Positions 1 through 36,294 of a stretch of 36,294 nt of DNA are shown here, one piece after another (position 1 is the stretch's first letter; the number at the start of each line of letters is the position of its first letter). The translations under genes and the position numbers were made by a program. The notes beneath the pieces were generated by a model that saw nothing but the letters and a program-made list of their open reading frames with translations, had not been told where the DNA came from and made no database searches. The DNA lies in IMG/VR virus record IMGVR_UViG_3300031251_000956, positions 1 to 36,294 of that record. The stretch is one strand, 5' to 3'. This DNA is from a virus.

Positions 1-2529
1 TTAAAACCCTTCAATTATTAAAAACCCTGTATCAGTTGCACCCGTAACGGTTGCAGCCGTAGTACTTAAGCTGGTAACCTTTGTAGTTGCCAACCCATTA
101 GAACTAAGCACAACTGGAGTATGGCTAAATGCAACCGGAAACGTATAAGATGCGGTGCCGTTTGCTGCATTGCAATATATTATCACCTTCTTGTAGCTGC
201 TGCCTTGTTCCGGCTGTGAAAAAACAACACTGCCTGATGTAGATGCGCTTACCGTTGTTTGTGCGGCGGTATTATTTATTATAGGAACTGTAATGGACGT
301 TGTAAATTTAGCCGCTCCCCTTGAAAGAAAAGCCCATGTATTGGTAGCGGTTAAATTTGTTCCGGCGGTTGGTGCGCCATCCGCAATTAGTGTGGCGAAG
401 TCCGTAACTGTAACCGCGTTAGTTTCATTTGTTGTCGACGGCTTAAATGAAACCATGCCGCCATAACCATATGTACCCGCTGTTGCATTGTCGTTAACCG
501 TTCCAGTCTCAAGCTGCATCATTAACCCACGGCTGTTGATAGTATTTGATGAAAAGGTGCCGCCAAATCTTACTAAAGCTGTATTTTGATTGGTTGTATT
601 TATGCCAATAGAGCCACCAAAATAATTGCTCCCGGAATTTACATAAACTGCATAAGGATTAGTTATTGTACAGCCGTTACATTTAGGCACACCTGAAATG
701 TACAAAGTTGGTGAGGTTGTATAGGTTATGCCGGTATTAGTCGCCGCAATGGTATCTACGCCAATCGTGTTTAATGACGTTATTGTGCCTACTGTTGTAC
801 TTGCGGCAGTTGTGCTATCTGTTACTGTTATACCTGGCAGAACCTTTAATATAACACCATTTACACCCCAGGCTGTTGACGCAAAGGATGTTCCGCCAAT
901 GGCAATTTGTTTATTAAATAAAACTGTGTTACCAAATGTAAAGCGCGGTTGAGTGGTTATATTAGATGAAAGCCCAAATGTTGTACTGCCATTATTTAAT
1001 ACAGTAGTAGTAAAATAATTGTTTGCATCGTAGCCTATTTGAAGCTGCGGGGGGGTGGCTCTTTGTATTAAAACCGGCCCGGTTGAATTGATACCCTGCG
1101 GGGTATATAATGTGCCATTAGTGGTTACGCTTCTTGTAGCAGCGTGAAAATCAAGTTTTAACAAAGCGTCCGCCCTGCTTCTTATATCAAAATAACCTGA
1201 ACTGTCAACAGGCGTACCCGGCCCCGAATTAGTTCCAAAAAACATATTGTCGTTGCCGCTGGTTACACCTGTACCGGCTCCATCACCAAAAAACAAATTG
1301 CGGTTGCCACTGGTCATATTAGAGCCTGCAAGTGTGCCAATGCCTGTATTTTTATCTCCGTTTGCAAGGTTTAATAAAAAATGCCATCCAACACCTGCAT
1401 TCTCTACACCACTAACCAAATTGCCGAAATTGTAAGTGCCTACGCCGGTGTTTCCATAACCACTGTCGAGTAAATTGTAAGACATATAACCCCAACCACT
1501 GTTACTATAGCCTGTTCGCAGGTGTTGAGCCGCCTTATAACCGCCAAAAGTATTAGCATACCCGGTAACCAAACTCATTAAGGCGCTATCGCCAAAAGCC
1601 TGATTGGCCTGTATGCCTGATTGTTGGTGTGTTGTTGTGTCTTCAATAAAGCTGCCTGCATTTATACCAATATATTCATTGCCTGCTGAAAAACCGGTGT
1701 TGGTGTTCCAGTAGTTATTGATATAAGGCTTGCCATCTTTTGTTATTGAACCACTATATTGATTTGCCCCCGTCATTGATAACCCTATTGCTCCAAAATG
1801 CGCACTGTCTGTTGTTGTTTTACCGTTGGAAATTATTTTTGATAAGGTCCAATCGCTCGATGCTGTGTGACCCAAGCTGTCTGCATTATTAACGCTTAAC
1901 ACTGCCTCATTATCTAACTTTACCCAACTAGTTCCTATACGCATATACAAATGGCTGCCGTCATTGTATATATCCCCCGGTTGCGGGTCTGTAGCTGGTA
2001 CAGTACCAACCTCAATACGCATAGAAGATACGTTCGTAACAGAACCCCTAACAGCTAACCATGTCCTGTACGTATCAGCCCCATTAATAGACGTTAGTCC
2101 TAAATTTGCCTGACCAATTATATTTACTGCTCCCCCATTAGATATTAACGATAAAACGCCATTTGTAGGGTCTGTTTCAATAATAGAACCAATGCCACCC
2201 GCTGTATCAGTACCCAGCGTTATTTTAGGCGATTGCCCTGCAATATGTAATGTGCCAATTGTTGCGTAACGGCTTGATACATTACCGTTTAACAACACCG
2301 CATCCAAAGTATTGGGATAATGGCTTGTTAGATATTTATAAACAGCATATTGCGTTGGCACATGCATGCTGCTTTGTGCCGTAAAATTTGTGTCGTTGTC
2401 GAACAAATCTATAGCCGTACTGTTAACCTGTAACCGCTGCCGGGCGTTAATTACGTCCTGTGTAAATTGCCCTTGCGAAAATGATTTTAAACTGACAAAT
2501 GCGAATACAATAAATAGTAACCTTTTCAT
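1..2529 (-). CDS. Large tail-fibre / adhesin-like protein with Sec signal
   Basis: 842 aa; start [19 protein letters not shown], a typical Sec signal peptide of Bacteroidota secreted proteins, which is odd for a virion part. Residues about 283-436 form a repeat of roughly 20-25 aa built on N(T/A)GxGT and GNxNxFFG, as in the left-handed roll heads of trimeric autotransporter (YadA-like) adhesins. The last ~75 residues, starting near [12 protein letters not shown], form a beta-rich tail ending GFLIIEGF that resembles the C-termini of fibre/receptor-binding proteins. It is the last gene of the baseplate-fibre run, 3 nt after the small gene at 2533-2967, so host recognition is the likely role. 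The stop codon is at base 1, so the gene is complete. Export by the lysogen as a surface adhesin is an alternative. The fibre role is inferred from position and repeats. Confidence 0.7.
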
Positions 2530-2532
2530 GTG

Positions 2533-2967
2533 TTATGCTTTAAAAATTGTTATTACTGTTGTTGGTGTTATATTGGTAAAGTAAATAGTTGTGTTAACTG
2601 CAAAATGGTACATACCTGATTGCAGGCAGTAACCGTTAACGCTGTTGTTGGCGTTATATATTTGCTCACCACCTGCAACGTTGCCAACCTTTATGTCTGC
2701 GGGGTTGGTTGCATCTTCAAATAAAATACCGTTAATTGTTAGCCCGGCCAATATGTTGTAGCTGTATGTAGCTAACGGCAACACGATTTTATTAGCAGGC
2801 AATGCGGCGGCATTAATTGTATTTTGCAAATCATTATCCAAGTCGTTAAAGGTTATCTTAACGCTTACATGCCGGAAGCTGTCTAACCAATCCCAAAACT
2901 GCTGTTGTAGCGGTTTTAAGCCTGTTTTAAACCAGTTCTTTAACGTTGCTATACTTTGTGTTGCCAT
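2533..2967 (-). CDS. Small fibre-associated protein, unknown fold
   Basis: 144 aa with no signal peptide. The N-terminus (KNWFKTGLKPLQQQFWDWLDSF) is an amphipathic helix that could attach to the preceding fibre or baseplate. The C-terminal ~70 residues are rich in N, T, I and Y with alternating hydrophobics, suggesting beta strands that end in TPTTVITIFKA. It lies between two fibre genes on the same strand, 13 nt after the collar-type fibre gene and 3 nt before the large adhesin-like gene. I do not recognise a family. A fibre connector, fibre chaperone or short fibre tip is plausible from position only. Confidence 0.55.
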   Translation of the reverse strand: MATQSIATLKNWFKTGLKPLQQQFWDWLDSFRHVSVKITFNDLDNDLQNTINAAALPANKIVLPLATYSYNILAGLTINGILFEDATNPADIKVGNVAGGEQIYNANNSVNGYCLQSGMYHFAVNTTIYFTNITPTTVITIFKA

Positions 2968-2980
2968 TGCCTGTTATCCT

Positions 2981-4117
2981 TTAAATGCGCTCTATAAAAA
3001 GAAGTACCGAAAAGCTTTGCCGTGTGTCCATCGCAACGCCATCACCCAAATAGTCTGTTTGACCTACATCATGCGGGCCTGCATCAACCGAGCCGCTTCC
3101 GCTTGTGTCCGGGCTGGTTGGGCCACCAGTGTAGCTATTGCCACGCTCACCCGTTACGTTAAGCCGTATGTGTGGTAAATTTTCCTGCTCTATTTGTTCT
3201 GCATTTTCGTGCGCACTATCTTTATACCCAACGGTGTGATAAACGGGGTCATATATACCGTCTGCGGGGTCTGAGGCCCGGCGGTCGTAACCAATTGGTA
3301 CACGGCTTTGCATCAAATCACATATCTTAAAACCCAACCAACGCCATTTGCCCAACCCGGTAGCTAAATCGAAATAATTTAAATCGCTTGCCTTTGTACT
3401 CATAGTAAGCATGCCGCTATAGCTTTGCGCCCGGCGCAATACATCTACATAATATTGGCTTGTGTACGGGTCGAAGGTTATATAATCACCAGCAGGCGGT
3501 GCGGTTACGTACGTGCCATCCGGCTTTAAATAACATGGGTACGCGGAAGCGGTACGTAAAGGCGCTGCAACGATGTTTCCATTTATCATAACAACACCGG
3601 CGCTTATAGTACATGTTTGTGCGCCGGTATCAACAGCACTAACGGCACAACCCGAAATAATAACACAATTTTCAAAGTTGATTATGCTTTTAAATAATGC
3701 ATTAATGCTGCTTAAGGCATCTTTAAGCGTTGGGGCTGCTGCGGTAGCAAATGGCAGGCGTACAAGGTCTGCAAAAAGAAACGTACTGCCGGTGGCCACC
3801 GCTGTAAACTTAGCCCGGCTTATGCTGTAGGCGGGCTTGGTAGTGCCATCATCGTATTGCTCATTAGTTGTTATAGTTTCAACATATACATAAGTGGCAA
3901 CAGCGCCGCCAACAAACGGATATATTACACCATTAACAACAACCCATCCATCCGACACGCTACCACCGGCCGGGGTAAGGCCGCTTATAATAACCTTATT
4001 GCCGTAACCGGCTGCAAGGCCGTCAAGCAATTGGCTATAGGCCGTTTGCAGCCAATCTAAAGTTTCTTGGTAAACATATAACCCACCCGTCTTAGTTAAG
4101 TCCAACTGTTTAAACAT
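2981..4117 (-). CDS. Tail fibre protein with collar-type C-terminus
   Basis: 378 aa. The N-terminal half is beta-rich (SDGWVVVNGVIYPF, ATGSTFLFADLVRLPF), in the style of baseplate-attached fibre shafts. The C-terminal third carries the feature of short tail fibre/collar proteins: an acidic helix HENAEQIEQENLPHIRLNV, a Gly/Ser/Thr-rich loop, then a final strand TRQSFSVLLFIERI like the usual end of tail-collar proteins. It sits directly after the gp48-like gene, where Mu carries its fibre gene S. The role is adsorption at the baseplate. The family call rests on C-terminal architecture and position, not on strict motifs. Confidence 0.7.
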   Translation of the reverse strand: MFKQLDLTKTGGLYVYQETLDWLQTAYSQLLDGLAAGYGNKVIISGLTPAGGSVSDGWVVVNGVIYPFVGGAVATYVYVETITTNEQYDDGTTKPAYSISRAKFTAVATGSTFLFADLVRLPFATAAAPTLKDALSSINALFKSIINFENCVIISGCAVSAVDTGAQTCTISAGVVMINGNIVAAPLRTASAYPCYLKPDGTYVTAPPAGDYITFDPYTSQYYVDVLRRAQSYSGMLTMSTKASDLNYFDLATGLGKWRWLGFKICDLMQSRVPIGYDRRASDPADGIYDPVYHTVGYKDSAHENAEQIEQENLPHIRLNVTGERGNSYTGGPTSPDTSGSGSVDAGPHDVGQTDYLGDGVAMDTRQSFSVLLFIERI

Positions 4118-4127
4118 ATATAGTCTT

Positions 4128-4655
4128 TTAAAAAATCATTATTTTAAATGTCCTTCCGGGTAACCTGTAGCTGTTGACAAACTGTGTCATTTCATTTATA
4201 TCAAAATCAACAAATACCGGAACCTTAACAATAAAGTCTACCGTAAATTGCGCGGTCTCTCCTTTTGTAAACAGTGTAACCGGGTTGCCTTCAACTTTGG
4301 TATAAAGCTTTTTGGGTTTGTTCTCCGCTTTCATCCATAACACAACCGGCAGGTTTTCGGAAGCATCAACGATAGTTATACGGCGTTGCTCCGTATCGTA
4401 TTTATCGTTTAGCGCCTTTTCCATATAACACACCTGCGGCGTTATAGAAAGCTGGTAATTAACGAAGCTGCGGAAGGTTAAGAAGCGCGTGTGTAAATCA
4501 TTTATGCCAATAACCAGGGCTTTAATAAAAGCAAGCATAACCGGCATACGTAGAAAATCAGGTACATGCCATGTAACAAGTTTGCTCCATATAACCGTAA
4601 ATATTTTAGCTGCTATTCTTTGCATACTTATTTTATTGCTGCTTGAGGAACCCAT
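4128..4655 (-). CDS. Baseplate / tail protein, gp48-like position
   Basis: 175 aa. The N-terminal ~70 residues are helical and hydrophobic (VIWSKLVTWHVPDFLRMP); the rest is beta-rich and ends LPGRTFKIMIF. Its start overlaps the end of the baseplate J-like gene by 28 nt, implying coupled translation. In Mu the gene after gp47 (J-like) is gp48, a baseplate-to-fibre connector, and this gene holds that slot. I see no diagnostic motif, so the gp48 role is inferred from synteny. The first residues are MGSSSSNKISMQRIA; a start at the internal Met (residue 11) would remove most of the overlap and cannot be excluded. Confidence 0.6.
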   Translation of the reverse strand: MGSSSSNKISMQRIAAKIFTVIWSKLVTWHVPDFLRMPVMLAFIKALVIGINDLHTRFLTFRSFVNYQLSITPQVCYMEKALNDKYDTEQRRITIVDASENLPVVLWMKAENKPKKLYTKVEGNPVTLFTKGETAQFTVDFIVKVPVFVDFDINEMTQFVNSYRLPGRTFKIMIF

Positions 4656-5494
4656 GTTATTACTAAATCATCATCGCTTGCAAACCTTAAATAACCTGCA
4701 TCGGGCGTGTAAATGGTGTCAACACCAGTAAACGGAAATTCACCGTACTGTGTTTGGCATAGGTCCATATCAAGTGTTACAACGCCCTCAACATCTTGTA
4801 TAGCGTCAATGTTATATTGTATCACATAAATACCATTAAAAGGCAGGTTGATTAAGAAAGCCTTAATAGCATCCTGTACGGGTGTATCGTCGCTGCCATC
4901 AAGGCGTGTGCCTGTAGCGGATAATATAAGCGGGTCGTAAAATACGCGGTAGGTTTGCTTAATGCTATCGGGCGGCAGGCTGTCTATTTGCAGCTTAACG
5001 CCTGCATCCTTAATGAGCTCCATATAAGCCCTAAAGGCAGTCATTACATCATCGGGTAACTGTATAAGGTCTTTGCCGTCCGTGCCTGCTACTTTAATGC
5101 GAAGGCTTACCCGGCCATACTGGTTAACAAGTTCAACAACAGCCGCGTATTTAACTACCATGCTTGCAGCAATCTCATCATCTGTTTTACCAGTATTATC
5201 AAACAAATCACTATCAGGCAGCAGGTTAAACCCGTATTGAAATGCCTTAGCCTTATTGGCGTACCAACGCGCTGTATGCGGTGTAAGGTTGGCAATCTGC
5301 ACGTTAACATCTGTTTTAAACAGGTCAAACAATTGTTCTAAAACATTCGTGCAAAAAGCAATTGTGTAAATAAACAGCCGCATCAAGTTTACCACGCTCC
5401 ACGTTGTTGGGTCAATATCAATATCAATAGCGGCCAAATTGGCAACCCATGTATCTGTAATTTGTTTCTGTATGTCTGCTATACTTCTTGCCAT
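4628..5494 (-). CDS. Baseplate J-like wedge protein (Mu gp47 equivalent)
   Basis: 288 aa. The N-terminal pattern (MARSIADIQKQITDTWVAN, then a Trp/Asn stretch WSVVNLMRLFIYTIAFCTN and an aromatic HTARWYANKAKAFQYG) is that of the Bacteroidota version of baseplate J-like proteins. The C-terminal half alternates helix and strand, as expected for a wedge protein. It lies between the gp46-like/LysM-like genes and the gp48-like gene, as gp47 does in Mu. Role: inner baseplate wedge that closes round the hub. It is shorter than enteric gp47 (about 380 aa). Confidence 0.75.
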   Translation of the reverse strand: MARSIADIQKQITDTWVANLAAIDIDIDPTTWSVVNLMRLFIYTIAFCTNVLEQLFDLFKTDVNVQIANLTPHTARWYANKAKAFQYGFNLLPDSDLFDNTGKTDDEIAASMVVKYAAVVELVNQYGRVSLRIKVAGTDGKDLIQLPDDVMTAFRAYMELIKDAGVKLQIDSLPPDSIKQTYRVFYDPLILSATGTRLDGSDDTPVQDAIKAFLINLPFNGIYVIQYNIDAIQDVEGVVTLDMDLCQTQYGEFPFTGVDTIYTPDAGYLRFASDDDLVITWVPQAAIK

Positions 5495-5503
5495 GTTACT
5501 TGT

Positions 5504-6013
5504 TTAACTAACTATAAAATCAATTGCTATTGCCCAATACCCAATACCCTCAAGCTTATTGCCTTCTCCGTCAACATCGCCATCATATTTGCTTGCCGGG
5601 TATTGTTTCCATTTTATAAACAGGTCAACTATAAATTGTTTTGTTATATCAACAACACCTGGTATACTCACCGCCGCTCCCGTGTCCGGCTCATCCGTAA
5701 TGCTGTTGCCATTTAATAGCGCCAATTCAACCAAGCGGCCTGCATCGCCTAAATATTGCATTGCCAAATCCACCAATACTTGCCCGTCTGCAATTGTGGC
5801 CGGTGGTATTTTTTTAACTGCGGTTGAAAGAACTATTGTTTTTGCAGGTATTGAAAACGGTTGAACGATAAGGGTTGTACCTATGTCTATTTCATCCGTA
5901 ATACTTACACCATTTAACAAAGCCGCCTGTACTAATAAACCAGCATCGCCGGTGTTGGTACAAACAATGTCTAAAATGTTTTCGCCATCGCTAACTTTTA
6001 TAAGGCGCATCAT
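5504..6013 (-). CDS. LysM-like duplicated-domain baseplate protein
   Basis: 169 aa with a clear internal duplication. Residues about 6-50 and 74-117 share the core GDAG-LV-ALLNG-SITDE-D-G. Each copy has the size (~45 aa) and helix-helix-strand pattern of LysM-like modules (SDGENILDIVCTNTGD / ADGQVLVDLAMQYLGD). The C-terminal 50 residues are unrelated to the repeats. The gene overlaps the gp46-like gene by 23 nt and precedes the J-like gene. LysM-like modules in phage baseplates bind peptidoglycan or bridge tube, hub and wedge. An extra gene here is not part of the enteric Mu set. The LysM assignment is by pattern only. Confidence 0.6.
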   Translation of the reverse strand: MMRLIKVSDGENILDIVCTNTGDAGLLVQAALLNGVSITDEIDIGTTLIVQPFSIPAKTIVLSTAVKKIPPATIADGQVLVDLAMQYLGDAGRLVELALLNGNSITDEPDTGAAVSIPGVVDITKQFIVDLFIKWKQYPASKYDGDVDGEGNKLEGIGYWAIAIDFIVS

Positions 6014-6284
6014 AGTTTAAGTTCCCGCTTTGTTCATCATAATTTAATTGGTTAACGGTCATACCGTCCTTTGTAAATTGGTTACGTATTTCCGCCAACA
6101 TACCGTCAATATCATTGCTGTTTATAAAATCCTCAATGCCCACCGCCCTATCAGGATTTTCTTTAAACTGTCCCCTTTGTGCAACCATTAAAAGCTGTTG
6201 GTGTTGGGCGGTGCTTTCGCCCATAACAAAATCACCATTCACTATTGCCAAATCGCCGGTATCTTCTAATAATAAATCAAGCAT
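5991..6284 (-). CDS. Baseplate wedge protein, gp46/gp25-like
   Basis: 97 aa. It opens MLDLLLEDTGDLAIVNGDFVMGES, the 'D-G-D-L---NGDF' opening typical of phage gp46/DUF2634/W-type baseplate proteins. A middle helix HQQLLMVAQRGQFKENPDRA has the 'ml-t-rGE---np--G' layout of gp25/W proteins, with VGIEDFINS following. Position between the spike gene and the J-like gene matches Mu gp46. Role: small wedge component joining sheath and baseplate. Confidence 0.75.
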   Translation of the reverse strand: MLDLLLEDTGDLAIVNGDFVMGESTAQHQQLLMVAQRGQFKENPDRAVGIEDFINSNDIDGMLAEIRNQFTKDGMTVNQLNYDEQSGNLNYDAPYKS

Positions 6285-6286
6285 GG

Positions 6287-6523
6287 TTAATTAATTTTTG
6301 CTTCACCTGTTACCGCGCCATCCGGCGCTGTTAGCCCTAATGCAGGTACTGTTGCGTTGCTTTTAAAATGCGCTATTATAGCTGCTGCATCTGCTTTGGC
6401 AACCGCAAGCCGTATACCCGCCAAATCACCATAGACAGCAATTAACTCATCCATTGTTTGGTTGTTAAATGCTTCACGCGCATTGTATAAGTCCGTACCT
6501 AATATGTCTGCATTTAATGCCAT
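6287..6523 (-). CDS. Small conserved-type baseplate-cluster protein, unknown
   Basis: 78 aa, Ala-rich and mostly helical (MALNADILGTDLYNAREAFN; later AVAKADAAAIIAHFKSNATV), with a short Gly/Pro/Thr tail. It is packed between spike and gp46-like genes with 0-2 nt spacing on both sides, so it belongs to the baseplate operon. I recognise no family. It resembles small head/tail-associated helical proteins that precede wedge genes in other Bacteroidota phages, and a chaperone or tip role is only a guess. Confidence 0.55.
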   Translation of the reverse strand: MALNADILGTDLYNAREAFNNQTMDELIAVYGDLAGIRLAVAKADAAAIIAHFKSNATVPALGLTAPDGAVTGEAKIN

Positions 6524-6994
6524 CTATTGCAGTATGTTTAAAAGCTTTTCTTTAGCCTGTTGCAGGGCTAAATAATCCGGGTTATTGCCATACAACACCA
6601 TTATCTTACTTATCGCATCTATTATTAAAATTTGAGCCTGTAAAAGTGTATCATTACCGCCGCCAATCAAATGCCCGTTGCTGTTAAGTTTGTACACCTT
6701 GCCGCCTATGTTTGTTTCAGTCTCTTCAACATCACTGTACATGGCTACGTAGTACATTTCATCTGCAATCTTTTTAAGCAAAACAACGCTGCCAACCAAC
6801 GGATATTTAACCACGCCATTTACACCAGCCTTTATAACACTTCTTAGCCTTACATCGCCCATTTCCAATTCATCAAAATCTACCGTGCAGGTGTCCATCG
6901 TTTTATCAACACTTACAACAATGGCAGGGCGTATATCATCGCCTTTGTTGCCTATGTTGCGCAATAAATTATATAGTTCCCTTGCTTGTTTCAT
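6524..6994 (-). CDS. Baseplate spike/puncturing protein (gpV / Mu gp45-like)
   Basis: 156 aa. Residues ~22-95 read as an OB-fold: RPAIVVSVDKTMDTCTVDF, then GDVRLRSVIKAG and YPLVGSVVLLKKI, the usual N-terminal domain of gpV/gp45 spikes. The C-terminal part (KVYKLNSNGHLIGGGNDTLL and a helix) is short, so the spike shaft is small. It overlaps the hub gene by 1 nt. Role: membrane-piercing tip beneath the tube. Synteny with Mu (hub-spike-gp46) supports the call. Confidence 0.75.
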   Translation of the reverse strand: MKQARELYNLLRNIGNKGDDIRPAIVVSVDKTMDTCTVDFDELEMGDVRLRSVIKAGVNGVVKYPLVGSVVLLKKIADEMYYVAMYSDVEETETNIGGKVYKLNSNGHLIGGGNDTLLQAQILIIDAISKIMVLYGNNPDYLALQQAKEKLLNILQ

Positions 6995-8010
6995 TATGCC
7001 ACACGTATATCTATTTCAGGCTTTAACCTGCCGCCTGAACCATTAAATGTTGTTGTTACCGTACCTATGTAATAGCTGCCTTTCCTGTCAGCAAACTGCG
7101 GGTCTGTCATATCGCTTATATCGCCCGGCTCGCAGTATGGAAACGGGAACGTTGTAAAGCTGCCTTTGTAAGATGTGTTTTGAAATTTTGCAATCTCCGC
7201 CATCGCCACATGTTCCAACTCCTTATCTGTTTTGGTATGCATCGCATACACCTTTAATTCTTGCCCGTTCTTATCTCCAAACGTTACTTTCCTTACGGTG
7301 CCATCATCCCTAAAATTGGTAACCTCACATTTATATGCCATATCTGCCGCCTGCTGGTACTTCAAACTATCTATATTTATGGTGTTGCGGGTTAGCACGT
7401 GCTTAACCCTTGCTTTCTTCAAACCATAAGTAAGCCCGGCATACAATATTTTATCACCTTTATAGGTTGTTAAATAAGTTGTAGTTAGGTATTTATCAAA
7501 TAATTCCTGTAACACTTCAATACCGTTGCCGCCGTTTATAAGCAGGTTTGTTACTGTAATTTTTGGTATGTTATCATACAGCTTAAAGCCTATGCCGAAT
7601 TGCTTATGTGTCTCATCCATCACATACTGTAGCACTTCCCGTATATCATTTTTCTTAAAGCTTTTTTTCATCTTAACGCGGCGTAACAAATACATTTCAT
7701 CTTCACACTCCAACTCAAGCGGTTGCTTTTGGTTAATGCGTTTTATGTAGCCTATGAACTCCACTTTATTAAAACCATTGTAACCAAATGATATTGTTAT
7801 TTTATCACCCTCTTTTATTTTGTCGGTTATTTTTATACGCTCAACTACCTGGTTGTTTTGCATAACCATACTTAGCGGTATAAGCACTTTAGCAGTTTGT
7901 ACAATTTGGTGAACGCTCTTTTTTATTTCAATAGAGTTAGCACCGGGTAAAATATATTTATCCGCCAATTTTATACTGCACGTCATTTTGCCCAGGTACA
8001 TACTATACAA
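6994..8010 (-). CDS. Baseplate hub protein (gpD / Mu gp44-like)
   Basis: 338 aa. The order of motifs fits late-control D/gp44 hub proteins: IEIKKSVHQIVQTAKVLIPL (tube-like barrel), then GDKITISFGYNGF and VEFIGYIKRINQKQPLELEC (second barrel), EDEMYLLRRVKMKKSF, a helical middle, and a final strand region ending RLKPEIDIRVA. It sits between the DUF6046-like gene and the spike gene, overlapping the former by 8 nt and the latter by 1 nt. Role: trimeric hub connecting tail tube and spike. No enzyme motif is seen. Confidence 0.8.
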   Translation of the reverse strand: MYSMYLGKMTCSIKLADKYILPGANSIEIKKSVHQIVQTAKVLIPLSMVMQNNQVVERIKITDKIKEGDKITISFGYNGFNKVEFIGYIKRINQKQPLELECEDEMYLLRRVKMKKSFKKNDIREVLQYVMDETHKQFGIGFKLYDNIPKITVTNLLINGGNGIEVLQELFDKYLTTTYLTTYKGDKILYAGLTYGLKKARVKHVLTRNTINIDSLKYQQAADMAYKCEVTNFRDDGTVRKVTFGDKNGQELKVYAMHTKTDKELEHVAMAEIAKFQNTSYKGSFTTFPFPYCEPGDISDMTDPQFADRKGSYYIGTVTTTFNGSGGRLKPEIDIRVA

Positions 8011-8611
8011 ATTCTAATACAAAATCTTTGTTGCTTAAACCGTCTATCTGTATCACTTCCACGCATTCAGACCCGCTGTTATCCAACACAGATATTTTAC
8101 TTATAATAAAATTGTCTTCCGTTTGGTCTATAAAGAAATCAGTTAACGCGCACCGCAGCGTAACAAGGTCGTTCTCTTTCCACAGCGTTGTAATTGTATT
8201 AAAAGCCTCTTCCGGCCATTCTCCATTTTCGCCAATCAGTGTAACTATAATGCTTATGTCATACGGCTTTGTAAACACTTTTTCAAACACAGTGCCAACG
8301 TCCATCAAATCATGTTGAACGATGTGCTTTTCGCCACTGATTATTATAACGGCATTGGGCATCTGCACATCGTTTATTGTAACCGGCATAAATTCATATT
8401 TGCCCAAACTGGCATCCGTTATTTTTTTAACGGCTGTACCTTTTACGTTTGACGTATTGCTTAACGCTGGTGCGCTATCGCCAACAAACCCGTTCGCAAT
8501 AACATTGTTGTGCCCTGTTTTAGGCTTGGTTGGGAAAGGCAGGCCGCGCGGGCCATATACACGCGCCAACACATCAAATACGTTTAAGGGTGTGTTAATT
8601 AAATTAGCCAT
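8003..8611 (-). CDS. Tail/baseplate protein, DUF6046-like
   Basis: 202 aa. It begins with INTPLNVFDVLARVYGPRGL and later has a Pro-rich DVQMPNAVIIISGEKHI segment, DVGTVFEKVFTKPYDISI, and an ending GLSNKDFVLEFV. This resembles the Bacteroidota phage family DUF6046, which lies between tape measure and hub. In Mu this slot is gp43 (DNA-circularisation-N-like baseplate protein). It overlaps the tape-measure gene by 8 nt and the hub gene by 8 nt. I infer a hub-proximal role. The family name is from memory of the pattern and should be treated as moderate. Confidence 0.6.
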   Translation of the reverse strand: MANLINTPLNVFDVLARVYGPRGLPFPTKPKTGHNNVIANGFVGDSAPALSNTSNVKGTAVKKITDASLGKYEFMPVTINDVQMPNAVIIISGEKHIVQHDLMDVGTVFEKVFTKPYDISIIVTLIGENGEWPEEAFNTITTLWKENDLVTLRCALTDFFIDQTEDNFIISKISVLDNSGSECVEVIQIDGLSNKDFVLEFV

Positions 8612-10793
8612 TGCTTGCTACTCCTTTTTGGTTTACACTGTTTAAAGCCATTAAAATCTCTTCTACAATTTCGTTGGCCGCTTCTTTAGCGCCCATCGCA
8701 AGGTTTGTGGTATGCACAACTATTTGGTCCTGTAGCTTATGTATGGTAAGGTTTATGGTGGTGGGCCTGTTGCCGCCACTGCTTACATTGCTTGCCATTT
8801 CGCTGCTTGTGCCTGCACCTCTGCGGTTGTGGGGGTCAAACCCGCCTAACGGGCCTGCACCAGGTGCAGCGCCTGCCGTTGTAATGCCGGGTATGTTTGC
8901 CGTTTTAATTTGCTTTGCGTATTCATCTACAGCCGCTTTGCTTGCAGTTGCGGCCTCGTCCTTACCGCCGCCAAACAAACCTTTAATCCATCCCCAAGCT
9001 TTTTTAAACCAGCCAACAAGCGCCTCAAACTTGCCCACAATCCAATCCCACAAAGCGCCCATCGCTTTTTTAAAGCCGGGAAATATTTTATCAACAATAT
9101 CTATCAACCATTTAAACGGGTTATGTTCTGCCATCCATACCGCAAAGCGTTTGATTGCCGACCAAATATCATCCCACCAGTGTATTAAGGCCGCTACGGC
9201 TGCAACAGCAAGCGTTATACCCAAAACAAGCATACCAATAGGGTTTGCATCCATCGCAGCATTTAAGCCCAATTGCGCAAGCGTGGCGGCTGTTGTTGTA
9301 GCAATCCAACTGCCAAGTTGTACTACCGCTGCACCAATGGCAGGCCACATGCGTAAACTTGCTATAGCAGAAAACAAAGAAGCTGATTGCGCAAGGTTGG
9401 CAGTTACCTGCAATGCGCCCATGCCAAACTGTATGTAGGGTAAAAAGCCTTGTGTAACTCCAAACAGGCTAATACCCACATCATCAATCCTTGCCTTTGT
9501 ACGTTTCTGTTGCTCTTCATAGCTACCCATTATGGTGGTAGCCATATCAACAGCGGTATTGGTGCCTGTTATTTTGCCTGTTAACTCCGCAATTGCCCCG
9601 CTGTTTTCAACAAGTGCAACACCGGCGCTAACGTTCTCACGGCCAAATAGATTAGTCATTGCAGCCACATCGCCCACAATGGGTTTTAAAGCGTTAAGAC
9701 GTGCGCTAAACGGCAATGTTTCATCACCTAATGTTTTTACACTAACACCCGCAGCCTTAAGCATATTAAGCGTTACAGGGCTTAAAAATTTTCCTTCGCC
9801 TAATATGGAAAATGCATTGCGTAAAGCAACGCCACCCTCAGCACCCTTTTTACCGGCCTTATCTAAAATTTGTATTGAAGCGTTGGTTTCAGCAAAGCTT
9901 ACATTGGCAACCTTTGCCATTGCACCGGCTTGCTCCAAAGCCGTTTTAATAGATGGCAATTCGGCGCTGCCTTCTTTAGCAGCAGCGGCCATAATATTCA
10001 TCATTACGCTCATCGTTTGGCTTGCCTTCATCGGGTCTGCCAAACTAACGCCGTATTGGTTCATCGCTGTTGTTAATACCCCTGTGGAAGCCGCAACATC
10101 GCCACCCATTTGCTTGCTTAGTATGGTGCTGGTTTTGCCCATTTCGGCCAATGCTTCAGGCACGTTGGCAATTTCCGGCCCTAATTGAGAAAGTATAAGC
10201 TTATACGCATCTACGCCACCCGCAGCAGTTACGCCAAAATCTTTTGCAAGCTGCCGGGCGCTGGTGCCTATCTTTTGCATGTTGGCATCGCTTGCGCCTG
10301 TAATAGCCTGCGTTTCCGCCATTTGGCTGTTAAAGTCAATGCCGGGCTGCACGGCTGCATTTATGGTATTGCCAATGCCATCAACAGCCTGCTTTATGTT
10401 GTTAAGCGCAAAAGCCCTGCTGCCTAATTTATCCAACTCACTTTCAAACGATCTTGTTTTGGTGGTAGCTTTATCAAAGCCGGCAATAAGTGCGTCTGTT
10501 TGGGCTTGTAAATGCGTTTTAAGGTCGTTGCCCAAATTAGTAACCGCAGTTTCAACACCACCAATGGCAGCAGTTGTATTAGTGCCAAAGGTTTTAAAAT
10601 CACCACCTAAATTATTCACCGCAGCTTCAACACCGCCAATAGATGATACCGCGCTTTTACCAAAACCCTGCATAGCAGTATTAACAACGCCGGTTTGCAC
10701 CGCGCTTTGCTTAAGCAACCCAATAATGCTGTCTAATGCCGCATTACTGTTGCCCGTTGCTACCTGTATGCTATATTGTACGCCTGCACTCAT
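8604..10793 (-). CDS. Tail tape measure protein
   Basis: 729 aa, Ala/Gly-rich and helical. Residues ~150-440 match the TP901-type core (FNSQMAETQAITGASDANMQ, LAKDFGVTAAGGVDAY, ILSKQMGGDVAASTGVL). Hydrophobic segments around residues 480-540 are followed by a Trp-rich amphipathic stretch (HWWDDIWSAIKRF; later WLIDIVDKIFPGFKKAMGAL). An internal tandem repeat of about 26 aa lies at residues ~50-96 (IGGVEAAVNNLGGDFKT / IGGVETAVTNLGNDLKT). Role: sets tail length and travels into the host envelope during ejection. It lies directly after the tail chaperone pair, as in all long-tailed phages. Start chosen at MSAGVQYSIQ. Confidence 0.9.
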   Translation of the reverse strand: MSAGVQYSIQVATGNSNAALDSIIGLLKQSAVQTGVVNTAMQGFGKSAVSSIGGVEAAVNNLGGDFKTFGTNTTAAIGGVETAVTNLGNDLKTHLQAQTDALIAGFDKATTKTRSFESELDKLGSRAFALNNIKQAVDGIGNTINAAVQPGIDFNSQMAETQAITGASDANMQKIGTSARQLAKDFGVTAAGGVDAYKLILSQLGPEIANVPEALAEMGKTSTILSKQMGGDVAASTGVLTTAMNQYGVSLADPMKASQTMSVMMNIMAAAAKEGSAELPSIKTALEQAGAMAKVANVSFAETNASIQILDKAGKKGAEGGVALRNAFSILGEGKFLSPVTLNMLKAAGVSVKTLGDETLPFSARLNALKPIVGDVAAMTNLFGRENVSAGVALVENSGAIAELTGKITGTNTAVDMATTIMGSYEEQQKRTKARIDDVGISLFGVTQGFLPYIQFGMGALQVTANLAQSASLFSAIASLRMWPAIGAAVVQLGSWIATTTAATLAQLGLNAAMDANPIGMLVLGITLAVAAVAALIHWWDDIWSAIKRFAVWMAEHNPFKWLIDIVDKIFPGFKKAMGALWDWIVGKFEALVGWFKKAWGWIKGLFGGGKDEAATASKAAVDEYAKQIKTANIPGITTAGAAPGAGPLGGFDPHNRRGAGTSSEMASNVSSGGNRPTTINLTIHKLQDQIVVHTTNLAMGAKEAANEIVEEILMALNSVNQKGVASNG

Positions 10794-10810
10794 TTACTTA
10801 ACCAGGTGAT

Positions 10811-10842
10811 TTTTAAAAAAGAATGCAGCTTTACGGGCTGCA
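10811..10842 (-). terminator. Intrinsic-terminator-like hairpin upstream of tape measure
   Basis: On the - strand a 6-bp stem TGCAGC/GCTGCA with a 7-nt loop is followed by TTCTTTTTT. It lies just after the end of the chaperone extension (10848) and before the tape-measure start (10793), so it may partly end transcripts to set the ratio of chaperone/tube to tape measure. The stem is short, so partial termination is likelier than complete. Confidence 0.55.
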
Positions 10843-10847
10843 TATCT

Positions 10848-11077
10848 TTAGTTTTTCAAGGGACTAATATTTTTCTCCGCTTGCCGTATATGTTCAAGGT
10901 GTGCAACTGCACTTACCCACTCATCAATACTTAATTTTGTGGGTTCAAGGCCATGATAATAGTAGCGTAACTGCCAGTTCCAATAAGTTATACTACCCGG
11001 TTCAACCTTAGATTTGGCCTTCTCTAAAGTTCTTCCAATTCCCCCTCTACAGACACTATAAGCTGTTGCAGCTTTTT
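10848..11077 (-). CDS. Tail assembly chaperone extension, -1 frame, no start codon
   Basis: An open frame in the -1 phase relative to the gene at 11024-11353. It overlaps that gene's last ~50 nt and runs to TAA at 10848. It encodes LEKAKSKVEPGSITYWNWQL, RYYYHGLEPTKLSIDEWVSA and LEHIRQAEKNISPLKN, with the Y-G--P--LS--EW---LE-IR pattern of tail chaperone C-terminal parts. It has no Met codon at all, so separate ATG initiation is excluded. A -1 frameshift would give a 168-aa fusion. Candidate slip sites are the A-run at 11073-11077 (0-frame AAA AAG) and the G-run at 11041-11045 (0-frame GAG GGG GAA). Neither is a perfect X XXY YYZ heptamer. Confidence 0.75.
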
Positions 11078-11353
11078 ACCCAAGCCAAACAAATATTTTT
11101 CCTCTTCAATAATGCACTCATCGCCACCAAGAAAGCAGGCTTTGGCTAATACCTTGTTGCTTTGTATAGGTTTGCCGGTTGTTGCCAGTGCTGAACTTGC
11201 CTCTATTTCGGCAATGCCGGGGTTTTTAAAATATCCTACCTTGCCATCGGTAGCTTTCCATTTAAAAACGGTGTTAGTGCTTTTCCATCCCGCTATTATT
11301 TCATCTGTTATTTCAGATAAGGCGGGTTTCTTTTTTGTGTTTGCAGTTGTCAT
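11024..11353 (-). CDS. Tail assembly chaperone, 0-frame product
   Basis: 109 aa. N-terminus MTTANTKKKPALSEITDEII, then WKATDGKVGYFKNPG and a helical acidic end VEGELEEL. The size, the slot between tube and tape measure, and a second overlapping frame without a start codon fit the upstream member of a chaperone pair (Mu gp41 position, lambda gpG type). Role: holds the tape measure unfolded while tube subunits assemble round it. The protein has no catalytic motif. Confidence 0.75.
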   Translation of the reverse strand: MTTANTKKKPALSEITDEIIAGWKSTNTVFKWKATDGKVGYFKNPGIAEIEASSALATTGKPIQSNKVLAKACFLGGDECIIEEEKYLFGLGKKLQQLIVSVEGELEEL

Positions 11354-11388
11354 TTTTAAAAGCTTTATGAATTAAAAAAATGGTTTGA

Positions 11389-11811
11389 TTAAGCAACGTT
11401 GTAAAGAACATCAGTAAACATAAATTCCATCTTACACTCCATATCTGTATCGCCTTGCTTCATTGACTTAGGCTGGCTTGTAAATTGAGCGCCTAAAATT
11501 TTATCCTTCACCAGGTCTGTACCGCTTAAGTAGTGTACCTGTATATCAAATGATATATCAGTAACCTTTGCAAAGGGGTTTAATTTTTGCGCTTCCTGTA
11601 TCATTGCCTCTAATTCACTTTGCCCAATGGTTAAAGTGCCTTTAGGCTTTTCATTGCCCGGCTGTATGCCTTTAACTTTGCCGCCCCGGCCATACACATA
11701 TTTTTTGTCAACTTCAACATCATACTCTATACCCATAATGCGCTCAAATATGCGGCCCATTGCCACTACGGTAAGGTCTTCCCACGCATATTCTACTTTG
11801 TTGATAGCCAT
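11389..11811 (-). CDS. Tail tube protein
   Basis: 140 aa. Beta-rich throughout, starting MAINKVEYAWEDLTVVAMGR, with KGTLTIGQSELEAMIQEAQ in the middle (a strand-helix typical of gpFII/gp40-type tubes) and CKMEFMFTDVLYNVA at the end. The size and location directly after the sheath and before the chaperones fit the inner tube of a contractile tail. The first Met is preceded by an A/T-rich stretch and is the only reasonable start. Confidence 0.8.
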   Translation of the reverse strand: MAINKVEYAWEDLTVVAMGRIFERIMGIEYDVEVDKKYVYGRGGKVKGIQPGNEKPKGTLTIGQSELEAMIQEAQKLNPFAKVTDISFDIQVHYLSGTDLVKDKILGAQFTSQPKSMKQGDTDMECKMEFMFTDVLYNVA

Positions 11812-11844
11812 ATAAAAATTTATTTAAATCGTGTTTAAAATGGG

Positions 11845-13020
11845 TTAAATAGTTTGAGCATACGCAATGCTCATATTGATTGTTTTAGCTTGCCCTTTCC
11901 GCACTATCTCTATACTGCCATCAATCTCATCGTTAATAATATCGCTGTTGGGGTCAATAGTGCATTTAATGCCGTCAATCTCCATAAGCTTTGTTTTGGT
12001 TACCTTCATCATGGCATTACGTATGCCGCCCTCTACATCGCTTTCCCAATCGCTTATAATAGTGCTTTCCACTTTGCCGGTTGATGTGTTAACATCAACA
12101 TCAATGTTTAGCTTTTCAACCAACACATCATAAGCAAGGCGGTGGCCTTTGTTCATTGTGCGGTTCCAGCTTAAAGAGGTGTAATCACCCGCAGGGTCTG
12201 TAAGTGTTGGGTCATCGTTATAGAAGTAACCGGACTTACCACCAACTTTTACAAATTGTATAAAGCCCTTTGCTGTTATGGTTGCAGCAGAATTTTTAAG
12301 AGATAGCGCACTGCTGCCATCCGGGTAATACGCGGTATCAACTATTTTTCCATTCGCTACAGCGCCAACGTTTTGGTTTACCTGTAGTTTAGCAAGCCAA
12401 CCCGCCAATATACCCATGCTTACATGCCCATCGTTTTTTTCGCAGGCAAGGCATGCGGCTACGTTTTCAGTAACCAGTGCACTACGTGCAGGCAGGTTGG
12501 CAATGGTTGCAGCAGTAAAGCCCAAACCCGGTAATATGCCTACAAACGGCATGTTGGCGGTTTGGTAATCTACAGCCATTGCGTTAAGGTTAGTTGCAGC
12601 CGTCCATATATCAGCATCTAACCCGTTTGTAATAGTAGCGTTATAGCCTGTAGGTTTTTTAACGTTGGCAAGAAATATAACGGCCCGGCCTTCTGTTGCG
12701 TCAAGTAATTTTTTTGCGATGTTTTGCGTTTTATCGCAGGCCGTACCAAGCTGTGTAGTATCTGCCATCAACATAAAATTCAACTCCGCACCTTCACCGG
12801 CTATGCCGTAAAAATCTGTTATATCAGCAAAGGCAACAGGGTTTGTGTCTGCCGCTATGCCATAGGTTGTAAGGCCATCGCTGCCGTAAATGGTATACGG
12901 TGTGCCTAATGCAGCCTTGCCTGCAACGGCAACACCGCTAAACAGCATACATATAACCGCATCATCTGTAGGCTCCGTGCGGTTTAAATTATTTTTTGCC
13001 CTGGTAATATTAACGCCCAT
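11845..13020 (-). CDS. Tail sheath protein (DUF2586 type)
   Basis: 391 aa. Opening MGVNITRAKNNLNRTEPTDD followed by ICMLFSGVAVAG is characteristic of DUF2586 sheath proteins of Bacteroidota Mu-like phages. The C-terminal ~130 residues (YNDDPTLTDPAGDYTSLSWN, NKGHRLAYDVLVEKLNIDV, DGSIEIVRKGQAKTINMSIA) are the conserved sheath domain that interlocks subunits. It lies immediately upstream of the tube gene. Role: contractile outer sheath, so the virion is a myovirus. It is shorter than Mu gp39 (about 495 aa), as expected for this subfamily. Confidence 0.85.
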   Translation of the reverse strand: MGVNITRAKNNLNRTEPTDDAVICMLFSGVAVAGKAALGTPYTIYGSDGLTTYGIAADTNPVAFADITDFYGIAGEGAELNFMLMADTTQLGTACDKTQNIAKKLLDATEGRAVIFLANVKKPTGYNATITNGLDADIWTAATNLNAMAVDYQTANMPFVGILPGLGFTAATIANLPARSALVTENVAACLACEKNDGHVSMGILAGWLAKLQVNQNVGAVANGKIVDTAYYPDGSSALSLKNSAATITAKGFIQFVKVGGKSGYFYNDDPTLTDPAGDYTSLSWNRTMNKGHRLAYDVLVEKLNIDVDVNTSTGKVESTIISDWESDVEGGIRNAMMKVTKTKLMEIDGIKCTIDPNSDIINDEIDGSIEIVRKGQAKTINMSIAYAQTI

Positions 13021-13043
13021 AAAAAATATTATGCTTTAAAAAA

Positions 13044-13376
13044 TTAGTTTACTGCTACGGTCTTTAACTCACTACCCAATGTTTTTGCATGGGCGTGGCC
13101 ATCCCGTTTGTTACCATCCAAAAACACTTGCCCATCGCTTGTTACGTGAAAAGCTGCCGCATTTGGATAAGCCTTTTTGTAGATAGCCACCAACTCAAGC
13201 AAGGCCGGGTCTACCTCTTCCGGTTCGTTATCAACCCCATCATTTGGCGAAGGGCCATCAACGCCATCATTTCCGGGCTGTTTGTTATCGCCTTCTTTTC
13301 CTTCCGGCAAATTTGCTGCACCTGGTGCAGGGTTATTTTTAACACCCTTTTTGGTGTTGTTTTTAGCGGTAGACAT
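13044..13376 (-). CDS. Small protein with low-complexity linker, unknown
   Basis: 110 aa from MSTAKNNTKKGVKNN; this start is preferred to an upstream Met at 13457 because the extra 27 residues are hydrophobic and would overlap the lipoprotein gene by about 80 nt. It has a basic N-terminus, a P/G/N/D-rich disordered stretch (residues ~15-57), then a compact end (LLELVAIYKKAYPNAAAFHV and DGQVFLDGNKRDGHAH). It lies between the lysis-type genes and the sheath, where Mu has gp38. The family is not recognised. A structural linker role is possible. Confidence 0.55.
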   Translation of the reverse strand: MSTAKNNTKKGVKNNPAPGAANLPEGKEGDNKQPGNDGVDGPSPNDGVDNEPEEVDPALLELVAIYKKAYPNAAAFHVTSDGQVFLDGNKRDGHAHAKTLGSELKTVAVN

Positions 13377-13378
13377 AC

Positions 13379-13906
13379 TTATAAGTATTTTTTTAATGAA
13401 AAATGAAACCAGCAAAACACGATAACCACAAAAAACCCGGCAACCCACCAATACCATTGTATACCACTTTGCTTAACATCGCGCTTGCTGGTTTTAATTA
13501 CTGCCTTATCCATTTCCTTATCCTGTTGGGCAATGCCCTTTTTTATATCGCTGCTGTCAGTTTTTTTATCCTGTACCGTAACGGGCTTTGCCACTGCATT
13601 TACACGCGCTTTAAAGCCGCCTGCAACGGCCTGCAGTTCTACTTTAACCTTTATGCCGCCCGTTTCAATACTGTCTATTTTTGGGGCCGCTGTACCGTCT
13701 GCTGTACCGCCATCAAAATACATAGTGCCTGCAATGGTATCGCCGTAATAGGCTGTTTGTTCATCTGTATGCACACTAACCAGGTGCGATGTATCGGTAA
13801 GCTTTGTACTATACTGCCTGCTTGTTGATGCGCTTGATTTGCTGGTATGCAATTGGCGTGAACACCCGGCTAATACAATAATTGATATGATGACTAAACT
13901 TTTCAT
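13379..13906 (-). CDS. Lipoprotein with C-terminal membrane helix, u-spanin candidate
   Basis: 175 aa. N-terminal lipoprotein signal MKSLVIISIIVLAGC with Cys15 in the lipobox, a Ser/Thr-rich then beta-rich periplasmic region (residues ~30-110), a charged helix (~115-147) and one C-terminal membrane helix at residues 151-170 followed by KKYL. That topology, outer-membrane lipid anchor plus inner-membrane C-terminal helix, is the definition of a unimolecular spanin (T1 gp11 type). It lies beside two holin-like genes. Role: fuse inner and outer membranes at the end of lysis. No sequence similarity is claimed; the call rests on topology and context. Confidence 0.6.
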   Translation of the reverse strand: MKSLVIISIIVLAGCSRQLHTSKSSASTSRQYSTKLTDTSHLVSVHTDEQTAYYGDTIAGTMYFDGGTADGTAAPKIDSIETGGIKVKVELQAVAGGFKARVNAVAKPVTVQDKKTDSSDIKKGIAQQDKEMDKAVIKTSKRDVKQSGIQWYWWVAGFFVVIVFCWFHFSLKKYL

Positions 13907-14106
13907 TATGGAGTTTGCTTTTTGCTTTGTGTGTACAGGTAACCCATTGTTCCAAACAGTGCAACATCATACAGCTTATCTATCAGCGGCTTTGCGTCTG
14001 CCGGTATGCCTTTGTATATTGCAATAAATGCAATGGCAAAACAGCCTAAAACAACTATCACGGCTACAACATGCTGTATCTGTAGCTTGTTAATTCTTTC
14101 CCACAT
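13906..14106 (-). CDS. Small membrane protein, holin candidate 1
   Basis: 66 aa from MWERINKLQIQHVV; a longer start at 14154 (82 aa) exists but would overlap the next gene by 65 nt. One strong membrane segment VVAVIVVLGCFAIAFIAIY is followed by a short loop and a weaker hydrophobic stretch (YDVALFGTMGYLY). The C-terminus is basic (TQSKKQTP). The gene overlaps the start of the lipoprotein gene by 1 nt and the neighbouring membrane protein by 17 nt. Size, topology and the spanin-like neighbour suggest a holin or antiholin. The endolysin is in the other late module (18984-19508). Confidence 0.55.
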   Translation of the reverse strand: MWERINKLQIQHVVAVIVVLGCFAIAFIAIYKGIPADAKPLIDKLYDVALFGTMGYLYTQSKKQTP

Positions 14107-14287
14107 ATTCTTTAATTCTCTTTTTGATGTATAAGTAACAATCCTTTCCTGCAAGGCCTGCCATACCGCATATAAAGGCTGCTATTATAGCCTGCCATAT
14201 CCTGTTTTCAAACGGCACATTTACCTCAAGTAAGTATTTGCCAAACCCGCCAACAACGCCACTGATAACACCAATTTTGTTTTGCAT
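14090..14287 (-). CDS. Small membrane protein, holin candidate 2
   Basis: 65 aa. Starts MQNKIGVISGVVGGFGKYLL, with a Gly-rich hydrophobic first segment, then WQAIIAAFICGMAGLAGKDC as a membrane helix and a basic tail KKRIKEYVGKN. Two short hydrophobic segments with a charged C-terminus are usual for class II holins. It forms a tight pair with the gene at 13906-14106, which could act as holin/antiholin. The family is not identified. Confidence 0.5.
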   Translation of the reverse strand: MQNKIGVISGVVGGFGKYLLEVNVPFENRIWQAIIAAFICGMAGLAGKDCYLYIKKRIKEYVGKN

Positions 14288-14321
14288 GATATTGAAGCCT
14301 TAAAAGTTATTAGTGTATTGT

Positions 14322-14747
14322 TTACTTTTCTGCGGGCCTTCGCACATAGGAGAAATAGGGCGTATATGACTGTGTACCGGCTGTTAAAAAATATCCTTTC
14401 CACGCTATGTACTTGCCGGTAGATGGGGTTACCGTTTTGCTTTGCACAATCGTTACATCTGATAACGTGATGCTGTCTACTTTATCCCACTGCACATAAT
14501 CGGGTGTAGCATATATATAAACCTTACCAGCAACGGTGCCGCTAACTTTGACTACAGATGCGGTAACACTTTTAACACCATCGCCAATGTCGTTGAAGTT
14601 TAGTGTTAGGGTATCTGCATTAACCAGGTTGCGGGGTGATAGCTGTTTAAATTCCTGCTTAAGATATGGCGGCATTGTTTGTGCGCTTACATGTTGCACA
14701 CTGCCTATACTTATTACTGCGAAAGCGATTGCAAATAATTTTTTCAC
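14322..14747 (-). CDS. Secreted protein of unknown function next to capsid gene
   Basis: 141 aa. Clear Sec signal MKKLFAIAFAVISIGSVQHV ending SA-QT, so the mature protein starts near residue 23. The mature part is beta-rich (LTLNFNDIGDGVKSVTASVV, GKVYIYATPDYVQWDKVDS) with no cysteines and no enzyme motif. It lies between the capsid and holin-like genes on the same strand. A periplasmic protein from the late operon could help lysis, block superinfection or decorate virions; I cannot choose among these. Confidence 0.55.
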   Translation of the reverse strand: MKKLFAIAFAVISIGSVQHVSAQTMPPYLKQEFKQLSPRNLVNADTLTLNFNDIGDGVKSVTASVVKVSGTVAGKVYIYATPDYVQWDKVDSITLSDVTIVQSKTVTPSTGKYIAWKGYFLTAGTQSYTPYFSYVRRPAEK

Positions 14748-14782
14748 TGTAAAATATTTTGTGTTTTAAAATGTGGGGTTGT

Positions 14783-14818
14783 GGGTTGCTCTACCGGCCT
14801 AAAGCGGGTAAGCAACCC
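14783..14818. terminator. Strong hairpin after capsid gene
   Basis: Outer stem GGGTTGCT/AGCAACCC (8 bp) with an inner TACC/GGTA extension and one bulge. On the + strand it is followed by CTTTTGTT; on the - strand, along which the flanking genes are read, there is no U-run. On the late mRNA it is better read as a stabilising 3' hairpin for capsid transcripts, while on the other strand it could block antisense transcription. Confidence 0.5.
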
Positions 14819-14840
14819 TTTTGTTATAGATACCCCGTAC

Positions 14841-15848
14841 TTATTTTAATAGAGCGCCCTGAAATTTATTGCGTAATGTTTGTGCCAAAGCCCTTACCTG
14901 AAAGTTGAACACATCGCCTTTGTGCGCCGGGCTTTTTAACAGGCTAAACATGTCATAAGTACCCAAACAACTCATTACCTCACTGCCTGCAAAGAAAAAA
15001 GTGGAGCGTTTATGTGTGCCGTCTACGAATGCGGCACCTTTTGCAGCCTTTGTGTTATTGGCAGATAAGTAAAACGGGTTTTTGCTGTAAGTCCATGTTT
15101 TAAACCCATAAAACACCTCACCCGGTTTAGCCTGTATGGCCTTGTACAACACTTTATCTTCTTTAGCAATCATACCCATGTGTATAGGGTCTAATACCAT
15201 GTTCAAATCTTCGCTATCAGCATCGTAAGTGGCGTAAGCAACCTGCATGTCAATAATTCCGTCAATAACGCTGTCATTGGCAGCAAGGCCTATTATTTTA
15301 TTAAACCTGCTGTCATCGTTTGCGGCAGGTGCATACAAGTAAGCTGCATCTATACCCATTTTCTTAGCCAATGACTTTTTATGTTTGTTTACATAATAGG
15401 CCCTCTGGTCATACTTCAATTCAACAGCAATCGCATTACGTACAACAGTGCTGGTAGTGTCGTAAGTGTTAAGTGTTATCCTTAGCGGGTTATCGCCAGC
15501 GTCTGTTTCAGGTATTGGGTATGTGGTATTGTTCACCAGCACATCCGGGTCTGCACCAGCTTCCGCGAGGTTTATACTGTCATTGTCTACAAGGCCGCTT
15601 AGGTCTGTTGCTGCTTGCAGAAAACTTGCATTTGGGTAAGGGTTTTCCATTAATATCGGCAACCACACTTCCGGGGCCAGTGCATCGAAAAAGCATACCC
15701 CAAATTTTACATTTAGTAAATGCTGTACTGCACCGGCTGCTACCAGCAGCGGAAATGTAACCAACATGCTCACGTTAAACAGGGCGGCAAGCAACATAGA
15801 AAATACCGCCGTAATCAAAAGGTTCTTAAATAAAACTGCTGTTTTCAT
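14841..15848 (-). CDS. Major capsid protein
   Basis: 335 aa. From about residue 60 on it reads as a capsid protein: VWLPILMENPYPNASFLQAA, TTYPIPETDAGDNPLRITLN, YDQRAYYVNKHKKSLAKKMG, DLNMVLDPIHMGMIAKEDKV and FKTWTYSKNPFY. Its place directly after the protease/scaffold gene is that of Mu T (gp34). Role: shell subunit, HK97 fold inferred. The first ~50 residues are unusually hydrophobic (LFKNLLITAVFSMLLAALF, LVTFPLLVAAGAV), unlike an HK97 delta domain. They may be removed by the maturation protease, or be membrane-directed. The start MKTAVLFKN has no in-frame alternative that would remove only this part. Confidence 0.8.
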   Translation of the reverse strand: MKTAVLFKNLLITAVFSMLLAALFNVSMLVTFPLLVAAGAVQHLLNVKFGVCFFDALAPEVWLPILMENPYPNASFLQAATDLSGLVDNDSINLAEAGADPDVLVNNTTYPIPETDAGDNPLRITLNTYDTTSTVVRNAIAVELKYDQRAYYVNKHKKSLAKKMGIDAAYLYAPAANDDSRFNKIIGLAANDSVIDGIIDMQVAYATYDADSEDLNMVLDPIHMGMIAKEDKVLYKAIQAKPGEVFYGFKTWTYSKNPFYLSANNTKAAKGAAFVDGTHKRSTFFFAGSEVMSCLGTYDMFSLLKSPAHKGDVFNFQVRALAQTLRNKFQGALLK

Positions 15849-15896
15849 AATCTATTGAATTAAAATTTTTGTACTGTGTTTCTTAAGGGTTTAGCA

Positions 15897-16856
15897 TTAT
15901 CCTTTATAGCGTATGCCGTTTTGAAAGTCTTTAGCAAGCTGCTGGTACTTCGCAGGCTCTTCGCGGTGCAGGCGTGAAAGTTCAACCGCATTATGCTTTT
16001 GCAGGTAATCGTATGTGTCCTTGCCATCTGCTGCGGCCTGCTGTGTTTGTGCCCCCGGCCTAATCATCTCACTTACCTTTTTGTCTTTAACAAGTGTTAC
16101 AGGTGCGGCGGGGTTATGTGTTGTTGCTTCAACAGTTGTGCTATCAAGCACGTTAAGGCTCAAATATTCCATTGCATGCGCAACGTTTGTTTTAGCAAGT
16201 GTTACAAAAAAGGCCTTTTGCCCTTCCGGCAATTTGTCTGCAAACTTTTCTTCAATTATCTTTTGCATAGCGTCTGCATTTGCCGCCCTTGACAACAGCA
16301 CCTTTACTGCGTCATGCATCTGTTGCTCGGTTGCTGTTTCAGTTAGCCCAAGCGCTAAAGCAATACTTTTCATATTCGTATCTTGTTTAAGTTGTGGAAT
16401 GATGTTTAAATTGTCTGCACTAAGCGTTATCAAATTGCCCTTATGCTTTAAGGCCAATGCAGATGTGTTACCCGGTAATGGTGCTACTGAAATTTCAAAT
16501 AGTGAACTCTTTGCAAGCAATGGCATTGTTTGTCCCGGCTTTAATAACAAAGGGTTGCTATCCCACTCCAAAGGGTCTGCACCAATTGACGCGCCTTTAA
16601 TATCTCCGTTCTCAATTTTCCTTATATACTCTTTCTCTTCATCGCTGGCACCTTCAATTATTAAGTCTGCCATTAGCTGCGTTCCGTCAACCCTTATATT
16701 TTCCCAATGGCCTAACGGTATATCCCATGTTTGATGATTGAAATACGCAGGACAATTTTTGTTAGCTGCGGTAAGGTCAATGCCGCTGGTTAATACCCAA
16801 AAGCCGTAACTATTTACATCTTCCGTGCTAACAATAAAAGTCTTTTTGTACGCCAT
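15897..16856 (-). CDS. Prohead protease with scaffold domain (Mu gpI/Z-like)
   Basis: 319 aa from MAYKKTFIVSTEDVN; an upstream Met at 16880 would add only eight residues. The N-terminal ~150 residues carry the phage protease layout: NCPAYFNHQTWDIPLGHWEN (H in FNHQ as a candidate catalytic His), GTQLMADLIIEGASDEEKEY, GDIKGASIGADPLEW (Ser in GASIG as candidate nucleophile) and LFEISVAPLPGNTSAL. After a linker, residues ~160-319 are helical and Gln/Lys-rich, as in an internal scaffold. Role: builds the procapsid, then cleaves scaffold and capsid N-termini. It is the first gene of the left late operon. Confidence 0.8.
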   Translation of the reverse strand: MAYKKTFIVSTEDVNSYGFWVLTSGIDLTAANKNCPAYFNHQTWDIPLGHWENIRVDGTQLMADLIIEGASDEEKEYIRKIENGDIKGASIGADPLEWDSNPLLLKPGQTMPLLAKSSLFEISVAPLPGNTSALALKHKGNLITLSADNLNIIPQLKQDTNMKSIALALGLTETATEQQMHDAVKVLLSRAANADAMQKIIEEKFADKLPEGQKAFFVTLAKTNVAHAMEYLSLNVLDSTTVEATTHNPAAPVTLVKDKKVSEMIRPGAQTQQAAADGKDTYDYLQKHNAVELSRLHREEPAKYQQLAKDFQNGIRYKG

Positions 16857-17014
16857 ACTTTCAACCGATTTGCTGCACAAAAATGAATTGGTTTTAACGC
16901 CTCAAAAAATCGCAAATCCTTGTTGGTCGACGTTTTCGAGCATGTTAGTCGAAATTGTCGACCATATAGAAATGATGTTTTTACAAGCGTATTATATAGT
17001 AGGAATTTTGACAC
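16857..17014. promoter_or_regulatory. Divergent late regulatory region
   Basis: This 158-bp gap separates the two late blocks, which are read away from each other. It is A/T-rich except for a TCGA-rich dyad at 16924-16964. Just before the + strand start (17015) lies GTATTATATAGTAGGAATTT then TG, which resembles the Bacteroidota -7 element (TAnnTTTG) but sits very near the ATG. Promoters for both late operons are expected here; exact sites are not resolved. Confidence 0.6.
16924..16964. repeat. 41-bp dyad, likely operator or activator site
   Basis: Two 16-nt arms, TGGTCGACGTTTTCGA and TCGAAATTGTCGACCA, are inverted repeats matching at 14 of 16 positions around a 9-nt spacer. Each arm contains a GTCGAC palindrome. 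It sits midway between the two divergent late operons, so a dimeric regulator could act on both sides. The Mor-like protein at 23669-23920 is a candidate binder. Confidence 0.7.
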
Positions 17015-17464
17015 ATGGCAGCAAAAACAAAAGAGCGCGAACAGGCTTTTGATTTGTTCATAAATACATCGTTAACGCTTAAGGAAATAGCCCAAATGGT
17101 TAAGGTTAGCCAAAACCAAATTGGTAAATGGGCGGAAGCTGATAAGTGGGAATTATCTCGTACAGGTAAGCAAAATACCAGCGGCCAAATTATAGCCGGT
17201 TGGTATGTGCAGTTGAAGATGATAAATGATGAAGTAACAAAGCAAGGCGGCATACCAACAACTGCGCAAAGCGATACAATGAGCAAGATTGCTGATAATA
17301 TCCAAAAGCTATCTAAAAGACAAAACTTAAGCATGTATTACATGGTGCTTAAAGAGTTTTTGAAAGAACTTATGATAAGCAATGTTGACGCTTCAAAAAT
17401 ACTTGCACCGCTTATGCTTGATTTTATTAAGCAAAAGGCACAAACCCTAGCAAATGATATTTAA
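17015..17464 (+). CDS. Terminase small subunit
   Basis: 149 aa. The N-terminus KTKEREQAFDLFINTSLTLK then EIAQMVKVSQNQIGKWAEAD is a helix-turn-helix with the usual KWAEADKWE ending seen in small terminase subunits (Mu gp27 type). Further helices (SMYYMVLKEFLKELMISN) probably make the oligomer. It overlaps the large subunit gene by 11 nt. Role: recognises the phage end for headful packaging. It is the first gene of the + strand late block, just downstream of the dyad region. Confidence 0.8.
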   Translation: MAAKTKEREQAFDLFINTSLTLKEIAQMVKVSQNQIGKWAEADKWELSRTGKQNTSGQIIAGWYVQLKMINDEVTKQGGIPTTAQSDTMSKIADNIQKLSKRQNLSMYYMVLKEFLKELMISNVDASKILAPLMLDFIKQKAQTLANDI

Positions 17465-18980
17465 ACCAGGTGATGGCAGGCTGATAAAGGAATTTGAGGA
17501 ACTGGTTGATATTATAAAATCCAGCGCCGCAATTGACCCCTTTGAAAGCAGCAAGGATAAGAAGAACCGTATAAAGTTTTTATTATCCAACTTCATGGCA
17601 TTTTGCTTGTTCTATTTTCCTGAATACTGCTACGCTGAATTTGGGTGGTTTCATAGGGAAATACCTGTTGAGGTTTTTAAAAACCCTAATCATATCTATT
17701 TGGAACAATGGAGCCGAGGGTTTGCAAAAAGCACCATATACGGTTTATTCCTGCCGTTGTTTATAAAGTTTAATGGTGAATTAAACGGTATGATTGTAGG
17801 CAGCTTAAACCAAACTATGGCTGCTGAAAAACTGGCAGACCTTCAAGCTAACTTACAACACAACCCGCGTATCATAAACGACTTTGGTATTCAATTTAGT
17901 TACGGCAATTGGGAAGACGGCAATTTTAAAACACGGGATGATGTGGCTTTCTATGCGTTTGGTAAAGACCAAAGCCCGCGCGGTTATCGCTTTAAATGGA
18001 AGCGTCCTAATTACGGTGCTGTGGATGACTTGAATATGGCCCGGCAGCTTAAAAATTTAGATATAGCAACGGAGGATAAAAAGTGGGTATTAGAAGAATT
18101 GAAACCAGCACTGTGGACGCGTAAATGGTGGTTGACTGTTTTGCAAAACAAGTTTCATGATAACACCGTTACGGCGCTGCTTGAGAATGATGAAGAGATA
18201 GAAACCATTGTACACCGGGTTAACATAGTTGATGCAAACGGAAATAGCAACTGGAAAGAAAACCCGGACTTCTCAACAACAGCCATAAAAGAACTTGAAA
18301 AGAGCGAGGGCGGCGGGTTTATACGCGAACGCATGAACACACCATTCGAGGAAGGTACGGCATTTAAAGCCGAATGGATGAACCAATGGGTTGATTGCAG
18401 TAAGGTTAAGTATGATGGCGTTTGGATTAACTATTTGGACCCATCATATACAGCTACCGACAAAAGCGATTTTAAGGCATGGGTAACAATTGGCAAATGC
18501 GGAAAATACTATGACATTATTGATTGTTGGTTACGCAAAACAACCAGTAAAGAAATGTGGGAAAGGGCGTACGCTGTTGATGATGAATATAGCAACCAAA
18601 CGATACAGCATGCAATGGAAGCAAATTTTATACAGGAAGAGGTACATAAAAAGGAATTGGAGCGCGTAGAAGAGGAGAAAGGTTATCCCCTGCGATTGTT
18701 ATACGACCACCGAAGCAAGGGCGGTAAACATGAGCGCGTAATGACACTGCAATCCTTATTTGAGCGGCTTTTATTTCGCTTCAACATAAACAAGAAACAT
18801 ACCCCGGATATGAAATTATTGCGAAGCCAATTTTTAGCATTTGAAAAAGGCAGCAAAATTAATGATGATGGCCCGGACGCAACAGAGGGCGGTGTATGGA
18901 TGTTGGACCGCTATAACAAACGAAGCGGCACCAAAACCCGTAGCGGTAAATACAAAAAAACAAGTAAAAGAAACATGTAA
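17454..18980 (+). CDS. Terminase large subunit
   Basis: 508 aa. ATPase: SRGFAKST (residues 87-94) as a Walker A variant, NYGAVDD (D191-D192) as Walker B. Nuclease: WINYLDPSY with D328 as first metal ligand, and DDGPDATEGG with D474 near the end, plus DHRSKGGKHERV in between, as in RNase H-fold terminases of the Mu gp28 type. Role: ATP-driven DNA packaging and headful cleavage. A start at MIFKPGDGRL overlaps the small subunit gene. All key residues that I can identify are present. Confidence 0.9.
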   Translation: MIFKPGDGRLIKEFEELVDIIKSSAAIDPFESSKDKKNRIKFLLSNFMAFCLFYFPEYCYAEFGWFHREIPVEVFKNPNHIYLEQWSRGFAKSTIYGLFLPLFIKFNGELNGMIVGSLNQTMAAEKLADLQANLQHNPRIINDFGIQFSYGNWEDGNFKTRDDVAFYAFGKDQSPRGYRFKWKRPNYGAVDDLNMARQLKNLDIATEDKKWVLEELKPALWTRKWWLTVLQNKFHDNTVTALLENDEEIETIVHRVNIVDANGNSNWKENPDFSTTAIKELEKSEGGGFIRERMNTPFEEGTAFKAEWMNQWVDCSKVKYDGVWINYLDPSYTATDKSDFKAWVTIGKCGKYYDIIDCWLRKTTSKEMWERAYAVDDEYSNQTIQHAMEANFIQEEVHKKELERVEEEKGYPLRLLYDHRSKGGKHERVMTLQSLFERLLFRFNINKKHTPDMKLLRSQFLAFEKGSKINDDGPDATEGGVWMLDRYNKRSGTKTRSGKYKKTSKRNM

Positions 18981-18983
18981 ACT

Positions 18984-19508
18984 ATGACAGTAAAAAACGC
19001 TTACCCCGAATTAAAAGAAGTGCCTTTTGTTAAAACACAAATAGATGAACAATTGGTTATTGCTTACATAGCTGCTATGCCCATTTTAAGGGAAATTAAA
19101 CGCGCTGCTTATATATTTTTCTGTAACGAAAGTGCGCACGGCAAAGCGGGTGTTAATGATAACTACGGCGGCATACAGGCAGACGGCAGCAGATGGAACA
19201 AAATGTTTGATACAATGATTGTTGCCACTACTGTAACGCCTGAAAACATGACCGGTGATGAACGACGTTTTTGCGTGTTTGATAAATGGCAAAGCAGCAT
19301 TTACATGCTGGTGTACAAAGTACAGCAACGCGGCATTTTTATTGGCGGCTACGCGCACCCGTATGCGTTAATGGAGCCACACAACCCCGCAGACTTTGCG
19401 AAAGCTTATTGGGATGAATGGGTAAAGGGCGATAGTTCAACACCGCCAACGGGCGAGGTTGAAGATATTGTAAACCAGTATAACAAAGCTGCACAACTTT
19501 TTAAATAA
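18984..19508 (+). CDS. Endolysin, lysozyme-like glycoside hydrolase
   Basis: 174 aa. The motif FFCNESAHGKAGVNDNYGGI contains a likely catalytic Glu49, followed by a Gly/Asn-rich loop and QADGSRW, the layout of lysozyme-fold hydrolases (E---G---N--Y-G-Q) such as phage muramidases and glucosaminidases. Later FDKWQSSIYMLVYKV and FIGGYAHPYALMEPHNPAD give a Phe/Tyr-rich core. No signal peptide, so it needs a holin; holin candidates are at 13906-14287. It lies between terminase and the gp36-like gene, an unusual place for a lysis gene. The cleavage specificity is not known. Confidence 0.65.
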   Translation: MTVKNAYPELKEVPFVKTQIDEQLVIAYIAAMPILREIKRAAYIFFCNESAHGKAGVNDNYGGIQADGSRWNKMFDTMIVATTVTPENMTGDERRFCVFDKWQSSIYMLVYKVQQRGIFIGGYAHPYALMEPHNPADFAKAYWDEWVKGDSSTPPTGEVEDIVNQYNKAAQLFK

Positions 19509-19514
19509 CACATC

Positions 19515-19979
19515 ATGTACGTAGAAAAAACAGACTATAAAAGGCGTATAACACTTGAACTGTTAAACCTGCTGTTGCAGGAAGATGAAGAGGGCATATT
19601 AGCAGATGCGAGCGCAACGGCTGAAAGGACTATAAGAATTAAAGCAGGCGTGTTGTATGATATAGCGCCGGAACTGCTTAAAACAGGTAGCGACCGGGAT
19701 TATTATATACTCTCCCTTGCTATTAGCATTGCATTGTATGAAATTTTTAACCGTGCAGATGATGAAGATGTGCCAAAGAAGGTTATTAAAAACTACAATG
19801 ATGCTATTACTACGCTTACCGAAATAAGCCTTAGCAAAGAACCCTTAGACCTGCCACCCAAACCCGCAGATGTTACGCCAACAGAACCCTGTATAAGCGA
19901 CAACAGCGAAACAATAAAGCCGGAAGGCAACGGGCTTCGCAGGTTAGGCAGTCAACCCCGCCGCTCTCACATTGTATAA
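19515..19979 (+). CDS. Head-tail connector, Mu gp36-like (DUF1320)
   Basis: 154 aa. Residues 1-105 are a helical bundle with the gp36 arrangement: an early Tyr/Asp segment, TAERTIRIKAGVLYDIAPEL, DRDYYILSLAISIALYEIFN and VPKKVIKNYNDAITTLTEIS. The last ~45 residues are Pro/Ser/Arg-rich and probably disordered. In Mu gp36 is beyond the capsid gene, but here it precedes the portal, so the order is changed. Role: adaptor ring under the portal, inferred from the family. Confidence 0.7.
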   Translation: MYVEKTDYKRRITLELLNLLLQEDEEGILADASATAERTIRIKAGVLYDIAPELLKTGSDRDYYILSLAISIALYEIFNRADDEDVPKKVIKNYNDAITTLTEISLSKEPLDLPPKPADVTPTEPCISDNSETIKPEGNGLRRLGSQPRRSHIV

Positions 19980-19995
19980 CGTTTAAATTTTTTAT

Positions 19996-21240
19996 ATGGC
20001 TTTTAATTGGTTTAAGAAAAAGGTAGAATTGGGCAAGGCTATAACTGTTGCCCCCGTTGATAGTAAAGGGCAACGCGCACGGGCAAGCAGGGTAATAAAA
20101 TGGCAACCCCGCAGGGAAATATCTTTTCAGATAGAAGATATTAAATTGGCTTTAAACCTGGCAGAAAACCCCGACAACCCCGACCGCAGCAGGCTAACCA
20201 ATATTTATAAATATATATTTAAAGACGGCCACCTTATAAGCCAGGTGCGCACGGCAAAGAATGCTGTTAAGTGTGAGCCATATATGTTGTACGGTGATGA
20301 TGGCAAGCCTAACGAAGCCGCAACAAAGCTTATACGCCAAATATGGTTTAATTCAATTATTGAATATGCTTTAGAAAGTGAATTTATTGGCCACCGGCTT
20401 ATTGAAGCTGACGACCTGGTGCCGGGAGATAAGACAAAAGGCAGCATTACCCCAATTGACCCTTTGTATGTAAGCCCTGAAAGGCAATGGATATTAATTG
20501 AGGGGACCGTTAACGGCAGCTACCTGCCTTATGCTGAGTTTAAAAACGAAATGGACTTAATGGAATTTGGCAAGCGTAACGACTTTGGTATATACCTGCA
20601 ATGCGCCTATAACGTTATATGGAAATACTACAGCCGCAGTGATTGGAGCCGTGGCAGTGAAAAATTTGGCATGCCTATTTTATCTATTGAAGCGGACACC
20701 AACAACGATAGCGAATTAGACGCTATAGAAAGCCGCGCGGCCAACTTTGGTGCAGATGGCTACATTGTTACCCAAAAGGGCGACACGGTGCAAATAATTG
20801 AGCGGGCGGGCCAACAAATGCACCTTATTTGGAAAGACAATATTAGTCTTTGTAATGATGAGGTAAGTAAGATTATTAACGGGCAAACTGCCACCAGCGA
20901 TGAAAAGAGTTTTACAGGGGCTGCACAAGTGCAGGAAAGGACTATGGATGATTTTACTATGTCGCGCCTGCAAAATATAGCGGATGAGGTTAACCAAAAT
21001 GTTATACCATACCTTATTTACAAGGGCTTCCCGCTTACAGGGTTAACGTTTGATTATCCCCGTGTGGTTAGCGAAAGGGAAAGGCGTATAAAAGGGCAAC
21101 CGCTTGCAACAGATGCGGAGCCGGAACCTAACGAAGCAAAGAACGACCCGGATAACGACCCGCAGCAGGATGATACCCCAACGCCAAACCCTGCAAAGCA
21201 ACCGGCAAAAAATGTTTTACCACGTAAAAAGAAAAAGTAA
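19996..21240 (+). CDS. Portal protein (DUF935, Mu gp29-like)
   Basis: 414 aa. N-terminus FNWFKKKVELGKAI, then LTNIYKYIFKDGHLISQVRT and KNAVKCEPYML, the start of DUF935 portals. Central LIEADDLVPGDKTKGSIT and IDPLYVSPERQWILI, and C-terminal SLCNDEVSKIINGQTATSDE then AQVQERTMDDF are further DUF935 signatures. The C-terminus is an acidic, Pro/Asp-rich tail with a KKKK end. It overlaps the F-like gene by 1 nt. Role: dodecameric DNA channel at the head vertex. Confidence 0.85.
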   Translation: MAFNWFKKKVELGKAITVAPVDSKGQRARASRVIKWQPRREISFQIEDIKLALNLAENPDNPDRSRLTNIYKYIFKDGHLISQVRTAKNAVKCEPYMLYGDDGKPNEAATKLIRQIWFNSIIEYALESEFIGHRLIEADDLVPGDKTKGSITPIDPLYVSPERQWILIEGTVNGSYLPYAEFKNEMDLMEFGKRNDFGIYLQCAYNVIWKYYSRSDWSRGSEKFGMPILSIEADTNNDSELDAIESRAANFGADGYIVTQKGDTVQIIERAGQQMHLIWKDNISLCNDEVSKIINGQTATSDEKSFTGAAQVQERTMDDFTMSRLQNIADEVNQNVIPYLIYKGFPLTGLTFDYPRVVSERERRIKGQPLATDAEPEPNEAKNDPDNDPQQDDTPTPNPAKQPAKNVLPRKKKK

Positions 21241-22604
21241 TGTGCGGCATAGCAGATGATGGCATATTTATTATAAGCCGTAAAGCCCTGGTACAGCTTA
21301 ATAAAAAGCTTAACGTTGAAAATACGGTAAGCGATGCTATTACGCAGATATACGACGATAGAAGGGTTAAAGCAGGCACACAAGACGCTTTATTTAAGGG
21401 CTTTTATGAGCCGCTTAAAATGGCTGTTGATGAGGGTTTTGGCAAGCCGTTGGCGCGTGTTGAATATGGTACGCCTAATTACGAAATGCTTAAGAACCTG
21501 CAAACTAATACGGCTGTATTTGCCATGTTTAAAAGCCATGCCTTTGTAAAAGATATGGCAGCAAAGCTTAAGGATGATACAGGTAATTTACGCAGCCGCG
21601 AAGATTTTAAAACGGAAGCGCTTAAGATTGACAGCACTTACCGGGTTGACTGGTTAAATACGGAATACGATACAGCCGTGCGCACCAGCCGTATGGCTAC
21701 CATTTGGGCTAAAGCGCAAAAAACAAAAAAGCTTTATCCCAACCTTAAGTACATACCAAGCCGGGCCGCTCATCCGCGTTTAGATCATAAACAATACTAT
21801 GGTATTATTCGCCCTGTTGATGATGTGTTTTGGTCAACACATTACCCGCCTAATGGTTGGAAATGCCAATGCGGTGTTGAACCAACAGACGAAGAGGCCA
21901 ACGATGTACCCGCCAACCTGCCTGAACCCGAAAAAGGTTTTGATTTTAACAGCGGTATTACCGGGCAAGTGTTTGACCTGAAAAACAGTAACTACATTAA
22001 AAGCGTACCGGCTGCACAACAACCGGCTTTAATAAAGCAGGCTGAAACAGTGGTTAACAGCGATGCAGCAGCAACAGCGCCGCCGCAAACACTGTACACG
22101 GCAAAGAACGGCAACACGGTTGATGCGCACCCTATGGCTTTAAATAACGCTGATTTTAAGCAGGTATTTGATATGGCAAGGCAATTAGCCAACAGCAGCG
22201 AAGGGCCGAAAAAAACCACCTTATTGCCAACCGTTGAAGATGACACGTTGCGTAAAGCTTTGCTGCCTGCAACAGGTGTTAAGGGTAAGAAAAGCCCGGA
22301 CTATTTATTTGACGATACAAGGGTTGCAGACCTAAAAATATCGTCTACAGCAACTAAGAAAGCTATACAGGGGGCAATAAGCAGTTGCCGGGAGCAATGC
22401 GATAACCTGGTGCTGAAGATTGACGATAGCAACACCATTAGCGATGATGATTTACGCGCGGCCATAAAAGGACAACTAATGCAGGACGCATATAAGGACT
22501 TTGGCGATATATACATTTACAGGTATGGCACTGTGTATAAAACAAGCCGTGAAGAGATTGTAAAAGGCAAGTGGGATATAAAAGCAAAAAGCGCTAACAA
22601 GTAG
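21240..22604 (+). CDS. Mu F-like head morphogenesis protein fused to nuclease-like toxin domain
   Basis: 454 aa. Residues ~40-245 are a Mu F-like/gp30 domain: AVRTSRMATIWAKAQKTKK, AAHPRLDHKQYYGIIRPVDD, THYPPNGWKCQCGVEPTDEE (the H-PPN-WxC-C end of the family). After a linker (245-300), residues ~300-440 form a separate domain with KKSPDYLFDDTRVADLKI: D354 and D364-x-K366 fit a PD-(D/E)XK nuclease core, followed by KKAIQGAISSCREQCDNLVL as a helix. This resembles CdiA-type C-terminal tRNase toxins. Role of the F-like part: internal head protein injected with DNA in some phages. The nuclease part could act in the new host. No cognate immunity gene is obvious next to it. Confidence 0.75.
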   Translation: MCGIADDGIFIISRKALVQLNKKLNVENTVSDAITQIYDDRRVKAGTQDALFKGFYEPLKMAVDEGFGKPLARVEYGTPNYEMLKNLQTNTAVFAMFKSHAFVKDMAAKLKDDTGNLRSREDFKTEALKIDSTYRVDWLNTEYDTAVRTSRMATIWAKAQKTKKLYPNLKYIPSRAAHPRLDHKQYYGIIRPVDDVFWSTHYPPNGWKCQCGVEPTDEEANDVPANLPEPEKGFDFNSGITGQVFDLKNSNYIKSVPAAQQPALIKQAETVVNSDAAATAPPQTLYTAKNGNTVDAHPMALNNADFKQVFDMARQLANSSEGPKKTTLLPTVEDDTLRKALLPATGVKGKKSPDYLFDDTRVADLKISSTATKKAIQGAISSCREQCDNLVLKIDDSNTISDDDLRAAIKGQLMQDAYKDFGDIYIYRYGTVYKTSREEIVKGKWDIKAKSANK

Positions 22605-22612
22605 CGCTTTTT
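22586..22612 (+). terminator. Intrinsic terminator at end of F-like gene
   Basis: AAAAAGCGCT and AGCGCTTTTT pair across a 7-nt loop, with the stop codon (22602-22604) inside the hairpin; a run of five T follows. It lies before the gpG-like gene at 22702, which may therefore have its own promoter in the 97-bp gap, or the terminator is partial. Confidence 0.6.
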
Positions 22613-22701
22613 GGGCATTGTTGGCTCTGTTTCCGATGTGGCCGCCCTCAATATTTTTATAAGTATGTGGCTTAATTCTACAGCAAATATATAAAAGGTT
22701 T

Positions 22702-23196
22702 ATGGATAACAAAAATATTGCGGGGTTAGATGATATGATTAGCAGGCTTGAATCTGTTAAAGAATACATAAACAATGATGTATTAGATGTTACTGGTGTT
22801 GAGGGCGTAAACCATTTTAAACGCAACTTTCAGGAAGAGGGGTTTGATGGCAAAAAATGGGCTCCGCGTAAAACAGTGCGCAAAGGCAGTACCAACGGCC
22901 AAAAAATATTAAGCGGCAGTACTGGTGAGTTGGCAGATGCAACCGACTATGAGAAGCAAGGTAACGAGGTTGTTTTTAGCAATGATAAGCCGTATGCACA
23001 AATACACAACGAAGGTTTTAACGGCCCCGAAAATGTACGCGCACATGTTCGCACGGTAAAGGGCAAGCAGCAAACAGTACGGCAGCATGAACGTGAAATG
23101 AATATGCCGCAACGGCAGTTTATAGGCGATAGCGAGGTGCTGAATAGAAATATCAGCAATAAGATTGTTAGGGATATAGATAAGTTAACAGTTTAA
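22702..23196 (+). CDS. Phage virion morphogenesis protein (Mu gpG-like)
   Basis: 164 aa. The family pattern is present: FQEEGFDGKKWAPRK, KILSGSTGELADAT (the 'iL-dtG-L' motif), EVVFSNDKPYAQIHNEGF, and MNMPQRQFIGDSEVLNR (the 'mPaR-flG-s' motif). Known members (Mu gp31/gpG, phage_tail_S) act in tail-to-head joining. It follows the terminator hairpin and a 97-bp gap without genes. The role is head-tail completion. Confidence 0.8.
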   Translation: MDNKNIAGLDDMISRLESVKEYINNDVLDVTGVEGVNHFKRNFQEEGFDGKKWAPRKTVRKGSTNGQKILSGSTGELADATDYEKQGNEVVFSNDKPYAQIHNEGFNGPENVRAHVRTVKGKQQTVRQHEREMNMPQRQFIGDSEVLNRNISNKIVRDIDKLTV

Positions 23197-23206
23197 AATA
23201 ATTTTT

Positions 23207-23677
23207 ATGTTTTGTTACCCGGCCTACAAAGCCATTAAAGAACAATTAGCAGGCATAGCGCAAACATTTTTTTATACAGGGCAATACACAAAGGGCGCTG
23301 ATAATACCAGCTACAAAGTACCTGCCATTTATATAGAAATGCCAAAGCCGGGGGCTGTGGTAATGTGGGGGCGGCGGTTGAAAAGCATAAAGCCCGCAAT
23401 TGTGAAAATACACTACATAAGCTATGCGCCTTTTAAATCGGTTGACGGGGCAATACAGGATAGCGCCATTGCAGCGCATGAAGCAACCTTAAGGCAAATT
23501 GATTTGCTGTTAGAAGGTTGGGCCGCACGTAATGCACCGGAAGCCGGGAAAACGGAAGGTACACTGTTAACACAAAAGCTTATTAACAGCAACGTTAATA
23601 TGCTCAATTTTCAGGATAGTAATTTGTTTAGTATTTTAAGCTATACAACGGAGATATACAGCAGGCATTTACAATAA
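23207..23677 (+). CDS. gp37-like tail/neck protein
   Basis: 156 aa. Starts MFCYPAYKAIKEQLAGIAQT, with a beta core (SYKVPAIYIEMPKPGAVVMW, KPAIVKIHYISYAPF), a helix AIAAHEATLRQIDLLLEGWA and a final strand FSILSYTTEIYSRHLQ. The strand/helix layout and a late position after the gpG-like gene fit a tail terminator or Mu gp37 protein, which caps the tube at the neck. Strict homology is not visible. The gene converges with the - strand gene at 23669-23920, overlapping its stop by 9 nt. Confidence 0.6.
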   Translation: MFCYPAYKAIKEQLAGIAQTFFYTGQYTKGADNTSYKVPAIYIEMPKPGAVVMWGRRLKSIKPAIVKIHYISYAPFKSVDGAIQDSAIAAHEATLRQIDLLLEGWAARNAPEAGKTEGTLLTQKLINSNVNMLNFQDSNLFSILSYTTEIYSRHLQ

Positions 23678-23920
23678 CGCAAGCTGCGAGGCTACATGTT
23701 GAACGGCCTTAGTGTATTTAATTACAGTGTCAACACATGGAATAGTGGCATCATCTTCCCGGATAATTTTAGCAACGGTAGCGGTAGACAGGTAAAAGTC
23801 GTTTGCAACGTCCTGTATAATAGCTTCCCAACTCCATTTTGGATTACGCTTTTTAAGCGCCTTGTAAGCTGCTTTTATAGCTGTATTTCTGTTTTTTAAA
23901 AGTGTGGGATTGTGCGGCAT
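23669..23920 (-). CDS. Helix-turn-helix protein, Mor/C-like activator candidate
   Basis: 83 aa. Basic N-terminus (MPHNPTLLKNRNTAIKAAYK), then WEAIIQDVANDFYLSTATVA-KIIRED, a helix-turn-helix with the layout of the Mor/C C-terminal domain (eLA--y-ls---V--Ii). In Mu, Mor lies two genes after GemA at the end of the early region; here this gene is the last of the same run (GemA at 24759-25178). Mor is longer (129 aa), so the N-terminal dimerisation part may be missing or different. Role inferred: switch to late transcription at the 16924-16964 dyad or elsewhere. Confidence 0.6.
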   Translation of the reverse strand: MPHNPTLLKNRNTAIKAAYKALKKRNPKWSWEAIIQDVANDFYLSTATVAKIIREDDATIPCVDTVIKYTKAVQHVASQLALL

Positions 23921-23941
23921 ATTCTATGCACAAAATTAAAT

Positions 23942-23974
23942 AAAAAAACCTTTCAGGAAATTCCGAAAGGTTTT
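23942..23974 (-). terminator. Strong bidirectional terminator hairpin
   Basis: AAAACCTTTC/GAAAGGTTTT, 10 bp, with a 10-nt loop AGGAAATTCC. On the - strand it is followed by a run of seven T, so it should end the transcript of the secreted-protein gene at 23997-24485. On the + strand only four T follow, so readthrough from the + side is less well stopped. Confidence 0.75.
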
Positions 23975-23996
23975 GCTAAAATTATTATAAATTGTG

Positions 23997-24485
23997 TTAT
24001 TCGTTCTTTTGTATGTGTATGGTTGCAGTTCCGTTGGGGTTAGTGTTGAAGGTAATTTTATCAGTGATGGTGTATTTAACTATTCCGGCCTTACCTTTTA
24101 GTTCCGGCAAATTCATTTTGGTTTCCCAGTAATCAATAAATATTGTAGCCACCTCATCCCACTTACCAGTAATGTCGCAAGTGGATATAATGATTGTATC
24201 GCCATCTAATTTATTATTATAAGTTACTATTAGCTTTTTATTGCTGCTGCCTACTCTTTTAATGAAGGCGTGTGTAAATTTTGTCACTTTATCAGGCACC
24301 CCGCTTTCAGCCGTCGAATAACCCAAATTTTCAAAAAGGTATGTATCAAAGTAATTGCTAACACTATTAACATCATAGCCGCAAAAAACAACCAACTTGC
24401 CATGTGAGCCGCCAACAAAGTTATTAGGCTGGCATATTGCGCCAGTAACAACAAAAAGGCTAATTATAAAAAGTACTTTTTTCAT
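23997..24485 (-). CDS. Secreted protein, possible lysogenic-conversion gene
   Basis: 162 aa. Sec signal MKKVLFIISLFVVTGAIC-Q; the Cys lacks a proper lipobox, so signal peptidase I cleavage is likelier. The mature part has alternating charged strands and helices (HGKLVVFCGYDVNSVSNYFD, DGDTIIISTCDITGKWDEVA, NTNPNGTATIHIQKNE) and no known motif. It sits at the end of the early region, with its own strong terminator, among genes that are otherwise cytoplasmic. A lysogen-expressed periplasmic or surface protein is plausible. Unrecognised family. Confidence 0.6.
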   Translation of the reverse strand: MKKVLFIISLFVVTGAICQPNNFVGGSHGKLVVFCGYDVNSVSNYFDTYLFENLGYSTAESGVPDKVTKFTHAFIKRVGSSNKKLIVTYNNKLDGDTIIISTCDITGKWDEVATIFIDYWETKMNLPELKGKAGIVKYTITDKITFNTNPNGTATIHIQKNE

Positions 24486-24514
24486 GCTGCTAATGTAAGG
24501 CGTTTTTAAACAGC

Positions 24515-24748
24515 TTAAAAAGGTGATTTTTCACGTATTGATTTTAAAAAATCTAATGCAAGCATTTCAACTTGTGTAATATTATCAGCGGTAACAGTAA
24601 ATTTACCTTGATGATTGCGATAATAAAAGGTTACGGTTATTGTTGTTGTCTCGCCCGGTTTTATTTTGGCTGTTTTAACATTTGGATGCGCTTTCAACTC
24701 TTCTAACACATTTTCTGCGGTTGGTTCATAGTACGGTATGTTTGGCAT
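24515..24748 (-). CDS. Small unknown early protein
   Basis: 77 aa. Two parts: helix PTAENVLEELKAHPNVKTAK, then strands TTTITVTFYYRNHQGKFTVT and a last helix MLALDFLKSIREKSPF. It is compact and has no known motif. It lies 10 nt after the GemA gene stop and 29 nt before the secreted protein start, on the same strand, so it is probably part of the early operon. In Mu, small ORFs follow gemA in the same way. Confidence 0.55.
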   Translation of the reverse strand: MPNIPYYEPTAENVLEELKAHPNVKTAKIKPGETTTITVTFYYRNHQGKFTVTADNITQVEMLALDFLKSIREKSPF

Positions 24749-24758
24749 ATTCTCTTAT

Positions 24759-25178
24759 TTAAAAATAACTTTTTTGCATCTTTTCAAACCCGGTTACAAT
24801 ATTCGGTAATTCTTCGTAAGTGTAACCGTTCAATTTTTTGCCGCCCTGGTTAATACACCATGCGTCTATACGCACCATATCTGCAACGGGTTTGCCGTCC
24901 CTTAGTATAAGGTTACCTTTTGCGTCCCTTTTGTGCCAACCCAAATCATGCGCCATGCTTATTATTTTACGGCGCATTTTGTTGGCAGCTTCCGCGTTGG
25001 GTACCAATGTTTCCAAATGGCGCACAAAGGCGGTAAATTCATCGTCTGCCATATTGCTAATGCTAACAGTTCGCCCACCCGTAAAACCGCGTACAATGCT
25101 TTCTTTTTGTTCTGTATCGCTATTGCCGGTAATAGCTAATAATGTGCGGGCTTTTTTTATTTGGTCTGCGTTTGGCAT
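24759..25178 (-). CDS. gemA: GemA-like regulatory protein (DUF1018, Mu gp16)
   Basis: 139 aa. The motif MRRKIISMAHDLGWHKRD and the following RIDAWCINQGGKKLNGYTYE are the defining part of DUF1018/GemA. N-terminal IKKARTLLAITGNSDTEQKE fits the variable first helix. Role: GemA-type early protein reported in Mu to affect host gene expression and DNA topology. It lies 9 nt downstream of the small gene at 25188-25385. The size is slightly below the enteric GemA. Confidence 0.8.
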   Translation of the reverse strand: MPNADQIKKARTLLAITGNSDTEQKESIVRGFTGGRTVSISNMADDEFTAFVRHLETLVPNAEAANKMRRKIISMAHDLGWHKRDAKGNLILRDGKPVADMVRIDAWCINQGGKKLNGYTYEELPNIVTGFEKMQKSYF

Positions 25179-25187
25179 GGGGTAAGT

Positions 25188-25385
25188 TTAGTGATTAAAA
25201 GTTAACTGGCTTTCATCCGGTAACATGGCTTTTAGCAGGTGGCCTAATGTTTTGCGCTCATCGGGGTTGTCTGTATTTTCAAGGGCTGTTACCAAAGCTT
25301 TAAGTGTAGCTGCGTAATCCCCTGCATTCCCCGCCACCTCAATACTCATTACATGGCCCTTTTCGGCTTTTCTAACGGTTGTCAT
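25188..25385 (-). CDS. Small unknown early protein
   Basis: 65 aa. Begins MTTVRKAEKGHVMSIEVAGN and is then a helical pair GDYAATLKALVTALENTDNP/ERKTLGHLLKAMLPDESQLT. It has no recognisable motif. A second Met at residue 13 is possible but the first fits the spacing better. It lies between GemA and the structured RNA region; its start (25385) is 33 nt from the first hairpin of that RNA. Confidence 0.5.
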   Translation of the reverse strand: MTTVRKAEKGHVMSIEVAGNAGDYAATLKALVTALENTDNPDERKTLGHLLKAMLPDESQLTFNH

Positions 25386-25417
25386 ATTTAAGATATATAT
25401 GCTGACTTAATCAAGAA

Positions 25418-25579
25418 GGGGCTATAAAAGCCCGGTCGTCTTCGTCACATCAGTGTACAAGTACACAATGCCGGTGCAGCGTTGGTTACCCCATAAAGGG
25501 TGGCCGCAGAATGCACGCCGACCGGGTTACATTTAGTAGTAATCCGGGGTGTACCTGTTAAAGCACCAATGTGACGAAG
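25418..25579 (+). ncRNA. Compact multi-helix RNA element, family not recognised
   Basis: An 11-bp closing stem (25440-25450 with 25569-25579, CTTCGTCACAT/ATGTGACGAAG) encloses four hairpins: 25453-25466 (GTGTAC/GTACAC); an arm 25474-25516 containing 25484-25491 paired with 25498-25505; 25522-25530 with 25539-25547; and 25548-25552 with 25563-25567. An alternative 8-bp pairing, 25431-25438 (CCCGGTCG) with 25519-25526 (CGACCGGG), would make a pseudoknot and competes with the third hairpin. A further small 5' hairpin (25419-25433) competes for the same strand. Four G-U pairs in three stems become A-C mismatches on the - strand, so the RNA should be read from the + strand, opposite its neighbours. 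Function unknown. Confidence 0.65.
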
Positions 25580-25641
25580 AGCGTGCAAGATATTGATATT
25601 ATTTTTATGCATCATTTGTTTAAGCTATTTCTAAGCGGGTT

Positions 25642-26070
25642 TTAAAGTTTATCCCAATTGTTTAACCATTGCATTGTTTTTATATAACGTTCGGGCAACA
25701 TTGGTTTATACCAGTTATTCCTATCGCAGTATTTGCGGTATTTAATACAACTGCTGAATAACAGGTATTGGTCACTTGATGAAAGCTTTGCAAAGGCAGG
25801 CGCTGCAAGGTGCATATTTCTATTATAGGGGTATTCCCGCTTAAACTCTTCAAAAGTTATATCAAATGGCTTTTCTTCAATCTTTATGGGCGCTGCCGAA
25901 AACTTATCGTGTAACTCATTGCCACGTAAAGGCATTTGGCTTTTTAAATAATGCATTTGCTGTTCGCTAAGCTGCGCACCAAAACGCATTTGCAAAAGAA
26001 CATCGTTGCCATCGTACACCACTTCTACGGTGCCTGTATATTTATCGGATGTTATATGAAATAAACGCAT
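25642..26070 (-). CDS. Unknown early protein with duplicated N-terminus
   Basis: 142 aa. N-terminal MRLFHITSDKYTGTVEVVYD is repeated, in diverged form, by the tiny ORF at 26077-26169. The middle (QLSEQQMHYLKSQMPL) is helical, and the C-terminal half, DITFEEFKREYPYNRNMHLA then LLFSSCIKYRKYCDRNNWYK, is Trp/Tyr-rich. It resembles small phage replication or DNA-binding accessory proteins in general shape only. No family is recognised. Confidence 0.6.
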   Translation of the reverse strand: MRLFHITSDKYTGTVEVVYDGNDVLLQMRFGAQLSEQQMHYLKSQMPLRGNELHDKFSAAPIKIEEKPFDITFEEFKREYPYNRNMHLAAPAFAKLSSSDQYLLFSSCIKYRKYCDRNNWYKPMLPERYIKTMQWLNNWDKL

Positions 26071-26076
26071 AGTATA

Positions 26077-26169
26077 TTAATTAAAAGTTTCTATTGATAG
26101 CCCCTTAACATCGTACACCACCTTTGCGGTGCCGGTAAACCTGGGGTGTGTTATATTGAATAGGCGCAT
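26077..26169 (-). pseudogene. Truncated tandem copy of neighbouring gene's 5' end
   Basis: 30 aa: MRLFNITHPRFTGTAKVVYD, then VKGLSIETFN and TAA. The first 20 residues align with the start of the next gene (MRLFHITSDKYTGTVEVVYD), sharing MRLF, IT, TGT and VVYD, and the upstream DNA is also alike (GCATACTATGCG versus ATATACTATGCG). The rest of the gene is absent. Either a duplication followed by loss or a real leader peptide. Seven nt separate it from the next start, so translation could be coupled. Confidence 0.65.
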
Positions 26170-26178
26170 AGTATGCAA

Positions 26179-26943
26179 TTAAAATAGTACTAATTTTTTT
26201 TGTTCGTTCTTTATCCTTTCAACGGCTGCAGTGTAATACTTCTCATTTGCTTCACAGCCTATGAAATTTCTTTTTTCCTGTATGCAGGCTATCGCCGTTG
26301 TGCCGCTTCCGCAAAACCCGTCGAATATTACCCCCCCCTCATTTGTATATGTTTTTATAAGGTAACGGAATAACGCGACGGGTTTCTGCGTAGGGTGTAC
26401 TACAGCATCCTCGTTGTTGCCAAATAAAAGGCCGTTCCAATTATTAATGGTTAAAATACTCGATGGGTAACGCTTGCCAGTATCTACATAAGTAGTGCCT
26501 TTATGAGTTCCATAGCCATCATACCTTTTTTCTTCATTTTGTCTTACACGAGGGTGTAACTCATTTGTATAGGTAAATTGCGGATTATATACCGGAAGAT
26601 GTTTATAAAATACCAGTATATTTTCGTGTCCCCTTAATGGTTTCTTTTTTGCATCTAAAAACCCCATTTTGGTTACCTTATTCCAAATAATTTCATATTT
26701 AAAAAACTTTCTGCATGCATTTATAACATCAGTAACGTAAGGCTGTTGCGAGGTTATTATTATGATGCCATTTGGTTTTAATACCCGCCAAAATTCAGGG
26801 AAGTATAGAGAGTAATCTAAAGCTTTATCCCATGCTAAATTAGTGCTACCATAAGGCGGGTCAATCAATATCATGTCAACACAGCCATTTTCAAGCTTTG
26901 CCAACATTTCTAAGCAGTATGTATTTTCAAATTGTATTGTCAT
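26179..26943 (-). CDS. DNA methyltransferase, DPPY type (beta class)
   Basis: 254 aa. Catalytic motif IDPPYGS at residues 27-33, AdoMet motif FDGFCGSGTT at 207-216, with target recognition between them (about residues 90-180, including RGHENILVFYKHLPVY). The catalytic motif before the AdoMet motif makes it class beta. DPPY usually means N6-adenine methylation. It overlaps the C5 methyltransferase gene by 4 nt (ATGA). There is no restriction gene beside it, so the likely role is protecting phage DNA from host restriction. The target sequence cannot be read from here. Confidence 0.85.
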   Translation of the reverse strand: MTIQFENTYCLEMLAKLENGCVDMILIDPPYGSTNLAWDKALDYSLYFPEFWRVLKPNGIIIITSQQPYVTDVINACRKFFKYEIIWNKVTKMGFLDAKKKPLRGHENILVFYKHLPVYNPQFTYTNELHPRVRQNEEKRYDGYGTHKGTTYVDTGKRYPSSILTINNWNGLLFGNNEDAVVHPTQKPVALFRYLIKTYTNEGGVIFDGFCGSGTTAIACIQEKRNFIGCEANEKYYTAAVERIKNEQKKLVLF

Positions 26944-27830
26944 TCGTTAAAATATTTAATTGCTTCGTTACCTATCCAGTGGGCTACATCAACGGCAACA
27001 GCGTTGCCTATTAGCTTGTAACTGTTAACAGCTTCGGGAAATTTAAAATCGTTGGGGAAACCCTGCAACCTTGCATATTCGCGTATACTAAATGGGCGCA
27101 CACCATGCAGGGCGTTTTTATCTTTCACCATGCGTGTACCCAAATCTTTTGCATAGTGTGCAACGCAGGTAGGCGCTATTGCATTGGGATTGTTTGGGTC
27201 AACTATAATGGGCAAATCTCTGTAGCCGCCCTGCAAGCGTTTTAAGGCGCATGCAGGCATATTAAAGCGCGGGCTACGCTCTAACAGGCTTTTAATAGTT
27301 GGCCTCAATTTAACAGGCGCAGGGGCTTGTATACGCGCCCTTTTGCGTGTTGCTATTAATATAAGCCTTTCGCGGCGCTGCGGTAGCCAGTTGGCGGCAT
27401 CAATCGGGCAAAATTCATTTATATGGTAGCCGGGCAATTTGGTCATGGCCTCCATTACCACTTTAAATTTTTTCATCCCTGGTACATTTTCCACTATAAA
27501 CATTTCGGGGCGCTCAATAGCTATGTGCCGCAGGGCATGCAAAAACAACTCATCCCCTGTACGGGTGCCGTGTATATCTGCTATGGTACTGTACTTTGTG
27601 CAGGGGTAGGTGAATATGCTTATATCGGCTTTGGGCTGGTCTAACACCGCCATGGTGGTTATATCAGCGGTTAATATATCGTGGCTGAAATAATGCTTAT
27701 TCATCCGCATGCAGTCTGTTGCCTTTTTGTCAAGGTCAACAGATTGTATAATGTTTATGCCTGCGCGCATTAACCCAATATCCATACCGCCGCACCCGCT
27801 AAAATAGCTTTTGGCTGTTGGTTTGTACAT
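26940..27830 (-). CDS. C5-cytosine DNA methyltransferase
   Basis: 296 aa. Motifs in order: YFSGCGGMDIGL (I, residues 9-20), YPCTKYS (IV, catalytic Cys77), FIVENVPGMKKF (VI), WLPQRRERLILIA (VIII), and LIGNAVAVDVAHWIG near the end (X). The variable part between VIII and X, about residues 165-250, would read the target. All the standard motifs are present, so the enzyme should be active. It is short for the family, as are many phage members. It pairs with the DPPY-type enzyme downstream. Confidence 0.9.
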   Translation of the reverse strand: MYKPTAKSYFSGCGGMDIGLMRAGINIIQSVDLDKKATDCMRMNKHYFSHDILTADITTMAVLDQPKADISIFTYPCTKYSTIADIHGTRTGDELFLHALRHIAIERPEMFIVENVPGMKKFKVVMEAMTKLPGYHINEFCPIDAANWLPQRRERLILIATRKRARIQAPAPVKLRPTIKSLLERSPRFNMPACALKRLQGGYRDLPIIVDPNNPNAIAPTCVAHYAKDLGTRMVKDKNALHGVRPFSIREYARLQGFPNDFKFPEAVNSYKLIGNAVAVDVAHWIGNEAIKYFNE

Positions 27831-28074
27831 ATTTCTTGTTTGCTTTTTTAATGGGTTTTAAAAACTTTTCGCGCTTCTCTTTCTGTACGACTTTATTAAG
27901 TGTATCGTAAAGATTTTTTTGATACAGCCTAAGCGCATCCGCACGTATACGGTAAACGTTGGCGGCATACTCGTTTCCCTCTTCATGTTTTAGCTGCCGC
28001 TTTTTATTACTAATAGCTTCCTGCTCTTTAGCAATACCTATGGCGTGAAATATTATATGCTTATCCATTTGCAA
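27799..28074 (-). CDS. Small charged early protein, unknown
   Basis: 91 aa, Lys/Glu-rich and predicted helical throughout (GIAKEQEAISNKKRQLKHEE, VYRIRADALRLYQKNLYDTL), with a very basic end (KREKFLKPIKKANKKYVQTN). Overlaps the C5 methyltransferase start by 32 nt and the preceding gene by 14 nt, so expression is coupled. A start at the second Met (residue 3) is possible. No family is recognised; a nucleic-acid-binding role is possible from charge. Confidence 0.55.
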   Translation of the reverse strand: MQMDKHIIFHAIGIAKEQEAISNKKRQLKHEEGNEYAANVYRIRADALRLYQKNLYDTLNKVVQKEKREKFLKPIKKANKKYVQTNSQKLF

Positions 28075-28300
28075 ATAAGTCTTTTTGCGGTGTTGTGTTG
28101 GATGGTGGTGCAGTTGGTTTTATTGCCCCGGCCTTTACATAAGGTTGTAACATTACATCTACCTTTTGTTCGCGCACTTTAGCAACCTGCAAGCGGTATT
28201 TTGTGGGCTGGTTAAAATAGTCCTGTTGTGCTTTGCGCATATCGTACACAGCTTGCAACAGGTCGGTTTGTTCTTTGGGGAATTGTTGTTGTGTGTTCAT
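28061..28300 (-). CDS. Small early protein, unknown
   Basis: 79 aa. Gln-rich helix MNTQQQFPKEQTDLLQAVYD, then KAQQDYFNQPTKYRLQVAKV and a Pro/Thr-rich end (IKPTAPPSNTTPQKDLFANG). It overlaps the gene before it by 4 nt (ATGA) and the one after by 14 nt. Similar short proteins are common in early operons of phages in this group, with no known function. No motif is seen. Confidence 0.55.
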   Translation of the reverse strand: MNTQQQFPKEQTDLLQAVYDMRKAQQDYFNQPTKYRLQVAKVREQKVDVMLQPYVKAGAIKPTAPPSNTTPQKDLFANG

Positions 28301-28626
28301 ACATTAGCCGGTTTTGCCATTTGGTTTAACTTTTTTGCAATCATTTTTGCAAAGCCATCTATACCAACAGTATCAAGTAATTTTTTTGCCTCTTCAATTG
28401 CATATTTTAAAATAGGGTGCGTTATTATCTGCATACCTGTGTGGTATTCAGAAATATTGAAAATGCTTACAACTTCGTGCCTATCCAATGTATCTTCAAA
28501 GGCAAAAAACTTAAAATTCTCATAGCCTTCTATTTCAACAAATGCCGCTTTAACACTATGATAGCTGTAATTGCCGTCCCTATCTTGACGTGTTATAAAA
28601 AAGTCTTTATCAAATTGCATTTTCAA
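28297..28626 (-). CDS. Small early protein, unknown
   Basis: 109 aa. A beta half (FDKDFFITRQDRDGNYSYHS, FVEIEGYENFKFFAFEDTLD) is followed by a helical half (HPILKYAIEEAKKLLDTVGI, AKMIAKKLNQMAKPANV). A start at the second Met (28620) is equally possible. Overlaps the RecA-fold ATPase gene by 17 nt, so they may be coupled. No family is recognised. Confidence 0.55.
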   Translation of the reverse strand: MKMQFDKDFFITRQDRDGNYSYHSVKAAFVEIEGYENFKFFAFEDTLDRHEVVSIFNISEYHTGMQIITHPILKYAIEEAKKLLDTVGIDGFAKMIAKKLNQMAKPANV

Positions 28627-29446
28627 CTTCGTTTAAAGGGGTTTTAAAAACTGGTTTAGGCTCTTCGGGCAATACCTGCATGTGGGTAACAGGTTCGGGC
28701 GGTGGTTGCGGTGGCGGCTCTGCTTTGGGCTTTGGCTTGCGCTTTTTTGGGGTGGCTTTTCGTTTTGGATTGTTTAGGTTTACATGCTTCTTATTAAGCT
28801 TATCTTCTAAATGTTCACCCCAATAATCTTGAGCGCCTTTTTCCCAAATACAGAAATTGCGTTGGCTAACAAAGCGGCTGGTAATATCAGCAATATAATG
28901 GTCAACAAGTATTTTTATATTGGCATCACGCTTAACCTGTAAGGCGCTTTTGCCGTCCGGCTCCTTGCCCTGTATATGGCTAATGATAATTATTATTTTG
29001 CGTTTACCTGCTGTACGGCCCAACGCAAAGGCTTCTTTAAGTTTTTTATATTGCTGATAGGTAAATTCGCAGTACTGCCAACTATCTATAACAACTATTT
29101 TAGGGCTTTTCTTTTTCTTTAGCAAGGTCATTAACTCTTCAAAATCTTCACCATCGCTAAAGCTTAAGTTTGGTAACTCTTCAACCAGGTTGTGGCGCAA
29201 TATCAAATCCTTTATTGTTTTACCGTGCGCCTCTTCGTAACTTATGTATAAAGCGTTGCCCAAAGTTTTTAACTCTTTTAATAGCTGTACGGTAAAGTTG
29301 GTTTTACCGTTGCCGCTGCCACCGTAAATAATGGCGGTAAATGTGTCTTCTATTTCGCCAAGTGCTAACCGCATTTCATCGCTTAAACCGTCTACCGGTA
29401 TGAATACTTTTTGTGAAAGCTGCTTTACGTTTAATCTTTTGCCCAT
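28610..29446 (-). CDS. RecA-fold ATPase with disordered K/P-rich tail
   Basis: 278 aa. Walker A YGGSGNGKTN (GGSGNGKT at residues 42-49), a region NALYISYEEAHGKTIKDLIL, Walker B KIVVIDSWQY (Asp121), and IIIIISHIQGKEPDG, as in RecA/Sak4-type single-strand annealing partners. After about residue 227 the protein is a low-complexity, Lys/Pro-rich tail (KKRKPKPKAEPPPQPPPEPV). Role inferred: DNA recombination or replication helper in the early region. Sak4-like proteins are near this size without the tail. It lies downstream of the ASCH-like gene by 37 nt. Confidence 0.7.
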   Translation of the reverse strand: MGKRLNVKQLSQKVFIPVDGLSDEMRLALGEIEDTFTAIIYGGSGNGKTNFTVQLLKELKTLGNALYISYEEAHGKTIKDLILRHNLVEELPNLSFSDGEDFEELMTLLKKKKSPKIVVIDSWQYCEFTYQQYKKLKEAFALGRTAGKRKIIIIISHIQGKEPDGKSALQVKRDANIKILVDHYIADITSRFVSQRNFCIWEKGAQDYWGEHLEDKLNKKHVNLNNPKRKATPKKRKPKPKAEPPPQPPPEPVTHMQVLPEEPKPVFKTPLNEVENAI

Positions 29447-29483
29447 TGTAGTTTTTTAAAGGACTTTAAGGACGGTAGGGACG

Positions 29484-29888
29484 TTAGTATTTAAAATCAG
29501 TCCAGTGGATTATTTGGCCGTGAAATTTGGCTATTGTGCCGGGAAAAAACCAGTCAATAAATTGCTTTTTTGTTAAGCCATCATTTTTAATAAGTTGCTT
29601 AACTGTTTTCTGTGAAAGCTGCTTACCAGCAATCCACATTTTGGGCCACTTAAAGCCTTCGTATTCCATATAAATTTTTTGAACAAACAGGCATTTTTGC
29701 GGCTGAAATTGTCCGGCATTAAACTGCCTGTAGTTTTTAGTTCTAACCCCAAATGCCATTTGTATGCTCATACCCGGACGCCACCTGAAGCCGTTACGTA
29801 TGCTGTGGATTTTTTCAAAATCAAGTATTTTGCGTTCAAAGTCGGTTGGCGTTCCATCCGGGAACTGTTGTTTAAATCCTAATATCAT
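29484..29888 (-). CDS. ASCH/PUA-like protein
   Basis: 134 aa. FKQQFPDGTPTDFERKIL followed by KIHSIRNGFRWRPGMSIQMA then GVRTKNYRQFNAGQF has the ASCH domain layout (K--TiR----w--Gd-i-----v). The C-terminal half, CLFVQKIYMEYEGFKW then KKQFIDWFFPGTIAKFHGQI, also fits. ASCH domains bind RNA or modified nucleotides. It overlaps the DUF4406 gene by 4 nt (ATGA). Family assignment is by pattern only. Confidence 0.55.
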   Translation of the reverse strand: MILGFKQQFPDGTPTDFERKILDFEKIHSIRNGFRWRPGMSIQMAFGVRTKNYRQFNAGQFQPQKCLFVQKIYMEYEGFKWPKMWIAGKQLSQKTVKQLIKNDGLTKKQFIDWFFPGTIAKFHGQIIHWTDFKY

Positions 29889-30199
29889 AATGCGGCCCCC
29901 TCTATTATTTCAATTGAAAGATTGGTTGCAATAAACCTTTCCAGCGTGGCACCACGGCTTTTAGTCCAGTCCGGCAGCATATAAATGGCGTGGCACATCA
30001 TCAGGTTGCCAATACAGCGCTTCATTGCTTCCGGCCATGCCATTACTGGGCTGCAAATGTTCATGGGGTTTATGGCGGTTTTAAAGCCCAATACGGCACG
30101 GCAGTATTCGGCGGCGGCTTCAAATTTTTGGCGGGTTTCTTCAACGGGCAGGCCTGTTACCTGCCCGCAGATGTAAATTGTTTGATTTTTTCTTTCCAT
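29885..30199 (-). CDS. DUF4406 protein (deoxyribosyltransferase-like)
   Basis: 104 aa. It starts MERKNQTIYICGQVTGLPVE, the first strand/loop of DUF4406 (iYisGpiTG), then GFKTAINPMNICSPVM and LMMCHAIYMLPDWTKSRGAT-LE, the second and third conserved segments (a---mLpdWe-S-GA--E). Related to nucleoside 2-deoxyribosyltransferases, so a nucleotide role is possible. DUF4406 proteins are frequent in phages with unknown substrate. It lies upstream of the ASCH-like gene. Confidence 0.7.
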   Translation of the reverse strand: MERKNQTIYICGQVTGLPVEETRQKFEAAAEYCRAVLGFKTAINPMNICSPVMAWPEAMKRCIGNLMMCHAIYMLPDWTKSRGATLERFIATNLSIEIIEGAAL

Positions 30200-30213
30200 G
30201 TTTTTTTACTGTT

Positions 30214-30230
30214 TTGGGCCTTTAGCCCAA
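30214..30230. other. Short hairpin upstream of DUF4406 gene
   Basis: TTGGGC/GCCCAA with a 5-nt loop, about 15 nt before the DUF4406 start on the - strand. There is no U-run, so it is not a terminator. A translation-control role is possible; the site may also be chance. Confidence 0.3.
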
Positions 30231-30319
30231 TGTTTGTGCGGGTTTAGGCTGTTTTTTATTGAGTAAAAAAGGGTCAAACCCCCTATGTTATTCGGTTATT
30301 TTGGGGCGGTTTTACGTAT

Positions 30320-30646
30320 TTAAACTTTCTGTTTAGTGGCTTTTTCTATAGCCGTATCAACTTTTCTAAGTATGTAGTCTATATCCATTTGGGGAACTTT
30401 TTGCAGGGTAAGCAGCCTTGTTACGTAACTTTTAATGCCTTGCAAAGCGTCAAGCATTTCAGGGGCGGCAGCAATTAAAAAGGCATTGGCTATTTGTTCA
30501 GGAACGCCTTTTGAGCCACCGCCTTTAAACAGAGAAGCGATGGGCCTAAATGCGCTGTAATCAGCCTTGATAATATGTCCTTCAATTGCAGCAGACGGGA
30601 CGTTTAGATGGGCTTTCCACGGGCCGTGTGTATGTTTTGTTTCCAT
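30320..30646 (-). CDS. Phage HGPW/ANAxLIAAAPE-type protein, unknown function
   Basis: 108 aa. THGPWKAHL at the start and ANAFLIAAAPEMLDALQGIK later are hallmarks of a small phage protein family (HTPGPW...ANA-LIAAAPEmL-aL) found widely in early regions. The C-terminus is helical (RLLTLQKVPQMDIDYILRKV). The family has no known role. It lies downstream of the tRNA-like/hairpin region. Confidence 0.7.
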   Translation of the reverse strand: METKHTHGPWKAHLNVPSAAIEGHIIKADYSAFRPIASLFKGGGSKGVPEQIANAFLIAAAPEMLDALQGIKSYVTRLLTLQKVPQMDIDYILRKVDTAIEKATKQKV

Positions 30647-30679
30647 TGTATTGTTGGTTTTTAAGTGCTGGTTTAATAA

Positions 30680-30708
30680 GGGGCGGGCTTCATCTTTTTA
30701 CCCGCCCC
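30680..30708 (-). terminator. GC-rich hairpin downstream of tRNA-like element
   Basis: GGGGCGGG/CCCGCCCC, 8 bp of G-C pairs with a 13-nt loop, followed on the - strand by TTATTAAA. The stem is very strong but the U-run is weak, so it is either a terminator or the 3' end of a structured transcript that includes the tRNA-like element and the 30761-30790 hairpin (TGCTTC/GAAGCA with GCC/GGC). The 395-bp gap 30647-31041 holds no protein gene. Confidence 0.5.
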
Positions 30709-30837
30709 CGCTGTTTCTAATCTTGCGGAGTACCTTGCCGACCCTTCGTTTCTTATAAGTGCCTGCTTCGAAAGGGTGAAGCACACAGGCCGAAATTGCT
30801 CTAAGCTTTAACAGTACCCCTTTTTGTATTGCATTGT

Positions 30838-30982
30838 GAGCGGAATAGGATTTGAACCTATATGCCCGGCCTTCCTTCCGGGCGACTTCTCCATTGTTGA
30901 CGGCTTTTACCCAAATAGTGTTTTATTGTTATTCCTATTCGGCGATTATGCCAAGGTGCGTTTACCTTTTCGCCATCCGCTC
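30838..30982 (-). tRNA. tRNA-like element with expanded anticodon region
   Basis: On the - strand: 7-bp acceptor GAGCGGA/TCCGCTC (8 bp with flanking T-A), then TG with U8, D-arm GCG/CGC with a GG-containing loop, a 73-nt central part, a 6-bp variable-type arm GCCCGG/CCGGGC, and a perfect T-arm ATAGG-TTCAAAT-CCTAT. The D-arm resembles tRNA-Leu (TGGCGAAA-GGTA-ACGCA). A normal tRNA has a 17-nt anticodon arm; here there are 73 nt with only weak hairpins (for example TTGGC/GCCGA around ATAATC), and I find no convincing 5-bp/7-nt anticodon arm. No CCA is encoded; the 3' nucleotides are ACAA. Function unclear. Confidence 0.6.
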
Positions 30983-31041
30983 ATATTGCCCTGCTTAGAA
31001 AAGCGGGGCCGTGTCCAATATTACCCAACCAATAAACCCGT

Positions 31042-31680
31042 TTAAATGCTGCTGAAATTCAGGTTAACATTGCGGTAACCGCCTTTATCATCCTTAACCC
31101 AAATGCGCATATATAATTTTGTAGTGTCTATGCTTTGTGCCTGTTTAATAAGTTCGCAGGCGCTTAAAAAACGTTTGTCTTTTATTTTGCTTTCGTACTT
31201 CAATAACTGAAATATGCGGCGGCTGTCAATCATGCCTTTGCTGTTGCTAAAGCCATCGCTAACCATATCTTTTATTAGCATTTGAGCATCTGAAAGGCTA
31301 CCCGACAGGTATTGCTGCAACAGGTGCAGTGCTTCCGTCATTAACGCACTATCCCACTTAACCAGGTCGTTAACGTCTGCCTCAATCTTTATGCTCTTAT
31401 CGAAGTTGTACCACGTTATAGAGCCTTTACCCTCTTTCTTTTCCTTGCCTTGCTTTATGGCATATTCCTGCTTTACAAGTGCGCTTACCTGCTGCGTTGC
31501 AAGGTGCATAGCGGCATGCAGCTTTAACAGCTTACCTTCAATGCTTAGCGCATCTGCAAGCAAGGTGGCTGCAACCTTTTCTTTTTGCCTGTCTATCAGG
31601 GGTACAAATTTGTAGGGTACCAAATCACCAGCGGCGTTAACCCAGGTAGCGTCTTTACTGGTATACGTTTTTACTGACAT
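31042..31680 (-). CDS. DUF3164 family protein
   Basis: 212 aa. SKDATWVNAAGDLVPYKFVP and IDRQKEKVAATLLADALSIE are the start of DUF3164, a protein found in Mu-like phages (position of early genes after B). The middle (GSITWYNFDKSIKIEADVND) and the C-terminal half (KRFLSACELIKQAQSIDTTK, KDDKGGYRNVNLNFSSI) also fit the family. Function unknown. It sits 59 nt from the tRNA-like element. Confidence 0.75.
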   Translation of the reverse strand: MSVKTYTSKDATWVNAAGDLVPYKFVPLIDRQKEKVAATLLADALSIEGKLLKLHAAMHLATQQVSALVKQEYAIKQGKEKKEGKGSITWYNFDKSIKIEADVNDLVKWDSALMTEALHLLQQYLSGSLSDAQMLIKDMVSDGFSNSKGMIDSRRIFQLLKYESKIKDKRFLSACELIKQAQSIDTTKLYMRIWVKDDKGGYRNVNLNFSSI

Positions 31681-31683
31681 GTT

Positions 31684-31830
31684 TTATTTTTTAAGTTGTT
31701 GTTTACGTTTTTTGTCTTCTAACTCTTTATAACTTACCCGGCCTGTAATACCATGTATGGCATATATGAGTGCGGCCCAAAATGCAACACAGCACATGCA
31801 CATTAAAAGAAGAGCAATAAGTATTTTCAT
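31684..31830 (-). CDS. Small membrane protein
   Basis: 48 aa from MKILIALLLMCMCCVAFWAA; the longer start at 31887 would overlap the gene before it. One membrane helix (residues ~2-24) is followed by YAIHGITGRVSYKELEDKK and a basic end RKQQLKK. Seen in many phage early operons; no family recognised. It lies between the unknown gene at 31844 and the DUF3164 gene, 3 nt from the latter. Confidence 0.5.
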   Translation of the reverse strand: MKILIALLLMCMCCVAFWAALIYAIHGITGRVSYKELEDKKRKQQLKK

Positions 31831-31843
31831 ATAAGCAGTTGGT

Positions 31844-32212
31844 TTATGCAAATTGTTTATGTATCTCGTTGCAAAGCATCTGCACACTGTTACCTATTTG
31901 GGTGGTAACATCAACAAGGCCGTTATACTCAAGCCGCAGGGCGAAGGCCCAAACGGGCTTAAGGTCAAAACTGTATTTGCCTTTTATTTTAAACCCGCGT
32001 TCCTGTAGCTTTTGCCAAAAGCTTTCCCAAATGGCGGCAAATAGTTGAGCCTCGTTTATTTCAGTGTCGTAGTCTTCCGGGGGCTGCCCGCCCATTACCC
32101 GCGCCCTGTTGCTTTCGCGCATTTCTTCAATCATGCTATTGTACTTATCAGCGGTAGCCTTTGCCATTGCTGCCAGTGCAATTAGTTCATCATTGCTTAG
32201 CGTTATATTCAC
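31844..32212 (-). CDS. Unknown early protein
   Basis: 122 aa. Helical start DELIALAAMAKATADKYNSM, then EAQLFAAIWESFWQKLQERG, and a last part GNSVQMLCNEIHKQFA. It shares a 4-nt ATGA overlap with the upstream gene at 32209-32616. No motif is recognised. It belongs to the early operon downstream of MuB by position. Confidence 0.55.
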   Translation of the reverse strand: MNITLSNDELIALAAMAKATADKYNSMIEEMRESNRARVMGGQPPEDYDTEINEAQLFAAIWESFWQKLQERGFKIKGKYSFDLKPVWAFALRLEYNGLVDVTTQIGNSVQMLCNEIHKQFA

Positions 32213-32616
32213 TTTATAAGTGGTTTTAACTTGTTGTAATAAAAGCTGAATTTTGGGTGTGCCTTCCGTTGGCTGGTAAGCCCTTCAATATGGGCGTTTA
32301 TGGCGTCTGCATTGTTTACAAGCTTAAGGGCTTCTTTAATTACCTGCCATGTAGCTACTTCCTTATACTTGCTTCTAATAGCCACCACGGCGGACAATAA
32401 TGCAAAGCGTTCATTTTTCAACTCATAAGTACTTAAGCCCATTGCAGCGCAACACAATAAAGCAAAGTCGTAAGGGTTTAAAATCTCGTTTTCCTCATCC
32501 TGCTTAAGGTGTTTGTTATCAACAAAGCAGTAGGTAATAGCTACCTTTTTGCCTGTTATGTTTGTTAGCCGCACCTCTGCTGCGTTTATCACCTTTCTTA
32601 TTTTTGCATCACTCAT
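32209..32616 (-). CDS. Unknown early protein
   Basis: 135 aa. MSDAKIRKVINAAEVRLTNI, then YDFALLCCAAMGLSTYELKN, RFALLSAVVAIRSKYKEVAT and a basic end KFSFYYNKLKPLIK. Mostly helical, with no recognised motif. Shares its start/stop region (1 nt) with the gene at 32616-33059. Position after the transposase/ATPase pair suggests replication or host-takeover functions, unproven. Confidence 0.55.
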   Translation of the reverse strand: MSDAKIRKVINAAEVRLTNITGKKVAITYCFVDNKHLKQDEENEILNPYDFALLCCAAMGLSTYELKNERFALLSAVVAIRSKYKEVATWQVIKEALKLVNNADAINAHIEGLTSQRKAHPKFSFYYNKLKPLIK

Positions 32617-33059
32617 TATACACCTCTCTTTATTTTACTAACCTCTTTCCACACACAGCGCGGCGGCTTAAGTTCTATTGCAAGCAAGCGGCCATTATGC
32701 AGTTGAATGTAAACGTCTAACGCTGCGTTAATAGGGTCGTACTGCATTTGCTGGCAAAACACTTCGTCCCTAATGGCATAGCAGCCGTTCCACCACTGCC
32801 AAAACAGGGGGCTTTTTTCAAAGCCGCTAATAATATAATCATCATCATTTAGCAGGTAATACAGGTACGTGCAACCCGTGTTGTACATAAAATTGCTGTA
32901 CTCTTCATCCTTTAGCCGTAACAGGTTGCACACAGTGGCCCGTACCTGCATGGCGTTTAATTCGCGTTGCTCCGAATCGGTTGGCTTTGTGCTAAGCAGG
33001 TTGTTTAGTAGTGCATCAACCTGCTGTATATCGTGTGCTGTTGGTTTTGTGTGTGGCAT
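32616..33059 (-). CDS. Unknown early protein
   Basis: 147 aa. Helical N-terminus THDIQQVDALLNNLLSTKPT-like (PTAHDIQQVDALLNN), then VRATVCNLLRLKDEEYSNFM, an aromatic stretch SPLFWQWWNGCYAIRDEVFC and an end RCVWKEVSKIKRGV. No motif known to me. It lies 10 nt downstream of the MuB-like gene, as first of three tightly packed unknown genes. Confidence 0.55.
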   Translation of the reverse strand: MPHTKPTAHDIQQVDALLNNLLSTKPTDSEQRELNAMQVRATVCNLLRLKDEEYSNFMYNTGCTYLYYLLNDDDYIISGFEKSPLFWQWWNGCYAIRDEVFCQQMQYDPINAALDVYIQLHNGRLLAIELKPPRCVWKEVSKIKRGV

Positions 33060-33069
33060 GGGTGTTGGT

Positions 33070-34017
33070 TTATTTTGGCATGTTCCATTTAATTCTAAAA
33101 GCCTCTTCCGTTACCGGCTCACCTTTGGCGTTACATTCCTCAATTACCGGCTGCAAATAGTCGTGCAGTTCACCGTAGTTTGCACACTGTACATTAAGCA
33201 GCTTTTTAAGGCCCTTATCCAATATTTTTAATGCGTTGTAAAACGGTTCAAAGTCTAACACTTCATCAAGCCTGCGGGTGCCTGCCTTAAAGCGGCGGAT
33301 AAATTGGGGTATGCCTACCACGTCTTTACGCTCTAACTTTTCAAGGGTGCGTAATAGCTGGTCGGTACCAATAAGCACTATGCTGCAATAGGTGTTCACA
33401 TTATCAAACACGGTTTTAATCATGCGTATAAGCTGTGCTTTGGCATTCTCCATTTCATCAAATATTATCTGTGGCTGGTGGCCGCTGCGTTTTATCTCCT
33501 TAAGCTTGTCAAACACACGTTTCATGCGGGCCGCTTTGGTGCCATCATCAGCAAGCCCCAACATGCGGCATAGTTCTTTTATTACATCGTTTAACAGCAT
33601 CATTTCGTTAACTATAATGCGATAGGTGTAGGCAGGGTTTTTAAGTGCAAACTTTTCAACCGCAAAGCTTTTACCCAACCCGGTGCGGCCTATAATCATG
33701 GCTGTGTTACTTGCCTGCTTAGTTTCCTGCAAGGTGGCTATAACCGCTTTAAAATTGTTGTGCGGGATGGCAACCCATGAACTGCTACCACGCTCCATAT
33801 CTATAAAATCGGCAAGCTGGTTATAATACTTATCGTGTATAACGGTGCCTTGCGGGTTTGTGCCGTTGGTTATAACGTGTTTTTTCTTTAACATGAAACT
33901 CATATAGGTTTCAGTTATGTTTGAAATGCGGCTCATGTCCGCCATTTTCAAATTGTTTTGCTGCATATAAAGCAGCGTGGCATCAATTATTTTGTCCTTA
34001 ATTTCTGTGGTTAACAT
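33070..34017 (-). CDS. MuB-like AAA ATPase, transposition target protein
   Basis: 315 aa. Residues 1-45 include an N-terminal helix-turn-helix (NLKMADMSRISNITETYMSF), as in MuB. Walker A IGRTGLGKS (G110-S117), Walker B QIIFDEMEN (D187-E188), and IVLIGTDQLLRTLEKLERKD as sensor region. The C-terminal part is helical. Role: ATP-dependent DNA-binding protein that selects and presents target DNA to the transposase. Adjacent to the MuA-like gene with a 28-nt gap, as A-B in Mu. Confidence 0.85.
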   Translation of the reverse strand: MLTTEIKDKIIDATLLYMQQNNLKMADMSRISNITETYMSFMLKKKHVITNGTNPQGTVIHDKYYNQLADFIDMERGSSSWVAIPHNNFKAVIATLQETKQASNTAMIIGRTGLGKSFAVEKFALKNPAYTYRIIVNEMMLLNDVIKELCRMLGLADDGTKAARMKRVFDKLKEIKRSGHQPQIIFDEMENAKAQLIRMIKTVFDNVNTYCSIVLIGTDQLLRTLEKLERKDVVGIPQFIRRFKAGTRRLDEVLDFEPFYNALKILDKGLKKLLNVQCANYGELHDYLQPVIEECNAKGEPVTEEAFRIKWNMPK

Positions 34018-34045
34018 AGCTGTTTGTTTTATGGTTGGTAATTGG

Positions 34046-36082
34046 TTATAGGTATGCGTTTACATCTACTTTGCTATCCAAATAGGCTTGCTGCCTTGCC
34101 TGCCAATCGTCGGCCTCTTCTGTTATCTCTTTCGCCTTTTTGGTGTGGGTTGCCTTCGCGTTATCTGCAATTGCTTTTTGGTAGGTTGCTTTTGGCTGTA
34201 TGCCTGCCTGTAGTATGCTGGCAGCATTAATGCCTAAACGTTGAAGGGTATTTTTACGATTGTCAACATCTGTAGCAATGCTTTTAACGTGTTCTAATTT
34301 CTGTTGCAGCTTAAAGTTTAACAAGCTGCGTTCACCCGGTGCATAGTCTTTTAAAGCCCTGCTTACGCGGGTAATTTCGTAAGCTATAAAGCGCACCTTA
34401 TCGCCGTCTGTAATAAGTACGCGGCTTTTGTCGAACACATCGTATATAGCCTGCACCTTTTTATTTATCAACTTTAAATAATGGGTATCGGGTATATCAT
34501 AAATCAATTCTTCTCCGTCAATGGTAATGTTAAGGCCCGCGTTTGTTATAGTATTTGTCCAATGGTGTGGGGTGCCAAACAGTTGCAGCATGTGTGCATC
34601 GCTAATTTGCTTTTCGCCGCTCAATTCACTTTTGCTAAAGTTGTCTATCCAAACCTGTTGTTTGGTAACGCCATCTTTTTTAAGGTTACGCAGGTACTCT
34701 ACATGGTCTGCAAAGTAGCGGTGTGCCTCTTCTTTTATAGGGAAAGACTTTTTGTTTATTTCCAGTGCATCGGGGTTTATACGATACCCGCTGGTAATGT
34801 TTTGCCCTGCATAATTTGGGTAACGTTTAAGGCTGTTATGCCATTCATGCCCAAAAGCCTGCTCAATATATTTACCACGCGGTACCTTTTGTTTGGCAGG
34901 TGTATAGTTGCCAATTTGTTGGTAAAAGGTAGCTAAATCACCTTTTAATTTAGGGTCAACCCCCCAACGGTCTGACTGTATTTGATGTGGCAGCAACCAA
35001 CAGCCTGTTAACTCTTTTATGTGGTAAACGGCATCTAACCAGGCGGCTTTTATTAGCTGCTTTGTAACCGTTTCACCGTAGGCATAGCCCAAAATGTAAT
35101 CGTTATGGGCATCCATTATAACAATAAGGGCGTATCGGTAATAGTAGTTGCTGGTAACCTCTTTACCATCTTTACCTATATATGTGTCGCGGAAGTACAA
35201 ATCACAATCGTTATCATCGTGCGCAACCAGCAGCATAGGTGCGGATGGGCGCTTGCCATGTATAACCTTGCCAAACATATTATACCATGCAGCGTTACCA
35301 TTGCGCTCACCCATTATGCGGTACAGGTTTTTGCGGCGGTGGTTACCTACAGTAGCTTCGTCAATAGTTTTATAGCCCGCAGCTTCCGCCCACCTGTTAT
35401 AGTTCATGCATATATAGCTATCGTTAAACTGGTTGGGGTGGCTTATAAAATCAAGCAACACCTTTTCGCTTACTTCGTCGTTTATTTTGGCGGCAGACTG
35501 GTTGTTATACTTTTTGCTGATAAGGCAGGCGTAGCCATCTGCCTTGTATTCTTTTATTTTGGCACACAGGTAGCGGTATTCTATGGGGAACTGGCTACTT
35601 ATACGCCCGGCTTCACGTTCAATTTTAAGCAGGTCTTTAACGTGTTTTAAAAACTGGTCAACGCTCAAACCCAATCCGTCCTTTATTACTTTTTTGGCAT
35701 TATCGCGGGCCTTAATAATCATATTAAGCCAACTTGCTTCGTTGGTGTATCGGGTGGCAGCTTCTACCGGCAGGTGCTTTTGGGCGTCAAACTGGTAAGC
35801 CAAATAGAACTCTTCCGCCTTAAAATCTTTGGTTACCAGGGCGCGTATGGGCGTTTTGGCAATGTAGTCGTAAGGGTTGCCAAATACCTGTATTACCTTT
35901 TCTTTATTATTATCCTTTAAACCTTCGTAGCCAACCAGTACCCTGCGTTTGTCGTCCGGGTCGTTTATAAAGTCCCAACACTTGGTGCCTTCGCTTTTGG
36001 CTTTTTTCAAATACCCTTCGCTAAAGCCGCATTGCAGCATTTCCGAAAATTCTAAATAAAGCTTGTTTTCTAAGATTTTCAT
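34046..36082 (-). CDS. MuA-like DDE transposase
   Basis: 678 aa. DDE triad: VAHDDND (D289 or D290), IQSDRWG (D371) and KYIEQAFG (E407), with the D371-E407 spacing of 36 residues that suits D,D-35-E integrases. The first ~200 residues hold DNA-binding helices, and the region after ~470 includes a beta-barrel-like part and a basic end (AKATHTKKAKEITEEADDWQ), where MuA contacts MuB. Length matches MuA (663 aa). Role: replicative transposition and integration. All catalytic residues appear present. Confidence 0.9.
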   Translation of the reverse strand: MKILENKLYLEFSEMLQCGFSEGYLKKAKSEGTKCWDFINDPDDKRRVLVGYEGLKDNNKEKVIQVFGNPYDYIAKTPIRALVTKDFKAEEFYLAYQFDAQKHLPVEAATRYTNEASWLNMIIKARDNAKKVIKDGLGLSVDQFLKHVKDLLKIEREAGRISSQFPIEYRYLCAKIKEYKADGYACLISKKYNNQSAAKINDEVSEKVLLDFISHPNQFNDSYICMNYNRWAEAAGYKTIDEATVGNHRRKNLYRIMGERNGNAAWYNMFGKVIHGKRPSAPMLLVAHDDNDCDLYFRDTYIGKDGKEVTSNYYYRYALIVIMDAHNDYILGYAYGETVTKQLIKAAWLDAVYHIKELTGCWLLPHQIQSDRWGVDPKLKGDLATFYQQIGNYTPAKQKVPRGKYIEQAFGHEWHNSLKRYPNYAGQNITSGYRINPDALEINKKSFPIKEEAHRYFADHVEYLRNLKKDGVTKQQVWIDNFSKSELSGEKQISDAHMLQLFGTPHHWTNTITNAGLNITIDGEELIYDIPDTHYLKLINKKVQAIYDVFDKSRVLITDGDKVRFIAYEITRVSRALKDYAPGERSLLNFKLQQKLEHVKSIATDVDNRKNTLQRLGINAASILQAGIQPKATYQKAIADNAKATHTKKAKEITEEADDWQARQQAYLDSKVDVNAYL

Positions 36083-36093
36083 TGGTTGAATTA

Positions 36094-36294
36094 TTAAAAT
36101 CCTATCAATTCTTTTACGGCTTGCACTAATAAATTTTCGCCTTCTTCAAGCATCATAAAGGCGTCTAATACCTTGTCGTTTTTTTGGTCACCATCCAAAA
36201 CACGCCTTACCGACCTTGTTGTAACCCCTGCCATATCAGCAGTTTTATTGATAAGTGCGGCCCTTTCTATATCGCGGGTTGTTGTTTTTTCCAT
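36094..36294 (-). CDS. Small helix-turn-helix protein at the early-operon head
   Basis: 66 aa; the start ATG is the last codon of the window, so the upstream promoter is not visible. TRDIERAALINKTADMAGVT then TRSVRRVLDGDQKND reads as a helix-turn-helix, similar in type to Ner or to HTH proteins that open early operons of Mu-like phages. The C-terminal helix is acidic (MLEEGENLLVQAVKELIGF). It lies 11 nt upstream of the transposase gene. Role inferred: control of the early operon or of lysogeny. Because the sequence starts at the edge, a longer N-terminus is not excluded. Confidence 0.65.
   Translation of the reverse strand: MEKTTTRDIERAALINKTADMAGVTTRSVRRVLDGDQKNDKVLDAFMMLEEGENLLVQAVKELIGF

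Follow-up and report, generated by a model that had tools for sequence, protein, structure and literature searches.

A candidate two-state structured RNA in the early region of a Mu-like phage of Bacteroidota

Does the gap between two early genes of a Mu-like phage carry a structured RNA and, if so, on which strand and with what possible role? The sequence analysed here (the window) comprises the 36,294 bases of an IMG/VR virus record. Its gene content and order, which are matched in Peternella, fF4, TCUEAP3 and Porphyromonas phages, identify it as a Mu-like phage of Bacteroidota. The head genes are oriented opposite to the early genes, which lie on the minus strand. The closest terminases found are 62-69% identical and come from genomes labelled Chitinophagaceae and Pinibacter soli, so that the host is probably a member of the Chitinophagaceae. 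The element occupies a gap on the early side, between a 142-aa and a 65-aa ORF (Table 1). The gene that follows the 65-aa ORF is called GemA-like from its position and from a single weak match of its family (one member to PF06252 GemA, E 0.0075). Slightly upstream of this module, two adjoining DNA methyltransferase genes are carried by the minus strand at 26179-27830, one with PF01555 (N6/N4 type) and the other with PF00145 (C5 type).

The original prediction described a compact multi-helix RNA with an 11-bp closing stem (25440-25450 with 25569-25579), internal hairpins and a competing 8-bp pair (25431-25438 with 25519-25526), and all of these are present. The 162-nt element folds at -74.5 kcal/mol on the plus strand (z = -6.6; no shuffle is this low) and at a close -71.5 kcal/mol on the minus strand (z = -6.5). 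When 894 segments of 162 nt were folded along the whole sequence on both strands, ranks 1 and 2 went to the two strands of the segment at 25435, which fold about 24-25 kcal/mol lower than their own shuffles, compared with 15 kcal/mol for the next-best segment. The element is thus the strongest folding outlier of the whole sequence. The next-best outliers, at 26245-26406 and 27541-27783, each lie inside a methyltransferase gene.

Table 1. Coordinates of the structured element, its parts and the genes discussed (window positions; L181 is the homologue)
Feature	Position	Strand	Remarks
MuA-like transposase	34046-36082		
MuB-like gene	33070-34017		
142-aa ORF, function unknown, upstream of element	25642..26070	-	50% identical in L185; position conserved in relatives
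Conserved spacer, CTTGCAC just 5' of P2a; possible promoter	25580..25641	-	two-copy alignment
Structured RNA element, 163 bases, 5' end at 25579	25417..25579	-	covariance model match of 181 bits, the model itself built from this element and L181; folding outlier; homologue L181
P2a 5' arm CUUCGUCAC	25571..25579	-	pairs with 25440-25448; 9 bp in both copies, 2 double compensatory changes
P2b 5' arm AUUGGUG	25564..25570	-	pairs with 25449-25455; continuous on minus (two G-U), 3 double changes
P2c 5' arm ACAGGUACAC	25549..25558	-	pairs with 25457-25466; 10/10 pairs in both copies, 3 double changes
H2 hairpin CGGAUUACnACUAAAnGUAACCCG	25523..25546	-	almost invariant; conserved in L181; no pair varies
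P1 5' arm CCCGGUCG, half of competing pair	25519..25526	-	CCCGCAUG in homologue; 3 consecutive double changes
P3 5' arm GUGCA	25512..25516	-	pairs with 25474-25478; invariant in both copies
H1 hairpin ACCCUUUAUGGGGU	25488..25501	-	5/5 pairs in both copies, 1 double change
P3 3' arm UGCAC	25474..25478	-	invariant in both copies
P2c 3' arm GUGUACUUGU	25457..25466	-	pairs with 25549-25558
P2b 3' arm CACUGAU	25449..25455	-	pairs with 25564-25570
P2a 3' arm GUGACGAAG	25440..25448	-	pairs with 25571-25579
P1 3' arm CGACCGGG	25431..25438	-	CAUGCGGG in homologue
T, terminator-like 3' hairpin GGGCUUUUAUAGCCC	25419..25433	-	overlaps P1 3' arm; terminator scan matches in window and L181; 1 double change
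65-aa ORF, directly downstream of element	25188..25385	-	59% identical in L185
GemA-like gene (Mu gp16 position), after 65-aa ORF	24759..25178	-	57% identical in L185
Small gene, Mor position	23669..23920	-	CD3324-family match well below cut-off
Large terminase	17454-18980		

A blastn search of 399 genomes of the family of genome G002 gave one real match (G191:C13:13488-13616; 75% identity over 129 nt, E 8e-16). The contig carries relatives of MuA, MuB and the early genes of the window phage, and the copy is flanked, in the same gene order, by orthologues of the 142-aa (50% identical) and 65-aa (59%) ORFs. It is a true homologue, and the prophage that carries it belongs to a genome (G191) of the probable host family, itself probably one of the Chitinophagaceae. 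About 60 nt upstream of the element are also conserved. The two copies differ at 63 columns, and the element with its borders is 68% identical, compared with only 42-55% at third codon positions in the genes on either side. This difference indicates that the element is under constraint and that selection, not recent descent alone, maintains it. A 56-aa minus-strand ORF across the element (25445-25615) was rejected as a gene, since the alignment contains single-base gaps that would change its reading frame. Between locus L185 and the window, the early genes beside the element are 50-59% identical and the head genes only 24-30%, which suggests that Mu-like phages exchange modules.

Covariation in homologues, the check proposed with the original prediction, supports the fold. 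On the minus strand, 54 of 56 pairs are kept between the copies despite the differing columns, in a hand alignment whose register was set using the structure, a choice that biases the result towards structure as such more than towards either strand. Random substitution at the same columns kept a mean of 43.5 pairs and a maximum of 52 in 20,000 draws, and never reached 54. Double compensatory changes number 13, compared with a random mean of 6.1 (P 1e-4). The structure-blind MAFFT alignment gives a weaker but still clear signal (52 of 56 pairs kept, with 9 double changes and P 0.0012), and a column-shuffle test of the structure pairs gave 8 of 500. All these values come from two sequences only, and the pairs of H2 and P3, which never vary, cannot be tested by covariation. 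P1 keeps 8 of 8 pairs. Considered alone it is not significant (P 0.097 under the most permissive null); its weight comes from an exhaustive search in which P2 and P1 were the only helices of at least 8 bp common to both sequences. Taken with the folding outlier, these changes make it highly probable that this is a real structured RNA, previously unlisted.

The strand requires more attention. The original prediction placed the RNA opposite to its neighbours because all four G-U pairs appeared to point to the plus strand, and the two-sequence comparison points the other way. On the plus strand, the outer helix includes three A-C mismatches in the window (25451/25568, 25452/25567 and the region of 25460/25555) and A-C mismatches at two other pairs in the homologue: P2b is interrupted by such mismatches and P2c forms 9/10 and 8/10 pairs in the two copies. 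On the minus strand these become G-U pairs and, with the copies aligned in register, the helix is nearly continuous in both, which argues that the RNA very probably belongs to the minus-strand operon of its neighbours. The two-sequence consensus energy is -68.8 on the minus strand versus -50.0 on the plus strand with the hand alignment, and -61.5 versus -48.7 with the MAFFT alignment. Over 57 pairs, the two copies form 56 and 54 on minus and 53 and 51 on plus. A conserved A-C in H2 on minus is a G-U on plus, and several of the G-U pairs favouring the plus strand belong to inner stems that are not conserved in the homologue. Counting G-U pairs in one sequence can thus pick the wrong strand.

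P1 spans from the junction to the tail past P2 and would therefore form a pseudoknot with P2. Its 5' arm (25526-25519) has CCCG in common with the lower stem of H2 and its 3' arm (25438-25431) has GGG in common with hairpin T (25433-25419), so that P1 excludes both. In window and homologue respectively, the energies are -15.2 and -13.6 kcal/mol for P1, -7.3 and -6.0 for T, and -5.5 and -4.9 for H2. The proposal of a two-state or pseudoknotted RNA is therefore retained, and there is good evidence in the two sequences for two mutually exclusive pairings. Such an arrangement, backed by the covariation, would suit a terminator/antiterminator leader upstream of a gene on the same strand. The quality of the terminator itself is better in the homologue, where a good T-run follows T (tail CACTTTTTTT), than in the window, where T is a weak hairpin with a poor T-tract (CTTCTTGATT); the terminator scan of the window gave one match versus 0.8 expected by chance.

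The best explanation, which we advance only tentatively, is an intergenic leader-type RNA of the minus strand that would switch between the pseudoknot and the terminator-like hairpin. The long irregular helix P2a-c would close a junction holding two conserved hairpin domains (H2 and P3/H1). Either CCCGGUCG would form P1 with CGACCGGG of the 3' tail, or its CCCG would join H2, while the GGG of the tail could alternatively form T, a hairpin similar to a weak intrinsic terminator. With P1 formed, T would be blocked and RNA polymerase would continue into the 65-aa ORF and the genes at the GemA and Mor positions. With H2 complete, T would form and lead to attenuation. During transcription H2 would be completed before the P1 3' arm has been synthesised, and energies of about -15 (P1), -7 (T) and -5 kcal/mol (H2) make both states conceivable. 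A protein, a ligand, a small RNA or folding kinetics alone might trigger the switch. The sequences themselves show the fold, the orthology, the compensatory changes and the mutual exclusivity; from these we infer transcription and its strand, termination and the target genes. The element resembles a regulatory RNA switch of a kind not described before. That it represents a novel type of regulatory RNA in phages, a two-state switch with a pseudoknot placed before GemA/Mor-position genes, sensing a phage or host signal and timing early-to-middle transcription in Mu-like Bacteroidota phages, seems to us unlikely. The literature searches made here surfaced no structured RNAs controlling transcription in Bacteroidota phages, a topic that is little described, and to our knowledge no RNA switch is known in Mu-like phages. 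A compact two-state element beside these genes makes RNA-timed phage transcription directly testable.

Among the alternatives, a discrete minus-strand RNA extending from about 25580 to hairpin T is possible, if rather doubtful. It might bind a protein, act as an antisense sRNA, or act on RNA polymerase in the manner of HK022 put. The conserved spacer with CTTGCAC just upstream, the long invariant stretches of primary sequence (CGGAUUACnACUAAAnGUAACCCG; UGCACCGGCAUUGUGU) and hairpin T, which could terminate the transcript, are consistent with such an RNA. However, a scan of the spacer gave no sigma-70-type promoter match, and the mutual exclusivity of P1 and T suits a switch better. The put RNA, like the element, is a structured RNA of an early phage transcript, but it has two stem-loops in about 70 nt (PMC9378689), whereas the element is longer (163 nt), more branched and pseudoknotted. 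An RNA of the plus strand, antisense to the operon as first proposed, would agree with the slightly better fold of the window alone on that strand, with the G-U pairs of some inner stems and with an H2 that is perfect there; it is made improbable by the outer-helix mismatches of both copies and by consensus energies 13-19 kcal/mol better on the minus strand.

The element might also act as DNA, as a recombination or protein site, a cruciform or a small mobile repeat. Its inverted ends are perfect over 12 bp and the module is missing from most relatives. However, several G-U pairs, at differing places in each copy, would be mismatches in DNA hairpins, the genomic position is identical in both phages, and a single copy is present in the G191 genome with none in the 398 other family genomes, so that we regard a DNA-level role as quite improbable. 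Finally, the outer helix P2a-c, a 26-bp imperfect helix between two same-strand genes, could belong to a structured spacer of an operon transcript that aids its processing, for instance by RNase III, or its stability; P1 would then be one component of the final fold. Such a spacer needs neither invariant hairpin sequences nor competition between P1 and T, and is very improbable.

As the original prediction anticipated, no known family matches the leader-type RNA favoured here. Rfam 15 gave no family at or above the gathering threshold over the whole window, only MEG8_3 (E 3.9) for the element alone at a lax threshold, and no match for the homologue. Retron ncRNAs (msr-msd) are branched RNAs of similar size closed by inverted repeats, as is the element, but no reverse transcriptase was recognised among the scanned genes neighbouring it. 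The element resembles pseudoknot attenuators and riboswitches in its leader position and in the succession of a conserved domain and a hairpin excluding the long-range pair; it differs from them in having no Rfam match, in its weak terminator in the window and in that copies were found in two phages only. A likeness to HDV-like ribozymes had been noted from the order A, B, A', B' of the two long pairings. This order stands and nothing further does: an HDV-like descriptor search of both strands gave no match, and the P3/L3 layout differs. HDV-like ribozymes have a P1 of about 7 bp with its 3' strand directly after P3/L3 (P1/P3 relation from PMC3774820), plus P2 and a CNRA-like J4/2, whereas P1 of the element has 8 bp with 80 nt and a long branched insert between its strands, and no P3/L3 directly before P1'. 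The HDV-like reading was therefore rejected as most likely wrong.

The element is rare. In about nine related loci (L093, L095, L189, L190, L192-L195 and L197) the two flanking genes are adjacent, separated by no more than about 90 nt, which indicates that the RNA and the 65-aa ORF, which accompanies it in both phages, are an optional module, and that this gene order can do without the RNA. Remote relatives of the 65-aa ORF occur without the RNA in Mu-like Bacteroidota phages (L018 near 16435; L052 15539-15724, minus strand). A covariance model of the two copies identified no third copy in 84 related phage loci, in 38 loci (10 + 28) around GemA-like genes, or in 399 family, 399 order and 385 class genomes, sets that overlap at least in G191. 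No match was obtained by blastn with the element against phages and plasmids or with the homologue against phages. The large genome-set scans were strictly filtered and took a single genome from each species, and exact patterns only were used to scan IMG/VR, so that further copies may exist. Two loci from this pattern scan were judged to be chance matches: L186 has no window protein in common and matches the model poorly, and the match of L188 is limited to the H2 stretch. The partial matches L182-L184 are also due to chance, their similarity ending abruptly after about 30 nt. In the Pinibacter prophage, a palindromic ACCGACATCGATGTCGGT lies directly upstream of the GemA-like gene (L094 16940-16970). 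The early region of L095 carries a second, inverted and partial copy of a head-morphogenesis gene (17426-17929, minus strand), 35% identical to 21240-22604.
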